Shown one piece after another: positions 1 through 64,000 of a stretch of 64,000 nt of DNA; within the stretch, counting starts at the first letter, position 1; every line of letters starts with the position of its first letter. The stretch covers positions 2,294,001 to 2,358,000 of the forward strand of contig NZ_CP069535.1 in assembly GCF_016889805.1 (NCBI RefSeq), given 5' to 3'. Made by a program: the position numbers and the translations under genes. A model generated the notes under the pieces. That model was given only the letters and a program-made list of their open reading frames with translations. It did no database searches and was not told the origin of the DNA. The stretch is from Rhodanobacter sp. FDAARGOS 1247. GTDB lineage: Bacteria; Pseudomonadota; Gammaproteobacteria; Xanthomonadales; Rhodanobacteraceae.

Positions 1-1650
1 CGCGCCCGCGACCGGGAAATGCTGGGCGCGATGACCGACGCGATCGACCAGTTCCTCGCCGACAAGACCGCCGAGCTGAAACAGTACGACCGCGACGCCG
101 AGCAGCCGGCCGAATTCATCCAGGCGCTGCGCGAGATGGGCCTGTTCGGCCTGATCATTCCCGAGGAGTTCGGCGGGCTGGAACTTTCCAACGGCGCCTA
201 TGCCCGGGTGCTGGGCCAGACCTCCAGCCACGACAGTTCGGTCTCGCTGACCATCGGCGCGCACAGCTCGATCGGCATGAAGGGTCTGCTGCTGTTCGGC
301 AGCGACGAACAGAAGCAGCGCTACCTGCCGAAGCTGGCCACCGGCGAGATGATCGCCGCGTTCTGCCTCACCGAATCCGGCGCCGGTTCCGACGCCGCCT
401 CGATCCGCACCAGGGCCGTGCGCAACGACGACGGCAGCTGGACGCTCTCGGGCGAGAAGATCTGGATCACCAACGGCGGCATCGCGGACTTCTATACCGT
501 GTTCGCCCGCACCGACACGCCCGAGGGCAGGATCACCGCCTTCATCGTGGAAGCGGCATGGCCCGGCGTCAGCCACGGTCCGCACGAGGACAAGATGGGC
601 ATCCGCGCATCAAGCACCACCACGGTGGCGTTCGCCGACGTGCAGGTGCCGGCGCAGAACGTGCTGGGCCCGGTCGGCAAGGGCTTCAAGGTGGCGATGA
701 GCATTCTCAACTCGGGCCGCACCGGCCTGGGCGGCGGCGCGGTGGGCGGCATGCGCTCGCTGATCCGCCTGGCATGCGCCCAGGCCAAGGAACGCAAGCA
801 GTTCGGCCAGCCGATCGCCGAGTTCGGCCTGGTGCGCGAGAAGATCGCCCAGATGACGATGGACTGCTTCGCCGCCGAAAGCGCGGTGTGGATGGTGGCG
901 CACCTGATCGACGCCGGCGGCAGCGACTATTCGGTCGAGGCGGCGATGAGCAAGGTGTTCGCCAGCGAAGCGGTGCAGCGCGCGTCCTACGAAGCGCTGC
1001 AGATCGCCGCCGGCAACGGCTTCATGCGCGAGTTCCCGTACGAGCAGATCACCCGCGACACGCGCATCCTGTCGATCTTCGAAGGCACCAACGAGATCCT
1101 GCACCTGTACATCGCACTGTCCGGGCTGAAGGACGTGGGCACCGGGCTGAGCGAGCTGAAATCCGCCGTGGGCGAGATCTTCAACGACCCGATCAAGGGC
1201 TTCGGCGTGCTCGGCAGCTACACCGGCCGGCGCATGCGTGAAGCCACCGGCTACGGCATCGATCGCATCGCCCACGAACTGTCGCCGCGGTTGCGCAAGG
1301 TCGCGGCGACCTACGAGAAGTACACGGTCGAGCTGTCCAAATCGTCGGACCAGTTGCTGCGTCGCCATGGCAAGAAGGCCACCGACATGCAGCACGCGCA
1401 GAAACGCCTGGCCGACATCGCGATCGACCTGTTCGTGGGCCTGTGCGTGCTGTCGCGTGCCGACAGCCTGGAAAAGAAATCGCACCCCGCCGCGGCGCAG
1501 GCCGTCAGCATCGCCGAGATGTTCGCCAGGCAGGCGCGCCGGCGGATGGCGCGCAACGTGCGCGGGCTGGAGCGCAACGAGGACGCCGCCGTAGAGCAAC
1601 TGGCCGGCGCCGTGCTGGCCAACGATGGCTACATGTGGGACGTGATCTGA
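1..1650 (+). CDS. Acyl-CoA dehydrogenase, VLCAD/ACAD9 type (5' end outside window)
   Basis: Catalyses FAD-dependent alpha,beta-dehydrogenation of acyl-CoA in fatty-acid beta-oxidation. The reading frame is open to base 1; the first ATG is at 19, and an upstream start is likely. The N-terminal helical domain, the beta-domain with CLTESGAGSD and WITNG, and a C-terminal domain are visible. The catalytic-base segment FEGTNEILHLY lies at about residue 355. About 170 residues follow it, a C-terminal extension typical of VLCAD/ACAD9-type enzymes and absent from short-chain forms. OsmC follows 38 bases downstream. Family is certain; chain-length preference is inferred from the extension only. Confidence 0.9.
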   Translation, partial: RARDREMLGAMTDAIDQFLADKTAELKQYDRDAEQPAEFIQALREMGLFGLIIPEEFGGLELSNGAYARVLGQTSSHDSSVSLTIGAHSSIGMKGLLLFGSDEQKQRYLPKLATGEMIAAFCLTESGAGSDAASIRTRAVRNDDGSWTLSGEKIWITNGGIADFYTVFARTDTPEGRITAFIVEAAWPGVSHGPHEDKMGIRASSTTTVAFADVQVPAQNVLGPVGKGFKVAMSILNSGRTGLGGGAVGGMRSLIRLACAQAKERKQFGQPIAEFGLVREKIAQMTMDCFAAESAVWMVAHLIDAGGSDYSVEAAMSKVFASEAVQRASYEALQIAAGNGFMREFPYEQITRDTRILSIFEGTNEILHLYIALSGLKDVGTGLSELKSAVGEIFNDPIKGFGVLGSYTGRRMREATGYGIDRIAHELSPRLRKVAATYEKYTVELSKSSDQLLRRHGKKATDMQHAQKRLADIAIDLFVGLCVLSRADSLEKKSHPAAAQAVSIAEMFARQARRRMARNVRGLERNEDAAVEQLAGAVLANDGYMWDVI

Positions 1651-1688
1651 GTGCGCCCGCCAAGCTTGCCTTCCCTGCCGCAGGAACC

Positions 1689-2111
1689 ATGCCGATGACC
1701 ATCTACTCCGTCCACGCCGTCACCGGACAAACGCCGTACACGGTGAGTTTCACCGACGACCAGGGCAATGCCTGGCTGGCCGACGAACCGGTCGAGGATG
1801 GCGGTGCCAATGCCGGGCCGGCGCCGCACCGCCTGCTGCTGTCGGCGCTGGGCGCCTGCACCGCGATCACCCTGCAGATGTATGCCGCGCGCAAGCAATG
1901 GCCGCTGCGCCGGGTCGGCGTGGACCTGCAGTTCAATCCCGAAGGCACGCCGGCCAGCGGCAACGACATCACCCGCGTGATCACCCTGCAGGGCGACCTC
2001 ACCGACGAGCAGCGCGAACGCCTGCTGCAGATCGCCAACGCCTGTCCGATCCACAAGGTGCTGACCGGCGAAGTGCGCATCGCCAGCAGCCTGGCCAGCT
2101 ACCCCGCCTGA
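1689..2111 (+). CDS. OsmC/Ohr family peroxide-defence protein
   Basis: About 140 residues. OsmC-family proteins are cytoplasmic thiol peroxidases reducing organic hydroperoxides. Both expected cysteines are present: one in LGACTAITLQMYA and one in ANACPIHKVL. The start is the ATG preceded by CAGGA; a second in-frame ATG lies two codons later. It follows the acyl-CoA dehydrogenase on the same strand and may be cotranscribed with it. The true substrate (hydroperoxide or another small thiol-reactive compound) cannot be read from sequence. Confidence 0.85.
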   Translation: MPMTIYSVHAVTGQTPYTVSFTDDQGNAWLADEPVEDGGANAGPAPHRLLLSALGACTAITLQMYAARKQWPLRRVGVDLQFNPEGTPASGNDITRVITLQGDLTDEQRERLLQIANACPIHKVLTGEVRIASSLASYPA

Positions 2112-2137
2112 GCAGGCCGGCTCCGGCCATGGCCGGT

Positions 2138-2166
2138 GAAGAAAACCACTGCCTGTGGTTTTCTTC
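2138..2166. terminator. Bidirectional hairpin terminator
   Basis: A perfect 12-base-pair inverted repeat (GAAGAAAACCAC / GTGGTTTTCTTC) with a five-base loop lies between the convergent osmC-like and ubiM-like genes. The A-rich left arm and T-rich right arm give a U-run at the stem base in either direction, as expected for a shared intrinsic terminator. Confidence 0.75.
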
Positions 2167-2196
2167 TGTCGCTTCGAGGTTGAAAAGTCACCACTC

Positions 2197-3408
2197 TCAG
2201 GTCGAGCGCCGGCGCAACAAGACGGGGACGCCGGCCGACTCGGCGGTGAGCCCCGACATCACCAGGCGCTTGAACGGCCCCAGTCGCGCGCCCGCGCCCA
2301 ATGCCAGCTTGCGCAACACCCGCGCTGGGCGGCGGTCGTCGGTGTACAGGCCGGCCAGCATCCGGGTGGCCAGATACAGCGGCCGGGTGGCCAGGCGATG
2401 CCGGCGCTCATAGCGCTGCAGTACCGATGCCTCCCAGAACGGCCGGCCCGCGGCCATCGCGGCGCGCATTTCGCCCGCCAGCGTGTCCTGTCCCAGCAGG
2501 CCGAAATTGAAGCCGTGCGCGGTGAGCGGATGCATGCCCACCGCGGCGTCGCCGATCAGCGCGAAGCGCTCGGCCATGAAGCGCTGCGCATACACCCCGA
2601 CCAGCGGATAGGCGCAGCGCGGGCCGGCCACGCGCATCGCGCCCAGGCGCTGCTCGAAACGTTCGGCCATGGCCTGTTCCAGCGCCGCGTCGTCCAGCGC
2701 CAGCATCTCGCGCATCGCCGGCGGCGACAGGGTCAGCACCACCGACGAGGTGTGCGGATCGTGCAGCGGCAGCAGGGCCAGGGTCTGGCCATGGCCGAAC
2801 CATTCCCACGCCACCTGTTCGTGCGGCATCTCGTGGCGCATGCGCAGCACCAGCATGGTCTTGCCGAAATCATGCAGGTCGGCGCCGATGCCCATGGCCC
2901 GGCGCGTGTCGGAGAAGCGGCTGTCCGCCGCCACCACCAGCTGCGCGCGCAGCGTCTGGCCATCGGCCAGCTCGACCTCGGCGCCGTCGCGACCGGTGCG
3001 CACCGTGCTCACCTGGACGCCGGTGATCCGTTCCACCTCCGGCAACTCCATCACCTCGGCGTACGCGGCGCGCCGGATCGCGTGGTTGGACAGCAACCAG
3101 CCCAGCTGCGGCTTGCCCGCCTCGTCGTGGCGGAACATCAGCCCCTCGCGGTCGTCGCCGTCGAGCACCATCGCGTCGCGCAGCGTGCCGATCTCCTCCT
3201 CGCGCAGGCGCGCCCACAGGCCCAGCTCGCGCAGCAGGCGTTGCGAGTGGTGGGTGATCGCGATTTCGCGACCGTCATCCGGCGGCGCGATCAGGCCGGC
3301 TTCGGGCTGGCGCTCCACCAGCGCGATGCGCAGGCCGCTGCCTTTCAGCGAGCGGGCGAAACACAAGCCGGCGGGGCCGGCGCCGATGATCACGATATCG
3401 CAAGACAT
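2197..3408 (-). CDS. ubiM: FAD-dependent ubiquinone hydroxylase, UbiM-like
   Basis: UbiH/UbiF/Coq6-family flavin monooxygenase of about 403 residues, expected to hydroxylate the aromatic ring of a ubiquinone precursor. N-terminal dinucleotide-binding motif IVIIGAGPAG and the second FAD motif GDAAVGMHPLTAHGFNFGL are clear. The TAHGFNFGL variant, in place of the AGQGFNLGL of UbiH/UbiF, recalls the UbiM branch; that assignment is from memory. The start is the ATG with CCGGAG upstream; an upstream in-frame extension has no ribosome site. It follows the small gene at 3494-3733 on the same strand. Confidence 0.7.
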   Translation of the reverse strand: MSCDIVIIGAGPAGLCFARSLKGSGLRIALVERQPEAGLIAPPDDGREIAITHHSQRLLRELGLWARLREEEIGTLRDAMVLDGDDREGLMFRHDEAGKPQLGWLLSNHAIRRAAYAEVMELPEVERITGVQVSTVRTGRDGAEVELADGQTLRAQLVVAADSRFSDTRRAMGIGADLHDFGKTMLVLRMRHEMPHEQVAWEWFGHGQTLALLPLHDPHTSSVVLTLSPPAMREMLALDDAALEQAMAERFEQRLGAMRVAGPRCAYPLVGVYAQRFMAERFALIGDAAVGMHPLTAHGFNFGLLGQDTLAGEMRAAMAAGRPFWEASVLQRYERRHRLATRPLYLATRMLAGLYTDDRRPARVLRKLALGAGARLGPFKRLVMSGLTAESAGVPVLLRRRST

Positions 3409-3493
3409 GGCAGGTACTCCGGAGAAAAGGCCCGCGCGTCGACGCGCGAGCGAACGGCGCGCGATCAGCAAAAGGCGTTTGTGTCGATGCGGT

Positions 3494-3733
3494 TCAGCCG
3501 CTGCAGCCGCCGCAGCAGATCGTCGGCTGTTGCGCGACCTGTGCGGGCGCCACCGTCCAGCCGACCTGCCCCAGCACCTCGACCAGGTCGGTGACCGTGG
3601 CCGAGGACGATATGCGCATCACCAGTCCGCTCATGTCCAGGTCGACCACGGCCGTGGGATCGACCTCGAACAGCGCGTCCTGCACCACGCCGGGCTCGGG
3701 GGACGCGTCGACCAGCGCAATATGAAATTCCAT
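3494..3733 (-). CDS. Small protein with HMA-like fold pattern but no CxxC loop
   Basis: 79 residues, with GAGGAA before the ATG. The predicted order (strand, helix, two strands, helix, strand) and the spacing of VVQDALFEVDP, AVVDLDMSG and VTDLVEVLGQVGW match heavy-metal-associated domains. The usual metal-binding CxxC after the first strand is replaced by VDASPEP, and the only cysteines sit at the extreme C-terminus (CCGGC). It may bind metal differently or use the fold for another purpose. It precedes the UbiM-like gene by 85 bases, so cotranscription is possible. Function is unknown. Confidence 0.6.
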   Translation of the reverse strand: MEFHIALVDASPEPGVVQDALFEVDPTAVVDLDMSGLVMRISSSATVTDLVEVLGQVGWTVAPAQVAQQPTICCGGCSG

Positions 3734-3967
3734 CGAAGTTCCTCGCTACACCGACACCTGGCCGGTGTCGCCGGTGTCGATCGTGGTCGCCCCGCCGCGG
3801 CGTTTCCTTGATCGCGGTCAAGCCCGGTCGAGACAGACGGCGATCCGTTCCACCGGCGGCGCCACTGCTGCCTGCGCGAATCCGGCACGCCTCGCAGCCG
3901 CTGATGCAGCGCGACCTTTCCTGGGGCAATCCGGGACGTACCGATGCCAGCAGGGTCGAGCATGGCC

Positions 3968-3994
3968 TGTCGATTCCGCCCACCTTCGTTCGTC
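3968..3994 (+). promoter_or_regulatory. Putative ECF42-type promoter for GST
   Basis: TGTCGA, 17 bases, CGTC. The last element ends 32 bases before the GST start. The same spaced pair precedes four other genes in this window and resembles promoters recognised by ECF41/42-type sigma factors. The remainder of the 3734-4026 gap shows only GC-rich sequence with repeated CCGGTGTCG segments near 3760-3780. Confidence 0.65.
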
Positions 3995-4026
3995 GCCTTC
4001 GCGTATCCCCAGCCAGGTGCTCCACC

Positions 4027-4686
4027 ATGACCCTCAAGCTCTACGCCCACCCGTTCTCGTCCTACTGCCAGAAGGTGCTGATCGCGCTGTACGAGAACGA
4101 CCTCGCCTTCGAGTTGCGCCTGCTCACCCCGGACGGTGCCGAAACCGACCACGAATTCACCGCCTGGTGGCCGCTGCGGCGCATGCCGTTGCTGCGCGAC
4201 GGCGAACGCAACGTGGTCGAATCCAGCATCATCATCGAGTACCTTGGCCAGCAGCATCCCGGTCCGCAGCGGCTGATTCCCGAGGATGCCGAAGCCGCGC
4301 TGGAAGCGCGTTTTCTCGACCGGTTCTTCGACAACTACGTGCATACGCCGCTGCAGAAGATGGTGTTCGACCAGTTGCGCCCGGCCACCGAGCGCGATGC
4401 CCGCGGCGTGGAGGAAGCCCGCCGCATGCTCGACACCGCCTATGCCTGGCTCGATCACAAGCTTGCCGACAGGCACTGGGCCACCGGCGGCGGTTTCAGC
4501 CTCGCCGACTGCGCCGCCGCGCCCGCCCTGTTCTACGCCGACTGGGCGCACCCGATCCCCGCCGCCTTCGCAAACCTCGTCGCGTATCGGCAGCGCCTGC
4601 TGGCGCGTCCCTCGTTCGCCCGCGCAGTGGACGAGGCGCGCCCCTACCGCTCGTACTTCCCGCTCGGCGCACCTGACCGCGATTGA
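4027..4686 (+). CDS. Glutathione S-transferase family protein
   Basis: 219 residues. N-terminal thioredoxin-like domain with the FSSYCQK active-site region after the first strand, a cis-proline loop (RRMPLL) and the VESSIIIEYL glutathione-gamma-glutamyl contact motif; C-terminal all-helical domain containing FSLADCAAAPALFYADW. Expected to conjugate glutathione to electrophiles or to act as a glutathione lyase in the cytoplasm. It stands alone on its strand, preceded by an ECF42-type promoter motif, suggesting induction with the DGPF genes. Confidence 0.85.
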   Translation: MTLKLYAHPFSSYCQKVLIALYENDLAFELRLLTPDGAETDHEFTAWWPLRRMPLLRDGERNVVESSIIIEYLGQQHPGPQRLIPEDAEAALEARFLDRFFDNYVHTPLQKMVFDQLRPATERDARGVEEARRMLDTAYAWLDHKLADRHWATGGGFSLADCAAAPALFYADWAHPIPAAFANLVAYRQRLLARPSFARAVDEARPYRSYFPLGAPDRD

Positions 4687-4718
4687 GCCCACGCGCGCAT
4701 GCACGAGCGAAGTCGATG

Positions 4719-4745
4719 CGCAGGGCGGGCCGTGCCCGCCCTGCG
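4719..4745. terminator. GC-rich hairpin between convergent genes
   Basis: A perfect 12-bp inverted repeat (CGCAGGGCGGGC / GCCCGCCCTGCG) with a CGT loop lies between the GST and esterase stops. There is no T-run, so it is terminator-like rather than a classic intrinsic terminator. Confidence 0.5.
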
Positions 4746-4757
4746 GAGCGAGAACCG

Positions 4758-5582
4758 CTACTTCGGCGCGAACAGCTGGCGGAATATCGCGGGTGACGCG
4801 CCGCGATAGATGGTGGCGTGTTTCAGTTCCGGCCACGGCTGGTAGTACCAGCGCAGCCCGCGCGGCGCGTGCTTGCGCAGGGCTTCCCGCAGCAGGCCGC
4901 CGCCGCTCTCGTCCAGACCATCGTCGCCGGCGCTGGCCACGTACAGGGTCGACGCCAGTGATGGCTGCGCCTGCAGTCGCGCCGCGGCACCGCGGGCCAG
5001 CGCGATGTCGTTCCACCACAGGCTGGGGCTGAGTGCGATCCAGGTGTCGAACAGCTTCGGCTGCGCGAAGAACGTCTCGACCACGAACAGGCCGGCCAGC
5101 GATTCGCCGACGATCGCGCGATGGCCGTCCGTGCGATAGCGACGCTGCACTTCGGGCATCAGCTCGTCCGCCATGAAGGCGCGAAACGCGGCCGATCCGC
5201 CCACGCGCGGCGCGATCTCGCGGTCGCTGGCCAGCGTGGTCGGGCCGGTCATGTCGCGCCGGCGTTCGGTGTTCTCGATGCCGACCACGATCATCGGTCG
5301 CATCGCGCCGGCCCGGATCGCCGCGTCGACGTCGGCGGCCACGTGCGGGAAATCCTCCTGCAGCCCGCCGTCGGGCATGTACAGCACCGGGTAACGGGCG
5401 TCCTTCGCCGTGGGGTACGCCGGCGGCGTGTACACGTTGATGTGCCGCGCCTCGTGCAGCACTGCCGAATCGATGTTGAACGACGCATGCGCCGGCATCG
5501 CGACGTCTTCGGCAGCGGCGTGGCCCGCGACGACCAGGCCCAGCAGCAACAACAGGACTCCCCGCGTGGGACGCCGCTTCAT
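4758..5582 (-). CDS. Secreted esterase, esterase-D/enterochelin esterase fold
   Basis: About 274 residues beginning MKRRPTRG, with a signal peptide ending near HAAAED. The alpha/beta hydrolase core contains the nucleophile elbow GESLAG, LYMPDGG early in the fold and a late LKHATIYRG histidine segment, as in the PF00756 family (enterochelin and siderophore esterases, S-formylglutathione hydrolase-like proteins). Substrate is not evident. It lies 13 bases downstream of cycA and is probably cotranscribed. An upstream in-frame start would overlap cycA and is disfavoured because the signal peptide begins at MKRR. Confidence 0.75.
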   Translation of the reverse strand: MKRRPTRGVLLLLLGLVVAGHAAAEDVAMPAHASFNIDSAVLHEARHINVYTPPAYPTAKDARYPVLYMPDGGLQEDFPHVAADVDAAIRAGAMRPMIVVGIENTERRRDMTGPTTLASDREIAPRVGGSAAFRAFMADELMPEVQRRYRTDGHRAIVGESLAGLFVVETFFAQPKLFDTWIALSPSLWWNDIALARGAAARLQAQPSLASTLYVASAGDDGLDESGGGLLREALRKHAPRGLRWYYQPWPELKHATIYRGASPAIFRQLFAPK

Positions 5583-5595
5583 GCCAGGACCGGAC

Positions 5596-6975
5596 TCAGG
5601 CGCCGCGCGCCTTGCGCCCCTTCCACGCATATCCGATGCCCAGCAGCACGAACCACACCGGGCTGGCGATCAGCGCCTCGCGGGTATCCGGCTGCAGGCT
5701 CAGCAGCACCAGCACGAACACGAAGAACGCCAGGCAGGCCCAGCACATGAACACGCCACCGGGCATCTTGTAGGTCGACGCTTCATGCAACTGCGGGCGC
5801 TTGCGCCGGTACGCGATGTAGGCGAACAGGATCAGCGACCACACGAACATGAACAGCACCGCGGACAAGGTGGTGATCAGAGTGAACGCGGTGATCAGGT
5901 CGGGGATCAGGTAGATCAGCGCCGCGCCCAGCAACAGGCACACGCAGGAGAACAGCAGGCCCAGCGACGGCACCGCGGCGCGCGACAGCCGCGCGAACGT
6001 CTTCGGCGCGTGCTGCTCCTCGGCCAGGCCGTACAGCATGCGACTGGTCGAGAAGATGCCGCTGTTGGCCGAGGACGTGGCCGAGGTCAGCACCACGAAG
6101 TTGATCAGGGTGGCCGCGGCCGGAATGCCGGCCAGCACGAACAGTTCCACGAACGGGCTCTTGCCCGGCTCCACCATGCGCCACGGCGTGACCATCATGA
6201 TCGCCACCAGGGCCAGCACGTAGAAGATGATGATGCGCACCGGGATCGAGTTGATCGCCTTGGGCAGGTTGCGCTGCGGGTCGGCTGTCTCGGCCGCCGT
6301 GGTGCCGACCAGCTCGATGCCGACGAAGGCGAACACCGCGATCTGGAAACCGGCGAAGAAGCCGCTGAGTCCCTTCGGGAAGAAGCCGCCGTCATTCCAC
6401 AGGTTCGCCACCGACGCCTGGTGTCCGGTCGGCGAGGTGAAGCCCCAGGCCACCAGGGCGAAGCCGGCGGCGATCAGTGCGCAGATCGCGATGATCTTGA
6501 TCAGCGCGAACCAGAATTCCATCTCGCCGAACAGCTTCACCGTGACCAGGTTCAGGCTCAGCAGCAGCAACACGCACAGCACCGCGGGAATCCACGGCGC
6601 CAGGTCGGGAAACCAGAACTGCGTATAGGCGGCGATCGCGATCACGTCGGCGATCGCGGTGATGATCCAGCAGAACCAGTACGTCCAGCCGCAGAAGAAA
6701 CCGGCCCACGGCCCCAGCAGGTCGGTGGAGAAGTCGATGAACGACTTGTACTCCAGGTTGGACAGCAGCAGCTCGCCCATCGCCCGCATCACGAAGAACA
6801 GCATCACGCCGATGATCAGGTAGACCAGCAGGATCGACGGCCCGGCCAGACTGATCGTCTTGCCCGAGCCCATGAACAGGCCGGTGCCGATCGCGCCGCC
6901 GATGGCGATCAGCTGCAGGTGCCGGTTGGAAAGGCTGCGCCGAAGATGGTCCGGGTGTTCCAGCGATGCGGTCAT
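5596..6975 (-). CDS. cycA: D-serine/D-alanine/glycine:H+ symporter
   Basis: 459 residues with about 12 membrane segments, an APC-superfamily amino-acid permease. The protein matches E. coli CycA closely by recollection: LIAIGGAIGTGLFMGSGKTI, MRAMGELLLSNLEYKSF, FAGFQIAVFAFVGIELVGTT and SANSGIFSTSRML are all typical. It imports glycine and D-amino acids across the inner membrane. The start MTASLEHPDH precedes the conserved cytoplasmic segment; the upstream extension is not CycA-like. The esterase follows in the same direction. Confidence 0.88.
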   Translation of the reverse strand: MTASLEHPDHLRRSLSNRHLQLIAIGGAIGTGLFMGSGKTISLAGPSILLVYLIIGVMLFFVMRAMGELLLSNLEYKSFIDFSTDLLGPWAGFFCGWTYWFCWIITAIADVIAIAAYTQFWFPDLAPWIPAVLCVLLLLSLNLVTVKLFGEMEFWFALIKIIAICALIAAGFALVAWGFTSPTGHQASVANLWNDGGFFPKGLSGFFAGFQIAVFAFVGIELVGTTAAETADPQRNLPKAINSIPVRIIIFYVLALVAIMMVTPWRMVEPGKSPFVELFVLAGIPAAATLINFVVLTSATSSANSGIFSTSRMLYGLAEEQHAPKTFARLSRAAVPSLGLLFSCVCLLLGAALIYLIPDLITAFTLITTLSAVLFMFVWSLILFAYIAYRRKRPQLHEASTYKMPGGVFMCWACLAFFVFVLVLLSLQPDTREALIASPVWFVLLGIGYAWKGRKARGA

Positions 6976-7215
6976 GCGGCGCGCCTTGGCGTTGGGAAGC
7001 CGCCAACATACAGAAAAGCGGGCGCGGCGGCCATGTGGCGTGCCTAGACATTGCCTTGCGCCTTCACCATCCGGGGCAATTACTTGATTTCGTCGCCACA
7101 CCGTTGAGACGTTTCCGCACCTGACTTGAGCATGGAACATGCCCAAGACGCGTAGCCAGGATGTCCACTAAAGCGCCGGGGTGATTCCGCGCCAGCGGCG
7201 GCTGGCATAAATGAA

Positions 7216-8007
7216 TTACTCGGTTTGCTGCCATGGGTCCAACAGCTCACTGTGCGTAAGCTGAATTTCTAGACCTGATGCTCTCGATGCGCCAGCAGGC
7301 TGCCTATCCGGGATATACATGCCTACGAAAGATTTTGGGAAGTTCGTGACAGGCGGCGCAATCTCGTGAAAGGTGTAAATGTCGAAGCACGCGATGCAGA
7401 AATCTTGTCCGTTGTCGGCCCGCTCCCACGTGCACGCGTATTTAAACTTGCCGTTATAGGCGCGCACGACATCTGCGGTCTTTGAGAGTAAAGCCTTTCG
7501 AATGACGTCAGAGAACACAAAAGTTTGCTCCAAGGGCACCATCAACCTCAGCGTGTCTATTTCGGCCTCTGGAAGTGGAATATGGAACTTGCTCTTGGTA
7601 CGTACGGGGAGAAAGTCCTTGTAGAGAAGCGCGTGCATCCCGCGAACAATACGTGCAGCCATTGGCGCAAGCGGAAGATTGGAGACAGAGGCTGCGTGGC
7701 CGATTCCAAAGCTAACGAACTCGGGCTTTAGGCGGTCTGTGTACGCAAAGCTCTGGCTCTTTTTCCTCGTGTGTAGCGCGTCCGTAATGATTCCGATCAT
7801 TTCGTCAGCTTCTTTCCAGGCATCGTTGCAACCCACATGAGTAGGAAGAATGATGGGGTAGTTCTCGCGGTCACCAAGCGCGAACAGCCCCTTTGGCGGG
7901 CAGTGATCGCGATTGATAGGGCTTGGCCCGGCTAGTGTTTCTCCGCACAAATAGCAGAACGCAGGGGTTCCATGGCTTCTGAGCTGCTTTTGCGAAGAAA
8001 TTTCCAA
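7216..8007 (-). CDS. HNH-endonuclease-like protein in low-GC segment
   Basis: 263 residues starting at a TTG with GTGAGG upstream. Near the N-terminus CYLCG, NRDHCPPKGLF and LPTHVGCND form the cysteine/histidine array of a family of HNH-type nucleases (CxxC, DHxPP, CN). The remaining ~200 residues are not recognised. The gene and its flanks (about 7100-8260) are visibly richer in A and T than the neighbours, indicating recent acquisition. No partner methylase, toxin or transposase adjoins it. The enzymatic role is inferred from the motif alone. Confidence 0.55.
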   Translation of the reverse strand: MEISSQKQLRSHGTPAFCYLCGETLAGPSPINRDHCPPKGLFALGDRENYPIILPTHVGCNDAWKEADEMIGIITDALHTRKKSQSFAYTDRLKPEFVSFGIGHAASVSNLPLAPMAARIVRGMHALLYKDFLPVRTKSKFHIPLPEAEIDTLRLMVPLEQTFVFSDVIRKALLSKTADVVRAYNGKFKYACTWERADNGQDFCIACFDIYTFHEIAPPVTNFPKSFVGMYIPDRQPAGASRASGLEIQLTHSELLDPWQQTE

Positions 8008-8272
8008 GCTAACCTCACGACTAGTAGATCCATATCAGGCGTCGGCAATCGATGGTCAACTTCCAACAGCGCCCGGTCAAGCGGACAAATCCTGCAAACC
8101 AACAAGGGGTTGCTGGATGCTGGCGGTGTACGGAACGGCGGAACAGACGAATATGGACTTTGCATCTCTCACGGACGTGAAGAAATAAACTGCATGGCGG
8201 ATGGCATGTGGCGGACGCGCGACGACTGCGTCGAAAATCAGGACCACACCTTTGCATCGCGCCGACGCGACC

Positions 8273-9088
8273 TCAACCCGACTGCCCGCGCCGCGCATAC
8301 CCCACCGGCGAACACCCCACCAGCGCCTTGAAGTCGCGGATGAAGTGGGCCTGGTCGAAGTAACCCAGGTCCAGCGCCAGTTGCGTCCAGTCCATCGGCT
8401 TGCCCGCGTCGACGCGTTCGAGTGCTTCGTGCATGCGGTAGCGGTTGATCACCCACTTCGGGCCGATGCCCACGTACTGGTTGAACAGGCGTTGCAGGGT
8501 GCGCGGCGTGATGCTCCAGCGGGTCGCCAGGTCGTCGAGGGTGCGCAGGCTGCGGTCGATGGCGACGGCGTCCACCATCTCGCCCACGCGCAGCGCCTGC
8601 GCATCGGGTGGCGGCAGACGGGTGACCAGGAAGTCGCTGGCCAGCGACACCATGTGTTCGTCGTCCGGCGACGCCTGCGTGATCGTCGCCAGTTCGGCGG
8701 CGACGGTGCCGAACACCTGTTCCGGCGCGATCGAGCGATTGCGCAGCACGGATACCGGTTGCCGCAGGAAGCCGTGGAAACCGCCGGGGCGGAACTTCAC
8801 CCCGAACACGCCGCCGCAGCCTTCCAGCACAGTGCTGAAGCGGCCGGTGTGGATGCCGTGGATGCGGTTGCCGGCAGCCTCACATACCAGGTGCACGTTC
8901 GGGTGCGGCAGCGTTTCGCGCAGCTGCGGCGGGCCGCCCTGCAGATCCCAGCGCACGATCCAGTAATGCTGCACCACGCCGCCCAGCGCCGGCGGCGGCG
9001 CGATGCGGGCGTGGTGGAACAGGCCCGTCGACGGCGCGCCTGGCGCCGGACGCAACACGCCACGGGCCTTGCCGACGCCGCCGTTCAT
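8273..9088 (-). CDS. AraC-family transcriptional regulator
   Basis: About 271 residues. The C-terminal two-helix-turn-helix domain includes TLDDLATRWSITPRTLQRLF and LALDLGYFDQAHFIRDFKALVGCSP, a standard AraC DNA-binding domain. The N-terminal ~150 residues (QHYWIVRWDL, VHLVCEAAGNRIHGI) resemble the DUF6597-type sensor of these regulators. The ATG chosen has GGAAG upstream; a TTG five codons earlier lacks a ribosome site. It is divergent from the DUF3224 gene, its likely target. Confidence 0.82.
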   Translation of the reverse strand: MNGGVGKARGVLRPAPGAPSTGLFHHARIAPPPALGGVVQHYWIVRWDLQGGPPQLRETLPHPNVHLVCEAAGNRIHGIHTGRFSTVLEGCGGVFGVKFRPGGFHGFLRQPVSVLRNRSIAPEQVFGTVAAELATITQASPDDEHMVSLASDFLVTRLPPPDAQALRVGEMVDAVAIDRSLRTLDDLATRWSITPRTLQRLFNQYVGIGPKWVINRYRMHEALERVDAGKPMDWTQLALDLGYFDQAHFIRDFKALVGCSPVGYARRGQSG

Positions 9089-9191
9089 CCGCGTCTTCCG
9101 CAAGGGGTGGCACGCGCCTGTCGCGTTTTTACAATCATCGCGTCCCCAACCGTGCTTTCATTGTCGGCGTGACATCACCCGGGAGTCTCCC

Positions 9192-9677
9192 ATGAAAAGC
9201 GCCGCACGACTCCTGCTTGCCCTCGCCGTTTCGCTGCCTGCGGCAGCGCTCGCACAAACCCCCACGGAGCCCGTCACCATGCACGCCACCGGCCATTTCG
9301 ACGTCAAGGTTTCCCCGCAGACGCCCGACAATCCCCAGGCCAAAGCCTCGGGCCTGGCGCGACTGTCGCTGGACAAGCAGTTCCACGGCGATCTGGACGC
9401 CACCAGCCAGGGCGAGATGCTGGCCGCCGGTGACGGCAGCACGTCCGGCGCCTACGTGGCGCTGGAGACAGTCAGCGGCAAGCTGCACGGCCGCAGCGGC
9501 AGTTTCGCGCTGGTGCACCGCGCCCTGATGGTCGCTGGCACGCCGCGGGAATGGACCGTGGTGGTGGTGCCCGGCTCCGGCACCGGCGAACTGGTTGGCC
9601 TCGACGGCGCCATGACGATCACCATCGCCGACGGTCGGCACGACTACGACTTCAGCTACACCCTGCCCGCGCACTGA
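9192..9677 (+). CDS. Secreted DUF3224 protein
   Basis: 161 residues with a cleavable signal peptide ending near LAQTPTEP. The mature part, a small beta-rich domain containing HATGHFDVKVSPQ and GMTITIADGRHDYDFSY-like segments, matches the DUF3224 pattern. GGGAG precedes the ATG. It is divergent from an AraC-type regulator. No enzymatic residues are recognised and its function is unknown. Confidence 0.7.
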   Translation: MKSAARLLLALAVSLPAAALAQTPTEPVTMHATGHFDVKVSPQTPDNPQAKASGLARLSLDKQFHGDLDATSQGEMLAAGDGSTSGAYVALETVSGKLHGRSGSFALVHRALMVAGTPREWTVVVVPGSGTGELVGLDGAMTITIADGRHDYDFSYTLPAH

Positions 9678-9698
9678 GCCACGCCGCCGCGACGACAA

Positions 9699-9905
9699 TC
9701 AGGGCGTCGCGCTCAACGCGCGCATGCAGACCACGGCGATGACGGCCAGCACGGCGGCGATCGCTGCCGCCCACCCGCTCCATGCCTGCAGCCGGCGCCG
9801 GAACCGGGCCTGACGCTGCGCATCGCCGCGGAACATCTTCTGTTCGATAGACCGCCCCAGCAGCAACACGGACAGCATCACCACGATCACCACCACAACG
9901 TGCAT
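9699..9905 (-). CDS. Small membrane protein
   Basis: 68 residues with two predicted membrane helices (VVVVIVVMLSVLLLG and WAAAIAAVLAVIAVVCM) separated by a basic loop. GGGAGAG lies upstream of the ATG. It ends 21 bases from the DUF3224 stop (convergent) and starts 46 bases from the divergent FUSC gene. No family is recognised. Confidence 0.5.
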   Translation of the reverse strand: MHVVVVIVVMLSVLLLGRSIEQKMFRGDAQRQARFRRRLQAWSGWAAAIAAVLAVIAVVCMRALSATP

Positions 9906-9951
9906 CGACTCTCTCCCGCGTCACCCGCCGGCTCGACTACTCTATGCCCCG

Positions 9952-11409
9952 ATGACACCCACCGACTACACGCCGACCACGGCCCGCAACGCCTTCGACG
10001 CCACCACCTCCGCGCTCGGTCGTGCCGGACGGGAGGCGGTCGTGACCATGCTGGCGATGCTGGCCACCCTGGGCTGCGCCATGGCGATCGATGCCGAACC
10101 CGGCCCCGCCGTGCTGGCCGTGGTGTTGTGCCTGTCGTTCGCGCGCAGCCATCTGGATCGCGACCTGCGCGGCCGGCTGGAAGCGGCGGTGGCACTGCCG
10201 ATCGTCGGCCTGCTGGCGACCGCGGTGGGCATGTTGCTGCTGCACGCGCCGTGGCTGGGCGCCCTCGTCTTCGTGGCCGGCATGTTCGTGTCGATCTGGC
10301 TGCGCCGGTTTGGCCCGATGACGCGCCGCGTCGGCTCGCTGATCGCGCTGCCGTTCGTGGTGATCCTGACCACGCCGCATGTACCGAGCCAGCGACTGGG
10401 ACCGCTGATGGCGGCGCTGGTGCCGATCGTCGTGGCGCTGCTGGCGCTGGTCTGGGTGGCGGCCTTCCATGCGCTGGCGCGGCGGCTGCGCGTGCTGCCG
10501 CCCGCGCAGGCAGCGACCACCACGATCGCGATTGCGCCCGCGCATGAGAGCTCGCTGCGGCCGATCGCGAGCACGCGCATGGCCATCCAGATGGCCGTGG
10601 CGCTGGCGCTGTCGTTCGTCGTCGGCTACACCTTCTTCGCGCAGCGCTGGGCGTGGATCGTGCTGACCGCCTTCATCGTCAACAGCGGCAACCGCGGACG
10701 GCTGGATGTGGCGTACAAGAGCGTGCTGCGCGTGCTCGGCGCCGCGTTCGGCACCGTGCTGGCGCTGGGCTTCAGCGTGCACCTGGGCAGCCACGATGGC
10801 GCCACCGTCGCGCTGATCCTCGCCGCGGTGTTCTTCGGCATCTGGCTGCGTCCGCTCGGCTACGCCTGGTGGGCGCTGTTCGTCACCCTGGCGCTGGCCT
10901 TGCTGCAGGGTTTCGAAGGCCGCTCGGCCACCCATGACCTGGGGCTGCGCCTGCAGGAAATCGTGATCGGCGCGGTGATCGGCGTGGCGGCCGCCTGGCT
11001 GGTCTACCCGGTGCGTTCGCGCAACGTGCTGCGCCGGCGCATCGCCGATGCGCTGGCCGTGCTCGGCGACGCATTCGACCCGGCCACGCCGCCGCGAACG
11101 CGAGACGAGGCGCTGGCGGCGTGGGCGCAGGTCGCACAGATCGCCCCGGCATTCAGGGCCAGCCGATGGGCCGTGCGCCGAGGCGAGGCAGCGCAACCCG
11201 CGGACTGGATCGACGCCCTGCACGCCTGCATCGACCCGGCCATCGCCCTGCTGGAACAAGCCGCGGCGCCGGTGGAGGTGCGCCGAAGCATCGGCGCGGC
11301 GCGCAAGGCCCTGCGCGAACCCGAGCAGCTGCTGCCTGCGTTGCGGCAATTGCGCGACTGTCTGGATCAGGCCGCGCACGGCCGACCGGAGCACGCCGGC
11401 ACGGCCTGA
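9952..11409 (+). CDS. FUSC-family aromatic acid exporter-like membrane protein
   Basis: 485 residues. Two blocks of hydrophobic helices (about residues 30-180 and 205-350) are separated and followed by soluble segments, the duplicated organisation of FUSC/YccS/AaeB-type proteins. SLRPIASTRMAIQMAVALALSF and FIVNSGNRGRLDVAYKSVLRVLGAAFGT are characteristic. Such inner-membrane proteins export aromatic carboxylic acids or fusaric-acid-like compounds. The usual membrane-fusion partner is absent. The OmpA gene follows 77 bases downstream. Confidence 0.75.
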   Translation: MTPTDYTPTTARNAFDATTSALGRAGREAVVTMLAMLATLGCAMAIDAEPGPAVLAVVLCLSFARSHLDRDLRGRLEAAVALPIVGLLATAVGMLLLHAPWLGALVFVAGMFVSIWLRRFGPMTRRVGSLIALPFVVILTTPHVPSQRLGPLMAALVPIVVALLALVWVAAFHALARRLRVLPPAQAATTTIAIAPAHESSLRPIASTRMAIQMAVALALSFVVGYTFFAQRWAWIVLTAFIVNSGNRGRLDVAYKSVLRVLGAAFGTVLALGFSVHLGSHDGATVALILAAVFFGIWLRPLGYAWWALFVTLALALLQGFEGRSATHDLGLRLQEIVIGAVIGVAAAWLVYPVRSRNVLRRRIADALAVLGDAFDPATPPRTRDEALAAWAQVAQIAPAFRASRWAVRRGEAAQPADWIDALHACIDPAIALLEQAAAPVEVRRSIGAARKALREPEQLLPALRQLRDCLDQAAHGRPEHAGTA

Positions 11410-11486
11410 CACCGCCCTCCGCCCGGCTTCCCCTGGCCAGCCGATCGGGCGCATCATGCCGCCACCTGCCACTGCCGGTGCCCGCC

Positions 11487-12341
11487 ATGAATCGGATCGT
11501 CCGTGTCTTCATGTTCGCGCTCAGCCTTGCCCTGCCCCTGCTTGCAGTCGCTGGCGACGATATCGCCGGTTCGAAGGATCACCCCCTGCTCACCCGCTAT
11601 CCCGGCTCGTACATCAGCGAATACAGCAAGGCCTACAACGCCACCGAGTTCAAGGTCGGCAAGGGCGACAACGCCACCACGCAAACCGTGGAAGGCGACA
11701 CCACCAGCCTGCGCTATTTCTACGGCAGTCCCGAGACCCAGGCCAGCCCGCTGCAGATCATCCGCAACTACCAGAACGCGATCAGGCAGATCGGCGGCGA
11801 GGTGGTCTACGAACGCCTGCCCAGCGAGGGCGATGGCGGCGAGACCACGCTGAAGGTGCACACCGGCGGCAAAGACGTGTGGGTCAAGCTGGTGCCGGAC
11901 ATCTACGGCGCGCCCACCCAGGATTACCTGCTGGTGGTCGCCGAAGTGGCGGCGATGGCGCAGGCGGTGACCGCCAACCAGCTGCGCGACGAACTCGACA
12001 AGAACGGCTTCATCACCCTGCACGTGAACTTCGACACCGGCAAGTCGGTGCTGAAACCCGACGACCTGGCCACCATGCAGCAGGTCGCGATGATGATGAA
12101 GGCTTCGCCCGCGCTGAAGCTCCGTGTGGAAGGCCATACCGACAACGTGGGCGACGCCGCCTCCAACAAGGCGCTGTCCGAAGCCCGCGCGAACAGCGTG
12201 ATGGACGCCATCGTGCAGGCCGGCGTGCCAGCCGAGCGACTCGGCGCCGCCGGCTTCGGCCAGGAACGCCCCGTCGCCGACAACCGCAGCGAGGAAGGAC
12301 GGGCGAAAAACCGCCGCGTGGAACTGGTCAAGGCGGACTGA
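11487..12341 (+). CDS. OmpA-family peptidoglycan-binding protein
   Basis: 284 residues with a signal peptide ending near LLAVAGDD. The N-terminal ~150 residues (YPGSYISEYSKAYNATEF) form a domain seen with OmpA C-terminal modules but not functionally known. The C-terminal OmpA domain includes VNFDTGKSVLKPDD, VEGHTDNVGD, NKALSEARANSV and GQERPVADNRSEEGRAKNRRVEL, with the aspartate and arginine that hold the peptidoglycan diaminopimelate. It probably links the outer membrane to the cell wall. Confidence 0.82.
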   Translation: MNRIVRVFMFALSLALPLLAVAGDDIAGSKDHPLLTRYPGSYISEYSKAYNATEFKVGKGDNATTQTVEGDTTSLRYFYGSPETQASPLQIIRNYQNAIRQIGGEVVYERLPSEGDGGETTLKVHTGGKDVWVKLVPDIYGAPTQDYLLVVAEVAAMAQAVTANQLRDELDKNGFITLHVNFDTGKSVLKPDDLATMQQVAMMMKASPALKLRVEGHTDNVGDAASNKALSEARANSVMDAIVQAGVPAERLGAAGFGQERPVADNRSEEGRAKNRRVELVKAD

Positions 12342-12392
12342 TCAGGGCGACCAGGAGGACGTGCCCCGGCACCTGCCGGCCCGCATGTCTCA

Positions 12393-13535
12393 TCACGCCA
12401 CCCGGACGGCGTGTGTTCCCGACTCCGCCGCCAGGGCCAGCATCCGCCGCTGGATCAGTGCTTCGCTCAGTGGAAGCGCGCGATCGAGCGACTGCTCGGC
12501 CACGCACTGCGCCTCGCCGAGCAGGCGCCGGCCTTCAGCCAGATGACCTTCCAGCAGGGCGCGCAGCGCGAGGCAGCGAGGCCACAGGGCCGGTGCACTC
12601 CAGCGTGTTTTTTCCGGCAGCAAGTTGTCCATCAGGCCGGCAGCATCACGGTCCCGCATGGCCAGTGAAAACGCCAGTTCGGTGCGAATACAGGCAAGAA
12701 ATTCGGCAAGGCCGCTGCGCAATGCCGGTGTCAACCCGGCCTGCAGGTGTTCGAACCTTGTCTGCTGGGCAGCGGCCGCTTCCCACTCGCCACGGTTCTG
12801 CCGGGCCTTCAGGCGATACCACAGCGCGACCATCGGCATCGGTGCAGGCTGGGCATCCAGCATGGCCAGTTGATCCTCGGGCAAGCGGTCAGCGGTCACG
12901 CCTGCCACGGTCAGCGCAAGCAGTCTGGCGTGGGCGAACAGGGGACCGAACTCGAGCTGTCGGTTACGCCACAGCAGCAGTTGCAGGCCATCACTGGCCA
13001 GCCCGCGTGAACCGGGAACCAGGTTGGCCAACCCGGTCAACGCATTCAACAGCGCAAAGGCCAGCGCCAGCCATGCAGCCGCATGCGGCAGGCACCACCA
13101 GGCCACTGGACCAAGGATGATCGCGACCAGCAGATTCGCGCCCGGCCCTCCCGCGATCATGCGAAGGCTCTGCCCACGCAGCGGACGCGACGGATCATGG
13201 ACGGCAGTGACGTAACCGGCGGCGTGGATCTTTTGCGGCAGCGCCCAGCGAACACGCCACCCACGCTGTTGCGGCTGCAGCTCGACGCGACCGACGCGCA
13301 CGCGCAGCACGGTCATCCCGGCGTGGCGCGCCGCCACGTAATGTCCGCCCTCATGAACAAGCAAGGTCACCAGCCAGAGCGACAACGTCAGCATGAATGG
13401 CAAAAAAAGCACGCCGCCGGCATCACCCAGGGCCAGCGTGCACAGCACGATGCCGGCAAGCCACGCCATGCATGTCATCGCACCCTGCACGAACACGCCC
13501 AGCCGGTTGGCCCAACGCGCCAGGCCGACACTCAT
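12393..13535 (-). CDS. M50 (site-2 protease-like) membrane metallopeptidase
   Basis: 380 residues. After one hydrophobic segment the zinc motif HEGGH occurs in a second membrane helix at about residue 61, and NLVPGSRGLASDG provides the third-ligand aspartate around residue 210; both catalytic motifs appear intact. A soluble helical C-terminal half of about 150 residues follows. GGAGG precedes the ATG. The start overlaps the stop of a 44-codon ORF by four bases (ATGA), implying translational coupling. M50 enzymes cleave membrane-anchored regulators or peptide-pheromone precursors; which applies here is unknown. Confidence 0.75.
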   Translation of the reverse strand: MSVGLARWANRLGVFVQGAMTCMAWLAGIVLCTLALGDAGGVLFLPFMLTLSLWLVTLLVHEGGHYVAARHAGMTVLRVRVGRVELQPQQRGWRVRWALPQKIHAAGYVTAVHDPSRPLRGQSLRMIAGGPGANLLVAIILGPVAWWCLPHAAAWLALAFALLNALTGLANLVPGSRGLASDGLQLLLWRNRQLEFGPLFAHARLLALTVAGVTADRLPEDQLAMLDAQPAPMPMVALWYRLKARQNRGEWEAAAAQQTRFEHLQAGLTPALRSGLAEFLACIRTELAFSLAMRDRDAAGLMDNLLPEKTRWSAPALWPRCLALRALLEGHLAEGRRLLGEAQCVAEQSLDRALPLSEALIQRRMLALAAESGTHAVRVA

Positions 13536-13666
13536 GCGACGGCCTCCGCCACGGGAATGTCGCCCATGCCGGCGAAACCGCCGGACCGCCGCATCCCCGG
13601 GCTGCCGCATTGGAGCGATGTGTGGCATGCCGGCCACGACGGACAGACCCGTGCCTTGTGCTGCAT
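13532..13666 (-). CDS. 44-residue cysteine-containing peptide coupled to M50 peptidase
   Basis: A short ORF with a strong AGGGGG ribosome site five bases before its ATG. It has cysteines at positions 8, 14 and 20, a glycine-rich centre (RRSGGFAGMGD) and an acidic/alanine tail (PVAEAVA). Its TGA overlaps the M50 start as ATGA. No membrane helix or signal peptide is seen. The layout suggests a peptide substrate, a secreted peptide precursor or a translational leader for the protease. It is not assigned to a known family, and its coding nature rests on the ribosome site and the exact overlap. Confidence 0.5.
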   Translation of the reverse strand: MQHKARVCPSWPACHTSLQCGSPGMRRSGGFAGMGDIPVAEAVA

Positions 13667-13682
13667 GACTTCCCCCTGAAGT

Positions 13683-13850
13683 TCAGGCGTCCATCTTGCC
13701 AGCGAAACGGCGATCCGCCAAAGCGCCGCCGGCGCAGCGAAATCGGCCCGCCCAACGCTGCCACCACGGTGTGGCGAAGAACGGCGGGGCGTCGCAGGCG
13801 AGCACGAAGGTGGTGGCGACCATGCTGCTGCTCGCGTGCAGTTCGTCCAC
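13683..13850 (-). CDS. Possible 55-residue small ORF upstream of the M50 unit
   Basis: An ORF beginning GTG nine bases after the DGPF stop (alternative ATG at 13823) and ending 16 bases before the 44-codon ORF. It contains an aromatic cluster (PPFFATPWWQRW) and two cysteines. It has no convincing ribosome site. It could be a second small peptide of the same transcript or chance open frame in GC-rich DNA. Confidence 0.22.
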   Translation of the reverse strand: MDELHASSSMVATTFVLACDAPPFFATPWWQRWAGRFRCAGGALADRRFAGKMDA

Positions 13851-13859
13851 CGCGCGAGC

Positions 13860-14222
13860 TCACCGCTGCGGTGAGCAGTCCTCGTCGACCTGGCGCACTT
13901 CGCACTCGATTTCCCAGTCGCTGCCGTGCACGTCGAGGAAGCGTCGGGTCAGCGCCAGCGCCTGCTCCATCGAATCGGCCTGCAGCAGCGCGTAGCCGCC
14001 GATCACTTCCTTGGTTTCGGCGAACGGGCCGTCCGTGGTTGTCTGCCGACCCTGCGACAGGCGCACGCGCGCGCCTTCCGCCGTGGGCCGCAGGCCTGCC
14101 GTGTCCAGCAGGCTGCCGGCCGCGGTCATTTCCGCCATCAGCTTGCCCATGTCGGCCATCAGCTGCTCGCTGGGCCGCTGCCCGCTGTTCTCGTTGATCC
14201 GGATCATCGAAAGGAATCGCAT
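13860..14222 (-). CDS. DGPF-domain (YCII-related) protein
   Basis: 120 residues with the ferredoxin-like YCII fold and the signature TDGPFAETKEVIGGYALLQ. Such proteins commonly accompany ECF42-type sigma factors; their biochemical role is undefined. Two ATGs lie six bases apart: AGGAG abuts the first and is six bases from the second, so the second (MRFLSMIR) is chosen. A TGTCGA-N17-CGTC promoter lies upstream, although the sigma factor gene is 33 kb away in this window. Confidence 0.82.
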   Translation of the reverse strand: MRFLSMIRINENSGQRPSEQLMADMGKLMAEMTAAGSLLDTAGLRPTAEGARVRLSQGRQTTTDGPFAETKEVIGGYALLQADSMEQALALTRRFLDVHGSDWEIECEVRQVDEDCSPQR

Positions 14223-14277
14223 CGTCATCTCCTGTGGGAAGCTGCGGTCGCGCGGCGGACCGCGCTCCTGCCATGGC

Positions 14278-14304
14278 GACGAACGAAGCGCGACCGGATC
14301 GACA
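14278..14304 (-). promoter_or_regulatory. Putative ECF42-type promoter for DGPF gene
   Basis: On the minus strand TGTCGA, exactly 17 bases, then CGTC; the last element ends 55 bases before the DGPF start. It is identical in both elements and in spacing to the sites before the two GST genes and the DGPF gene at 50773-51117. Confidence 0.65.
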
Positions 14305-14326
14305 GACGGCCATGCTCCCCGCGGGA

Positions 14327-15382
14327 TCAGCCGCCGCAGGGCGACGTTGCGGCGACGCCGGACCCTGCGTGGAATTCGACCAGCAGCCCGAGATCCTCCC
14401 GCGTCGGCGCCAGGAAGGACGGCCCCAGCAGGCCCTGATAGCTGGCCAGCGGCTTTTCGTATCCGCGTTCGACCTGCCGCCTTGCGCTCGCGATGTCCGC
14501 CACGGCCACGCTGATCCCGAGCACTTGCGGGCCACCGCTGCGCAGCGCATCGGCAGCAATCCCCGCGCCATCCGGCTGCAACACCAGAACGCGTTTGCGA
14601 TGGATCGGCACGCAATACCCGCGCGCCCCCACCTGAACCACGCTCACCGGCGTGGCGCCGGCAAAACCCATCGCGGCCAGTTGCTGCCGGTCCGCCTCGG
14701 CGTTCGACGAAAGCAGCCAGATCGCGGACAGCTCGCGCGCGCCATCGGGATGCACGCGCGCGCTCCGCGCGTCGGCGACGCGGGTTGGCGTGGGTCTGCC
14801 TGCGGCGTAGTCGATGAAGAACAGGTTGCTCGAAAGCGGTTGGCGCTCGAACGCGAACAGCCGCCAGCGCGGTGGCGCCGCAGGGCCGTCGCCGTCGGGA
14901 TCATTCGGCGCTGCCGAGAAAATCTCCGTCGGGGCGAAGCCGCGCTGGCGCAGCGACAGGCGCTCCCGATCGAGCGTCGACGAACGCAGGCCGAAGGTAC
15001 GGGCGCCCGGGCCACCACGCAGCGCGACCTGATCCGCGCGCATGCCCGGGTCCATCCGCGCGTCCGGCCGGGTGATGCCCTCCAGCTCGACATAGCTTCC
15101 GTCGGACATCCGCACATAGCGATTGGCCACGCCGTCGGGATTGCGCCCCGGCCGGACCTGGAAACCCAGCTTGACGGTCATCACCGCGCTGACCTGGTCG
15201 ATGCTGCGCCCCCACAGCAGCACGTGGTCGATCCTGCTGGCGTCATCGGGTGACGGCGCGGCAGCGGCAGGCTGGCCCAGGCACAGGCCGGACATCAAGG
15301 CGGACAACAGGATGATCGATCGCACGGTACGCAGACTCCATCGGCTTGGTCGGGACGGGCAGGAAACGGGAGGGCTTTCCAT
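14327..15382 (-). CDS. Exported glyoxalase-like/VOC-domain protein
   Basis: About 350 residues. RIDHVLLWGRSIDQVSAVMTVKLGFQVRPG is the first VOC beta-alpha-beta unit (PF13468-type glyoxalase-like), and VLGISVAVADIASARRQVERG the second. The ATG overlaps the stop of the upstream hydrolase as TGATG, implying coupling. A GTG at 15325 with GGAG upstream is an alternative that would place a signal peptide (SIILLSALMSGLCLGQ) right at the N-terminus. VOC proteins bind metal and small molecules; the substrate is not evident. Confidence 0.65.
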   Translation of the reverse strand: MESPPVSCPSRPSRWSLRTVRSIILLSALMSGLCLGQPAAAAPSPDDASRIDHVLLWGRSIDQVSAVMTVKLGFQVRPGRNPDGVANRYVRMSDGSYVELEGITRPDARMDPGMRADQVALRGGPGARTFGLRSSTLDRERLSLRQRGFAPTEIFSAAPNDPDGDGPAAPPRWRLFAFERQPLSSNLFFIDYAAGRPTPTRVADARSARVHPDGARELSAIWLLSSNAEADRQQLAAMGFAGATPVSVVQVGARGYCVPIHRKRVLVLQPDGAGIAADALRSGGPQVLGISVAVADIASARRQVERGYEKPLASYQGLLGPSFLAPTREDLGLLVEFHAGSGVAATSPCGG

Positions 15383-16359
15383 CAGCCGATACCCCACAGG
15401 CGTCGCGCCTCTTCGGCGACGAGGTCGGGGAACTCTTCGGGAAAGAACAGCTTTGCGCCCGGCACGCGGCGAACGCCGCGCGACTGCGGGAAGGTGTGGT
15501 CCAGATACTCGGCATCCGCCAGCGCGAAGACCTGGTCGGCGGCGCCCCAGACGATGCGCACCGGTACCGCGCTGCGCCTGAGCGCGGCCTCGATGCCGGC
15601 CAGCGGATTGGGCGCCAGCGCGATGTGGAACGCCTCGTACTGCGCCCGGCGCAGCGGCGAACTCACCAGCGGCGTGACGTAATACTCGATGGTCTCGTCG
15701 GCAAGGCGGGCCGGATCACGATAGACGGCCGCGCCGAACGTCGAGCGCGCCAGCGCCTTGTCAGTGAGCCATCGGGCCGTGGCCTCGGCCAGCGTGCCCG
15801 CGCGCGCCATCCCGATCGCCGGCATCACCCCGGCCGGCGGACTGTCCGTTTCGACATCGCAGTTCGTCAGCAGCAGGCTGCGCACGCGCTCGGGATGGCG
15901 AACCAGGAACAACTGGGCCACCGCGCCGCCGCTGTCGCTGGCCACGATGTCGACCTTGCCGACCGCCAGCGCATCAAGCAGCGCGGCGAGCATGCTGGCC
16001 TGGGCATCGGCCGCCAGCGACTGCCCCGCGGGAACCTGCGTATAGCCCAGCCCCATGAAGTCCGGCGCGATGCAGCGCCGATGGGCGGACAGCCGATCGA
16101 GCGCGCCGCGCCATTGAAAGCCGTTCAACGGCGCGCCGTGCAGGAACAGCGCCGCCTCGCCCGCGCCACGCTCGACGTAGGCGATCCGGCCACAGGGCAG
16201 TTCGGCGAAACGCCGCGCCTTGCCGAATGTGGCCGCGTCGGTCGGCGGCATCGCCACGGCCGTGGCGAGCCGGGCGATGTCCGTGCGCGCCATGCACACA
16301 CCGGCGACACCGCCGGCCAACGCCGCCCCGGTCAACTGCAGGAATTGCCTGCGCTTCAT
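15382..16359 (-). CDS. Tat-exported alpha/beta hydrolase with Asp nucleophile
   Basis: 325 residues. The N-terminus MKRRQFLQLTGAALAGG is a twin-arginine signal. The core shows HGAP (oxyanion region), a nucleophile elbow ASDSGGAVAQ whose central residue aligns with the aspartate of haloalkane dehalogenases and epoxide hydrolases rather than a serine, and VWGAADQVFALADAEYLDHTF near the end. It would hydrolyse an epoxide, halide or related ester in the periplasm. The ATG has GGAG upstream. It is coupled to the VOC gene and divergent from an AraC-type regulator. Confidence 0.7.
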   Translation of the reverse strand: MKRRQFLQLTGAALAGGVAGVCMARTDIARLATAVAMPPTDAATFGKARRFAELPCGRIAYVERGAGEAALFLHGAPLNGFQWRGALDRLSAHRRCIAPDFMGLGYTQVPAGQSLAADAQASMLAALLDALAVGKVDIVASDSGGAVAQLFLVRHPERVRSLLLTNCDVETDSPPAGVMPAIGMARAGTLAEATARWLTDKALARSTFGAAVYRDPARLADETIEYYVTPLVSSPLRRAQYEAFHIALAPNPLAGIEAALRRSAVPVRIVWGAADQVFALADAEYLDHTFPQSRGVRRVPGAKLFFPEEFPDLVAEEARRLWGIG

Positions 16360-16504
16360 TCCGATCTCCTTGCCATGTGCTGCTGCACCGGGGACATGCT
16401 GACGCCTCGCCGCGGATCGGGCGCGCACAAACGGCCGCTGGCGGACACGGAAGGATGATTTTCGGCACTTGTGCAGAACCCCGCGCCGTCGCGAGGATGC
16501 GCCG

Positions 16505-17371
16505 ATGAGCGATCGCCCCGCCTGCTATCCCGCCCCACCGGCACCGCTGCTGTCGGGCAACAGCCCGAACCGCATGCCGCTGCTCGACGTGCTCACCTCG
16601 CCGGTGCCGTCGGGCCGGTTCGATTCGCCGCTGGACGATCGCCACGTGCTCTGCCTGCATCTGGGCGACCCGGTGCCGGTCAGTTACCGCATGGGGCGGC
16701 ACGAACGGCGCGGCACGCGCATCCATGGCCAGTTCTGCGTCGTCCCCGCCGGTTCGAGCACGCGCTGGACGCTGACGCGGCCCGCGCGCTCGCTGCTGCT
16801 GCGGCTGACCCCGGCACTGCTGGGGGATACCGCCGACGCGATGGGGCTGGCATCGCAGGACGCCGGGCTGGCACCGTCGATCCACATCCGCGATCCCCAG
16901 GTCGAACGGATCGGCTGGATGATGCAGGCCGAGGATCACGACGCCTATCCGGGTGGCCGCCTGTTCGCCGACAGCCTCGCCGCGGCGCTGGCCGCGCGTC
17001 TGCTCGCCCTGCAATCGCGCAGGCCGGCGCCATCCCCGGGTCGCGCGCTGCCGGCGTGGCGGCTGCGCCACGTGCTCGAGTACATCGAGGCGAATCTCGA
17101 CCAGGACCTCACGCTCGCCGAACTGGCGGGCGTGGCCGGCTTCAGCCTGTCGCACTTCAAGCCGCTGTTCCGCCAGGCCGTGGGCATGCCGGCCCATCGC
17201 TTCGTGCTGGAGCGGCGCGTGGAGCGCGCGCGGACGCGGCTGCTCGAAGGCGGCGCCAGCCTGACCGACATCGCGCTGGAAGCCGGCTTCGCCCATCCCG
17301 GCCACATGGCCCGCTGCATGCGCCGCCTGCTGGGCGTGAGTCCCTCGCAGATCGCTGCTTCGTCGCGCTGA
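16505..17371 (+). CDS. AraC-family transcriptional regulator
   Basis: 288 residues. The C-terminal third carries the double helix-turn-helix: HVLEYIEANLDQDLTLAELAGVAGFSLSHF, FVLERRVERARTRLLEG and DIALEAGFAHPGHMARCMRRLLGVSPS. The N-terminal region has a cupin-like sensor with HGQFCVVPAGSSTRW. It is transcribed away from the Tat-exported hydrolase/VOC pair, its probable target; the 145-base intergenic region would hold both promoters. Confidence 0.82.
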   Translation: MSDRPACYPAPPAPLLSGNSPNRMPLLDVLTSPVPSGRFDSPLDDRHVLCLHLGDPVPVSYRMGRHERRGTRIHGQFCVVPAGSSTRWTLTRPARSLLLRLTPALLGDTADAMGLASQDAGLAPSIHIRDPQVERIGWMMQAEDHDAYPGGRLFADSLAAALAARLLALQSRRPAPSPGRALPAWRLRHVLEYIEANLDQDLTLAELAGVAGFSLSHFKPLFRQAVGMPAHRFVLERRVERARTRLLEGGASLTDIALEAGFAHPGHMARCMRRLLGVSPSQIAASSR

Positions 17372-17527
17372 GAGGTGACTGTTTCGTGAGCGAGTGCGGG
17401 CGTGCTGCCGGCCGGTGATACACCGCAGCCTGCGCGGTTCGCGCGGGCGCTGCGTTCGCCGCCGGGTTACGATGCCGCCCCTTCGCCCCGTTCCGCGCGC
17501 TGCCGTCGCCCAAGGAGATCGCCCACC

Positions 17528-18370
17528 GTGTCGCACTATTCCGGTCCCCTGCTCACGCGCTCCACCGCCGCAGCCCTGCTGGCGGCGCGCGATGCCGGCG
17601 CCGGTGAATGGGTGGGCTCGCTGGACCTTGGCCTCAGCAGCGAGGCGGTCGCGCTGGAGCCCGGGGCCTGGCAACGCGGCGGCCTGCGTTATCCGTATCC
17701 GGAACGGCTGAAAGACCGCACGATTTATCACTGGGACGGCGACGACTTCGCCCCGGTGGCGCGCTACGCCAGCTCGCTGATCAAGCTGGTGCCCACCGAA
17801 TGGGGTGCACCGACCTTCGAGATCGACGGCATCAAGATGCTGCCGACGTCGAAGGAATCACCGTTCGACGACGCCCGCCGCAAGGTGGCCCTGGTCGAAC
17901 CGCGTGGCAAGGTGGTGCTGGATACCTGCGGCGGGCTGGGCTATTTCGCGGCGTGCTGCCTGGAAGCGGGCGTGGCGCGCATCCACTCATTCGAGAAGAA
18001 CGCCGACGTGCTGTGGCTGCGCACGCTGAACACGTGGTCGCCCGATCCGCAATCGCCCGCCAGTGGCGGCCGTCTGCAACTGACCCATGCCGACGTGGCG
18101 CAGGCGATCACGCAGATCGCCGACGCCTCGGTGGATGCGCTGCTGCACGATCCGCCGCGCTTCGGCATCGCCGGCGAGCTGTATTCGCAGGCGTTCTACG
18201 ACCAACTGGCACGCGTGCTGCGCCGTGGCGGTCGACTGTTCCATTACACCGGCAGCCCGAACAAGCTGACCAGCGGCCGCGACGTGCCCCGCGAAGTGCA
18301 GAAGCGGCTGGAGAAGGCGGGCTTCAGGGCCGAACTCGCGCTGGACGGGGTGCTGGCCACCCGACGCTGA
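17528..18370 (+). CDS. SAM-dependent methyltransferase (COG2521-like)
   Basis: 280 residues. It starts at a GTG ten bases after AAGGAG. Motif I reads VVLDTCGGLGYFAACC, the acidic loop is IHSFEKN, and a DPPRFG motif recalls the (N/D)PP signature of nucleic-acid or protein methyltransferases. It resembles predicted methyltransferases best known in archaea and scattered bacteria. The N-terminal ~110 residues form a separate beta-rich domain (ERLKDRTIYHWDGDDFAPVARY). The substrate is unknown. It lies convergent with the hydrolase next door, with only four bases between the stops. Confidence 0.7.
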   Translation: MSHYSGPLLTRSTAAALLAARDAGAGEWVGSLDLGLSSEAVALEPGAWQRGGLRYPYPERLKDRTIYHWDGDDFAPVARYASSLIKLVPTEWGAPTFEIDGIKMLPTSKESPFDDARRKVALVEPRGKVVLDTCGGLGYFAACCLEAGVARIHSFEKNADVLWLRTLNTWSPDPQSPASGGRLQLTHADVAQAITQIADASVDALLHDPPRFGIAGELYSQAFYDQLARVLRRGGRLFHYTGSPNKLTSGRDVPREVQKRLEKAGFRAELALDGVLATRR

Positions 18371-18374
18371 AACG

Positions 18375-19565
18375 TCAGTGGCGGGTTCCGCCGTCGACGG
18401 CGCGCTTCACCGCATCGACGAAGTCGCGACGCGCGGCGACCAGTTCCTTCGAGGTCGCCTGCGGCCACGCGCCGACCTGCACGATGACCAGCTGGCGTGC
18501 CGGATCGACGTAGACCATCTGGCCGTAGATGCCGATCGCCGCATAGCTGCCGTCGGTGTCGGTCCACCACAGGTAGCCGTAGCCATGGCCGGGGCTGTCC
18601 ACGTCCTGCTGCTTGCGCATGGCGCCGTGCATCCATGCCTCGGCGATCACCGGCTGGCCGCCGATCTTGCCGCCATCGAGCATGAACTGGCCGATCCGGG
18701 CGTAGTCGGCCAGCGTGGCGGACAAGCCGCTGCCGCCGGTGTCGCTGCCGTCGCATTCGTCCTTCAGCCAGTACGCGTCGGACGCCATGCCGTAGGGCTT
18801 CCAGATCGCCTGCGACAGATACGCCGCCAGCGACTGCTTGGTGGCGCGCTGGACAAGGATGCCGAGCAGGTCGGTCTCGGCGGTGTTGTAGTTCCAGTGC
18901 GTGCCGGCCGGATACGCGCGCGGCAACTTGGCCAGGTACGAGATCACGTGCGCCTGGCCGTTCTCGCAGGCGGCGCGATACATCTGCGCCACGTCGGAAT
19001 GCGGGTCGGCGTAATCCTCGTTCCAGCGCACGCCGGAGGTCATCGTCAGCAGCTGCTCCACGGTGACCTTGGCATAGGCGCTGTCGCGCAGTTGGGGGAT
19101 GTAGGTGTCCAGCGTGTCGTCCATGCCGTGGATGTCGCCCCGGCGCAAGGCGATGCCCAGCAGGGTCGAGGTGACCGACTTGGCCACCGAGAATGAGGTC
19201 CAGCGCGTGCCGTCATCGAAACCCGGCGCATGGCGCTGCAGGCGGATGCGGCCATGCTGCAGCACCATCACGCCGGCCAGATGGTGCGTGGCCATGTAGC
19301 CGGCCAGTGTGGACGAGCCGTCTTGCCACTGCGGCGTCAGTGCGGCGCCCTGCGGCAAGGCATGCACGTGCGCGCCGTGATCCACGCGGTCGGCGGGGAA
19401 GATCTCGTACATGCGCGAAAAGCGCGCCGTGTGTTCGGCCTGGCTCCAGAACAGCACGTCTTCGCGCTGCTGGCCGACCGAAGGCGTTTCGCTGGCCAGC
19501 AAGGGCCACGCCAGCGCCAAGCACGACACGAGACACAGCAGACGCAGGCAGATAGTCGAACGCAT
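18375..19565 (-). CDS. Beta-lactamase-fold serine hydrolase
   Basis: 396 residues with a signal peptide ending near LLASETP. The class C/6-aminohexanoate-hydrolase-like core has SVAKS (SxxK nucleophile) around residue 128, the YxN-type HWNYNTAE, and an IGIYGQMVYVDP segment where the KTG/HxG motif would sit. Expected in the periplasm. Substrate could be an ester, amide dimer or cell-wall peptide; clinical beta-lactamase activity is not implied. Confidence 0.75.
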   Translation of the reverse strand: MRSTICLRLLCLVSCLALAWPLLASETPSVGQQREDVLFWSQAEHTARFSRMYEIFPADRVDHGAHVHALPQGAALTPQWQDGSSTLAGYMATHHLAGVMVLQHGRIRLQRHAPGFDDGTRWTSFSVAKSVTSTLLGIALRRGDIHGMDDTLDTYIPQLRDSAYAKVTVEQLLTMTSGVRWNEDYADPHSDVAQMYRAACENGQAHVISYLAKLPRAYPAGTHWNYNTAETDLLGILVQRATKQSLAAYLSQAIWKPYGMASDAYWLKDECDGSDTGGSGLSATLADYARIGQFMLDGGKIGGQPVIAEAWMHGAMRKQQDVDSPGHGYGYLWWTDTDGSYAAIGIYGQMVYVDPARQLVIVQVGAWPQATSKELVAARRDFVDAVKRAVDGGTRH

Positions 19566-19793
19566 GACACTCCTGATGACCCGGCGAGCGGCGCCCGCAC
19601 CGGACCGAAAGATGGCGGAGAAACCGCATCGCGACGAGTCGCGACGGGCGAAAACCCGGCCATTCTAGAACCTCCGCGAATGGCAGCGGCACGCCGACTG
19701 CCTTGCGTGCAGGCGACGGGCATGACACGCGTCACTGGTTTCCCCGCGGCGGCGACGCAAGACTCCGTCCATTCGAGACTGACAGGAGCGAAC

Positions 19794-20522
19794 TTGAACA
19801 CTTCTCGTCGTGGTCGTTACGGGATCGACGCGCCCTACGCCCCCGCGCTGATGGCCGCGGGCCTGCTGGTCTGCCTGGGCGTGATCGCCTTCACGTCCCT
19901 GCGGGGCTGGTGGTTCAGCGCAGGCCTGGTGGCGCTTCTTCTGGCCATCTACATGCATACCACCTTGCGCGGGAAATTCGCGGTGTGGCGTGATCTGCTC
20001 GACGCGCGCCAATGGCGCGGCGACGAACAGGTGCTGGACATCGGCTGTGGTCGCGGCGCCGTCCTGCTGATGGTGGCGGATCATGTCCCGCGCGGGCTGG
20101 CCACCGGCATCGATATCTGGAGCAGCAAGGACCAGTCGGGCAACGGCATCGATGTCGCCGCCCGCAATGCCGAAGCCGAAGGCGTGGCCGACCGCATCGA
20201 GCTGAAAACCGCCGACATGCGCGCCCTGCCATTCGCCGACGCCAGTTTCGACCTGGTGGTTTCCAGCGTGGCGATCCACAACATCGGCGACGCCGCGGGG
20301 CGCAACCAGGCGATCGACGAGGCGTGGCGGGTGCTGCGTCCCGGCGGGCAGTTGCTGATCGCCGACATCTCGAAAGGCGGCCAGTACCGCAGGCGTCTCC
20401 AAGCCATGGGCATCCGCGCGGAACGGCGTCCGCTGGGCTGGCGCATGTGGTGGGGTGGCCCGTGGATGCCGACCACGCTGGTCTCGGCCAGCAAGCCGCT
20501 CGATCACACCGAGGCAGGCTGA
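19794..20522 (+). CDS. Membrane-anchored SAM-dependent methyltransferase
   Basis: 242 residues from a TTG start preceded by AGGAG and five bases. Two N-terminal membrane helices (ALMAAGLLVCLGVIAF and WFSAGLVALLLAIYM) precede a class I methyltransferase domain with VLDIGCGRGAVLLMVADH, DMRALPFADASFDLVVSS and EAWRVLRPGGQLLIADI. The substrate is probably a lipid or membrane-associated molecule. It stands alone, divergent from the beta-lactamase-fold gene. Confidence 0.75.
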   Translation: MNTSRRGRYGIDAPYAPALMAAGLLVCLGVIAFTSLRGWWFSAGLVALLLAIYMHTTLRGKFAVWRDLLDARQWRGDEQVLDIGCGRGAVLLMVADHVPRGLATGIDIWSSKDQSGNGIDVAARNAEAEGVADRIELKTADMRALPFADASFDLVVSSVAIHNIGDAAGRNQAIDEAWRVLRPGGQLLIADISKGGQYRRRLQAMGIRAERRPLGWRMWWGGPWMPTTLVSASKPLDHTEAG

Positions 20523-20732
20523 GCAAGCGGCAAGGACCTCGCGCGCGCCAGGAAGAGCCGGCCGGTCATCGTGCCGGCGTTGCACAACGGCGGACAGCAT
20601 CGCGCAACTGACCTATGATTCCCGGGCTGCCTGCAAAGGGGGGGACAGCCCATGAACATGATCGACGACACCCGCGCGGCGCGACCGTGCTGAGCGGAAC
20701 GCGCGGACGCCATCCGGCCGGGTCAACGGCGC

Positions 20733-22517
20733 ATGCGTGAGTCCCTTCGCGGACTTCGTCGGCTGGCCGCCCTGGCCGCTGCGGCGAGCTGCCTGCTCGG
20801 CCATCCCGTGCATGCGGCCATCCCGGACACATCGCGCATCGACCAGGTCGAAGCGCTGCGCACGAAAGACCACCCGCGTTTCGTGCAGATGCTGCAGCAA
20901 CTCCACCGGCAGGCCGACAGCCTGGGCGCCACGGAGCGGTGGCAGCTGCGCTACCTCGACGCCTGGCAGGCCGCCTACGACGGCAACTACGCCACGGCCG
21001 ATGCCTCGTTGCAGGACATCATCGACCACGCCGGCAATCCGGCGCTGGTGGCCAAGGCCTCCGCGCGGCTGATGGATGACTTCAGCATCAACCGCCGATA
21101 CCAGGCCGCGTTCATGCTGGCCCACCGGCTGGTGCTGGACTTGCCGCGCATCAGGGACAAACTGGCGCGTTTCATCGTCCTGGCCAATCTCTCCCAGGTG
21201 TTCGGTGCGGCCGGCCAGTACGAACTGGCGCTGGACTATGCCCGCCAGATGGAGGACTCGCCGCCCGCCGGCGAAAGCCTGTGTGCCTCGCGCTCGATGC
21301 AGGTGACGGCGCTCTTCAACAGCCAGAAGCTCACCTCGACCAGCCCGCTGCTGCCCCAGGTGGCGGATACCTGCACCGCTGCCGGGCAGCCGGTATTCGC
21401 CGAGACGATGTGGCTGGTGCTGGCCAACCTGCACCTGGACGAAGGCCAGCCCGGCAAGGCCGCAGCCCTGCTGCAGCGGATCGCTCCGGGCATCACCGCC
21501 AATCAGTATCACCCGCACATGGAATCGGCCGGCGTCATGCTGGGGCGGGCCTATTGGCAGCTGGGCGATGCCCGCAAGGCCCATGACTACGCGGCCGCCG
21601 CCGTGGCCACGGCCAGCCCGGACGAGGTCAACGAGACGCTGCGTGATGGCTACGAAGTGCTCTACCGCGTGGCGAAGCAGCGCGGCGATGCGGCCACGGC
21701 GCTGGCCTACTACGAGCACTACGCCGCCCAGGACAAGGGCCATCTCGACGAGGTCAGCGCCCGCGCGCTGGCCTACCAGATGGTGCAGCAACGGGTGCTG
21801 GCGGAGAAGCTCAGGACCGCCGAACTGGCCCGCCAGAACGATGCCTTGCGCATGCAGCAGGCGCTGGACACCCGGGCGGTGGAAACCGGCCGGCTGTACA
21901 TTGCCCTGCTGCTGTTGACGCTCGCCTTCATCGTGCTGTGGCTGTTCCGGCTCAAGCGCTCGCAACTGTGCTTCAAGTGGATGGCACGCCGCGACAGCCT
22001 CACCGGCATCCTCAACCACCAGCACTTCATCAGCGACGCCGAACGGCTGCTTTCCACGCTGCAGAGGAAACCCGGCGACGCCTGCCTGGTGTCCATCGAC
22101 CTCGACCACTTCAAGCAGGTCAACGACACCCACGGGCACGCGATGGGCGATGCCGTGCTGAAACACGCCGTGGCGATCTGCCAGCAACACCTTCGCCCCG
22201 GCGACCTGTTTGGGCGCCTGGGCGGCGAGGAGTTCGGCATCCTGCTGCACGACTGTCCGCATGATCAGGGCGTGGCCATCGCCAACCGCATTCGCATCGC
22301 CATTGCCACTGCGCCACTGGATAACGGCGATGCGACCGTGGCCGTCTCGGCCAGCGTCGGGCTGGCCTCCACCGACAACTCCGGCTACCAGTTGCTGCGC
22401 CTGTGCATGGAAGCGGACGCCGCGCTGTACCGCGCCAAACGCGCCGGTCGCAACCGGGTCCATGCCGACCACGAGGACGCCGGCGACGCCGACATCCGGG
22501 GCGCGAAGCAGGGCTGA
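20733..22517 (+). CDS. Diguanylate cyclase with periplasmic TPR sensor
   Basis: 594 residues. A signal-like N-terminus is followed by about 350 residues of TPR-type helices (periplasmic), one membrane helix near residues 388-408, then a GGDEF domain. The active-site loop is GGEEF (497-501), and RPGD five residues upstream (488-491) is an intact product-inhibition site. It should make cyclic di-GMP in the cytoplasm in response to a periplasmic or envelope signal. No partner phosphodiesterase is adjacent. Confidence 0.85.
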   Translation: MRESLRGLRRLAALAAAASCLLGHPVHAAIPDTSRIDQVEALRTKDHPRFVQMLQQLHRQADSLGATERWQLRYLDAWQAAYDGNYATADASLQDIIDHAGNPALVAKASARLMDDFSINRRYQAAFMLAHRLVLDLPRIRDKLARFIVLANLSQVFGAAGQYELALDYARQMEDSPPAGESLCASRSMQVTALFNSQKLTSTSPLLPQVADTCTAAGQPVFAETMWLVLANLHLDEGQPGKAAALLQRIAPGITANQYHPHMESAGVMLGRAYWQLGDARKAHDYAAAAVATASPDEVNETLRDGYEVLYRVAKQRGDAATALAYYEHYAAQDKGHLDEVSARALAYQMVQQRVLAEKLRTAELARQNDALRMQQALDTRAVETGRLYIALLLLTLAFIVLWLFRLKRSQLCFKWMARRDSLTGILNHQHFISDAERLLSTLQRKPGDACLVSIDLDHFKQVNDTHGHAMGDAVLKHAVAICQQHLRPGDLFGRLGGEEFGILLHDCPHDQGVAIANRIRIAIATAPLDNGDATVAVSASVGLASTDNSGYQLLRLCMEADAALYRAKRAGRNRVHADHEDAGDADIRGAKQG

Positions 22518-22596
22518 ATCCGCCGACCGGACATCCATCTGCCCCGTTCCGGCGTATACAGGTACATTGGCGTCCCGCCCCCACCCCGGAGTCCCC

Positions 22597-23160
22597 ATGA
22601 AGCCACTGATGAAATTCGCCACGCTTGCCCTGCTCGGCGGCGCCACCGTCGCGATGCCGGCCTTCGCCGCCCTGAAAGCCGGCACCCAGGCACCGGAATT
22701 CAGCGCACCCGCCTACCTGGCCGGCCAGCCGTTCACCTTCGATCTGGCCGATGCGCTGAAGAAAGGCCCGGTGGTGGTGTACTTCTTCCCCGCGCCGCAC
22801 ACCTCCGGCTGCAACGTCGAGGCGCACCTGTTTTCCGAGGCGATCGACAAGTTCAAGGCCGAGCACGCCACGGTGATCGGCGTCACCGCCGGCAACCTCG
22901 ACCAGCTGGCCGCGTTCTCGAAGGAAACCGAACACTGCGGCGGCAAGTTCCCGGTCGCCGCCGATGCGGGCGCGAAGATCGCCAGGCAGTACGACGCCAC
23001 CTTGCTGATGCGCCCGGGCTGGTCCGACCGCACCTCGTACGTGATCGCGCCGTCCGGCAAGATCACCTACGTCTACTCCGACCTCAGCCCCAACAAGCAC
23101 GTCGAAGAGACGCTCAAGGCGGTGAAGGCGATCGAGGATGCCGGCAACAGCGGCATGTGA
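22597..23160 (+). CDS. Periplasmic peroxiredoxin (AhpC/TSA-type)
   Basis: 187 residues with a signal peptide ending at PAFAALK. The thioredoxin-fold core has the peroxidatic motif PAPHTSGC (PxxxTxxC) and a second cysteine in EHCGGKF. It should reduce peroxides outside the cytoplasm, using a thiol donor not seen here. It stands alone, ending just before a hairpin shared with the convergent M61 peptidase. Confidence 0.8.
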   Translation: MKPLMKFATLALLGGATVAMPAFAALKAGTQAPEFSAPAYLAGQPFTFDLADALKKGPVVVYFFPAPHTSGCNVEAHLFSEAIDKFKAEHATVIGVTAGNLDQLAAFSKETEHCGGKFPVAADAGAKIARQYDATLLMRPGWSDRTSYVIAPSGKITYVYSDLSPNKHVEETLKAVKAIEDAGNSGM

Positions 23161-23183
23161 TTCCGGACTGATGACTGGCCGGT

Positions 23184-23211
23184 GCGGAACGAAGCCGGAA
23201 CTTCGTTCCGC
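23184..23211. terminator. Bidirectional hairpin
   Basis: A perfect 11-bp inverted repeat (GCGGAACGAAG / CTTCGTTCCGC) with a six-base loop lies between the convergent peroxiredoxin and M61 peptidase stops. There is no long T-run, so termination would be hairpin-dependent. Confidence 0.5.
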
Positions 23212-23222
23212 CCCAAGCTTGC

Positions 23223-25169
23223 CTACTTCCGTGCCGCGATGATCCGGCTCAGATAATCCGGCGTGCCCTCGATGCGCTGCAGGTGCGGGTACTGCAGGCC
23301 GTCGTGGTAGTCCACCGGCACGGTGCGATAGCCGCCCTGGTATTTCAGCAGCAGCTGGATCGGCGCCTTGCTGCCTTTCGCCGCGGCGATCGCTTCCTTC
23401 AGCACCTCTTTCGAATACGCCTGGCCGTTCACCGCTTCCAGCGTGGCGCCGGTGCTGACGCCGGCCTTGAACGCAGGGCCATTCCAGCGCACGTCGTTGA
23501 CCTCGCCCTTGTCGTTCACGGTCAGGCCGATCGACCAGGCGAAGTTGTACAGGTGGCGCGCGGGCTCGGGCCGCGAGTTGTACTGCTTTTCGAATGCCGT
23601 GGGCTGGTCGGTGTAGACCAGCTTCCAGCCGGTGGCTTCGAGGCCGCCAGCCAGCGGCGGGTTCAGCGTGTCGACGCGCGCGTGCAGGAAGCTGGCCCAA
23701 TCGTCCTTCGCCACGCCGTTCAACGTCGCCACCAGGTCGTCGAAAGTGTAGGGCCTGGTCACGTAGCTGCCGTTGTCGACGCCGAAGAACGCACGGGCGA
23801 AATCATCCAGCGACTTGCCGTCGTGGGTGAGCGAGCGAATCCGCGCATCCACCGCCAGCCACAGCATCTGGCCGCCGCTGTAGTAGTCCTCGCTCATCTG
23901 CCAGCTGCGATACGGCAGGCTGGAACGATGCGCCGCGGTGGCGTCGTTGGTGGTGTCCTCCAGCGTACGCCACTGGAAGCCGGGGCGGTTACGATCGTAG
24001 TTCGCGGCGACCATCGCCAGCCCGTCGCGGAACTGCTGCGCCGTCCACAGGCCCGAGCGCGCGGTGAGCACGTAACCCCAGTATTGGGTCTGGCCTTCGT
24101 AGACCCACAGCAGCGAGTCGCCCATCGGCACGTTGAAGTTCGGCGTCCACAGGTCGGCGGGGCGGCGGAACTTGCCGTTCCACGAATGGGCGTACTCGTG
24201 CGCCAGCAGGTCGCGCTCCGGCGCGTTGCTGTCCCAGGCGGTGAAATAGTCCGCGCCCAGGCCGTTCTCGCTGGACTGGTGATGCTCGGTGCCGTTGCCG
24301 CCGAGCACGTCGGACAGCGAGAACAGGAAGTCGTAGTGGTCGTAGTGATGCGAGCCGAACAGGCTCACCGCCTGGGTGACCAGGGCGCGATGCGCCTTGA
24401 GCTGCTCGGGCGACATTTCCAGGTCCTTCGGCGCATCGGCGACGATGTCCAGGTGCACCGGCGCGGCGCCGCCCGGATTGAGGTCGACCCGCTTGAAATA
24501 TTGCCCGGCGTAGATCGGCGAATCGACCAGGTTGTTGAACGTCACCGGCTTGAAGGTGGTGGTGTCGCCCGACTGCGAGGCCGTCTCCAGCGCCGTGCCC
24601 ATCTGCCAGCCATGGGCCAGCGTCACGCTGGGGGCGAAGGTGATGGCGCGCGAGAAGTGCCCGGCCGGATACAGCGCCATCTTGCTCCATTCCATATCCA
24701 TCATGCGGTCGGTGATCTCGAAGCCGCCGTCGCGCGGGGACATGTATTCGAATGCCACCTCCAGGCGGGTCACGCCGGCCGGCACGTCGAGATGGAACGC
24801 GAACACGTTGTACTTGTCGCGCTTCCATGGCACCGGTTTGCCGTCGGCGGTGATCCTGAGCCCGGCCAGCATGGCGATCGGGCCGCTTGGGGAATGGTCG
24901 CCGGGAATCCACTGCGGATACAGCAGGGTCAGCGGACCGGCCGCGACGGGAATCGTCTCGTGTACCCGGAAGATGCCCTGCACCGTGTCGCTGGCATCGA
25001 CATGCAGCGCGATGGTGCCCGGATACGGCGTGTCCTGCGGCGGCGGCACCTGGTCCGCGCCGATCGTCTGCGCCGGCGCGGCCGTGGCGGCCAGGGCCAG
25101 CATCACGGCGGCGGCGAGCGCGGCCAGCGTGCGTCGGGGGCGTGACCAGGTGGGGGTGGGAACGGACAT
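23223..25169 (-). CDS. M61 glycyl-aminopeptidase-like metallopeptidase
   Basis: 648 residues with a signal peptide ending near APAQTIG. The zinc motif HEYAH occurs near residue 325, followed by LLWVYEGQTQYWG carrying the third-ligand glutamate. The C-terminal ~120 residues form a PDZ-like domain (GLTVNDKGEVNDVRWNGPAFKAGV). This is the standard M61 architecture of periplasmic aminopeptidases releasing N-terminal glycine or alanine. Full length. Confidence 0.85.
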   Translation of the reverse strand: MSVPTPTWSRPRRTLAALAAAVMLALAATAAPAQTIGADQVPPPQDTPYPGTIALHVDASDTVQGIFRVHETIPVAAGPLTLLYPQWIPGDHSPSGPIAMLAGLRITADGKPVPWKRDKYNVFAFHLDVPAGVTRLEVAFEYMSPRDGGFEITDRMMDMEWSKMALYPAGHFSRAITFAPSVTLAHGWQMGTALETASQSGDTTTFKPVTFNNLVDSPIYAGQYFKRVDLNPGGAAPVHLDIVADAPKDLEMSPEQLKAHRALVTQAVSLFGSHHYDHYDFLFSLSDVLGGNGTEHHQSSENGLGADYFTAWDSNAPERDLLAHEYAHSWNGKFRRPADLWTPNFNVPMGDSLLWVYEGQTQYWGYVLTARSGLWTAQQFRDGLAMVAANYDRNRPGFQWRTLEDTTNDATAAHRSSLPYRSWQMSEDYYSGGQMLWLAVDARIRSLTHDGKSLDDFARAFFGVDNGSYVTRPYTFDDLVATLNGVAKDDWASFLHARVDTLNPPLAGGLEATGWKLVYTDQPTAFEKQYNSRPEPARHLYNFAWSIGLTVNDKGEVNDVRWNGPAFKAGVSTGATLEAVNGQAYSKEVLKEAIAAAKGSKAPIQLLLKYQGGYRTVPVDYHDGLQYPHLQRIEGTPDYLSRIIAARK

Positions 25170-25527
25170 GGGGAACTCCGGCAGGCAGGTGAATGGACAA
25201 AACTATCACCACTGTTCGGCCGGCGGTGCTGCGCGTGCCACGCAGTGTCACAAATCGTCCCGACCTGCCCGCCGGCTGACGCCGGGCCGCACCGCCAGCG
25301 GCCTGTCGCGGCAGATCCCGTGGCCTGCCGGCGCGGGCTTCGCCACTTTCCGCCACATGGCACACATTCTGCTTCGAGACTCATGCAGGCACCGCCGCCG
25401 GCACCAGCGGAAGGCGGTCGAAAGGAGTCGGGTTTTGGCGTCTTGCATCGTCCGGGGCTTGCTGATGGTCCGGGGCGACAGGGTCGGGTGGAACGGCACC
25501 AGCGCAATCCAGCAGGGAGACCAGGCC
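25170..25527. other. Intergenic region between divergent genes
   Basis: The 358-base gap between the M61 peptidase and the hemerythrin-like gene contains no convincing gene. Its one clear element is a sigma-54-type promoter on the plus strand. The M61 promoter presumably lies near the left edge. Confidence 0.6.
25358..25373 (+). promoter_or_regulatory. Putative sigma-54 (RpoN) promoter
   Basis: TGGCACACATTCTGCT agrees with the RpoN consensus TGGCACG-N4-TTGCW at all but two positions. The GG and GC dinucleotides are exactly 12 bases apart, as required for -24/-12 recognition. It points toward the hemerythrin-like gene, whose start lies about 145 bases beyond the expected transcription start. 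No enhancer-binding protein gene is adjacent. Confidence 0.55.
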
Positions 25528-26118
25528 ATGAACTTCTTCGGAAAAAAACAGCAGCGTGCAGGACTCGAGGTATCGCTGGAGGATCAGCTCGCGGAACAGC
25601 AGGTGGCCCCCGGTACCCAGCTCCACTACGACAGTCGGCTCGTCGAGCGCCTGTGCGGCCATGCGGTCAGCCTGATGGACCTGCTGGCGCTCGGCGGCAG
25701 CGCGGCGCGGGCGTCGAAGTTCGACGAGGCGGAAAGGTGCCTGTACCGGTTCCGCCTGCTGTTCAACGAACATCTGCTGGACAAGAACCTGCGCCTGTAT
25801 ACCTACCTGGGCTGCTGCCTGAAGTCGGACCCCGAAGGCCTGGAATTCATGCGCCACATGCGCCGGGAGACCGGCGAGATCTCGCGCCAGACCACGCGCT
25901 TCCTCAGCCGTTGCCAGGAGGTCGGCATCAGCGAGGAAAGACGGGACGAATTTCTCGACGAACTGGCCCTGATCGAGGACCTGCTCCGCCATTGCTTCAC
26001 CCGAGAGGAGCGCTCGCTGTACCCGATGTACCGACCGCCCCGGTCCTACCACGCCGCACCGGCGCAATCGTCTTCCATCGGCAGGCGGACGCGGATCGGC
26101 CACGCCCTGCCCTGCTGA
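25528..26118 (+). CDS. Hemerythrin-like helical protein
   Basis: 196 residues, mostly helical. LFNEHLLDKNLRLYTYLG and LLRHCFTREERSLYPMY resemble the HxxxE and H/E ligand helices of hemerythrin (HHE) domains, which bind a di-iron centre and sense O2, NO or redox state; the total ligand set is not confirmed by eye. An AGGGAGA site precedes the ATG. A sigma-54-type promoter upstream suggests control by nitrogen, motility or stress activators. Confidence 0.5.
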   Translation: MNFFGKKQQRAGLEVSLEDQLAEQQVAPGTQLHYDSRLVERLCGHAVSLMDLLALGGSAARASKFDEAERCLYRFRLLFNEHLLDKNLRLYTYLGCCLKSDPEGLEFMRHMRRETGEISRQTTRFLSRCQEVGISEERRDEFLDELALIEDLLRHCFTREERSLYPMYRPPRSYHAAPAQSSSIGRRTRIGHALPC

Positions 26119-26224
26119 CCGCACGGCGGGCGAGGTGGCCGCCCTGTGACAACCGCCAGGACCATCGTAAGGTATCGCCAGCGGGGAGATATGGCATCGG
26201 CAATCACGGCGGGGGGACGCTGAA

Positions 26225-27901
26225 GTGCTCAAACCATTCGGCAAGCATGTGCCATCGGCGCTGAGCCGGGCCGATTTCCCCAACGTCGCCAGTGCCGCCT
26301 TCGACAGCGGCCAGACCCTGCCGCAGATGCTGATCGATGCATGTCGGCGCCACGCCGGGCGTGCGGCCTTCAGCAACCTCGGGCACAGCCTGAGTTTCGG
26401 CGAGGTCGACCGCCTGAGCGGCCTGCTCGCCAGCCATCTGCGCGAAGGCCTGGGACTGGCCAGCGGCGAGCGTGTGGCGATCATGCTGCCCAACCTGCTG
26501 CAGTTTCCGGTGGCCGTGCTGGGAGTCTTGCGCGCCGACCTGGTCGCGGTGCTGGTGAACCCGCTGTACACCGCCCGCGAACTGCATCACCAACTGGTCG
26601 ATTCGGCCGCGGCCGCGCTGATCGTGCTGGACAACTTCGGCGCCGTGGCCGCCGAGGCGCTGGAAGGCACCACGGTCCGGCACGTCGTCACCACCCGCGT
26701 GGGCGACATGCTGCCGTGGCCGAAATCGCTGCTGGTGGACGCGGTGCTCAAGCATGTCCGGAAGATGATCCCGCCGTTCCATATCGACGGCGCCATCCGC
26801 TGGCCCCGCGCGCTGTCCGAAGGGCGGCGGCTGCCGGCCGTGCAGTCACGCGCCAGCGCAACCGACACCGCGCAACTGCAATACACCGGCGGCACCACCG
26901 GCCTGTCCAAGGGCGCCGTGCTGCCCCACTCGGCCCTGATCGCCAACGTGGCTTCGGCCGAACAATGGCTGGGACACCGGCTCGACCCGGCCATCGACGC
27001 GGTGATCGTCTGCCTGCCGATGTATCACATCGCCGCTTACAGCAACGCCCTGTACAACATGGCGCACGGCCTCCATTCGGTGCTGGTCACCAACCCACGC
27101 GACATCCCCGGCCTGGTGGCCACCTTCGCCAGGGTCAGGCCGGCCGCCTTCGCCGGCGTCAATACGCTGTACGACGCCCTGCTCAATTCGCCCGACTTCG
27201 CCAGGCTCGACCTGTCCGGACTCAAGCTGTGCCTGCAGGGCGGCACGGCGCTGCGCAGCGGCACCGCCGAACGCTGGAAGGCGCTGACCGGAATGGCGGT
27301 GGTCGAGGGCTATGGGCTGTCCGAAACCAGCGCCGCGATCACCTTCAATCGCTGGGACGCGGACAACCCGGTCGGCTCAATCGGCCTGCCGCTGGCCGAG
27401 GTGGAAATCACCCTGCGCGACAGCGACGGTCGCGTGATGGCCGATGGCGAACCGGGCGAGCTTTGCACGCGTGGCCCGCACATCACCACCGGCTACTGGC
27501 AGCAGCCGGGCGAAACGCGCGAGGCCTTTTTCGAGGGCGGCTGGTTCCGTACCGGCGACATCGCCCGCGTCGACGGGAACGGCTATTACTTCCTGCTCGA
27601 TCGGCGCAAGGACATGATCCTGGTGTCGGGCTTCAACGTGTTTCCCAACGAAGTGGAAGACGTGGTCGCGATGCATCCGGGCGTGCTCGAAGCCGGCGTG
27701 GTCGGCATGCCGGACGAGAAGACCGGCGAGGCCGTGCGACTGCTGGTGGTGCGCAGGGACCCGGCGCTGAGCGAGGAAGACCTGCGCGCCCATTGCCGCC
27801 GGCATCTCACCGCATACAAGCAACCGAAACAGGTCGAATTTCGCGACAGCCTGCCCAAGACCGCGGTAGGCAAGGTGCTGCGACGCGAACTGCGCTCATG
27901 A
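26225..27901 (+). CDS. fadD: Long-chain fatty-acid-CoA ligase
   Basis: 558 residues from a GTG start. The adenylate-forming signatures are complete: YTGGTTGLSKGAVL (phosphate loop), GYGLSETSA, WFRTGDIARVD and the C-terminal LPKTAVGKVLRREL with the catalytic lysine. It activates fatty acids to acyl-CoA for beta-oxidation. Size and motifs fit FadD, but specificity for other carboxylic acids is possible. Its stop codon overlaps the end of the convergent LysR gene by six bases. Confidence 0.8.
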   Translation: MLKPFGKHVPSALSRADFPNVASAAFDSGQTLPQMLIDACRRHAGRAAFSNLGHSLSFGEVDRLSGLLASHLREGLGLASGERVAIMLPNLLQFPVAVLGVLRADLVAVLVNPLYTARELHHQLVDSAAAALIVLDNFGAVAAEALEGTTVRHVVTTRVGDMLPWPKSLLVDAVLKHVRKMIPPFHIDGAIRWPRALSEGRRLPAVQSRASATDTAQLQYTGGTTGLSKGAVLPHSALIANVASAEQWLGHRLDPAIDAVIVCLPMYHIAAYSNALYNMAHGLHSVLVTNPRDIPGLVATFARVRPAAFAGVNTLYDALLNSPDFARLDLSGLKLCLQGGTALRSGTAERWKALTGMAVVEGYGLSETSAAITFNRWDADNPVGSIGLPLAEVEITLRDSDGRVMADGEPGELCTRGPHITTGYWQQPGETREAFFEGGWFRTGDIARVDGNGYYFLLDRRKDMILVSGFNVFPNEVEDVVAMHPGVLEAGVVGMPDEKTGEAVRLLVVRRDPALSEEDLRAHCRRHLTAYKQPKQVEFRDSLPKTAVGKVLRRELRS

Positions 27902-28795
27902 CCGCCGCGGCGTCGCCGCGCCGAATTGTTCCACCAGGAAGTCGCTGAACGCGCGCACCAGCAGCGAGGACTGGCGATGCTGCGGGTACACCGCGTGCAC
28001 GGTAAACCCCTCGGGCCGGAACGCCTCCAGCACGGCGAGCAGGCGTCCATCGGCCAGCGCGTCGACCACGATGAAATCCGGCAGGCTGGTGATGCCCAGC
28101 CCGGCGATCGCGGCGTCACGCAGCATCTCGCCATTGTTGGCGCGCATCGGCCCGCTTACCGACACCTTGCGCACCCGCTCGCCCACGCGATACGACCACT
28201 CCATCCGCGACGCATGACCGTAGGTCAGGCAGGCATGCGCCGCCAGTTCATCGGGCGCCGACGGCGTGCCGCGCCGGCGCAGATAGTCGGGGCTGGCGCA
28301 GGTGATCAGCTGCACCGTGGCGATCGGCCGCGCGATCAGGCTGGAGTCGGCCAGCGTGCCGATGCGCACGGCCATGTCATAGCCCTCGCCGATCAGGTCG
28401 ACGGTACGGTCGTTGAGTTCCAGCTCCACCGTGACCTCGGGATGGCGCTGCATGAAGGCGGGAATCAGCGCGCCCAGATGCAGGGTGGCGAACGACATCG
28501 GCGCGCTGAGTCGCAACAGGCCGCGGGGCGCGGCGGTCTGGCTGGTGATCAGCTGCTCGGCGGCGTCGACCTCTTCCAGGATGCGCCGGACGCGCTCGTG
28601 GTAGGCCAGGCCCAGGTCGGTGGCACGCAGCTGCCGGGTCGAGCGCAGCAGCAGCCGGGCGCCCAGCCGTTTCTCCAGCGCGGCGATGCGCTTGCTGACG
28701 AACTGCTTGGACAGCCCCAGCCGCTCGGCCGCCGCGGTGAAGCTTTGCGCCTCCACCGCTTCGGCAAAGATGCGCATGTCCTCCAGCTGGCTCAT
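27896..28795 (-). CDS. LysR-family transcriptional regulator
   Basis: 299 residues. The N-terminal winged helix-turn-helix has SFTAAAERLGLSKQFVSKRIAALEKRLGARLL; the remainder is the periplasmic-binding-like effector domain (LLRLSAPMSFATLHLGALIPAF). GGAGAG precedes the ATG. It is divergent from the pirin gene, a common pairing in proteobacteria in which the regulator represses the pirin and itself. Its 3' end overlaps fadD tail to tail. Confidence 0.85.
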   Translation of the reverse strand: MSQLEDMRIFAEAVEAQSFTAAAERLGLSKQFVSKRIAALEKRLGARLLLRSTRQLRATDLGLAYHERVRRILEEVDAAEQLITSQTAAPRGLLRLSAPMSFATLHLGALIPAFMQRHPEVTVELELNDRTVDLIGEGYDMAVRIGTLADSSLIARPIATVQLITCASPDYLRRRGTPSAPDELAAHACLTYGHASRMEWSYRVGERVRKVSVSGPMRANNGEMLRDAAIAGLGITSLPDFIVVDALADGRLLAVLEAFRPEGFTVHAVYPQHRQSSLLVRAFSDFLVEQFGAATPRRS

Positions 28796-28912
28796 TGTCG
28801 CTCTCCGGTTGACAGTATTAAGCAGTTCACCGTCTTTATTGAAGCACGTGGCGACTCTAACATCCCGCTCAGATGCAGCAGAAGCTGCGCCCCTCAACGA
28901 GGAGAGAACCCC
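28796..28912. promoter_or_regulatory. LysR/pirin divergent control region
   Basis: This 117-base region holds TTGACA at 28809-28814 and an imperfect LysR-type dyad, ATTAAG, 11 bases, CTTTAT (28817-28839, five of six pairs). It is AT-richer than the flanking genes and is the expected binding site for the adjacent LysR protein. Confidence 0.45.
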
Positions 28913-29635
28913 ATGATGCAAGTACGCAAGGCTGCCGATCGCGGCGTCGCCGACCACGGCTGGCTGAATTCCCGCCACACCTTCTCCTTCGCCAGCTACA
29001 TGGATCCCGGCCAGATCGGCTTCTCCGACCTGCGCGTGATCAACGAGGACCGGGTGGCCCCGGGCCAGGGCTTCGGCAAGCACCCGCATCGCGACATGGA
29101 GATCTTTTCCTACGTGCTGGAAGGCGCCCTGGCGCACAGCGACAGCATGGGCACCGGCTCGGCGATCAAGCCGGGCGACGTGCAGCTGATGAGCGCCGGC
29201 AGCGGCGTGACGCACAGCGAGTTCAATGGCTCCGACGAGGCACCGGTGCACTTCCTGCAGATCTGGATCGTGCCGGAGCACGCCGGCGGCGCGCCGGTCT
29301 ACCAGCAGCGTCACTTCTCCGACGCGGACAAGCGCGGCCGCCTGCGCCAGATCATCTCGCCCGACGGCCGCGACGGGTCGCTGCGCATCCAGCAGGACGC
29401 CTCGGTGTACGCCGGCCTGTTCGATGGCGACGAAAGCGCCACGCTGACCCTGGACGGCGACCGCCATGCCTACGTGCACGTGGCCCGCGGCAGCATCGAG
29501 CTGGACGGCGTGAAGCTGCAGGCCGGCGACGGCGTGCGCCTGCGCCATGCGCGCAGCTTGCGGCTGGACGCCGGCGACAACGCCGAGGTACTGGTGTTCG
29601 ACCTGCGCCCGCAGGAACTGCCGCAGATGCCGTGA
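28913..29635 (+). CDS. Pirin-family cupin protein
   Basis: 240 residues forming two cupin domains. HTFSFASYMDP, FGKHPHRDMEIFSYVLEG and MSAGSGVTHSEFN contain the metal-binding histidines and glutamate of pirins; the E. coli YhhW type has quercetin 2,3-dioxygenase activity. Located in the cytoplasm. GAGAG lies upstream of the ATG. Divergent from the LysR gene. Confidence 0.88.
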   Translation: MMQVRKAADRGVADHGWLNSRHTFSFASYMDPGQIGFSDLRVINEDRVAPGQGFGKHPHRDMEIFSYVLEGALAHSDSMGTGSAIKPGDVQLMSAGSGVTHSEFNGSDEAPVHFLQIWIVPEHAGGAPVYQQRHFSDADKRGRLRQIISPDGRDGSLRIQQDASVYAGLFDGDESATLTLDGDRHAYVHVARGSIELDGVKLQAGDGVRLRHARSLRLDAGDNAEVLVFDLRPQELPQMP

Positions 29636-29648
29636 GGCAAGGCAGGCC

Positions 29649-29681
29649 GGCGGACGGATCGATACGTTCGATCCGTCCGCC
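29649..29681. terminator. Bidirectional hairpin terminator
   Basis: A perfect 14-bp inverted repeat (GGCGGACGGATCGA / TCGATCCGTCCGCC) with a TACGT loop lies 13 bases after the pirin stop and between convergent genes. Confidence 0.6.
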
Positions 29682-29755
29682 CGCGTTTGCGTGTTCGTCA
29701 GTCGGTGACACGCTCACCGACGCAGGCCAAAGACGTCATCGTCCGAAAACAGGCC

Positions 29756-30466
29756 TCAGCCGGAACCACCCTTCGACGGCTCCTGCTGGCGCTCCAGTAC
29801 GGCCACGCTGACCTCGCAGCGCAGCGTGAAGCCTAGCGCCTGGTACAGCGAGATCGCCGCCACATTGTTCTTCCACGCATGCAGGAAGGCCGTTTCGCCA
29901 CGCGCCGCGATGGCCGCGGCGACATGCCGGGACAAGCGACCGGCGAAACCGTGGCCGCGAAAATCGGGATGCGTGCACACGCCACTGACCTCGGTGTACC
30001 CGGCGAAACGGAAACGCTCGCCCGCCATCGCCACCAGCCGGCCGTCGACGCGGATGCCGAAGAAATTGCCCATGCGATGGGTCTGGCGCAGGAACGGACC
30101 GGGCTCGGTCAGGGTCGCCAGCGCCAGCATCTCGTCGGCGTCCTCGTCATGCAGCGCGAGGATGTCGTCGCCGGTCGGCGGCGGCGCCACCGGCGACGGC
30201 GCCACCATCTGCACGCCGCGGGCCAGCTTGGCCGGCGCCAGCCCCGCGGGAATCGTGATCTCCGGCACCTGCAGGATGAACACCTGCTCCGCGGGCTGCA
30301 GCAACGCCACCAGTGCCGCCAGCGCGGCCGGGCTGTCGTCGCGGGCGGACGCGAAACGATTGACCTGCGGATGGTAACGGCGCGCCAGTTCATCGCCGAT
30401 CGACAGTGGCGCGTGGGCCGAGGTCAGGCTGGACCATACCGGTCGGTCAAGCAGGTTCGTCGTCAT
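29756..30466 (-). CDS. GNAT-family N-acetyltransferase
   Basis: 236 residues. The C-terminal half is a GNAT (FR47-like) domain: YTEVSGVCTHPDFRGHGFAGRLSRHV carries the acetyl-CoA pyrophosphate loop RGHGFAG, and AISLYQALGF is the following motif. The N-terminal half is a diverged, probably inactive repeat. The acceptor substrate is unknown. The start chosen (MTTNLLDRPVW) lacks the upstream basic extension. Confidence 0.75.
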   Translation of the reverse strand: MTTNLLDRPVWSSLTSAHAPLSIGDELARRYHPQVNRFASARDDSPAALAALVALLQPAEQVFILQVPEITIPAGLAPAKLARGVQMVAPSPVAPPPTGDDILALHDEDADEMLALATLTEPGPFLRQTHRMGNFFGIRVDGRLVAMAGERFRFAGYTEVSGVCTHPDFRGHGFAGRLSRHVAAAIAARGETAFLHAWKNNVAAISLYQALGFTLRCEVSVAVLERQQEPSKGGSG

Positions 30467-30645
30467 CGGTTGGGCCTCGCCGGGTTTCGCGAGCGGTAAT
30501 GCGGGCAAACGATGATGCCGCAAGCGCCGCCCCGCGTCGAAAAATCCGCGTGCCCTCGCCACCCCCGGCCGGCCGCCTTGGCAGGACCCGCACCCGTGCT
30601 AATCTCCCGCGGAACAGCCGCCAGTACCCACCGCAGGGAGGCGAG

Positions 30646-31665
30646 ATGCGTCCACGGCCTGAGCCCTCGAAGATCGACTCCACCCATCGCCCGCTGGCGA
30701 TGACGTCGCCGCCTGCCTCGGCACGTGCAGTGCCCGGGCGAAGCTGGCGAACCCTGGGCAAGCTGCTGATCGTCTGCCTGCTGGTCACAGGCTGCCAACC
30801 CGACATGGCCGGCGACGGCGGGAGTACAGGAATGTTCGGACTCTTCAAGAAGAAAGCCGAGGCGCTGCCCTCGACGGTGGCGCCCGAGCTGCACGCGCAG
30901 CTCAAGCGCGAGACAAGCTTCCCGCAGCAGGCCGCAGCTGCCGATCAAGGCTGCACCGAAGCGCGCGTGGACGGCACGCCGCCGGATGCGCGTTTCGTGT
31001 CCCCCGATTTCACCGGCTCGGTCCATGACGCCTTCCGCGTCGCGAGCCGGCCGGGCTTGCCGGCGCTGGCCATCGTCAATGGCGCTGGCGAGGTGCGGCT
31101 GCCGCAGTTCTGGGAACTGGCCTCCGACGCCACGCCGACCTTCGTGCGCAACATTCCCGTCCAGCTCGATCCTGCGCAGGGCAGCTGGATCACCGCCAGC
31201 GCGCGCGACGTCGGCTGCCTGCCGGGGCCATGGCTGGCGCTGGGCCTGGGCTATTCGACCAGCCGTCCGTCCGAATACGTCGCCCTCTACAACCGGGAGA
31301 CCCATCAGGTCCGAAAAATTGCCGATGCCGTCTCCGCGGGGTATTCCGTCTATGACGGCCCTTCAGGCCATTCCGACAGCCTGCTCGAAACGCGCAGCGC
31401 CGGACCCGATCGGGCGCTGTTGCTGTACCACACGGATCAGCTGCGCCTGCGCGCCGAGGTCTACGTACGCAAGTACGACCACATCATGCTGTTCTCGCCA
31501 CAACATCCGCAGGGCCTCGAAGTCATCAAGCTCGGCCTCGACGACGGCAACGTGATCGACTGGACCGTCATCGACAAGACGCTGTGGCTCCGCACCCGGG
31601 ATCGGCGCAACGACAAGCAACCCGATGGCATGGTCTGGTCACTGGATCTTTCGTCCGTGTTCTGA
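30646..31665 (+). CDS. Lipoprotein of unknown function upstream of a lipase
   Basis: 339 residues with GGGAGGCGAG directly before the ATG. A basic N-region and hydrophobic stretch lead to the lipobox LVTGC with cysteine at position 50; the long N-region suggests the true start could be later (for example GTG at codon 29). The mature protein has no recognised domain, with beta-rich repeats around SVYDGPSGHSDSLLETR. It precedes the class 3 lipase by 48 bases on the same strand. A lipoprotein next to a lipase recalls lipase effector/immunity pairs, but this is inference. Confidence 0.6.
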   Translation: MRPRPEPSKIDSTHRPLAMTSPPASARAVPGRSWRTLGKLLIVCLLVTGCQPDMAGDGGSTGMFGLFKKKAEALPSTVAPELHAQLKRETSFPQQAAAADQGCTEARVDGTPPDARFVSPDFTGSVHDAFRVASRPGLPALAIVNGAGEVRLPQFWELASDATPTFVRNIPVQLDPAQGSWITASARDVGCLPGPWLALGLGYSTSRPSEYVALYNRETHQVRKIADAVSAGYSVYDGPSGHSDSLLETRSAGPDRALLLYHTDQLRLRAEVYVRKYDHIMLFSPQHPQGLEVIKLGLDDGNVIDWTVIDKTLWLRTRDRRNDKQPDGMVWSLDLSSVF

Positions 31666-31713
31666 CCGCGCCACTTTCCACGCAACGAATCACCAGACTC
31701 AAGGAGGGGGAAC

Positions 31714-33000
31714 ATGGCGGATTTCGCACTGGCACCGACCGAGGCAGCCAACATTGCCCTCAATGCCTATTTCGCATTGAAGGACTGGTCGCTGAAGCAG
31801 CCGACGGCAGGCGTCGAATCTCGTGGCAACCTGCAGGACCTGGTCCTGGGCTCGGGCAAGACTCGGGGCGACTTTCCCGCCAACAGCTCGGTCGGAAAGA
31901 GTTTCCCCGGCGCACAGCTGGGCCAGGTGTTCAGCGGCAACACCGGCTGGAATACCGCCTCGGGCTTCGGCTACGTGTTGCACTTCGAGCGGTTCGGGCA
32001 GCGCCACGCCGTCATCGCCGTCCGCGGCACGCGTCCCGAACTGGGCTGGTATGACATCGGCACGGATTTCCGCTTCGCCCATACCGGTTTCGGCGACTTC
32101 GGCCGGGTGCACAAGGGTTTTGCCAACGCGTTCGGCAGCATCCTGCCGCAGCTGCAGCGCGAACAGGGCGCGATCCTGGCGGCCGACGTCATCCATTGCA
32201 TCGGCCACAGCCTGGGCGGCGCCATCGCGACCCTGATCGCCGGCCATTACGCCGCGCTGAATCGTCCCGTCCGGCTGTACACCTTCGGCAGCCCGCGCGT
32301 GGGTTATCGCGATGCGCACCAGGCGTTCGAGCGGCGCATCGGCAAGGAAAACATCTTCCGCACCGCGCACAACCGCGATCCGATCACGATGATCGCCACC
32401 TATCCCTACAAGCATGTGCTGGCGCCCTATACCGAGCCGAACAACTTCACGCTGGAGTCCCCGAGCTCCAGCATTGCGCTGGCCAACCACGACATGTACG
32501 CCTACGCAAACACCATCCGCGACGCCAGGAACTGGAGCGACGTGCGCGGCATGGCCGCGTCCTGCGACCACTCCAACAGCAAGCTGGCGCAGGCGCTGAT
32601 GGCTGACGCCAGCATGAGCTGGTTCAAGAAGCTCACCCTCAACACGCTGGCCGCCCTGCTGACCCTGTTCGAGGACGTGCTGCGTGTGGCCGCCCGCGGT
32701 TTCTACGACGCAGTGACCGGCGTCGACGTGATCGCGGCCGTCATCTGCGACGGCGTGAAGATGATCGGCGAAGTGGGCGAGCGCCTGAAGTACCTGCTGC
32801 GGCTGGCCGCGCGCTGGGCCGAGATCCACGTGGCCAACGAGGCGGCGCTCACCGACGCGGTGATCCGCGCGATCCTGCAGGCAATGACGTCCCGCATCAA
32901 CCAGGTCGGCATCGCAGCCCTGCAGCGCGCCGCCTCGCTGCTGCGGCCGGCACCGCTGCTGCTTGCCGGCAGCCTGCTGATTTCGGCCTCGGCGCTGTGA
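31714..33000 (+). CDS. Class 3 lipase-domain protein
   Basis: 428 residues without a signal peptide. The PF01764-type core contains HAVIAVRGTRPELGWYD, IHCIGHSLGGAIATL (serine nucleophile), NRDPITMI (acid) and NHDMYAYA (histidine), a complete triad. The C-terminal ~130 residues are amphipathic to hydrophobic helices (LYLLRLAARWAEIH-like and LLLAGSLLISASAL), which may insert in membranes. GGAGG precedes the ATG. Sandwiched between a lipoprotein gene and an overlapping acidic protein gene, it may be a secreted or contact-delivered phospholipase. Confidence 0.75.
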   Translation: MADFALAPTEAANIALNAYFALKDWSLKQPTAGVESRGNLQDLVLGSGKTRGDFPANSSVGKSFPGAQLGQVFSGNTGWNTASGFGYVLHFERFGQRHAVIAVRGTRPELGWYDIGTDFRFAHTGFGDFGRVHKGFANAFGSILPQLQREQGAILAADVIHCIGHSLGGAIATLIAGHYAALNRPVRLYTFGSPRVGYRDAHQAFERRIGKENIFRTAHNRDPITMIATYPYKHVLAPYTEPNNFTLESPSSSIALANHDMYAYANTIRDARNWSDVRGMAASCDHSNSKLAQALMADASMSWFKKLTLNTLAALLTLFEDVLRVAARGFYDAVTGVDVIAAVICDGVKMIGEVGERLKYLLRLAARWAEIHVANEAALTDAVIRAILQAMTSRINQVGIAALQRAASLLRPAPLLLAGSLLISASAL

Positions 33001-33602
33001 CCGCGATGGATCGCCGCGAGTTTTCCTGGTTGCTGCTGCACGCCAATGCCCTGCCGATGCTGGCGATGCAGCAGGTCATGGGCGAGATCCGCGAGGATCT
33101 GGCCCATGCCGAATCGCCCACCGACGACGGACTGACCGAGGCGCAGCGCGAAGAACAATCGCGCATCGCGATGAACGAGCTGGCCGACCGCATCGAGGCC
33201 GATCCGGAACTGGCGGCGCTGACCGTCTTCAACTTCGCCGCACCGGCGATGTCCGACGAGGAGATCGACCGGCTGGAACAACAATCGCGCGACGAAGACG
33301 CCGCCGCGAAACAGGCCATGGCCGAGCTGGACGAGCTGCCCGACGGCCCGCTGGACATCGGCAGCTTCCTCGCGCGCGCCTATGCGAAACCGCTGCCCGC
33401 CGCCCGCGTCGATGCCGCCTTCGCCCGTGCCGACGTGCCCGCGCTGCTCGCGGCGATCGCGCAGTTGCCCGGCGACCTGCCGCCGCTGACCGCGCCCATG
33501 GACGGCGCCGGCATGGCGCGCTGGCTGGCATTCTTCCGCACGGAAGACCCGCAGTGCGAAGCGCTGGTGTTCGAGGTCAGCCGTCTCGACGACGGCGACT
33601 GA
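32997..33602 (+). CDS. Acidic hypothetical protein coupled to lipase
   Basis: 201 residues, strongly acidic, largely helical with no membrane segment. The GTG start overlaps the lipase stop by four bases (GTGA); an ATG three codons later is an alternative. The tight overlap indicates stoichiometric coupling, as for a chaperone, adaptor or immunity protein of the lipase. No family is recognised. Confidence 0.6.
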   Translation: MTAMDRREFSWLLLHANALPMLAMQQVMGEIREDLAHAESPTDDGLTEAQREEQSRIAMNELADRIEADPELAALTVFNFAAPAMSDEEIDRLEQQSRDEDAAAKQAMAELDELPDGPLDIGSFLARAYAKPLPAARVDAAFARADVPALLAAIAQLPGDLPPLTAPMDGAGMARWLAFFRTEDPQCEALVFEVSRLDDGD

Positions 33603-33634
33603 CGCACCATCCCGATTCCGTCCTTCCCGGCGCG

Positions 33635-33661
33635 TGTCGAATTTTCGACACGCCATTCGTC
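33635..33661 (+). promoter_or_regulatory. Putative ECF42-type promoter for GST, embedded in a hairpin
   Basis: TGTCGA, 17 bases, CGTC; the last element ends 40 bases before the GST start. The TGTCGA element is also the left arm of a perfect 10-bp inverted repeat (GCGTGTCGAA-TT-TTCGACACGC, 33632-33653), which may terminate the lipase operon. Confidence 0.65.
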
Positions 33662-33701
33662 GTCATCCCGAAACGCCCAAGGGCATCATCGGGAGACACG
33701 C

Positions 33702-34325
33702 ATGAAGTTGTACTGGTCGGATGTGCTGGCGCCGCGCAAGGCCTGCGCCGTGGCGAAATACCTGCAATCGCCGCTGGACTACGTCTACCTCGACCTCGGC
33801 CGGGGCGAGCACAAGACGGCGGAATATCTCGCGCTCAACCCGAACGGCAAGGTGCCGACCCTGGTCGACGGCTCGCGCGTGCTGTGGGAGGCCGACGCGA
33901 TCATCTGCCACCTCGCGGCCCGCAGCGATTCGGAACTGTGGCCCCAGGACGCCCGCCAGATCGACGTGATCCGCTGGTTCAGCTGGAGCGCCCAGCACTT
34001 CACCGCGCAGGCCGGCGCACTGTATTTCGAGTACATCATCAAGCCGCGTTTCGGCATCGGCGAGGCCGATCCAGTCGAAACGGGGCGCGCCACCGACGCG
34101 TGGCGCCAGCACGCCGCCGTGCTGGACGGCCATCTGCGCGATCGCCGCTGGCTGGTCGGCGACACGCTGACCCTGGCCGACTTCGCCGTGGCCGTCGCCC
34201 TGCCCCACGCCGACGACGCGCACATCCCGCTGCAGGACTTCCCCGCGATCCGGCGCTGGCACGACCGCATGAACGAACTCGACGCCTGGCGTGAACCCTT
34301 CCCCGAGCCCGCCCTGAGCGAATGA
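33702..34325 (+). CDS. Glutathione S-transferase family protein
   Basis: 207 residues. N-terminal thioredoxin-like domain (MKLYWSDVLAPRKACAVAKYL; LNPNGKVPTLVDG with the cis-proline; LWEADAIICHLA with the glutamyl contact) and a helical C-terminal domain (TLADFAVAVALPHAD). The N-terminal active-site Ser/Cys is not obvious. Together with the GST at 4027-4686 it carries an ECF42-type promoter, so both are probably induced together with the DGPF genes. Confidence 0.82.
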   Translation: MKLYWSDVLAPRKACAVAKYLQSPLDYVYLDLGRGEHKTAEYLALNPNGKVPTLVDGSRVLWEADAIICHLAARSDSELWPQDARQIDVIRWFSWSAQHFTAQAGALYFEYIIKPRFGIGEADPVETGRATDAWRQHAAVLDGHLRDRRWLVGDTLTLADFAVAVALPHADDAHIPLQDFPAIRRWHDRMNELDAWREPFPEPALSE

Positions 34326-34368
34326 ACCCTGGATTCGCCTCCGGGAGGCGTCACGGCTGCAGGCACGC

Positions 34369-35199
34369 TCAGAGCTTGCCCTGGGCAATCCACAAGCGTC
34401 CGGACTGCAGATCCAGGGTGATCACCTTGTCACGCAGGAAGGGCATGCCGAGGTTGCCATCCAGGATCATGTCCGGCGTGAACGCTGCGCCGGTGGCGCG
34501 CAGTCCCGCAGCGACTGGGAAGTCGGCTTGCTGCGGCCCCTCGATCGCGGGGTCGAGGCCGAACAGCGCCGCGTAGGGCCGCGACACCAGAAGCGTTCCG
34601 CCATTGCCCGTGTCCAGCTCGAACCACAGCATGCCGTTGGGCGTAGACACGCCCATGGAAGCCGCCAGAGCATGTCCCTGCACTTCGCGCGACAGCAACA
34701 CCGGCAGTTCCCGGGCGACCGCGATGCGCTGCTGCAGGCTGGATGGCGATTCGATGATCAGGCGCCGGCCGGGCAGGTCGACGGTGATGGTCTTGCCCGC
34801 AAAAAGATCCAGCGCGATCGAACCCGCCACCGGCTTGGCATCCCTGGCCACCAGCGACGCCACGTCGAAGACCAGGGTCACGGGCGCACGCAACACCTGG
34901 CCGTCCATGTGGAAGTCCACGTTGTCACAGCGAGGTGCATCCAGCCGGTCTCCCATCATCCGGAAACCGCTGAGCCGCCCCCACGGCTTGCAGCCGGCTG
35001 CCTTGGCGAAGGAAGGCGAAAGCAGGGTGATGCCGCCGGCGGTATCCAGCAGGAACAGGCCGTCATGGCCGTTCACCGTCGCATGCACGGCCACCGTCTT
35101 GCGGTAGCTCTCAAGTTTGAACACGGCTTCCGGCCGGGCCGCGTGGGCGACCGTGCCGAACAGCAGCAGGCTGGCCAGGATCATGATGCGTCGTTGCAT
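34369..35199 (-). CDS. Exported retropepsin-like aspartic protease-fold protein
   Basis: 276 residues with a signal peptide (MILASLLLFGTVAHAARP). Two repeated beta domains each carry a DT(A/G)G-type motif: GLFLLDTAGG and WFELDTGNGG, matching retropepsin-like periplasmic proteases in which each lobe gives one aspartate. The ATG is preceded by CCGGAGCC. It is divergent from a LysR-family gene, its likely regulator. Confidence 0.68.
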   Translation of the reverse strand: MQRRIMILASLLLFGTVAHAARPEAVFKLESYRKTVAVHATVNGHDGLFLLDTAGGITLLSPSFAKAAGCKPWGRLSGFRMMGDRLDAPRCDNVDFHMDGQVLRAPVTLVFDVASLVARDAKPVAGSIALDLFAGKTITVDLPGRRLIIESPSSLQQRIAVARELPVLLSREVQGHALAASMGVSTPNGMLWFELDTGNGGTLLVSRPYAALFGLDPAIEGPQQADFPVAAGLRATGAAFTPDMILDGNLGMPFLRDKVITLDLQSGRLWIAQGKL

Positions 35200-35220
35200 G
35201 AAGGCTCCGGGTGATGACTG

Positions 35221-35283
35221 CGGGAAGTCCGCCAGCCATGGCACTTTATCCGACGCGATGGCCCGCCTAATCTGGACTTCCCG
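35221..35283. promoter_or_regulatory. Ten-base inverted repeat in LysR divergent region
   Basis: CGGGAAGTCC at 35221-35230 is repeated in inverted orientation at 35274-35283, 43 bases apart, between the retropepsin-like and LysR genes. Paired operator half-regions allowing DNA looping or dual binding by the LysR protein are the simplest explanation. Confidence 0.45.
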
Positions 35284-35313
35284 AAACCAGTATTCAGTCG
35301 CGCTGAACAATCC

Positions 35314-36258
35314 ATGGATCGCCTGCAGAGCATGTCGTATTTCTCGCGCGTGGTCGCGCTGAAGAGTTTCCGTCGCGCCGCCGCCGAACTGGGCATGTCG
35401 GCCGCCACGGTGACCATGCACGTGCGCCGACTCGAGCAGACGCTGGGCGTGCGCCTGCTCGACCGCAACACCCGATCGCTGAAGTTGACCGAGGACGGGG
35501 TGATCTATCTCGGGCACTGTCGTCAGGTGCTCGACGACATCCGGCAGATGGAAACCCTGCTGGGTTCACACGGCAAGACGCTGCGGGGCGTGCTGCGGGC
35601 GGACGTGCCGATGATCCTGGGACGGCGGATCATCGCCCCGCAGTTGCAGGTGTTCCTGCGCCAGCATCCACAGCTCACCCTTCAGCTGACCATGGAAAAT
35701 CGCTCCAACGACCTGATCGGCCGCGACTGGGATTGCGCGATCCGCATCGGCGAACTGCCGGACTCCTCGCTGCTCGCCCGGCAACTGGGCGCCATGCGCT
35801 GGATCACCTGCGCCGCGCCCGATTACCTGGAACGCGCCGGAACGCCACAGTCGCCGGAGGACCTGGCCCGGCACAACTGCCTCGGCTTCATGCCGGTAGG
35901 CCAACGCACGCCGGCACCCTGGCAGTTTCTTCGCGATGGCAAGATCACCGGCATGCTGGTTCACGGCAACCTGAGCATGGACTCGCTGGACCCGCTGCTG
36001 GAAGCTGCGGCCGCCGGCGCCGGCATCGTCCAGGTCGACGAGCTGGCCGCCCGCGACCTGCTGGTGCAGCATCGGTTGCGTCAGGTGCTGGCAGGCTTCG
36101 CGACCGACGGACCGCCGATCATGCTGATCGCCAACAGCGGCCGGCAGATGCCGGCCAAGGTGCGCGCATTCGGCGACTTCATCGTCAGGCTGCTGAGCCG
36201 ATCCGATGACCCGGAACCTGCGCGGGGCGGTGGCGCCTCCGTCAGCGGATCGCGGTGA
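35314..36258 (+). CDS. LysR-family transcriptional regulator
   Basis: 314 residues. The winged helix-turn-helix contains SFRRAAAELGMSAATVTMHVRRLEQTLGVRLL and the effector domain follows (VLRADVPMILGRRIIAPQLQVFL). The final 20 residues are low-complexity. Divergent from the retropepsin-like gene. Its 3' end overlaps the convergent DUF1176 gene by 17 bases. Confidence 0.85.
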   Translation: MDRLQSMSYFSRVVALKSFRRAAAELGMSAATVTMHVRRLEQTLGVRLLDRNTRSLKLTEDGVIYLGHCRQVLDDIRQMETLLGSHGKTLRGVLRADVPMILGRRIIAPQLQVFLRQHPQLTLQLTMENRSNDLIGRDWDCAIRIGELPDSSLLARQLGAMRWITCAAPDYLERAGTPQSPEDLARHNCLGFMPVGQRTPAPWQFLRDGKITGMLVHGNLSMDSLDPLLEAAAAGAGIVQVDELAARDLLVQHRLRQVLAGFATDGPPIMLIANSGRQMPAKVRAFGDFIVRLLSRSDDPEPARGGGASVSGSR

Positions 36259-37303
36259 CCAGGATCGGCAGCTCCCAGGCGCCGCCGGGCGTCACCTGCT
36301 TGCACATGCCGGAGCTGGACAGTGCCGTCTGCACGAATTGCCGGCCATCCCAGGTCCATCGCTCGGAGGACAGGCAATCGCCCAGGCCACGCCCCTTCTG
36401 GCTGGACTCGATGCCGCCATCGGCATAGCCGGAGCCGTCCGTGGTGACCAGCACCGGGGCGAAGGGCGGTTGGGCGTGGATGACCCAGTAGGCATAGCCC
36501 TCGTTGTAGGCGGCCTGCCAGCACATGACCGAGACCAGCCAGTGCCCATCGTCGAGTCGCGCCGCCTCGAAGGAAAGCTCGTCGGGCTTGGCCTCGAACA
36601 GGTTCGCGCAATCGTCCGCGCTGGTGGTGGCGGCAAGCTGCTTCTGCAGCGTGGCCGCCTGCCGCTGGAGGACGGGCGAAGGCATGGTGGCGTGATCCAG
36701 GACCTTCGCCGCATGCACCAGCGGCATCGGCTGCGCTGCCGGCACCTGCTGCTCGTCATGCGGACCCTTCCTGACCAGTGCGCCCCGGGTGCCGATGCGT
36801 CCCTGCGCATCATCCATCTTCAGCAACACCGCACTGGCGCCGTCGCCGGACAGATGCCAGCTGTCACCGCCAGCGAGAAACTCGATCCGGCTCTGCCGGG
36901 ACAGCGATGCGATCAGCGCAGCCACCTGTTCGGCGGAAAGCTGGCCGATCGCGGTTTCGTGACTGACCGACACGGTGCCCAGGGCCTTGCCGTCAATGCG
37001 CATCTGCAAGATCGCCGGATCGGGCAGCCGCTCGAGCATCGCCACATCGTCATCGCCGTACTGGCCAAGCATCAGTTGGCCGGCCACCGTCGTGCCCGGC
37101 CCCGCCTTGCGCGTCAACAGCACCGAGACGGCATGGGCGTCATCGTCGGTCTGGTAGCCGGCAGCGCGACAGGTTCCGGTGTTGTCGCAGGCGATCTCCC
37201 AATCGCCGTGCTGGAACTGGATCCCCGGCCGGCTCGGGCTGGTGGGGCCGGCGTGTGCCGTCATCACAAAGAAGGCCGCTGCGAGAAATCCGTATCGCCT
37301 CAT
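36242..37303 (-). CDS. Exported DUF1176 protein
   Basis: 353 residues with a signal peptide ending near TAHAGPT. FQHGDWEIACDNTGTCRAAGY is the DUF1176 N-terminal signature, and paired cysteines (CDNTGTC, ADDCANLF, MCW, DCLSSERW, GMCKQV) suggest disulfides in the periplasm. AGGA precedes the ATG. Function unknown. It follows the MFS gene by 69 bases and could be in the same transcript. Confidence 0.75.
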   Translation of the reverse strand: MRRYGFLAAAFFVMTAHAGPTSPSRPGIQFQHGDWEIACDNTGTCRAAGYQTDDDAHAVSVLLTRKAGPGTTVAGQLMLGQYGDDDVAMLERLPDPAILQMRIDGKALGTVSVSHETAIGQLSAEQVAALIASLSRQSRIEFLAGGDSWHLSGDGASAVLLKMDDAQGRIGTRGALVRKGPHDEQQVPAAQPMPLVHAAKVLDHATMPSPVLQRQAATLQKQLAATTSADDCANLFEAKPDELSFEAARLDDGHWLVSVMCWQAAYNEGYAYWVIHAQPPFAPVLVTTDGSGYADGGIESSQKGRGLGDCLSSERWTWDGRQFVQTALSSSGMCKQVTPGGAWELPILVTAIR

Positions 37304-37372
37304 GATGCATTCCTGTTGGGGTTGATGGGTTGATCCGCGACTGCCGCGATCTTTCCCTATGCTGCCTGCCAC

Positions 37373-38674
37373 TCAAGTCACCCGCTCGCCCGCAGCCACA
37401 CGAACCGCGGTCACGTCGGCCGGTTCGGGATGGATGGCCAGACGCAGCCGGCCTCCGCTCCGCAACAGCCGCAGGTGCCGGTGCCTGACCAGGTAGGTCG
37501 CCGCCACGGCCGCCGCGGCCACGCCGGCCAGCGCGCCCACTCCCAGCGCCCAGCGTGCGCCGAAGTGGTCGACCACCCAGCCGACCAGCGGCGCGCCGAT
37601 CGGCGTGCCGCCCATCACCACCGCAATCCGCAACGCCAGCACCCGGCCACGCATGCCGCGTTCGGTGGTGAGCTGCATCATGGAATTGCTGGCGGTCATG
37701 AAGGTGAGCGCGGCCACGCCCACGAAGAACAGCACGCCGGCGAACAGGAGCGGACCGGGCATCACCGCCGCCAGCGCCAGGGTGAGGCCGAACGCCGCCG
37801 CGGCACCGCCCATCAGCACCATGCCGGGCAGTTCGCGCCGGGCCGAAAGCAGCGCCCCGCACATGGTGCCCGCGGCCATCGACGAGGTCAGCAGGCCGTA
37901 CTGGCTGGCGTCGCCGTGGAACACCGTCACCGACATGGTCGAAATGTAGATGGCGAAGTTGAAACCGAACGTGCCGAGCAGGAACAGCATCACCAGCACG
38001 GCCATCAGGTCCGGCCGTCGCCCCACGTAGCGAAACCCCGCGAGCAGGCTGCCGCGCGTGCTGGCAGGCCGCGCCTCGGCGTGCAGTTCGTCCACCCGCA
38101 GCATCCACAGCGACACCATCACCGCGGCGTACGAACCCGCGTTGATCAGGAACAGCCAGCCCTCGCCGACCGCGGCGATCAGCACGCCGGCCACCGCCGG
38201 CCCCAGCATGCGGGCGGCGTTGAACGAGGCGGAATTCAGCGCCACCGCGTTGGCCAGGTCGTCGTCGGTAACCAGGTCCGACACGAAGGCCTGCCGTGCC
38301 GGCGCGTCGAACGCGGTGACGATGCCCAGCAGCAGGGCAAAGCCGTACACCTGCCACAGCTGCACCACGCCGGTGATGGTGACCAGGCCCAACCCCAGCG
38401 CCAGCAGGCCCGAAACCGCCTGGGTGAACAGCAACAGCTTGCGGCGATCCAGGTGATCGGCGGCCAGCCCGGTCAGCGGCAGCAACAGCAACGGCGGGCC
38501 GAACTGCAGCGCCATCACCGTGCCCACCGCGGTCGCGTTGTGGTGGGTCAGCACGGTGAGCACCAGCCAGTCCTGGCCCACCCGCTGCATCCACGTGCCC
38601 ACGTTGGACACCAGGGCACCGGCGGCCCACAGCCGATAGTTGTGACTGCGCAGCGAATGGAACATGCCGCTCAT
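37373..38674 (-). CDS. MFS transporter
   Basis: 433 residues with about 12 membrane segments, of the MFS_3 (EntS-like) type: NYRLWAAGALVSNVGTWMQRVGQDWLVL and LADHLDRRKLLL (loop 2-3 signature). Its ATG overlaps the GH30 stop by four bases (ATGA), so it is translated with the glycosidases. It could import or export a saccharide product or a toxic aglycone; the transport direction is not evident. Confidence 0.8.
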   Translation of the reverse strand: MSGMFHSLRSHNYRLWAAGALVSNVGTWMQRVGQDWLVLTVLTHHNATAVGTVMALQFGPPLLLLPLTGLAADHLDRRKLLLFTQAVSGLLALGLGLVTITGVVQLWQVYGFALLLGIVTAFDAPARQAFVSDLVTDDDLANAVALNSASFNAARMLGPAVAGVLIAAVGEGWLFLINAGSYAAVMVSLWMLRVDELHAEARPASTRGSLLAGFRYVGRRPDLMAVLVMLFLLGTFGFNFAIYISTMSVTVFHGDASQYGLLTSSMAAGTMCGALLSARRELPGMVLMGGAAAAFGLTLALAAVMPGPLLFAGVLFFVGVAALTFMTASNSMMQLTTERGMRGRVLALRIAVVMGGTPIGAPLVGWVVDHFGARWALGVGALAGVAAAAVAATYLVRHRHLRLLRSGGRLRLAIHPEPADVTAVRVAAGERVT

Positions 38675-40239
38675 GGCTTGCCGCCCGGGCGCGGGGAAGT
38701 GTCGGAGCTCGGCGCGGCGATCGTTGCGGTGGCCGGCGCATCCGCGCCATCGCGCGCCCAGACAAACGTTGCCACGCTGCTGGCGGGCAGGTCGTACTCG
38801 AAGCGCAATGCGCCCTGCCGCACCGACAGGCGGTTGGTCTGGGTGTTGCCGTTGACCGCCACCAGCACCACCGAGCCGTCGTCCGGATTCTGGAAAGCCA
38901 CTTCGTGCACGCCCGCGTTGGTGTTGCCGGACTTCACCCGCACCGCGCCCGGCAACACGAACCGGCTGAAATGGGCGAATGCGTAATACTCGTCATTGCG
39001 GCTGATCGCGCCCGTGGTGGAATCGATGGTGACCACGCCCTTGCACTCGTCGCAGCCGCCCGCGTGGGGGCCATGGTTTTCGTCCAGCGCCAGGTTCCAG
39101 TAGACCACGCCCCGCGCCCAGTTCTTCACCCCCATCATCACGATGTTGCGCGCAAACAGCAGCAGCTCGCCGTTGCGGGCGGACGGCCAATCGCCACCCG
39201 AGCACTCGGTGAGGTAGGCGTCCTTGCGGGGAAACGCGCGGTGCACCGTGGTCTGCGCACTCGGGTCGCCGCTGTAGCAATGCCAGGCGATGCCCGCGAG
39301 ATAGCGTTGTGCATCGGGATCGGCCAGCACGCTCAGCGGCTGGTCCGGCGCATCCCAGTTGTGGTCCCAGCCCAGGATCACCGTTCCCGGCTTGCGCCCT
39401 GCCAGGGCGGGGCCGAGATACTTGCCGATGATGCGGGCGCGCGCATCGGCGGGCAGGGTCATGCCCGGATAGGTCAGCGGTTCGAACGCGGGCTCGTTCT
39501 GCACGGTCAGCGCGAAGATCGGTATGCCGGCACCCTGGAACGCATCCACGAAGCGCACCAGGTAGGTCGCATAGGTCGCCTCCCAGGATTCCAGCAAGGT
39601 GCCGCTGACCAGGTTGGCGCTGCTCTTCATCCACGCCGGCGCACTCCACGGCGAGGCGATGATCAGCGCGCCGGGCTGGATGGCCAGGATGTCGTGCAGC
39701 ACCGGGATGACATTGCGCTGGTCCACGACGACGTTGAAATGCTGCAGGTCGGGATCGACCTGGCCGGCGGGCATGTCGTCCGGGCTGTAATGCTGCAGCG
39801 AGAAATCCGAGGCGCCGATGGTGATGCGCAGCATGTTGAAGTTGAGGCCCGGCGGCGGACCGAACAGCTCCTGCAGCAAGGCGCTGCGCTGCGCAGGGCT
39901 GAGCCGGTTCTGGATCAGCCACGCCGACGAATCGCTGAGCGCCGCCCCGAAACCGGCCATGGTCTGGTACTTCCGGTCGAGGTCGATGACGACATCGGCC
40001 TCGCCCGCACCGGCGGCCTGCGGATGTGCGAACGTGTCGGACTGCGCCGCCAGCTGCAGGCGGCGATCCGCCGTGCTCAGCCACACGTGGACCCGCGGGC
40101 CGGTGAGCGCAAGCACCTTGCCCGTGGTCCCCGCGAACAGGCCCGGGCGCGGCCAGTCCATCGCCGCCAGCGCCACCAGTGTCAGCAGCACCACCGACAG
40201 CAGGGGCGTCCAGCGACCCACCCCCGAAGCTTCATCCAT
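38671..40239 (-). CDS. GH30 glycoside hydrolase (glucosylceramidase/glucanase family)
   Basis: 522 residues with an N-terminal membrane anchor or uncleaved signal (LLSVVLLTLVALAAMDW). The TIM-barrel core has the acid/base motif LTVQNEPAF and the nucleophile AYLTECSGG, spaced as in GH30. The C-terminal beta domain (GVHEVAFQNPDDGSVVLVAVNGN) is present. GH30 subfamilies include endo-beta-1,6-glucanase and glucosylceramidase. Next to a TonB receptor and GH3, a beta-glucan substrate of fungal or plant origin is likely. Confidence 0.82.
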   Translation of the reverse strand: MDEASGVGRWTPLLSVVLLTLVALAAMDWPRPGLFAGTTGKVLALTGPRVHVWLSTADRRLQLAAQSDTFAHPQAAGAGEADVVIDLDRKYQTMAGFGAALSDSSAWLIQNRLSPAQRSALLQELFGPPPGLNFNMLRITIGASDFSLQHYSPDDMPAGQVDPDLQHFNVVVDQRNVIPVLHDILAIQPGALIIASPWSAPAWMKSSANLVSGTLLESWEATYATYLVRFVDAFQGAGIPIFALTVQNEPAFEPLTYPGMTLPADARARIIGKYLGPALAGRKPGTVILGWDHNWDAPDQPLSVLADPDAQRYLAGIAWHCYSGDPSAQTTVHRAFPRKDAYLTECSGGDWPSARNGELLLFARNIVMMGVKNWARGVVYWNLALDENHGPHAGGCDECKGVVTIDSTTGAISRNDEYYAFAHFSRFVLPGAVRVKSGNTNAGVHEVAFQNPDDGSVVLVAVNGNTQTNRLSVRQGALRFEYDLPASSVATFVWARDGADAPATATIAAPSSDTSPRPGGKP

Positions 40240-40287
40240 GGTGCGATCGCTTGCCCTGGACGGATCGGTGCACCCCCGGTTCCACGC

Positions 40288-42858
<2,571 letters not shown>

Positions 42859-42945
42859 CGGAACTCTCACTCAAATCATCAAACCTGCGCGCGATGCCAA
42901 GCCCGTGCGCCACGTACCCGTGCGAACCGCGAACCACCACCGCTT

Positions 42946-42983
42946 CCGATCGTCATTCCAGCCCATGCGGGAATGGCGATCGG
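42946..42983. repeat. Hairpin element between GH3 and TonB receptor
   Basis: A 14-bp inverted repeat with a single G:T-type mismatch (CCGATCGTCATTCC / GGAATGGCGATCGG) and a ten-base loop. The ATTCC/GGAAT core recalls short interspersed palindromes common in proteobacterial intergenic DNA. On the RNA it could attenuate read-through from the receptor gene. Confidence 0.5.
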
Positions 42984-43012
42984 GGAGAGCTGTCCGGTTT
43001 TGCCGGCCCAGC

Positions 43013-45940
43013 CTACAACTTGTAGTTGATGCCAAACAGGACCGTGCGCCCCCAGGTGTCGTATTCCAGCGGCCGGGTCATCGGCACGTTGTTCGGCAAG
43101 GTGGCGACCTGCACCGAGGAATCCGACGAGTTGGTCAGGTTGTTGACCTGCAGCAGCAGCGACAGTCCATTCCAGCGTCCGCTGCTGAACGCGTAGCCCA
43201 GTTGCAGGTCGGTCTGCCGGTTGGCCAGGATCTTCGTGTAGCCCAGCTGGTCGAACAGGGCCACCGCCTCGCCGGTGAACGACGAGCGATAGCGTTCGGC
43301 CACGCGCACCGAGAAGCCATAGCGTTCGTAGAACAGCGCCAGGTTCGCCACCTTGCGCGACAGGCCGGGCAAGGTCTTCGGGCCGCCCGGGACGGACGAA
43401 ATCGACGACAGCGGAATCGAGCTGTTGGTCAGCGAAAAGTTCGCCTGCGCACCAAACCCTTCCAGCGCATGCGCCAGCAGGCCGCCCTCCAGCGCGCCGG
43501 ACAATTCCAGGCCATCCATCTTGCCGCCGGTGCCGTTTTCCGGCGTGGTGAACGAACCGATGTTGCTGGTCGGCACCAGGGTCGGCGTGTCGTTGGTGTA
43601 ATTGGAGAAGTCGTAGTCCAGCACGGTCTGGTTGTAGATGTAGTTGAGCAGGTTCTTGTGGAACACCGCCGCGGCCACGTAGCTGGCGTTGCCGAAATAC
43701 TTCTCCCACGACAGGTCGGTGCCGACCGCCACGTACGGGCGCAGCTGTGGGTTGCCGCCGCTGCCCGACCACAGCACCTGACCCGCGCCGGGACCGTCGG
43801 TGATCTTCGACACGCCGGCCGAGGTGGACACCTTCTCGTCGTCGATGCGACCGCGCGCCATGGTCTTGGCCAGGCCCAGACGCAAGTATTGCCGCTCGCC
43901 GATCTCGGCCACCAGGTTCAGGCTGGGCAACACGTTGTTGTACGTCGCGCCATCCCGGATGCTGCTGACCAGGGTGTCGCCATTGGTCTGCAGCGCCCGC
44001 GACGACTGGTCGGTATGCACGAACTGCACGCCCACGTTGCCGCGCAGCGGGATGTCGCCCAGGCGCGTGTCGATGTTGAACTTCACGTAGGCCAGCGGCA
44101 CCTTCTCCTCGACGGAGTAGTTGCGGCTCCAGTCACCCTGACCGTTCTTGGGCACCCGGTAGAACTGGTTGCCATACAGCGCGCCCAGCACGTTGTAGTT
44201 GAGGATGCCGGAAATGCCGCCGTAGCCCAGCGAGGTGGGGTTGTACAGCAGCGAGGGATCGACCGGCGCGCTGAAGTGGTTCTGGTAGGTGTCCTGGGTC
44301 GAACCGTTGCCGTCGAGGTAGGCGAACAGCACGTCGGCATGCTTGGTCTTGGTGCGGTCGGAATACGCCACGCCGAAATCCATGTCGCTGAAGATCCAGC
44401 CCACCGCATGGCTGGCCTGCAGGCGCAGCGCGTGGATGGTGTCGTCCTGGCGGTCCAGCTCCTCGCGACCGTTGTAGCCGTAGTTGTCCGGATCGGTGAA
44501 CACCATCGTGCCGGGGTCGGCCAGGTTGGCCACCGGGCGGAAGTCCGGATAGCCGAAGCCACTGGACGTGTTGAACGCGACGTCGGTGAGGGCGCCGTTC
44601 GCCAGTCCGCTGAACAGGTAGGCATCGTGCAGCTTCACTCGGGCACTGGACGAGGACAGGTCCGCCATCAGCGTCCAGTCGCCCAGGTACAGCTTGTTGT
44701 TCCAGCCGATCGAGTAGAGCTTGTCGTGTTCCTTGGTGTATTCGTTCTGCAGGATCGGCGCGACGCCGAGGATGGTGCCGCCGGTGACGATGGGCAGCGG
44801 CTGGCCGGGCACGGTCTGCACGTTGTCGTAGCCGACGTTGTCGTACGGGCTGCTCGACCACTGCGCGCCGTTGGTGAACTTGCGCTTGGTGAAAGTCGAG
44901 TAGTACATGTCCAGCTTCGAGTAGTAGGTGTCGTTCGGCGCCCACTCGAGCACGGTCATCAGGCCGTTGCGCTTCTGGCTCTGCGACTGCGCGCGCAGCT
45001 GCATGCCTTCCTGCGAGATCAAGTTGTCCGGCATGCCCGGCGTGTGCGGGCCGCCCCAGTTCTGGTCGATGCCGGCGCTGCCGTTGTCGGCGCTCCACCA
45101 CCACGCCTGGTACTGCTTCTCCTGGATCGGCTGGTCGACCGTGGCGACACCGATCGCGAGACCCAGCGTGTGGTTGAAGAACTGGTCGACGTACGAAAAG
45201 CTGGCGCGATGGCCATTCGTATCGGTGCCGGTGCCCGGATTCAGCGAGCCGTTGCCGTTGTGTTCGCCGCGCAGGTTGAATACCAAGGTGCGCCTGGACA
45301 GATCCAGCGGATTGATCGTGTGCAGATCCACCGTACCGGACAGGCCCTGTCCGACCAGGCTGGCATCGGGCGTCTTGTAGATGGTCACGCCGTTGATCAG
45401 CTCGGCGGGATACTGGTCGTATTCCACGCCACGGTTCTCGCCCACCGTGGCCTGTTCGCGCCCGTCCAGCGTGGTGCCGGCAAAATCCGGCGACAGGCCG
45501 CGAATGGCGATCGCGTTGGCATGGCCATCGGCGCGCTGGGTGGCCAGGCCCGACACGCGCGACAGGCTGTCGGCGATGCTGACGTCGGGCAGCTTGCCGA
45601 TGTCCTCGGCGGAGATCGCCTCGACGATGTTGTTGGCGTCCTCCTTGGTCTTCATCGAACTGGCGATGCTGCTGGCGATGCCGGTCACCACCACGCCGCT
45701 CATGTCCGTCACCGGCTGCTTCGACTTCTTGCCGGCCTTGTCGCCGGGCTTCGCCTTGCCGTCCTGTGCCGTCGCAGTCGTGCTGACGGGCGCCGCCTGC
45801 GGCTGGGTCGTGGTGTCCTGCGCGGCGGCAGGTCCGGCGCCGGCGAGGGCAAACAACGCGACTGCACACGCGGCAGCCAGCGGACGCGGATGAAAACGGA
45901 CTGGCGCGGACACGCCACGCAATGCACGACGATGGTTCAT
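43013..45940 (-). CDS. TonB-dependent outer-membrane receptor
   Basis: 975 residues with a signal peptide ending at PAAAQDT. A 50-residue linker precedes the plug domain (VVVTGIASSIASSMKTKEDANNIVEAIS; DVSIADSLSRVSGL), followed by a 22-strand barrel ending in LEYDTWGRTVLFGINYKL with a C-terminal aromatic/leucine strand. This size and the plug match carbohydrate-type receptors of Xanthomonadales. With GH3 and GH30 downstream it likely imports glucan oligosaccharides. GGGAGG precedes the ATG. Confidence 0.88.
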   Translation of the reverse strand: MNHRRALRGVSAPVRFHPRPLAAACAVALFALAGAGPAAAQDTTTQPQAAPVSTTATAQDGKAKPGDKAGKKSKQPVTDMSGVVVTGIASSIASSMKTKEDANNIVEAISAEDIGKLPDVSIADSLSRVSGLATQRADGHANAIAIRGLSPDFAGTTLDGREQATVGENRGVEYDQYPAELINGVTIYKTPDASLVGQGLSGTVDLHTINPLDLSRRTLVFNLRGEHNGNGSLNPGTGTDTNGHRASFSYVDQFFNHTLGLAIGVATVDQPIQEKQYQAWWWSADNGSAGIDQNWGGPHTPGMPDNLISQEGMQLRAQSQSQKRNGLMTVLEWAPNDTYYSKLDMYYSTFTKRKFTNGAQWSSSPYDNVGYDNVQTVPGQPLPIVTGGTILGVAPILQNEYTKEHDKLYSIGWNNKLYLGDWTLMADLSSSSARVKLHDAYLFSGLANGALTDVAFNTSSGFGYPDFRPVANLADPGTMVFTDPDNYGYNGREELDRQDDTIHALRLQASHAVGWIFSDMDFGVAYSDRTKTKHADVLFAYLDGNGSTQDTYQNHFSAPVDPSLLYNPTSLGYGGISGILNYNVLGALYGNQFYRVPKNGQGDWSRNYSVEEKVPLAYVKFNIDTRLGDIPLRGNVGVQFVHTDQSSRALQTNGDTLVSSIRDGATYNNVLPSLNLVAEIGERQYLRLGLAKTMARGRIDDEKVSTSAGVSKITDGPGAGQVLWSGSGGNPQLRPYVAVGTDLSWEKYFGNASYVAAAVFHKNLLNYIYNQTVLDYDFSNYTNDTPTLVPTSNIGSFTTPENGTGGKMDGLELSGALEGGLLAHALEGFGAQANFSLTNSSIPLSSISSVPGGPKTLPGLSRKVANLALFYERYGFSVRVAERYRSSFTGEAVALFDQLGYTKILANRQTDLQLGYAFSSGRWNGLSLLLQVNNLTNSSDSSVQVATLPNNVPMTRPLEYDTWGRTVLFGINYKL

Positions 45941-46127
45941 GAAGGCCTCCCTTTTGCCCCTGATGTTGATTTGACGTCGCTCCGGCAACATGACGCCGAT
46001 GTTGCGCCAGGCAGCCGCCACGAAATGGCGACGCGATCACTATGCGATGCGTCGGCGGCTGAGCCTACTCCGTTTGGATCAATCGCCGGAGCGCGGGCAC
46101 GGCCGTCCATTCAAAGCACGGTCACTT

Positions 46128-46156
46128 CGCAAAATTTTGCGTCGTGTTCGCGACGC
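46128..46156. promoter_or_regulatory. Palindrome and adjoining hairpin upstream of TonB receptor
   Basis: CGCAAAATTTTGCG (46128-46141) is a perfect 14-bp palindrome. It is overlapped by GCGTCG-N6-CGACGC (46139-46156), a hairpin just downstream of the nuclease/phosphatase stop on the minus strand and followed there by A4T4. It could be a terminator, an operator for the receptor promoter, or both. The rest of 45941-46173 shows no gene. Confidence 0.45.
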
Positions 46157-46173
46157 AGTCGTCCGGCGTGGCG

Positions 46174-47013
46174 CTACCGACCGAACTCGGCGATCACGGG
46201 AAAATGATCGGAGGGATAGCGTGCGCCGTCGTGGGTGGTGATCGTGTGGACGGTGATCGCCTTGAAGCCGCGGCTCAGTATCCAGTCGATGCGCTGGTCG
46301 GGGTTGCCGGTGAAATTGTGGAATGTCTTCGCCGGGCCGGAGCGCGACGCCGCCGTCATCCACGCATCCTGCAGGTCATGCGTCAACGCGGCGTGCACCG
46401 GCGTTTCGGGCGCGCAGTTGAAATCCCCGGCCAGGATCACCCGAGTGTCCGCCGGGAGCTTGCCGATCCACTGCACGATCTCCTTCGCGCTCAACATGCG
46501 CGGTCGCACATCCTCTTCGCGATACGGGAAGTGCGTGTTGAGATAGACAAAGCTGCCGCCGCCATCGCGCCGGTGAAACCGGGCCCAGGTCACCATGCGG
46601 GGGAGCGGTTGGCCCCAGGTCCGGCTGCCCGGCACGTCGGGCGTATCGGAAAGCCAGAAGTCGCCGGAGTGCTCCACCGCCAGGCGATCCGTACGGTAGA
46701 ACACGCCCATGTGTTCACCTTTGGTTCCACCGTCGCGTCCCTGTCCGAACCACGCGTAGCCCGGCAGATGCGCGGCAAGATATTCGCCCTGCTCCTCGGT
46801 CAGTTCCTGGGTGCCGAGCAGGTCCGGATGCTGCTCCTTGATTACCTGCACCATCAGGTCGCGGCGGTTCTCCCACGCATTCATGCCGGTATCCGCGGGC
46901 ACCCGCACATTGAACGTCATCACCCGCAGCGGCGCTTCGGCCGCGCGTCCCGGGACGCACAGGCCAAGCATCAACACGCAGGCAAACACCGAAGACCAGT
47001 GGCGCAGGTTCAT
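46174..47013 (-). CDS. Exported endonuclease/exonuclease/phosphatase-family protein
   Basis: 279 residues with a signal peptide ending near GRAAEAPL. RVMTFNVRVP, LGTQELTEEQ (metal-binding glutamate), YLNTHFPYREE, LAGDFNCAPETP (catalytic Asp/Asn) and PSDHFPVIAEF (catalytic His) reproduce the EEP fold in order. Members are nucleases or phosphodiesterases; some with TonB receptors and glycosidases act on sugar- or inositol-phosphates. GGAG precedes the ATG. Confidence 0.8.
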   Translation of the reverse strand: MNLRHWSSVFACVLMLGLCVPGRAAEAPLRVMTFNVRVPADTGMNAWENRRDLMVQVIKEQHPDLLGTQELTEEQGEYLAAHLPGYAWFGQGRDGGTKGEHMGVFYRTDRLAVEHSGDFWLSDTPDVPGSRTWGQPLPRMVTWARFHRRDGGGSFVYLNTHFPYREEDVRPRMLSAKEIVQWIGKLPADTRVILAGDFNCAPETPVHAALTHDLQDAWMTAASRSGPAKTFHNFTGNPDQRIDWILSRGFKAITVHTITTHDGARYPSDHFPVIAEFGR

Positions 47014-47195
47014 CAGCCATCTCCAGAACGGAAGCGGGAAGTCGAGTCTAGCGGGATTGCCGGCCACTGCAGCCCCTGCAAAAACCTGCGGGCAGCAACG
47101 CGGTCGCCGTCGACGATGACGGTCGACGCGTCGCCCGCGAGCAGCCGAAGGCACGCGCCTGCGGACAGACAGCGTTGCCGGGGGGCGACGCGATG

Positions 47196-47222
47196 TGTCC
47201 AAATCGCTGAAGCTCGCGCGTC
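47196..47222 (+). promoter_or_regulatory. Putative autoregulatory ECF42-type promoter
   Basis: TGTCCA, 17 bases, CGTC, ending 52 bases before the DGPF gene that precedes the sigma factor. It differs by one base from the TGTCGA of the other four sites. An ECF sigma factor commonly recognises its own operon promoter. Confidence 0.6.
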
Positions 47223-47274
47223 ATGGGAATGGCGGCGCACACTGCCCGCCGATCACTCACCGTGGAGAACTCCG

Positions 47275-47622
47275 ATGCAATATCTGTTGATGCTGTATGG
47301 AAACGAGGGCAGCTGGTCGCAGATGACCCCGGCCGAACAGGCTCAGGGCGTCGCCGCCTATGCGGCCTACACGCAGGCGCTGAAGACCGGCGGCGCGCTG
47401 GTCGGCTCGAACCGCCTGCAGAACAGCACGACCGCCACCACCGTGCACGTCGCCGACGGCAAGTCGCAGGTGCTGGATGGACCGTACGTGGATTCCAAGG
47501 AACAACTGGCCGGCTATTACCTGATCGACGTGCCGGACCTGGATGCGGCGCTGGCCTGGGCCGCACGCTGCCCCGGGGCCAGCCACGGCACGATTGAAGT
47601 GCGGCCGGTCTGGAGCATGTAG
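47275..47622 (+). CDS. DGPF-domain (YCII-related) protein, sigma-factor partner
   Basis: 115 residues: MQYLLMLYGNEGSW begins the fold and VLDGPYVDSKEQLAGYYLIDV carries the DGPF/DGPY signature. GGAGA precedes the ATG. Its stop is immediately followed by the sigma factor start, the typical DGPF-ECF42 operon order. It may be a regulator or target of the sigma factor; no catalytic activity is established for the family. Confidence 0.85.
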   Translation: MQYLLMLYGNEGSWSQMTPAEQAQGVAAYAAYTQALKTGGALVGSNRLQNSTTATTVHVADGKSQVLDGPYVDSKEQLAGYYLIDVPDLDAALAWAARCPGASHGTIEVRPVWSM

Positions 47623-48873
47623 TTGGAAGCCGCGGCACAGGCACGCCGTACTGCAGACGCCGTAGCGCGTCGCAGCTACGGCAAGCTGATCGCGTTCCTG
47701 GCCGCCGCCATGCGCGACGTGGCGGCGGCCGAGGATGCGTTGTCCGAGGCATTCGCCTCCGCGCTGGCGGACTGGCCGCGCAACGGCTGTCCCGCCAACC
47801 CGGAGGCATGGTTGCTGACCGTGGCCCGGCGCAAGGGCATCGATGGCATTCGCCGCCGTCGCAGTGGCGAAGCGGCCGCGGCACAGCTGCAGCTTCTGGC
47901 GGAGATCGACGACACCGCAGCGGCGATCGCGGATGACCAGGCCATCCCCGACCAGCGCCTCGCGCTGCTGTTCGCCTGCGCCCATCCGGCGATCGACGCG
48001 GGCATCCGCGCACCGCTGATGTTGCAGGCCGTGCTGGGGCTGGATGCGAAAACGATCGCCTCGGCGTTTCTCGCATCACCCGAGGCCATGGGCAAACGCC
48101 TGGGACGGGCGAAACAGAAGATCCGCGAAGCGGGCATTCCGTTCGCCATCCCCTCGCGCGACGAGCTGGCCGGACGGCTGGACGGCGTGCTGGATGCGAT
48201 CTACGCCGCCTACGCGGAAGGCTGGAGCGATCCCGGCGGCACCGACCTGATCCGTCGCGACCTCACGGCCGAAGCGCTGTTCCTCGCCGACCTGGTGGCC
48301 CGGCTGCTGCCGCAGGAACCCGAGGCGCTGGGTCTGCTGGCCTGCCTGCTGCATGCGCAGGCCAGGTGTGGTGCCCGCCGCAACGCGGCGGGCGACTACG
48401 TGCCGCTGGCCGAGCAGGATGTCGCGCTGTGGGACAACGCGATGATCGACGAGGCGGAAGCCCTGCTGCTGCGCGCCAGCACGCTGGGCCGCATCGGTCG
48501 GCATCAACTCGAAGCCGCGCTGCAGTCCGCGCATGTCGAGCGTCGCCGCAGCGGGCGCACCGACTGGACGCCCGAGGTGCAGATCTACGATGCGCTGCTT
48601 GCGCTCTCCGGCTCACCGGTGGTCGCGCTCAACCGCGCGCTGGCCATCGCCGAACTGCAAGATCCGCCCGCTGCGCTGGATATCCTGGAAACACTCGCCG
48701 CCGACGGGCGGCTGCTGCAATACCAGCCTTACTGGGCCGCACGCGCGGCCTTGCTGGCCCGAACCCATGCCTATCCCGAAGCCCGCGACGCGTTCGACAT
48801 GGCAATCGGCCTGGCCAGCGACCCCGCCGTCCGCCGTTTCCTGCAGGAACGCCAGGCCGCGCTGCCGCGCTGA
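47623..48873 (+). CDS. ECF42-type RNA polymerase sigma factor with C-terminal TPR-like extension
   Basis: 416 residues from a TTG start immediately after the DGPF stop; GGAG lies seven bases upstream, inside the DGPF gene. The N-terminal part has sigma region 2 (VAAAEDALSEAFASALADWP; NPEAWLLTVARRKGIDGIRRR) and region 4 (LDAKTIASAFLASPEAMGKRLGRAKQKI). About 230 residues follow, with helical repeats (VALNRALAIAELQDPPAALDILETL) as in ECF42 proteins, where the extension substitutes for a classical anti-sigma factor. It probably directs transcription from the TGTCGA-N17-CGTC sites. Confidence 0.85.
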   Translation: MEAAAQARRTADAVARRSYGKLIAFLAAAMRDVAAAEDALSEAFASALADWPRNGCPANPEAWLLTVARRKGIDGIRRRRSGEAAAAQLQLLAEIDDTAAAIADDQAIPDQRLALLFACAHPAIDAGIRAPLMLQAVLGLDAKTIASAFLASPEAMGKRLGRAKQKIREAGIPFAIPSRDELAGRLDGVLDAIYAAYAEGWSDPGGTDLIRRDLTAEALFLADLVARLLPQEPEALGLLACLLHAQARCGARRNAAGDYVPLAEQDVALWDNAMIDEAEALLLRASTLGRIGRHQLEAALQSAHVERRRSGRTDWTPEVQIYDALLALSGSPVVALNRALAIAELQDPPAALDILETLAADGRLLQYQPYWAARAALLARTHAYPEARDAFDMAIGLASDPAVRRFLQERQAALPR

Positions 48874-48982
48874 ATTCAGCGCGAGGCAACCGTCGAGCCC
48901 GCGGCCTTCCCGCGCATGCAGGCGGATCTTCCTGATGCGTCACTGCATCGAGGCCATCCGCAACCCGTGCCGTGCCAACGCC

Positions 48983-49531
48983 TCATTCGGCCGCTTTCGG
49001 CGCACTGCAAGCCTTGCTGTAGATGCCCGAGCGATCGAAGCAACAGGCGCGACGCTTGCCGCTGGCAAGCATGTCGCAGGCCGTGTGGATGCGTCGTTCG
49101 CGCGTCTCCGCCTTCTTGCCCGAGCTGATCCAGTGAATCCAGTCCCGACGTGCCACGGGCGTGATGTCGTCCCAGGACGCAAGAGCCGCGGGCTGGGCGG
49201 CGAGTGCCTTGCGCAGATCGGCGGGCAGCTTCGGCTCCGGCTCCACCCCGACCGGTGCGAACGCCAGCTGGATCGTGTCACCCACGGCGATCCCGGCGGC
49301 TTCCCGCAGGGCCTGTTCCACCTTGAGCCAGTGGCTGCCCTGGCCGTCCGGCTCCAGCGTGGCCTGGAACGGATGGACGTCTAGCAGGCCGTCCACCGTC
49401 ACCATGCCGCGTGTCGGCAGCTTCGCGCTCGCTGCCGTCGGCAGCACCAGGAACGCCCAGCTCGCGTCTTTCGGAATCGCAGGGCGCAGCAGCTTCGCCC
49501 TGCATCGGATCGTGTCGGCGGAATGATTCAT
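48983..49531 (-). CDS. YdeI/OmdA-type DUF1905 protein
   Basis: 182 residues. The N-terminal beta-barrel DUF1905 domain (FRAKLLRP-like start, TVDGLLDVHPFQATLEPDGQGSHWLKV, IAVGDTIQLAFAPV) is followed by the helical OmdA segment (LAAQPAALASWDDITPVARRDWIHWISSGKKAETRERRI). Relatives are linked to bacteriocin or antimicrobial tolerance. An ATG 11 codons into the open frame is used. Partial TGTCGA upstream lacks the CGTC partner. Confidence 0.78.
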   Translation of the reverse strand: MNHSADTIRCRAKLLRPAIPKDASWAFLVLPTAASAKLPTRGMVTVDGLLDVHPFQATLEPDGQGSHWLKVEQALREAAGIAVGDTIQLAFAPVGVEPEPKLPADLRKALAAQPAALASWDDITPVARRDWIHWISSGKKAETRERRIHTACDMLASGKRRACCFDRSGIYSKACSAPKAAE

Positions 49532-49636
49532 GGCCAGGGATGGTAGCCGAGGGTCACGGGCCATGCCGAGCGGAGGCCATGCTTCGACACCTTTGCGCTA
49601 CCTTTACCCGGATCAACTATGCACGAGGCAGACGCC

Positions 49637-50038
49637 ATGACCCACCACGCCAAGCCCTGCGCCAGCCGCGTGCCTCCTCCGCGCGTGCCGCCGGTTTTCA
49701 TCGAGGGCATGCGTTATGCCCAGGTTTCCGGCGCGCTTGAAACGGACGGCCAGATCGGCGGCATGCTCGCCGCGTGCGACGCCTCCCAGCGCGAAGTGTG
49801 GCGGCTGAAGGTCTACGAAAATCCGCGTCGTCCCGAGCTGGAAGGCGACGTGCAGGACGTGTGGTTCCGCTCGTTGCGCGTCGAAGGCGGCAAGCTGCTG
49901 ATCGAGAACGAACGCGGAGAGCGGTTCGAGGTCGATCCCGCGACACGCCAGGTCTGCCGCCGTCCGGCACCGGCCGCCGTACCCCGGTCCGACATCGATC
50001 CGCTTTCAGGCCACCCGCGCATCCACCGCCCCGGGTGA
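49637..50038 (+). CDS. Hypothetical protein
   Basis: 133 residues (139 from an ATG at 49619). The ATG used has GAGG eight bases upstream. The centre (VSGALETDGQIGGMLAACDASQREVWRLKVYENPRRPELEGDVQDVWF, read in parts) looks like a small beta-rich domain of a kind seen in Xanthomonadales hypothetical proteins. The ends are proline/arginine-rich and probably disordered. No function is recognised. Confidence 0.5.
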   Translation: MTHHAKPCASRVPPPRVPPVFIEGMRYAQVSGALETDGQIGGMLAACDASQREVWRLKVYENPRRPELEGDVQDVWFRSLRVEGGKLLIENERGERFEVDPATRQVCRRPAPAAVPRSDIDPLSGHPRIHRPG

Positions 50039-50159
50039 TTACCAGCGGGACACGGGACAGCTGCACTTGTCTGTTCTGTCTCCAGGAGGTGCGTCCGCCG
50101 CATGCACGCCGGCGCCAGCGGCCTCGACCAGCACACCGAAACGTCGCCGGTCCGACAAC

Positions 50160-50588
50160 TCAGCGCTTCTTCCCGCCGAAACCGGGAATGGCCGTGGCCT
50201 GTTGCATCCACGCGGCGACCTGGCGTTCGTCGAGTTCCTCCACCGACGCGAGGTCCACGCCGCGCGAGTCCTTGCCCATCCCGATCGGCTTGACCGGCGG
50301 CACGGGCTGCAGCGAGGTGCCGCGGCCGAAGGTGAGCTTGACGTGGCCGATGAAACCGCCGCACGAGAAACACCAGCCATCGCCGACGCCATACCACGCC
50401 ATGCCCCACTTCACCGAGCGCTTCAAGTCCGGCAAGGTCCTGGCCGCCAGGGCATCGACGGATTCGGCGATGCCGCGTTGCGGTTGCGGCAGGCTGCGGA
50501 TATAGGCAAAAACCGGCTCGTCCCCGTCCCTGGCCTTCGCCGAGCTCGCGCGGCCAGTCATGGCTGCCAGCAGCTTCGTGGCGACCAC
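50160..50588 (-). CDS. DUF1801 domain protein with upstream frameshift
   Basis: The DUF1801 domain (FAYIRSLPQPQRGIAESVDALAARTLPDLK; VKWGMAWYGVGDGWCFSCGG) is intact in about 142 residues from a GTG. The likely native start is an ATG at 50707 with GGGAGG upstream, whose frame encodes an Ala/Lys linker (DKVAAKAKASRVARAG). That frame is offset by one base from the domain. Adding one base in the C-run at 50627-50630 restores a continuous linker (AKAGEPGRRAAEPVVATKLL). Deletion, sequencing error or ribosomal slippage could explain it. It follows DGPF-3 and is probably its operon partner. Confidence 0.7.
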   Translation of the reverse strand: MVATKLLAAMTGRASSAKARDGDEPVFAYIRSLPQPQRGIAESVDALAARTLPDLKRSVKWGMAWYGVGDGWCFSCGGFIGHVKLTFGRGTSLQPVPPVKPIGMGKDSRGVDLASVEELDERQVAAWMQQATAIPGFGGKKR

Positions 50589-50772
50589 GGGCTCCGCCGC
50601 ACGCCTGCCAGGTTCGCCCGCCTTCGCCCCGCCCTGGCGACCCGGCTGGCCTTGGCCTTTGCTGCCACCTTGTCACTTGACTTCCCGGCATCGACTGCGC
50701 GTGTCATTTCATGCCTCCCACAAACAAGAAAGGGTCAGAGTGCGGTGGCCCGTCCGTCGTATTTCTTCCGGA

Positions 50773-51117
50773 CTACGACTTGAACCGGCGAACTTCCTGG
50801 GGCCAGCCGCAGGCTTCGGCCAGCTTGCCGGCCCATCGCCTCGCCGCTGCCTCGTCGGCCACGTCGATCGCGGCGAATCCGCCCAGAAACTGCGGATTCC
50901 GCACGTAGGGCCCGTCGCTGAATCTCAACGTGCCGCCGGTCGCATCCGCGGTGAAGGCCGCGTCCGGATCCTCCTCCAGGCCGCCGGCCAACAGGTAGAC
51001 TCCGGCCGCCTTCATTTCCTCCACCACTGCCCTGGCCAGCGGACCGCGCGTCGCGAACCACGCTTCGGAATGCTCGCCGACCCACGGCTGGTTGAAGTAG
51101 ATCAGGTATTCGCTCAT
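50773..51117 (-). CDS. DGPF-domain (YCII-related) protein
   Basis: 114 residues: MSEYLIYFNQPWVGEH at the N-terminus and TLRFSDGPYVRNPQFLGGFAAIDV with the DGPF/DGPY signature. GGAAGG lies upstream of the ATG. An ECF42-type promoter precedes it, and the DUF1801 gene follows 65 bases downstream in the same direction. Confidence 0.82.
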   Translation of the reverse strand: MSEYLIYFNQPWVGEHSEAWFATRGPLARAVVEEMKAAGVYLLAGGLEEDPDAAFTADATGGTLRFSDGPYVRNPQFLGGFAAIDVADEAAARRWAGKLAEACGWPQEVRRFKS

Positions 51118-51160
51118 GCCATGCCTTCCGGTTGCGCAGTCGTGGCTGCTTCCTGTTCAC

Positions 51161-51187
51161 GACGAACAGGAGCTGGCCATTTCGACA
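51161..51187 (-). promoter_or_regulatory. Putative ECF42-type promoter for DGPF/DUF1801 operon
   Basis: On the minus strand TGTCGA, exactly 17 bases, CGTC, ending 43 bases before the DGPF start. It lies in the short space between this gene and the LysR gene upstream. Confidence 0.65.
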
Positions 51188-51203
51188 ACGCGGCGACACC
51201 TTG

Positions 51204-52112
51204 TCAGCGGTCGCCTGGGCCGCTTCCCTTCCTCGCCGTCCGGCCCAGATGCAGCTGCGCCTGCTCCATCACGGCTTGCCGCAGCCGGGTCAGCGCTGCC
51301 GACGGCGCGCCGGGAGCGGTGTGCAGGCACAGCTCCACGCCCGGCAGCGGCGGCAGGCCGTGCTGCGGGCCCAGGCGCATCAGCGTGGACGGAAGATCGG
51401 CGGCCGTGCGCACGGTGATGCCCAGCCCCGCGCCCACGCCAGCCCACAGGCTGTGCAGGCTGGCGGTGACGAAGGCCGGTCGCCACGCGATGCCGGCCCG
51501 ATCCAGCGCAGCCGTGCCGGCCTGGCGGAAGAAGCACGGCGGCTGATAGAGCGCCAGGTCCAGCGCGCGGTCGGGCCGCACAAGCTTGCCCGTGCCTTTC
51601 GGTCCGATCCAGCTCATCGGCAGCGTGGCCAGGTGTTCGGCGTCCGCGCGAGCGCCCTGGTTCATGGCCAGCACCAGGTCGAGTTCGCCGCGGTCGAGCC
51701 GTTCGAGCAGCCGCCGGTTGGGTTCGACCAGCACGTCCACGCGCACCGCCGGATAGGCCTGGCGGAACTGGCCCAGCGCCGCCGGCAACCACGACTCGGC
51801 GAAATCGCCCGGCAGGCCGAAACGCACCGTGCCCTCGATCGCCGCACCACGCACCGCATGCACGGCCTCGTCGTTGAGCTCCAGGATGCGCCGCGCGTAC
51901 GCCTGCACCCGATCGCCCGCCTCGGTCAGCACCACGCGGCGACCCTGCTTGCGAAACAGCGGTTCGCCCAGTTGAGCTTCCAGCTTGCGCATCTGCTGGC
52001 TGATCGCCGACGGCGAGCGGCCGATCCGCTCCGCGGCACGGGCCAGACCGCCCAGGCGCAGGATCGCCACCAGACTGCGCAGTGCATCCATGTCGAGGTT
52101 GGGGAGCGGCAT
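51204..52112 (-). CDS. LysR-family transcriptional regulator
   Basis: 302 residues: MDALRSLVAILRLGGLARAAERIGRSPSAISQQMRKLEAQLGEPLF is the DNA-binding domain, followed by the effector domain (VRFGLPGDFAESWLPAALGQF). Divergent from the lipocalin-like gene, with a perfect LysR-type T-N11-A dyad nine bases beyond its start codon. Confidence 0.86.
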   Translation of the reverse strand: MPLPNLDMDALRSLVAILRLGGLARAAERIGRSPSAISQQMRKLEAQLGEPLFRKQGRRVVLTEAGDRVQAYARRILELNDEAVHAVRGAAIEGTVRFGLPGDFAESWLPAALGQFRQAYPAVRVDVLVEPNRRLLERLDRGELDLVLAMNQGARADAEHLATLPMSWIGPKGTGKLVRPDRALDLALYQPPCFFRQAGTAALDRAGIAWRPAFVTASLHSLWAGVGAGLGITVRTAADLPSTLMRLGPQHGLPPLPGVELCLHTAPGAPSAALTRLRQAVMEQAQLHLGRTARKGSGPGDR

Positions 52113-52120
52113 CGGTAAGC

Positions 52121-52145
52121 AATTCGAAAGTGTCGTCCTCGAATT
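52121..52145. promoter_or_regulatory. LysR operator (T-N11-A dyad)
   Basis: AATTCGA, 11 bases, TCGAATT: a perfect 7-bp inverted repeat with the 11-base spacing of LysR sites. It lies between the LysR start (52112) and the divergent lipocalin-like gene. Confidence 0.7.
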
Positions 52146-52218
52146 ATTCGCTTTTTCCGCAGGCTTTCAAACCCTACGATCGGTGCGGCCTCCCCCCGAT
52201 TCGACAGAGGAAAACCCC

Positions 52219-52737
52219 ATGAACCCGCACCGCCGCTTCTCCCGTCTTGCCGCCATCGCCTGCCTGCTGCCCGGCCTGGCCTGCTCCGCCGGCACTCCGG
52301 CAAACGACACCCATGGCGAAATCTCGCTGGCCGGAACCTGGACCCTGGTGGCGGCCGACGTGCTGCACCCGGATGGCTCGCGCTCGCGCGACTACGGCGC
52401 CGCGCCGAAGGGCCTGCTGCTGATCGACCACGCGGGGCATTACTCGCTGCAGCTCTACCGCAGCGACCGCCCCCGCTTTGCCGACCCGAGCAAGGCCAGG
52501 GCGACCGCGCCGGAATACCAGGCAGCCGTGATGGGCTCGAGCACCCACTACGGCACGGTCGCGGTCGAACCGGACCACCATCTGGTGTTCCGCATCGAAG
52601 GCGCCTCCTTTCCCAACTGGGAGGGACAGCAGCAGAGCCGCAGCTTCGAGTTGCGCGGCGACACGCTCAGCTACCGGGTGCCGCCACGTCCGGACGGCAA
52701 CGTGCCCATCTCGGTCTGGCGGCGCATCGGCGACTGA
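52219..52737 (+). CDS. Exported lipocalin-like protein
   Basis: 172 residues with a signal peptide that ends near LACSAGTP (a lipoprotein is possible). GEISLAGTWTLVAADVLHPDGSRSRDYGAAPKGLLLIDHAGHYSLQLYR is characteristic of the lipocalin-like PF13924 family (a small beta-barrel). AGAGG precedes the ATG. Function unknown; probably controlled by the divergent LysR. Confidence 0.75.
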   Translation: MNPHRRFSRLAAIACLLPGLACSAGTPANDTHGEISLAGTWTLVAADVLHPDGSRSRDYGAAPKGLLLIDHAGHYSLQLYRSDRPRFADPSKARATAPEYQAAVMGSSTHYGTVAVEPDHHLVFRIEGASFPNWEGQQQSRSFELRGDTLSYRVPPRPDGNVPISVWRRIGD

Positions 52738-52897
52738 GCCAGGCCTTTCATCGATCGTTGCCCCTGACACCTTTTCGCCGGGACGGTTTACTCTGGCGCC
52801 AGTCTTGCTCCGCCACATGGCGGGGCGCTTTGGGGTTACGACATGCGGCGAGGTTCAGTGGGCCACGCGCCCACGGGCCGGCATCAGGAGGCGTCAC

Positions 52898-53449
52898 TTG
52901 ATCTTCTACACAACGAGCCTGCTGCTCGCCGTCGGCGCGATCTGGCTGTTCAATCGGCTGATACGCCTGCGCAACCAGGTTCGCAACGGCTGGAGCGATG
53001 TCGATGTGCAGCTGCAGCGTCGACACGATCTGGTGCCGATGCTGGTCGAAACGGTCCAGGGCTACGCCAGCCACGAGCGGCAACTGCTGGAAAGCATCGC
53101 CCGCGAGCGCAGCGCCGCCATGAACGCCAACAGTCCGGCACAACGAATCGCGCCGGAGCTCGCGCTCGGCCAGCACCTCGGCCGGCTGGTCGCGCTGGGC
53201 GAAGCCTGGCCCGAGCTCAAGGCCAGCAGCAATTTCAGCCAGCTCGCCACCCGGTTGGTGGAAATCGAAGACACGCTGCAGCACGCGCGGCGTTTCTACA
53301 ACGGCTCGGTGCGCGAGTACAACACCGCCCTGGAGACTTTTCCCACGCTGCTGATTGCCGGCGTGCTGGCATTCAAGCCCGCCGAATTCTTCGCCGCCGA
53401 CGCCGATGCCCGCGCCCTTGTCGAGGTCGAACTGAACCAGGTTGCCTGA
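52898..53449 (+). CDS. LemA-family protein
   Basis: 183 residues starting at a TTG six bases after CAGGAGG. A single N-terminal membrane helix (SLLLAVGAIWLFNRLIRLR) is followed by helical segments with WSDVDVQLQRRHDLVPMLVETVQGYASHE and FSQLATRLVEIEDTLQHARRFYNGSVREYN, the LemA signature. LemA proteins often accompany a DUF2207 protein; here the DUF2207 gene lies next door but convergent. Envelope-associated; function undefined. Confidence 0.8.
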   Translation: MIFYTTSLLLAVGAIWLFNRLIRLRNQVRNGWSDVDVQLQRRHDLVPMLVETVQGYASHERQLLESIARERSAAMNANSPAQRIAPELALGQHLGRLVALGEAWPELKASSNFSQLATRLVEIEDTLQHARRFYNGSVREYNTALETFPTLLIAGVLAFKPAEFFAADADARALVEVELNQVA

Positions 53450-53504
53450 CGCAGCGGGGCCGACACGACGCATCCACCGGATCAGCAAGCCGCGCCGATG
53501 AGCA

Positions 53505-55262
53505 TCACTGCGGGACGCGCTGCACCAGGGACTGGGCAAAGGCCAGCAGATTCAGCGCGGCCTGTTCGTTGTCGGAATTCAGGCTGGCGGTGAACTCGGT
53601 CTGCCTTCCGGCCTCCTCCAGCGACTGCGCGAAATGGGTGTTCCAGGTCACTTCCACGTCCAGTGCCATCGCATACGGCAGCAGGCTGGCCTGAAGTTCG
53701 GGATGCAGCGACGGCTTGTAACGCGCATCCATGTCCTGCTGTTCGGCCGTATCGAGATACCAGCGGAAGCCGCGCAGCTTGTGCAGCACCGGCGTGTCGG
53801 CCTGGGGTTGACGCAGCAACCACCAGCCGGCGACGACCTGGCCGGCCAGCAGTGCGGCGCCCGCCAGCCAGTCCGCCCGATCACCACCGCCCATCAGGCC
53901 GGCCGCACAGATCGCCGCCACGAAAAACGCCTGTGCCCGGGTCGCACGCAGGAGCGCAAGCCGAACCGTGCCCGCGGCGATCGCCAGCGCAAGCGCACTC
54001 ATCAGGCTGATCACGATGATCTCGGCGATCATCGTCCATCGACTGTCGATGCCGAAGAACAACAGCGTCGCCGCCCCCAGCGCGATGAACCAGCCCGGCA
54101 TCAGCAACAAGGCGGGGTCCAGCGGGCGCTCGTCCGCGCAGCGTGCTTCCACCGCGCGTCGATAAGCCATCTCGGCAAGGCCGGTGCTGTCGGCGTTGCC
54201 TTCCGAAAACGACACCGTGTGGCCGAACGTGAACAAGGCCCGGCGCAGCAAGCGTTCGTCAGCCGTCAGGCCTGGCATGCCGTCATCGCCCGTGCGCGTG
54301 GCCAACCAGCTGCCGTCGTCCGCTTGGGCGAGCGTGAGCCCGCCCTTGGCCGCGATGCCGAGCACTCCGGCGGCAAAGCATCCGCGATCCCAGAAGCCAT
54401 GCCACAGCAACCGGATGGCACCGGCGGACCAGCCTGGCGGCGCTTCGTACTCCACGATCACGGGCTTGCCGGCGCCACCGCTGATGAGCCGTTTCGCGAT
54501 CAGGCAGTACATCGCCAGCACCGCCAGCCACAGCGGTCCGTTGAACATCCACCCTGGCGCCTTCGGTGCGTCGAACGACCATGCCTCGCTCACCCTCGGA
54601 AAGGTGACCACCGCATCCAGCGCCTGCCCCGGCGCGATGCCCGCGGCCCAGTCGAGCGTCATCCGGGTTCCGCTGACGTGGATCTCGCCCTCGTCCACCT
54701 GCACGCCATCGAGCTGGAAGTACGCATGAATCTGGCTGGACGGCGTCTCCTCCGGCAGGCTTACCTCCAGGCGAGCGTGTTGCAGCGGCAGTCGATCGCC
54801 GGCCATAGTCAGCGGCCAGACCAGCCTGCCCTCGTCGACGGCGACGCCATGCAGGATGCGGAATTCGATTTCAAATTCACGTGGTCCGCTGCGACGCCCC
54901 GGAGGCACCTGGATGCGCACGCCGTCGACCCACGGCACAACCTCGGCGTTCAAGATCTGGTGGCTCTCGCTTGCCCCCACGAAGTACACGTCGACGGGCT
55001 TGAGCTTGCGGCCCGGAAACGCCAGGTCCCGTTGGAATCCCGGCGGAGCCCATGCGTTGACCCGCGTGGTCTCGTCGACCTCGATCGCATGGCCGTACCC
55101 CACCGCAATCTTCGTGTCGCGCGACAGCATGGCAGGCTGGTCGTCGGCCGGACTGGCGTCCTGCGCGATCGCAGTGCTCGCCGTGGCCGCCACCAGCACC
55201 ATGACGACGAAGCACAGCAGGCCCGCGAGCGCTCGCCGCGATCGATCCGACCCAGGCCTCAC
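53505..55262 (-). CDS. DUF2207 membrane protein
   Basis: About 585 residues from a GTG (earlier in-frame GTG at 55373 also possible). An N-terminal signal (FVVMVLVAATASTAIAQ) precedes a large periplasmic beta domain with YGHAIEVDETTRVNAWAPPG, and at least five membrane segments follow from about residue 250. A C-terminal helical tail resembles the cytoplasmic tail of DUF2207 proteins. Function unknown; commonly paired with LemA. Confidence 0.72.
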   Translation of the reverse strand: MRPGSDRSRRALAGLLCFVVMVLVAATASTAIAQDASPADDQPAMLSRDTKIAVGYGHAIEVDETTRVNAWAPPGFQRDLAFPGRKLKPVDVYFVGASESHQILNAEVVPWVDGVRIQVPPGRRSGPREFEIEFRILHGVAVDEGRLVWPLTMAGDRLPLQHARLEVSLPEETPSSQIHAYFQLDGVQVDEGEIHVSGTRMTLDWAAGIAPGQALDAVVTFPRVSEAWSFDAPKAPGWMFNGPLWLAVLAMYCLIAKRLISGGAGKPVIVEYEAPPGWSAGAIRLLWHGFWDRGCFAAGVLGIAAKGGLTLAQADDGSWLATRTGDDGMPGLTADERLLRRALFTFGHTVSFSEGNADSTGLAEMAYRRAVEARCADERPLDPALLLMPGWFIALGAATLLFFGIDSRWTMIAEIIVISLMSALALAIAAGTVRLALLRATRAQAFFVAAICAAGLMGGGDRADWLAGAALLAGQVVAGWWLLRQPQADTPVLHKLRGFRWYLDTAEQQDMDARYKPSLHPELQASLLPYAMALDVEVTWNTHFAQSLEEAGRQTEFTASLNSDNEQAALNLLAFAQSLVQRVPQ

Positions 55263-55532
55263 CAGTGATCGCCCGAAACCACGCCGGTGCAACAGTCCCT
55301 GACGGGCATGGACGTGGCGCGCCAAGGGCGCATCGGAAGCGGCCCACGTCGCACCTCGCAATACGCCCGCCACATGTCGCCGAAGCTCGTCCCTGGCACG
55401 TCTTTCCCCTGAATCCCTGACCGACCGGATCGCCCGGCACTTTCTGTCTGTCGCCGCGGAAGTTTCCTTCCCGATCGCGGAGCTTGCAACCCGGGCTGCG
55501 CGGCGTCAGAGCCTATCCGCTTTCGCCGTGCG

Positions 55533-57614
55533 TCACACCGCCAGGCCCGGATCGCCCTCCACCACCGTCTGCCGCATCCGCGGTCGCTCGCCGGCCTGCC
55601 ACAGTGGCACTTCGTGGCGGACGCGATAGCGCAGCGGGCCGCCGTCCGGGCTCGGATTGCGCTCGATCGGGCGCGGGATGCAGATGAAGTCGGTGGCCAT
55701 CGTGCTGGCGTCGACGCGGATGGTCGCGTAGCCGTGGCCACCCATGTCGACGAAGGCGAGGTGCGGGGCCAGCTCGGGATTGCTGACGGCGTGCGCCTTC
55801 TTGAGGTCGCCGCTCCTGGCGAACTCCAGCGCCGAGCGCACGCCGTGATGCATCAGCAGGTTGACGGTGGGCTGCGTGGGTCCGTTGCCCGGATTGGCGA
55901 CGTACAACGGGCGCAGCGGATCGTCCTTTTTCAGGTTGTGCTCGGAGGCTTCGAGCATCCCCGGGGAAATCAGCGAGCCGCCCACGAAGGTGACGCCCAC
56001 GGGCTCGAACGCGGCGGGCGGCAGGGCCTTGGCCGCGTAGCCGGCCCAGAAGCTGTGGCGGTCGCCCGAGACAATCGCGAAACCGGTGATGCCCCCGTCG
56101 CGCACGGTGTCGAAGATCTCCGCGCGTTCGTGGTACGCGCCGCCCCAGTCGCTGGTGGCCATCACGGCATAACCTTCGCCGGACCACGCGCCCAGCGCGG
56201 GCGGAAGATGCTGCGGGTCCACGCGCCAGTCGGGCGTGCCCAGCGAATTGCCCCAGATCTTCCAGGTGGCTTGCGCGCCGCGCAGGCGTTCGAGGAACCA
56301 GGCTTTCTGCTTCGCCCCCAGCAATGTCTGCGCCGCTTCGCCGGCGCGGTAGTTCGCCACGCTCTTGCCGCGGAAGGACAGCTTCGCCGGCGGATGGCCG
56401 CCGGCATAGTCGCGGCCGCCGTCGATCTGCATCGCCAGTTCCTCGGGCACCCAGCCCAGCTGGTCGCCTTCGAACAGCGGGTTGATCTCGTCGTGCGAAC
56501 CCGGGTCACGCGAGCGGAAGCTGTGCTGGTCGGTGAGGATCAGGTCGATGTGCCGGCCCCAGCGCAGGGCGCGGTACACGATCAGGCTGTTGATGGCGGC
56601 GAGGTTGTTGGCTTCGCGCCCCAGTCCGTCGTCATCGAACTCGGTAACCAGAGTGTCGACGACGTGCGGCGCGGCGAAGCTGTCCAGGCTGGCGCCCGGT
56701 GCCGCGACCCGCGCCGGCTGGTATTCGAACCAGGCCTGGTTGGCGGCGACCTTGAGCGTCTGGGCGGGCACCCAGCCTTCCGTGCCGGGGAACTCCTGGA
56801 TCGACTGCCAACCCTGCCAGGAGAATTCGTGGTTGTCCCACACCGCCACGAACGGCCAGCGCGCACGCGCATCCTGCAGGTCCGGGTCCTGCAGGTAGCC
56901 GTGGTAGAGGGCGCGGTAATCCTCCAGCGAGGCCGGCACCCAGTAACGGTTGTTGGCGACCGTCTTGCCTGTCGGGTAGTGCACCGGGAACGTGATGCGG
57001 CGGTCGTAGCGATGGCCGTCCTTGACCTGGTCGGGGTATTGCACGACCTCGTAGACGAAGTCGCCCAGGTGCAGCACGAAACCGATGCGATCCTCGGGCG
57101 CGGCGCGCTCGTCTTCGAAGATCATGCGTCGATAGGCGTTCAGCGCGCCCTCGCACACGTCCTGGCAGCTGACGAAGGCGAAGCGTGCCGGCCGTGCATC
57201 ATCGGGCGCGGGGGCCGTCATCGTGCGGCCGATGCGGCTGCCGTTGCCCTCCTCGTCCACGAAGCGATACCAGTATTCACGGGCCGACGGCAGCTGGCCG
57301 ACCAGCACCCGGCAGGTCCAGTCGGACGCGGCCGACACCCGCGCCGCCGTGGTCGCGATCACCCGGGTGAAGGCCGGGTCCTGCGCCACCTCGACCCGCA
57401 ACGTGGCGCTGGTGCGCCCATCCGCATACGGACGCCGCGTCCACAGCAGGACGCTGTTGTCATCCGGATCGCCGGAGGCGACGCCTTGCGGATACACCTC
57501 ACGCCGCTCGCGCCAGCCGCTCGACGAAGGACGCAACGGCGTGCACCCCAGGGCCAGCGCCGCGCCCAGCGTGGCGGAAAGCTTCAGGAACTGTCGGCGG
57601 TCCATGGTCGGCAT
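55533..57614 (-). CDS. phoD: PhoD-type alkaline phosphatase/phosphodiesterase
   Basis: 693 residues. MDRRQFLKLSATLGAALALG is a twin-arginine signal. The N-terminal PhoD fibronectin-like domain (YPQGVASGDPDDNSVLLWTRRPY) is followed by the metal-dependent catalytic region with LHLGDFVYE, VWDNHEFSWQG, DQHSFRS, and SGDRHSFWAGY near the end, with Asp/His ligands in order. It is expected to hydrolyse phosphodiesters or phosphoesters in the periplasm. A C-terminal extension of about 150 residues is present. No phosphate-box operator was identified. Confidence 0.82.
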   Translation of the reverse strand: MPTMDRRQFLKLSATLGAALALGCTPLRPSSSGWRERREVYPQGVASGDPDDNSVLLWTRRPYADGRTSATLRVEVAQDPAFTRVIATTAARVSAASDWTCRVLVGQLPSAREYWYRFVDEEGNGSRIGRTMTAPAPDDARPARFAFVSCQDVCEGALNAYRRMIFEDERAAPEDRIGFVLHLGDFVYEVVQYPDQVKDGHRYDRRITFPVHYPTGKTVANNRYWVPASLEDYRALYHGYLQDPDLQDARARWPFVAVWDNHEFSWQGWQSIQEFPGTEGWVPAQTLKVAANQAWFEYQPARVAAPGASLDSFAAPHVVDTLVTEFDDDGLGREANNLAAINSLIVYRALRWGRHIDLILTDQHSFRSRDPGSHDEINPLFEGDQLGWVPEELAMQIDGGRDYAGGHPPAKLSFRGKSVANYRAGEAAQTLLGAKQKAWFLERLRGAQATWKIWGNSLGTPDWRVDPQHLPPALGAWSGEGYAVMATSDWGGAYHERAEIFDTVRDGGITGFAIVSGDRHSFWAGYAAKALPPAAFEPVGVTFVGGSLISPGMLEASEHNLKKDDPLRPLYVANPGNGPTQPTVNLLMHHGVRSALEFARSGDLKKAHAVSNPELAPHLAFVDMGGHGYATIRVDASTMATDFICIPRPIERNPSPDGGPLRYRVRHEVPLWQAGERPRMRQTVVEGDPGLAV

Positions 57615-57799
57615 GACGTCTCTCCCCCGCAGCGGATCGTGGTGATCGGTGCGGGGAATGCTGGACCTGACAGCGGGCCGAGGGAGTGTGCCGGAAGTAC
57701 CGGGAGCCACTGGAGCTCGCCACCACGAACAGGCGGTGGCGAGCAACGTTCATTGGCCATGTCCCTTCAGGTCGGCGTCGCTATTGAAGCCTGCGAGCA

Positions 57800-58603
57800 C
57801 TACACCGGAAAGTACCGATCGACATCCAGCGCCTTGATCCCCGAGGGATGCGCCTGCGCCTGGTAATTCTCGATCGCAGGGTCGTCGTGGGCGCGGCAAT
57901 TGAGGTAGCGATAAGACGACGCGACTTTCGGGATCGCCTTGTCGAACACGCTTTTGCAAACGCTGCATTGCCGCTTGCAACCATACAGTGCCAATGTGCC
58001 GCGCACACTGTCGGGCACCCGACTCAAGGCCGCGAGCAGCTTCTGCTCAGCATGCTCGTTATCCCCCGAACCCACGGTACCTTCGTAGTTGCCGGTGACA
58101 AAAACGATGCCCGAGACAGCTGGCGCTGTGCCCGTGCCCGGTGGCTGCAGCGCGTAGCCGACGGGCTTCTTGCCGGCAACTGGCAAGGCGCCAAGGGCAG
58201 GCGGATAGGCCAGGTCACGCTTGGCCCCCGCATCGTCGAGGCCTGCAAGTTCGGCGAGCAGAATTTCCGCGGGTGAACCCGGCGGCACGAAAATCTCCTT
58301 CGCGCCGAGCTTCATGCGTTTGAAGACGCGTGTCTGGCAGGCCTCGACATGCTCGACGAGTGCCTCCGGCGTCCCGATCAGCAGCTTTTCGAGTATGGCT
58401 TTCTGCAACACGGTGTCGGCATCGTCGTTGTTGGCGACCCACAGCGCATCGCGCACGAAGAGTATCTGCGTCTCCTGCAGATTGCCGCCGCCACCGATCT
58501 TCGGTGCTCCCGGCCCCATCAGATAACGCAGGTCGCCATCCGCCTTGACCCGTGCGGCAGCGAGGTTGAGGTACAGGGCCACCTGGTTCATTGAGTAAGC
58601 CAT
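57800..58603 (-). CDS. Deaminase-fold protein (HAE / CxxC motif), unknown substrate
   Basis: 267 residues. HAE at 184-186 (DNEHAEQKLLAAL) and CSVC at 213-216 (GCKRQCSVCK) reproduce the zinc-site order of the cytidine-deaminase superfamily, with VTGNYEGT before and YRYLNCRAHDD after. The N-terminal ~150 residues are unknown. There is no signal peptide. Bacterial members include effector toxins of polymorphic and contact-dependent systems and nucleotide deaminases. No toxin delivery or immunity genes adjoin. AAGGA precedes the ATG. It follows the 2'-5' RNA ligase on the same strand. Confidence 0.5.
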   Translation of the reverse strand: MAYSMNQVALYLNLAAARVKADGDLRYLMGPGAPKIGGGGNLQETQILFVRDALWVANNDDADTVLQKAILEKLLIGTPEALVEHVEACQTRVFKRMKLGAKEIFVPPGSPAEILLAELAGLDDAGAKRDLAYPPALGALPVAGKKPVGYALQPPGTGTAPAVSGIVFVTGNYEGTVGSGDNEHAEQKLLAALSRVPDSVRGTLALYGCKRQCSVCKSVFDKAIPKVASSYRYLNCRAHDDPAIENYQAQAHPSGIKALDVDRYFPV

Positions 58604-58700
58604 GGGAATCCTTTCGATGGTCGAAAATCACGAGACGGCATCAGGATCAACGGGACAAAGATCCGAACCCATCACACGACGCAAACCGTCAGGGACCGCG

Positions 58701-59300
58701 TTACTGCAGAACCCAACGGGCCAGATGCAGATGCTCCGACTTGCCCACGTTGCTGGCAACGAGATCGACCGCTTCGACGTGGAAACTGACGGGTTCGATC
58801 GACCGGCGTTCGGCTGACAAGCCGTCGCCATAGCCGAGGGTGAGGTGCGGGACGATGGTTCCCCGGCTGGCGGAAAGACCGAACGGCTTTTGTGCATCGG
58901 CCAGCGCGACGCGCAAGCCGTTTATGCTGTTCGTGCTGGATGCATCCGCCAGCGCCACGAGTGCACGGCCGTCGCGCCCAAAGCCGCCCACCAGCACATC
59001 AAGGGTGAGCTCGAATGGCCGGTACGAAAAGCCCTCCGCGGCCAGACCCAGGGCCACTTCCAGCGGCTCTCGCAGCCGCCGGGGCACGCCGACCTCCGCA
59101 ACACTGACGTGCAATATCTCGTCCGGGCGCAACGTTACCGGTGGAACACCGTGCTGGCGACATGCCTTCTGCCGCCACGCAAGCACCCGTGGCAGATCGT
59201 CGGCGGATGGATAGAGCGCGAAGAACACGGGCGCGACGTCACGAATGGCGCCAAAGCCGATGGCTTCGGGCTGCAATGATTCTGGAAAAAGATCGTTCAT
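58701..59300 (-). CDS. 2'-5' RNA ligase family (2H phosphoesterase) protein
   Basis: 199 residues of LigT/2H type with both catalytic motifs, LHVSVAEV and PHLTLGYG, separated by about 80 residues. Such enzymes hydrolyse or ligate 2'-5' phosphodiester RNA ends or cyclic 2',3'-phosphates. GGGAG precedes the ATG. The deaminase-like gene starts 97 bases downstream of its stop on the same strand, so the two may be cotranscribed. Confidence 0.75.
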   Translation of the reverse strand: MNDLFPESLQPEAIGFGAIRDVAPVFFALYPSADDLPRVLAWRQKACRQHGVPPVTLRPDEILHVSVAEVGVPRRLREPLEVALGLAAEGFSYRPFELTLDVLVGGFGRDGRALVALADASSTNSINGLRVALADAQKPFGLSASRGTIVPHLTLGYGDGLSAERRSIEPVSFHVEAVDLVASNVGKSEHLHLARWVLQ

Positions 59301-59400
59301 CCTCACTCCCGTTTCGCAGCGATCGAAATCTCCTGCCGGCCTGGCGAGACGGCTCCGTCGCTCCGCCGCAGCACGACCAGTCTCGTCGATCGTACTCTCG

Positions 59401-60405
59401 TCAATGGCCGTCCAAACCATCGCGCAGCGCCTCGGCGAATGCCTGCGGCTGGTCGATCCAGGCGCAGTGCCCGGCATCACGGATGACGCGAAGGCGGATC
59501 TTTCCCGCCTTGGCCAGGGCGGACCACAAGTGGGCCGACGGATCAAGATAGTCGCTGTCTCCCTGGATGACGGTGATCGGCACCGGGTGCGCCGCGATCG
59601 CCGGACGCACGTCCCAGGCAGGCATGCTCGCGGCAATCGCCGCGCCCGCCGCGTGGTTGTAGTAGATGCCGCCGCTGGTGAGCTGACGCCAGCGCTCCAC
59701 GTGCACCAGGTCCAGCGGCGCGTTGTAGCGGATGCGCAATCGCATCCTCGCCTGCCGCGATGTGTCGCCGCCCTTGTCCGACGGCAGGCCGGCCTCGGCC
59801 AGCGCCCGCGCGATGGCGTCTTCGCGCGACATCATGGCGGTTTCCCGCTGGTCCAGCGCCTTGTCGTAGGCATCCGCCATGGCCTTGTCCATCACCGGTG
59901 GCAGGGAGCCGGCCAGAACCAGGCGCTCCACGTGCGCGGGATGGGCCCGGTAATAAGCCATGGCCAGCAGGCTGCCGAACGAGTGCCCGAACAGCACCAG
60001 CCGATCGCGGCCCAGCGCGACGCGCAACACCTCCAGGTCATCCACCATCTGGCGCATGGTCAGCTTGCCCTCGGTTCCCGCCGGCACCGGCGACAGGACG
60101 CTGCCGCGCTGGTCGTACAGGACGAAGGCATGCTGTTCCAACTGCGGGCGCAAGGCATCGATGATGTAGTGGAAATCGCGCCCCGGACCGCCATGCAGGA
60201 ACACCACCGGCGAACCCTGCCCGATCTCGGTCACGAACAACTTCGCCACATGATCCGTCGTCGGCAGATACCAGGCGTTCTGCTGCACCTGGTTGAAGAC
60301 ATCGCGCTCCCCTGGCTGCACCGTCCCGTCAACGTCGGCCGCGCTCGCGGCGGAGCATGCGAGGCCAGCGGCCAGAACAATGGCAAGAAGATGAAACGAG
60401 CGCAT
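59401..60405 (-). CDS. Exported alpha/beta hydrolase, proline iminopeptidase-like
   Basis: 334 residues with a signal peptide (LLAIVLAAGLACSAASAAD). HGGPG, DQRGSVLS and GHSFGSLLAMAY (serine nucleophile) with GDSDYLDPSAH and DAGHCAWIDQPQ complete the serine-histidine triad of the proline iminopeptidase (S33) type. It could cleave N-terminal prolines or small amides in the periplasm. The second of two closely spaced ATGs is used because AAGGA is at a workable distance. Confidence 0.76.
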   Translation of the reverse strand: MRSFHLLAIVLAAGLACSAASAADVDGTVQPGERDVFNQVQQNAWYLPTTDHVAKLFVTEIGQGSPVVFLHGGPGRDFHYIIDALRPQLEQHAFVLYDQRGSVLSPVPAGTEGKLTMRQMVDDLEVLRVALGRDRLVLFGHSFGSLLAMAYYRAHPAHVERLVLAGSLPPVMDKAMADAYDKALDQRETAMMSREDAIARALAEAGLPSDKGGDTSRQARMRLRIRYNAPLDLVHVERWRQLTSGGIYYNHAAGAAIAASMPAWDVRPAIAAHPVPITVIQGDSDYLDPSAHLWSALAKAGKIRLRVIRDAGHCAWIDQPQAFAEALRDGLDGH

Positions 60406-60655
60406 GGCTGCCATCCTTCATGAAGACGGAACGAGGTTATGGCGACAGGTGGTGGCAAGCAAACGCCACAAGTCATTGGTTGCCTGGCTGCTGCGTTCCC
60501 AAGCAGGAAGCACGCATCCGGCCTGCCTCGCACTCGCGTCTGAACCCGGAGCACGCAGCGAAACCTGCCGCCTTCTACTGAACGAGGCCCTATCCGACGA
60601 CAGGCGATTCACAGTGGGTCGCCCAAGCTGGACGCCCGTTCGCGAGGCATCGCGC

Positions 60656-61531
60656 ATGAACGCAAACGACGCAGCCGCATGGCGCCATCGGCAACTCGAA
60701 GTGGACGACGTTGCGATCCATGCCGTCGAAGGCGGCACTGACACGCAGCCGACGGTGATGTTCCTGCACGGCTGGCCGACCTGTTGGCAATCGTTCGAGC
60801 GGGTGATGGCCGCGCTGGCGGCGCACGCGCACGTGGTGGCGATCGACCTGCCGGGTATCGGCGGCTCTCCCACGCTTCCGGCGGCCAGCGACAAGCGCAC
60901 CCTGGCCGGCTATGTGCGCGGGGCTATCGCGCAACTGGGTTTGCGGCATACCACCCTGGTCGGTCACGACGTGGGCGGCATGATCGTGTATGCCTTCCTG
61001 CACGCGTGGCCTGGCGTGCTGGAGCGGGCGGTGATCATGAACACGGCGGTGCCGGGCGTGGCCCCCTGGCATGAGGTGGAGCGCAACCCGCACATCTGGC
61101 ATTTCGCATTCCACGCCGTGCCGCAACTGCCGGAAGCGCTGGTGGCAGGCCACCAGGCCGAATACTTCGCCTTCTTCTTCGACTCATTGTCCGCCCGCCC
61201 CGAGGGCGTGGACTCGCAAGCGCGGAACGTGTACGCAGCCGCCTACGCGCAACCGCAGGCCTTGCATGCGGGCTTCGAGTGGTATCGCGCCTTCGGGCAG
61301 GACGCGCAGCACAACCGCGACGCGCGTGGTCACCAGGTGGAGACGCCCGTGCTCTATCTGCGTGGCGAGGCGGAACGCGGCATCGAACTGCGGCGCTACG
61401 TGGACGGACTGCGCGAGGGCGGGCTGGCGCATGTGCACGGCGGCCTGGTTCCGGCAAGCGGTCATTTCGCGCCGGACGAGCAACCCGAAGCGGTTGCGGC
61501 TGCGCTGCGGGCATTCATGGCCGAGACCTGA
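60656..61531 (+). CDS. Alpha/beta hydrolase with Asp nucleophile (epoxide hydrolase/dehalogenase type)
   Basis: 291 residues. FLHGWPTCWQSF gives the oxyanion HGWP motif, LVGHDVGGMIVYAF the aspartate nucleophile elbow, and VPASGHFAPDEQPE the histidine. GxDxGG in place of GxSxG points to epoxide, haloacetate or haloalkane hydrolysis. The ATG is preceded by GAGG. It stands alone, divergent from the iminopeptidase-like gene. Confidence 0.76.
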   Translation: MNANDAAAWRHRQLEVDDVAIHAVEGGTDTQPTVMFLHGWPTCWQSFERVMAALAAHAHVVAIDLPGIGGSPTLPAASDKRTLAGYVRGAIAQLGLRHTTLVGHDVGGMIVYAFLHAWPGVLERAVIMNTAVPGVAPWHEVERNPHIWHFAFHAVPQLPEALVAGHQAEYFAFFFDSLSARPEGVDSQARNVYAAAYAQPQALHAGFEWYRAFGQDAQHNRDARGHQVETPVLYLRGEAERGIELRRYVDGLREGGLAHVHGGLVPASGHFAPDEQPEAVAAALRAFMAET

Positions 61532-61552
61532 AAACCGGAGAACTCGCCCTCC

Positions 61553-61640
61553 CTCGGACACGGTGCCGTGTGGCGCCCGCGTGGGCGGCCACTGCGGGCA
61601 AGCAGCCATGAGTGAGTTCAACTAGCCGCGTCCCCCTTAA
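61553..61640 (+). pseudogene. 3' remnant of a REP-associated tyrosine transposase
   Basis: The last 20 codons of a RAYT-type transposase (LGHGAVWRPRGRPLRASSHE then TGA) and its 3' flank. A second copy at 63906-63990 is alignable without gaps, ending with GRPPRAGSHE and a matching post-stop segment (TAGCC-C-TCCCC-TTAAT). The repeated segment is about 85 bases and roughly 80% identical by eye. Confidence 0.55.
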
Positions 61641-61781
61641 TCCTGGAAGGAGCCAGCATAGTCAGGCCGGGAGCACGACGTACAGGCTCAGACGCGCGGA
61701 GCTGATGTGCCTCCTCCCGATAAGCTAAATTCCAGCTCAACTGAATCACCGCAGCACAATGCAAGTCACAGGGGCGAAGAT

Positions 61782-62429
61782 ATGGAAACAACACTGACGT
61801 TTGCGGCGCTGGAGGCCAAGTTGGAGGAGGTGCCGCAGCATCCATATGCCTCGACTGACATGACAAAGAAAGCCCGTTGGGGCTTGGCCATAGGTTTCGT
61901 CTCAGCGGGACTTGGCTTGTTGGCTGCAAAGCTCCTTCCTTCCAACCATCTCAGCACGGTGATCATCACCGCGACCTTTCTGCTGGTGGAATTGGTTGCA
62001 TTAGGTATCGCCATGGCAACTCAGCTGCCGCGTTCATGGCCAACCTTCGCTGGCGAAAGACGCGAGGCTGCCGAAGAACTGGATTTTGATTTGCCCCACA
62101 ACCAAGAATTGATTCGTTGGATACAGAATTGCCCTCGCGATCAATTGGAAAAATTGAGCGACTACGCCAGCTATCGGCTGGAGCGCTTGCGCGAACGGCT
62201 GCCATTGCTTACCGGCGGTATCGAGAAGCTAGGCGCACTGCCCGTCTTCATTGCGCTCTACATCCAGTTCAAGGACGCCCAATGGCCGCCGCACCCCAGC
62301 TGGATTGAGATCGTCCTTGTCTTCGCGTTGGTATTTGGCTACTGGACGAGCCTTCTGCAGCTCAATGTGCGGTTCCGACTGCAGACGTACGACATGTTGT
62401 TGAAGAAGGCGCTGAAAGAACTGACCTAA
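61782..62429 (+). CDS. Hypothetical membrane protein in lower-GC DNA
   Basis: 215 residues with about four membrane helices (WGLAIGFVSAGLGLLAAKLL, VIITATFLLVELVALGIAM, LGALPVFIALYIQF, IVLVFALVFGYWTSLLQ) and a central amphipathic stretch (RWIQNCPRDQLEKLSDYASYRLERL). The base composition is lower in GC than most of the window, and the gene sits between RAYT remnants, suggesting acquisition. No family is recognised. Confidence 0.55.
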   Translation: METTLTFAALEAKLEEVPQHPYASTDMTKKARWGLAIGFVSAGLGLLAAKLLPSNHLSTVIITATFLLVELVALGIAMATQLPRSWPTFAGERREAAEELDFDLPHNQELIRWIQNCPRDQLEKLSDYASYRLERLRERLPLLTGGIEKLGALPVFIALYIQFKDAQWPPHPSWIEIVLVFALVFGYWTSLLQLNVRFRLQTYDMLLKKALKELT

Positions 62430-62521
62430 GATCGCTGTCAGAGCGGTGAAAGCTCAAGAAACATGTGGATCAAGGGCCTTTGAGAAAGCCCACTCTGCTC
62501 CCTGTTTCCGCCCCCTGTTTC

Positions 62522-62602
62522 CGAGCTCACCTGGAAATCCCGGGCGTACCGCTCCACATCACCCAGCGCGGAATCAATCGACGCGCCATCTTTCTGGATG
62601 AC
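62522..62602 (+). pseudogene. 5' remnant of a REP-associated tyrosine transposase
   Basis: About 27 codons match the N-terminal Y1/RAYT transposase motif (LEIPGVPLHITQRGINRRAIFLDD), after which the frame is replaced by a short tandem repeat. No catalytic tyrosine-containing portion follows. A C-terminal fragment of the same family lies at 63828-63968 and may be the other end of a disrupted copy. Confidence 0.6.
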
Positions 62603-62630
62603 AGAACAAAGGGGGCCAGAACAAAGGGGG
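62602..62630. repeat. Two tandem copies of a 15-base unit
   Basis: CAGAACAAAGGGGG occurs twice in tandem with a single-base linker, exactly where the transposase-like frame breaks. It is likely a by-product of the deletion or insertion that destroyed the RAYT gene. Confidence 0.75.
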
Positions 62631-62676
62631 TGACGAGCTTGAGTCAGTGCCAGTCGTCCCTGGCGCCTCTTTACTT

Positions 62677-63486
62677 TTAGCCAAGCATCGACATGGAGAC
62701 CAATACAAACCCTGCGGCAGCAGAGATCAGAGAGCTGGCCACCGTGAACAGGATGAAGCCCAGCAAGGCGCGCAGCGCGGTCTTCCAGCGCGAGGAGCTC
62801 TGGAAGTACTGCACCAGTGAAAAGACCAGATAGAAGAAGGCAAAGGGAACGACCCACATTTGCGCGCTTGGCAGCCACCTCTGGACGAGTACGGCAGCCG
62901 CCATGAAAATGAAGGTCTGCACAGTCAGGAAGGCCGAGATCACCAGCCATTCGGGGTAGTTCAGCCCCCTGCCCTTGAATGCCAACCAGAAGGCCCCGGC
63001 CTGAAACGGCAGGAGAAGAAGCGTAAATGCGGCCAGGTGTGCATTGATCCAGTCTTTCACCGCAACGGCGGTCTTGGCCGACGCTGCAGCCGCTGCGCCT
63101 CCCTCAACCCCGACGCTGGAGCCCTCCACATAACCGGCGCCAGCCTGCAGGGAGGGGCCGATCAGATCGCCGCCCAGCAGAAACTTGCCAAGCAATACCA
63201 CCAGCGCCGCCGAGATCATCAACAGCAACATCGGCTTGACCTGGTTGGCGCGCCGCCCTTCGATGTAGTCGCGCATCAAATGGCCCGGCCGCAGCATCAG
63301 CTCCTTGAGCGAATAAAAGATGCCCCGGTCCATGTGCAGCACACTGTGCTCCAGCTCATGCCCGAGAAAATGCCAATCGATGCGGTGTGCGGGCGTGGTT
63401 TGGCCGCAAGTGGGACAGAATTTCTGGTCAGGACCGGCAATGGCGCGATCGCAATTGGCGCAAGCGCCCGATTGAAGCATTCTCAC
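62677..63486 (-). CDS. DUF3667-family zinc-ribbon membrane protein
   Basis: 269 residues starting GTG (or ATG two codons later). CANCDRAIAG...KFCPTCGQ is a zinc-ribbon, then HRIDWHFLGHELEHSVLHMDRGIFYSLKELMLRPG leads to four to five membrane helices. DUF3667 proteins are seen in Lysobacterales and Bacteroidetes; function unknown. It lies between RAYT remnants. Confidence 0.7.
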   Translation of the reverse strand: MRMLQSGACANCDRAIAGPDQKFCPTCGQTTPAHRIDWHFLGHELEHSVLHMDRGIFYSLKELMLRPGHLMRDYIEGRRANQVKPMLLLMISAALVVLLGKFLLGGDLIGPSLQAGAGYVEGSSVGVEGGAAAAASAKTAVAVKDWINAHLAAFTLLLLPFQAGAFWLAFKGRGLNYPEWLVISAFLTVQTFIFMAAAVLVQRWLPSAQMWVVPFAFFYLVFSLVQYFQSSSRWKTALRALLGFILFTVASSLISAAAGFVLVSMSMLG

Positions 63487-63827
63487 TGTCTGCCGCCCCT
63501 TGAAGTGTCCTGCCTGATTTTTACACGAGCACGAACAGGAAGCGCGACCAGATCAAAGAAAAACCGCGTCTGATCATATGGGGCGGAAGATCGGGTCAAA
63601 CCGCACGGGTCAGTTTCGCTTTCCCATGCCGACGGGTCCTGCAAGCGGCGTCAGGTTCACTTGCTGACATGCGCGGTCGGTCAGCTCCCACGAAGTGCAA
63701 TGTTCGAGGATGATACTGGCGAGATGTGCGCCCGCCGATCTTGGGGCACTCGCGATGGGAAGCACCCCAAACGAACGCGCCCGTGCCTATCAAGCAATGG
63801 TTGAACGCAGGCATCGCACCCGACGAC

Positions 63828-63968
63828 CTGCAGCAGCTGAGCGTGCACGCCAGCCAGGAGCGCGCCCTTGGTGACGAGCGCTTCCAGCACATGGTGGAAA
63901 GCACCCTCGGACGCCCGGCGGTATGTCGCACGCGTGGGCGGCCACCGCGGGCGGGCAGCCATGAGTGA
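63828..63968 (+). pseudogene. 3' remnant of a REP-associated tyrosine transposase (second copy)
   Basis: SQERALGDERFQHMVESTLG followed by CRTRGRPPRAGSHE and TGA matches the C-terminal tail of RAYT proteins (a RALG.DRFQ-type motif and a basic GRPxx tail). The catalytic part is missing upstream. The sequence after the stop repeats the flank seen at 61616-61640. Confidence 0.5.
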
Positions 63969-64000
63969 ATTTAATTAGCCACATCCCCTTTAATATGGCG

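Follow-up and report, generated by a model that had tools for sequence, protein, structure and literature searches.

Two promoter classes for ECF42-type sigma factors in a Rhodanobacter genome, seemingly marked by one recognition-helix residue

Which sigma factor reads the five similar promoter-like sites that lie within a single 64-kb stretch of Rhodanobacter DNA (the window, meaning the whole stretch analysed)? One site precedes a gene pair that encodes a sigma factor, here called sigma A; the others precede genes of the GST and DGPF (YCII) families. A sequence-only reading had placed all five under sigma A. The features concerned are as follows.

47623..48873, + strand: sigma factor A, 416 aa, TTG start; Pfam PF04542 and PF20239
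47275..47622, + strand: DGPF-2, YCII family, 115 aa; PF03795, E 7e-21
47196..47222, + strand: class A site TGTCCA-N17-CGTC, from which sigma A is predicted to drive its own operon; PWM scores 34.4 (A) and 15.8 (B)
3968..3994, + strand: predicted promoter of class B ahead of GST-1; PWM scores 31.9 (B) and 11.5 (A)
4027..4686, + strand: GST-1, 219 aa; PF13417, E 2e-16
14278..14304, - strand: predicted promoter of class B ahead of DGPF-1; PWM scores 25.4 (B) and 14.4 (A)
13860..14228, - strand: DGPF-1, YCII family, 122 aa; PF03795, E 1e-12
33635..33661, + strand: predicted promoter of class B ahead of GST-2; PWM scores 20.2 (B) and 6.1 (A)
33702..34325, + strand: GST-2, 207 aa; PF13410, E 4e-11
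51161..51187, - strand: predicted promoter of class B ahead of DGPF-3; PWM scores 25.8 (B) and 12.7 (A)
50773..51117, - strand: DGPF-3, YCII family, 114 aa; PF03795, E 1e-5
50160..50588, - strand: DUF1801 gene, downstream of DGPF-3; PF08818, E 5e-12

Five promoter sites of two classes

TGTCSA-N17-CGTC matches the window at exactly five places (3968+, 14278-, 33635+, 47196+ and 51161-), compared with a mean of 0.49 and a maximum of 3 in 100 dinucleotide-preserving shuffles. Together with reversed-pattern controls across the family, the shuffles rule out a chance origin, which the sequence-only reading had also judged very unlikely. The distances from motif end to start codon that it gave, 32–55 bases, were the same on re-measurement: 32 for GST-1, 40 for GST-2, 52 for DGPF-2, 43 for DGPF-3, and 49 or 55 for DGPF-1 (ATG 14228 or ATG 14222, respectively). 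Pfam likewise confirms the gene families behind the sites (GST, YCII, DUF1801 and sigma).

The window sites fall into two classes: four are TGTCGA-N15-TTCGTC (class B), and the site at 47196 is TGTCCA...GCGCGTC (class A). PWMs built on own promoters (69 of class A, 30 of class B), with this genome left out of both and R. spathiphylli also left out of A, set the five sites apart by 11 to 20 bits. In the whole genome, TGTCSA-N17-CGTC has 19 matches versus 10 for the reversed pattern. The sharper TGTCGA-N15-TTCGTC, which excludes 47196, has 10 matches versus 0 reversed, and four of the ten lie in the window. Seven of the ten are packed into 206 kb (G000:C1:2139212-2345187) of the 3.92-Mb genome, a tightness reached by 0 of 20000 random sets; the class B regulon is physically clustered. 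Elsewhere, G000:C1:3477065 and 3778098 carry the same 27 bases, a single mismatch away from class B and possibly a repeated element.

We consider it probable that two parallel ECF42-type circuits, A and B, share the window, with each sigma factor reading its own class and residue 158 discriminating between them. In circuit A, DGPF-2 and sigma A (47275-48873) would be transcribed from their own TGTCC[AG]-N17-CGTC promoter, with little or no further regulon. In circuit B, a second factor encoded outside the window, sigma B, would drive the TGTCGA-N15-TTCGTC promoters. Four of these lie in the window, before GST-1, DGPF-1, GST-2 and DGPF-3/DUF1801 (putatively co-transcribed), and at least eight elsewhere, before genes for an RND adaptor, AHSA1, DUF1428, PhnB followed by GST, two VOC proteins, YceI and one uncharacterised protein. 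Position 158 of the sigma factor (sigma A numbering) would read base 5 of the -35 element, Lys with C and Gln with G. The TPR extension may sense a signal through contacts with other proteins, a mechanism that PMC8999054 puts forward for ECF42.

Sigma A, its predicted own promoter and residue 158

Sigma A contains sigma-70 region 2, DUF6596 and a TPR-like C-terminus. Region 2 (PF04542) scores above its cut-off and NCBIfam TIGR02937 below (21.8 of 42.9). In the AlphaFold model (mean pLDDT 85.6), the region 4 recognition helix (residues 153-170), in which Lys158 sits, is present. The C-terminal half is all-helical and TPR-like, judging from the model and from TPR matches in structure comparison. 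The VIA-align comparison returned rows mostly covering residues 111-416 with no sigma chain among them, which is no argument against a sigma fold. A long C-terminal TPR extension (DUF6596) and an adjoining DGPF/YCII gene are ECF42 traits, and both are present, in agreement with the type first proposed for this factor. The stop codon of DGPF-2 adjoins the sigma A start, the two genes probably form an operon, and the order DGPF-then-sigma is kept in most sigma A relatives examined. Sigma A relatives among the best 80 of 168 matches come from Dyella, Paraburkholderia, Caballeronia, Acidobacteria and other groups as well as from Rhodanobacter itself, where R. spathiphylli, at 96%, is the nearest named one found. 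A further ECF42 trait is that no anti-sigma gene adjoins the sigma gene; the ORFs near sigma A, named by eye, are TonB receptor-like and phosphatase-like.

TGTCGA is a -35 form of ECF42 promoters, and the resemblance of the window motif to them that the sequence-only reading had suggested proved real. Sigma A departs from the ECF42 promoter trait (-35 TGTCG[A/G]) at base 5, where its own promoter has TGTCC[AG], and for this reason we call it an ECF42 variant. The ECF42 label is a predicted one, resting on domain, neighbour and promoter features rather than on an ECF classification tool.

In a survey of clade-A DGPF upstream regions that comprised 107 loci (12 minus-strand loci unread), TGTCC[AG]-N17-CGTC was seen ahead of the DGPF start in records from Rhodanobacter, Dyella, Paraburkholderia, Caballeronia and Acidobacteria. 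At two clade-A loci that carry several sites (L197 and L218), the first is TGTCGA at the usual distance. The site at 47196 is predicted to be sigma A's own promoter and to belong to class A. A wider sigma A regulon was sought with TGTCCRN13CGNRCGTC, which gave 37 matches versus 18 in the control for the 19 Lys-type-A genomes and 99 versus 104 for the other 98. The excess of about one match per Lys-type-A genome is as expected for the own promoter alone, and the three other matches in this genome all lie inside long open frames.

Own promoters were collected with a blind rule, which accepts any TGTCNN-N17-CG[AT]C, provided that a DGPF ORF lies upstream of the sigma gene and its ATG follows the site by 15-80 bases. 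Applied to 208 distinct sigma proteins, it gave a site for 144 and none for 64; the 114 distinct clade-A proteins divide into 87 with and 27 without a site. Among the clade-A sites, the 71 Lys types have TGTCC (70) or TGTCT (1) and the 16 Gln types have TGTCG. Residue 158 and base 5 are associated across all 144 ECF42 proteins: Lys occurs with C in 70 cases and T in one, Gln with G in 71 and A in one, and Ala with G in one. In a set of 103 clade-A loci, which includes near-copies and 11 sites from a more permissive search that were assigned by eye, the residue being visible at the time, residue 158 has the top mutual information with base 5 and is the sole position of 416 to equal the base's full entropy.

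An association of this kind could mostly reflect shared ancestry, with another residue setting specificity, and residues 222 and 143 are indeed strongly associated with base 5 as well. The number of independent switches behind the association is also small. In a 71-row tree built without the helix columns, residue 158 changes four times; for base 5 the count is three if strictly found sites alone are used and four when by-eye sites are included, in which case 3 of 3 supported switches match. An 82-row blind tree leaves just two Lys/Gln changes, one of them supported. Because these amount to 2-4 independent switches, with which a sign test cannot reach 0.05, we only infer a causal role for residue 158. 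Against shared ancestry, the association is complete at residue 158 alone, and this residue lies in the recognition helix at a place that corresponds, in the alignment to solved ECF sigma factors, to Ser of VRSRIF. Locus L190 is also matched, with Gln and G in a helix that is otherwise of Lys type (site read by eye, TTGTC at -10). We regard the ancestry explanation as unlikely, if still worth weighing, and one recognition-helix residue seems to mark which promoter each sigma factor reads.

Plasmid loci, of which 14 were fetched from 132 matching records and read with no gene-start rule, carry both helix and site in 12 cases. These pair Lys with C once (Caballeronia), Gln with G nine times, Ala with G once (Rhodococcus, with a spacer one longer) and Ser with A once (Streptomyces). 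L420 has neither helix nor site, and L425 has no site. In L421 and L423, both from cyanobacterial plasmids, the DGPF and sigma genes are divergently oriented, the interval between the two genes holds paired TGTCGA-N17-CGAC sites, and the Gln-G sites of these loci were found on the divergent strand only. Four plasmids (from Shinella, Sinorhizobium, Rhizobium and Ruegeria) combine Glu157-Gln158 with TGTCGG, and one from Roseibium combines Arg157 with TGTCGC. Glu157-Gln158 goes with TGTCGG at nine of nine loci (L350, L362, L364, L369, L375, L414, L415, L417 and L418). Residue 157 predicts base 6 partly, since Ser occurs 19 times with A and 19 times with G. The Sinorhizobium plasmid site is one base off the motif that PMC6180224 gives, with 5'-RACE, for SMc01151; RpoE10 had no effect on this gene in that work.

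A broader scheme, for and against which we lean equally, would make these pairings a code. Residue 158 would set base 5 (Lys-C, Gln/Ala-G and perhaps Ser-A), residue 157 would partly set base 6 (Glu-G and perhaps Arg-C), and duplication followed by a Gln-to-Lys change would have insulated the TGTCC circuit from an ancestral TGTCGA detoxification regulon.

Sigma B and the class B motif across the family

A search with DUF6596 finds two such sigma genes in the genome, sigma A in the window and sigma B at G000:C1:1413184-1414398, 0.93 Mb away; the two proteins are 36% identical. Sigma B scores above the TIGR02937 cut-off (50.7), and the promoter of its clade, TGTCGA...CGTC, fits the ECF42 -35/-10 trait. 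The DGPF gene and promoter that precede sigma B in most relatives are missing here, which counts against the two-circuit model. The best match in this genome to the sigma B-linked DGPF protein of G039 is just 41-44% identical, and for this reason the partner gene seems to have been lost. Sigma B is preceded by pilY1-like and pilin-like genes (L030:4374-6447, named by eye). The GGDEF-like gene downstream (also named by eye) is common to G039, G018 and the G100-locus G093.

Across 117 family genomes, the class B motif has 533 matches versus 16 for the reversed control and is found in 92 genomes; it is thus far from equally frequent at random, here (10 versus 0) or in the family. The motif co-occurs with ECF42. 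The 22 genomes counted as without ECF42 (no match, or none better than 5.8e-8) are at background, with 4 matches versus 4, compared with 314 versus 9 in the 66 genomes that have ECF42 without clade A and 215 versus 3 in the 29 that have clade A. Three same-genus genomes without sigma A carry 7 (G018), 6 (G116) and 1 (G052) copies. The exact motif lies upstream of 28 of 35 fetched clade-B sigma genes, a non-neutral set in which 11 loci were picked for a listed motif nearby and some others for high motif counts. It is present at six of seven same-genus clade-B loci fetched regardless of motif and at none of three whose genomes lack exact copies altogether. The first search for sigma B promoters presupposed TGTCGA, and a looser blind search was therefore made afterwards.

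At least 12 class B promoters are predicted in this genome: the ten exact sites, 1576029- before a VOC gene (one base off class B) and 2138404+ before AHSA1 (ending in TTCGTT), the near-match list being a minimum. Their predicted products are YCII/DGPF, GST, VOC/PhnB, DUF1428, AHSA1 and YceI proteins and an efflux adaptor, and a GST gene lies about 120 bases after PhnB (2144323). One class B site (G000:C1:2160174-2160200, L017) precedes a 273-aa protein without Pfam match; in G116 the motif is followed by a relative of this protein at 50% identity. The statement that every DGPF and GST gene carries the motif is true inside the window and fails genome-wide, where exact sites lie just upstream of 3 of 7 YCII and 2 of 16 GST_N_3 matches, with one more GST gene in a possible operon behind a site.

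The predicted regulon is conserved. Sixty sites in nine genomes (G042, G024, G083, G059, G044, G072, G013, G057 and G113) are mostly located before the same few families. The first genes behind them are YCII 12, GST_N_3 9, 3-dmu-9 (PhnB) 8, YceI 5, DUF1428 6, AHSA1 6, Glyoxalase 6, HlyD_D23 2 and RibD_C 2, counted for putative genes by a scoring rule in a scan that covered motif-linked genes only, with possible overlap between counts. Among the 30 same-genus sites examined, of 53 in all, relatives of the DUF1428 (5 sites), PhnB (3) and RND adaptor (1) proteins that are 78-84% identical lie behind the motif, and close relatives of GST-2, DGPF-1 and DGPF-3 were absent from these 30. GST-1 relatives (66-68% identical) lie behind it at three same-genus sites (G093, G105 and G116). 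The earlier idea of a detoxification regulon stands as regards a conserved set in which DGPF, GST and similar small proteins abound; detoxification itself is a putative role.

The regulons might also overlap, with sigma B the main reader of TGTCGA and sigma A reading some of these sites in part. Both classes share TGTC and CGTC, and A and B co-occur: 29 of 29 clade-A genomes have a second ECF42, which is not B-like only in G088, where the class B motif has 0 matches. Because every clade-A genome has this second factor, there is room for cross-reading of class B by sigma A. Class B copies average 7.4 with clade A and 4.8 without (p 0.0015, confounded by kinship), and the higher count could come from kinship or from some cross-reading. 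The 144 own promoters include no Lys/G or Gln/C pairing, which argues against overlap, and we rate it as quite unlikely.

We reject a single five-site regulon in which sigma A tolerates C or G at base 5, as the sequence-only reading had it. The five sites do share one window and the TGTCNA and CGTC elements, and clade-A genomes do have more class B copies. However, class B is common without sigma A, including in two of the three same-genus genomes that lack it; the PWMs separate 47196 from the other four, which match the class of clade-B sigma operons; and own promoters of Lys types have C or T, never G. Reading of all five sites by sigma A is accordingly improbable. That the TGTCGA sites belong to an ECF group other than ECF42 is more improbable still: related -35 elements exist (the S. 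meliloti ECF41 promoter has TGTCACA in PMC6180224), and seven ECF42-bearing genomes of the 117 lack the exact motif (G025, G033, G043, G050, G060, G088 and G108), but the motif is at background in the 22 ECF42-less genomes and precedes clade-B sigma operons.

Comparison with known ECF42 systems

ECF42 factors are widespread, and their targets and signals are poorly known. Under the two-circuit reading, the conserved set of promoters would be a concrete regulon to assay, promoter prediction from one residue would make the insulation of paralogues testable, and helix type could be used to predict ECF42 targets from genome sequence. Work by Todor et al. (2020) on rewiring of ECF specificity reportedly found that region 4 residues covary with -35 bases, a likeness of general principle. 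Studies of Streptomyces venezuelae ECF42 factors are said to describe a TGTCGA/CGTC motif and a DGPF link, and to our knowledge a Lys158/TGTCC class is not known from them. The literature that we searched, with primary ECF42 papers outside it, contained no Lys-type ECF42 with TGTCC, no two promoter classes per genome and no GST regulon of this size. Within this limited access, the two coexisting classes and the Lys158/TGTCC class look new.

PMC6180224, PMC8999054 and PMC8103513 already describe ECF42 factors with a YCII link, a TPR extension and promoters of the form TGTCG...CGTC. The S. venezuelae factors (Sven_0747 and others) resemble ours in having a TPR extension, as described in PMC8999054. 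Pseudomonas putida ECF-10 is also an ECF42 factor with a similar gene context, likened here by description (PMC6180224 and PMC8999054). Another close counterpart is RpoE10, the Sinorhizobium meliloti ECF42 (PMC6180224). As here, a YCII gene precedes the sigma gene, the protein has a TPR extension, the promoters combine TGTCGG (the -35 element in Table 1) with CGTC, and the targets include glyoxalase-like and hydrophobic-ligand domains. On RpoE10 overexpression six genes went up and no autoactivation was seen; the predicted promoters here number at least 12 and include those of GST genes. The present genome differs further from the RpoE10 system of PMC6180224 in having two sigma factors and two -35 classes.
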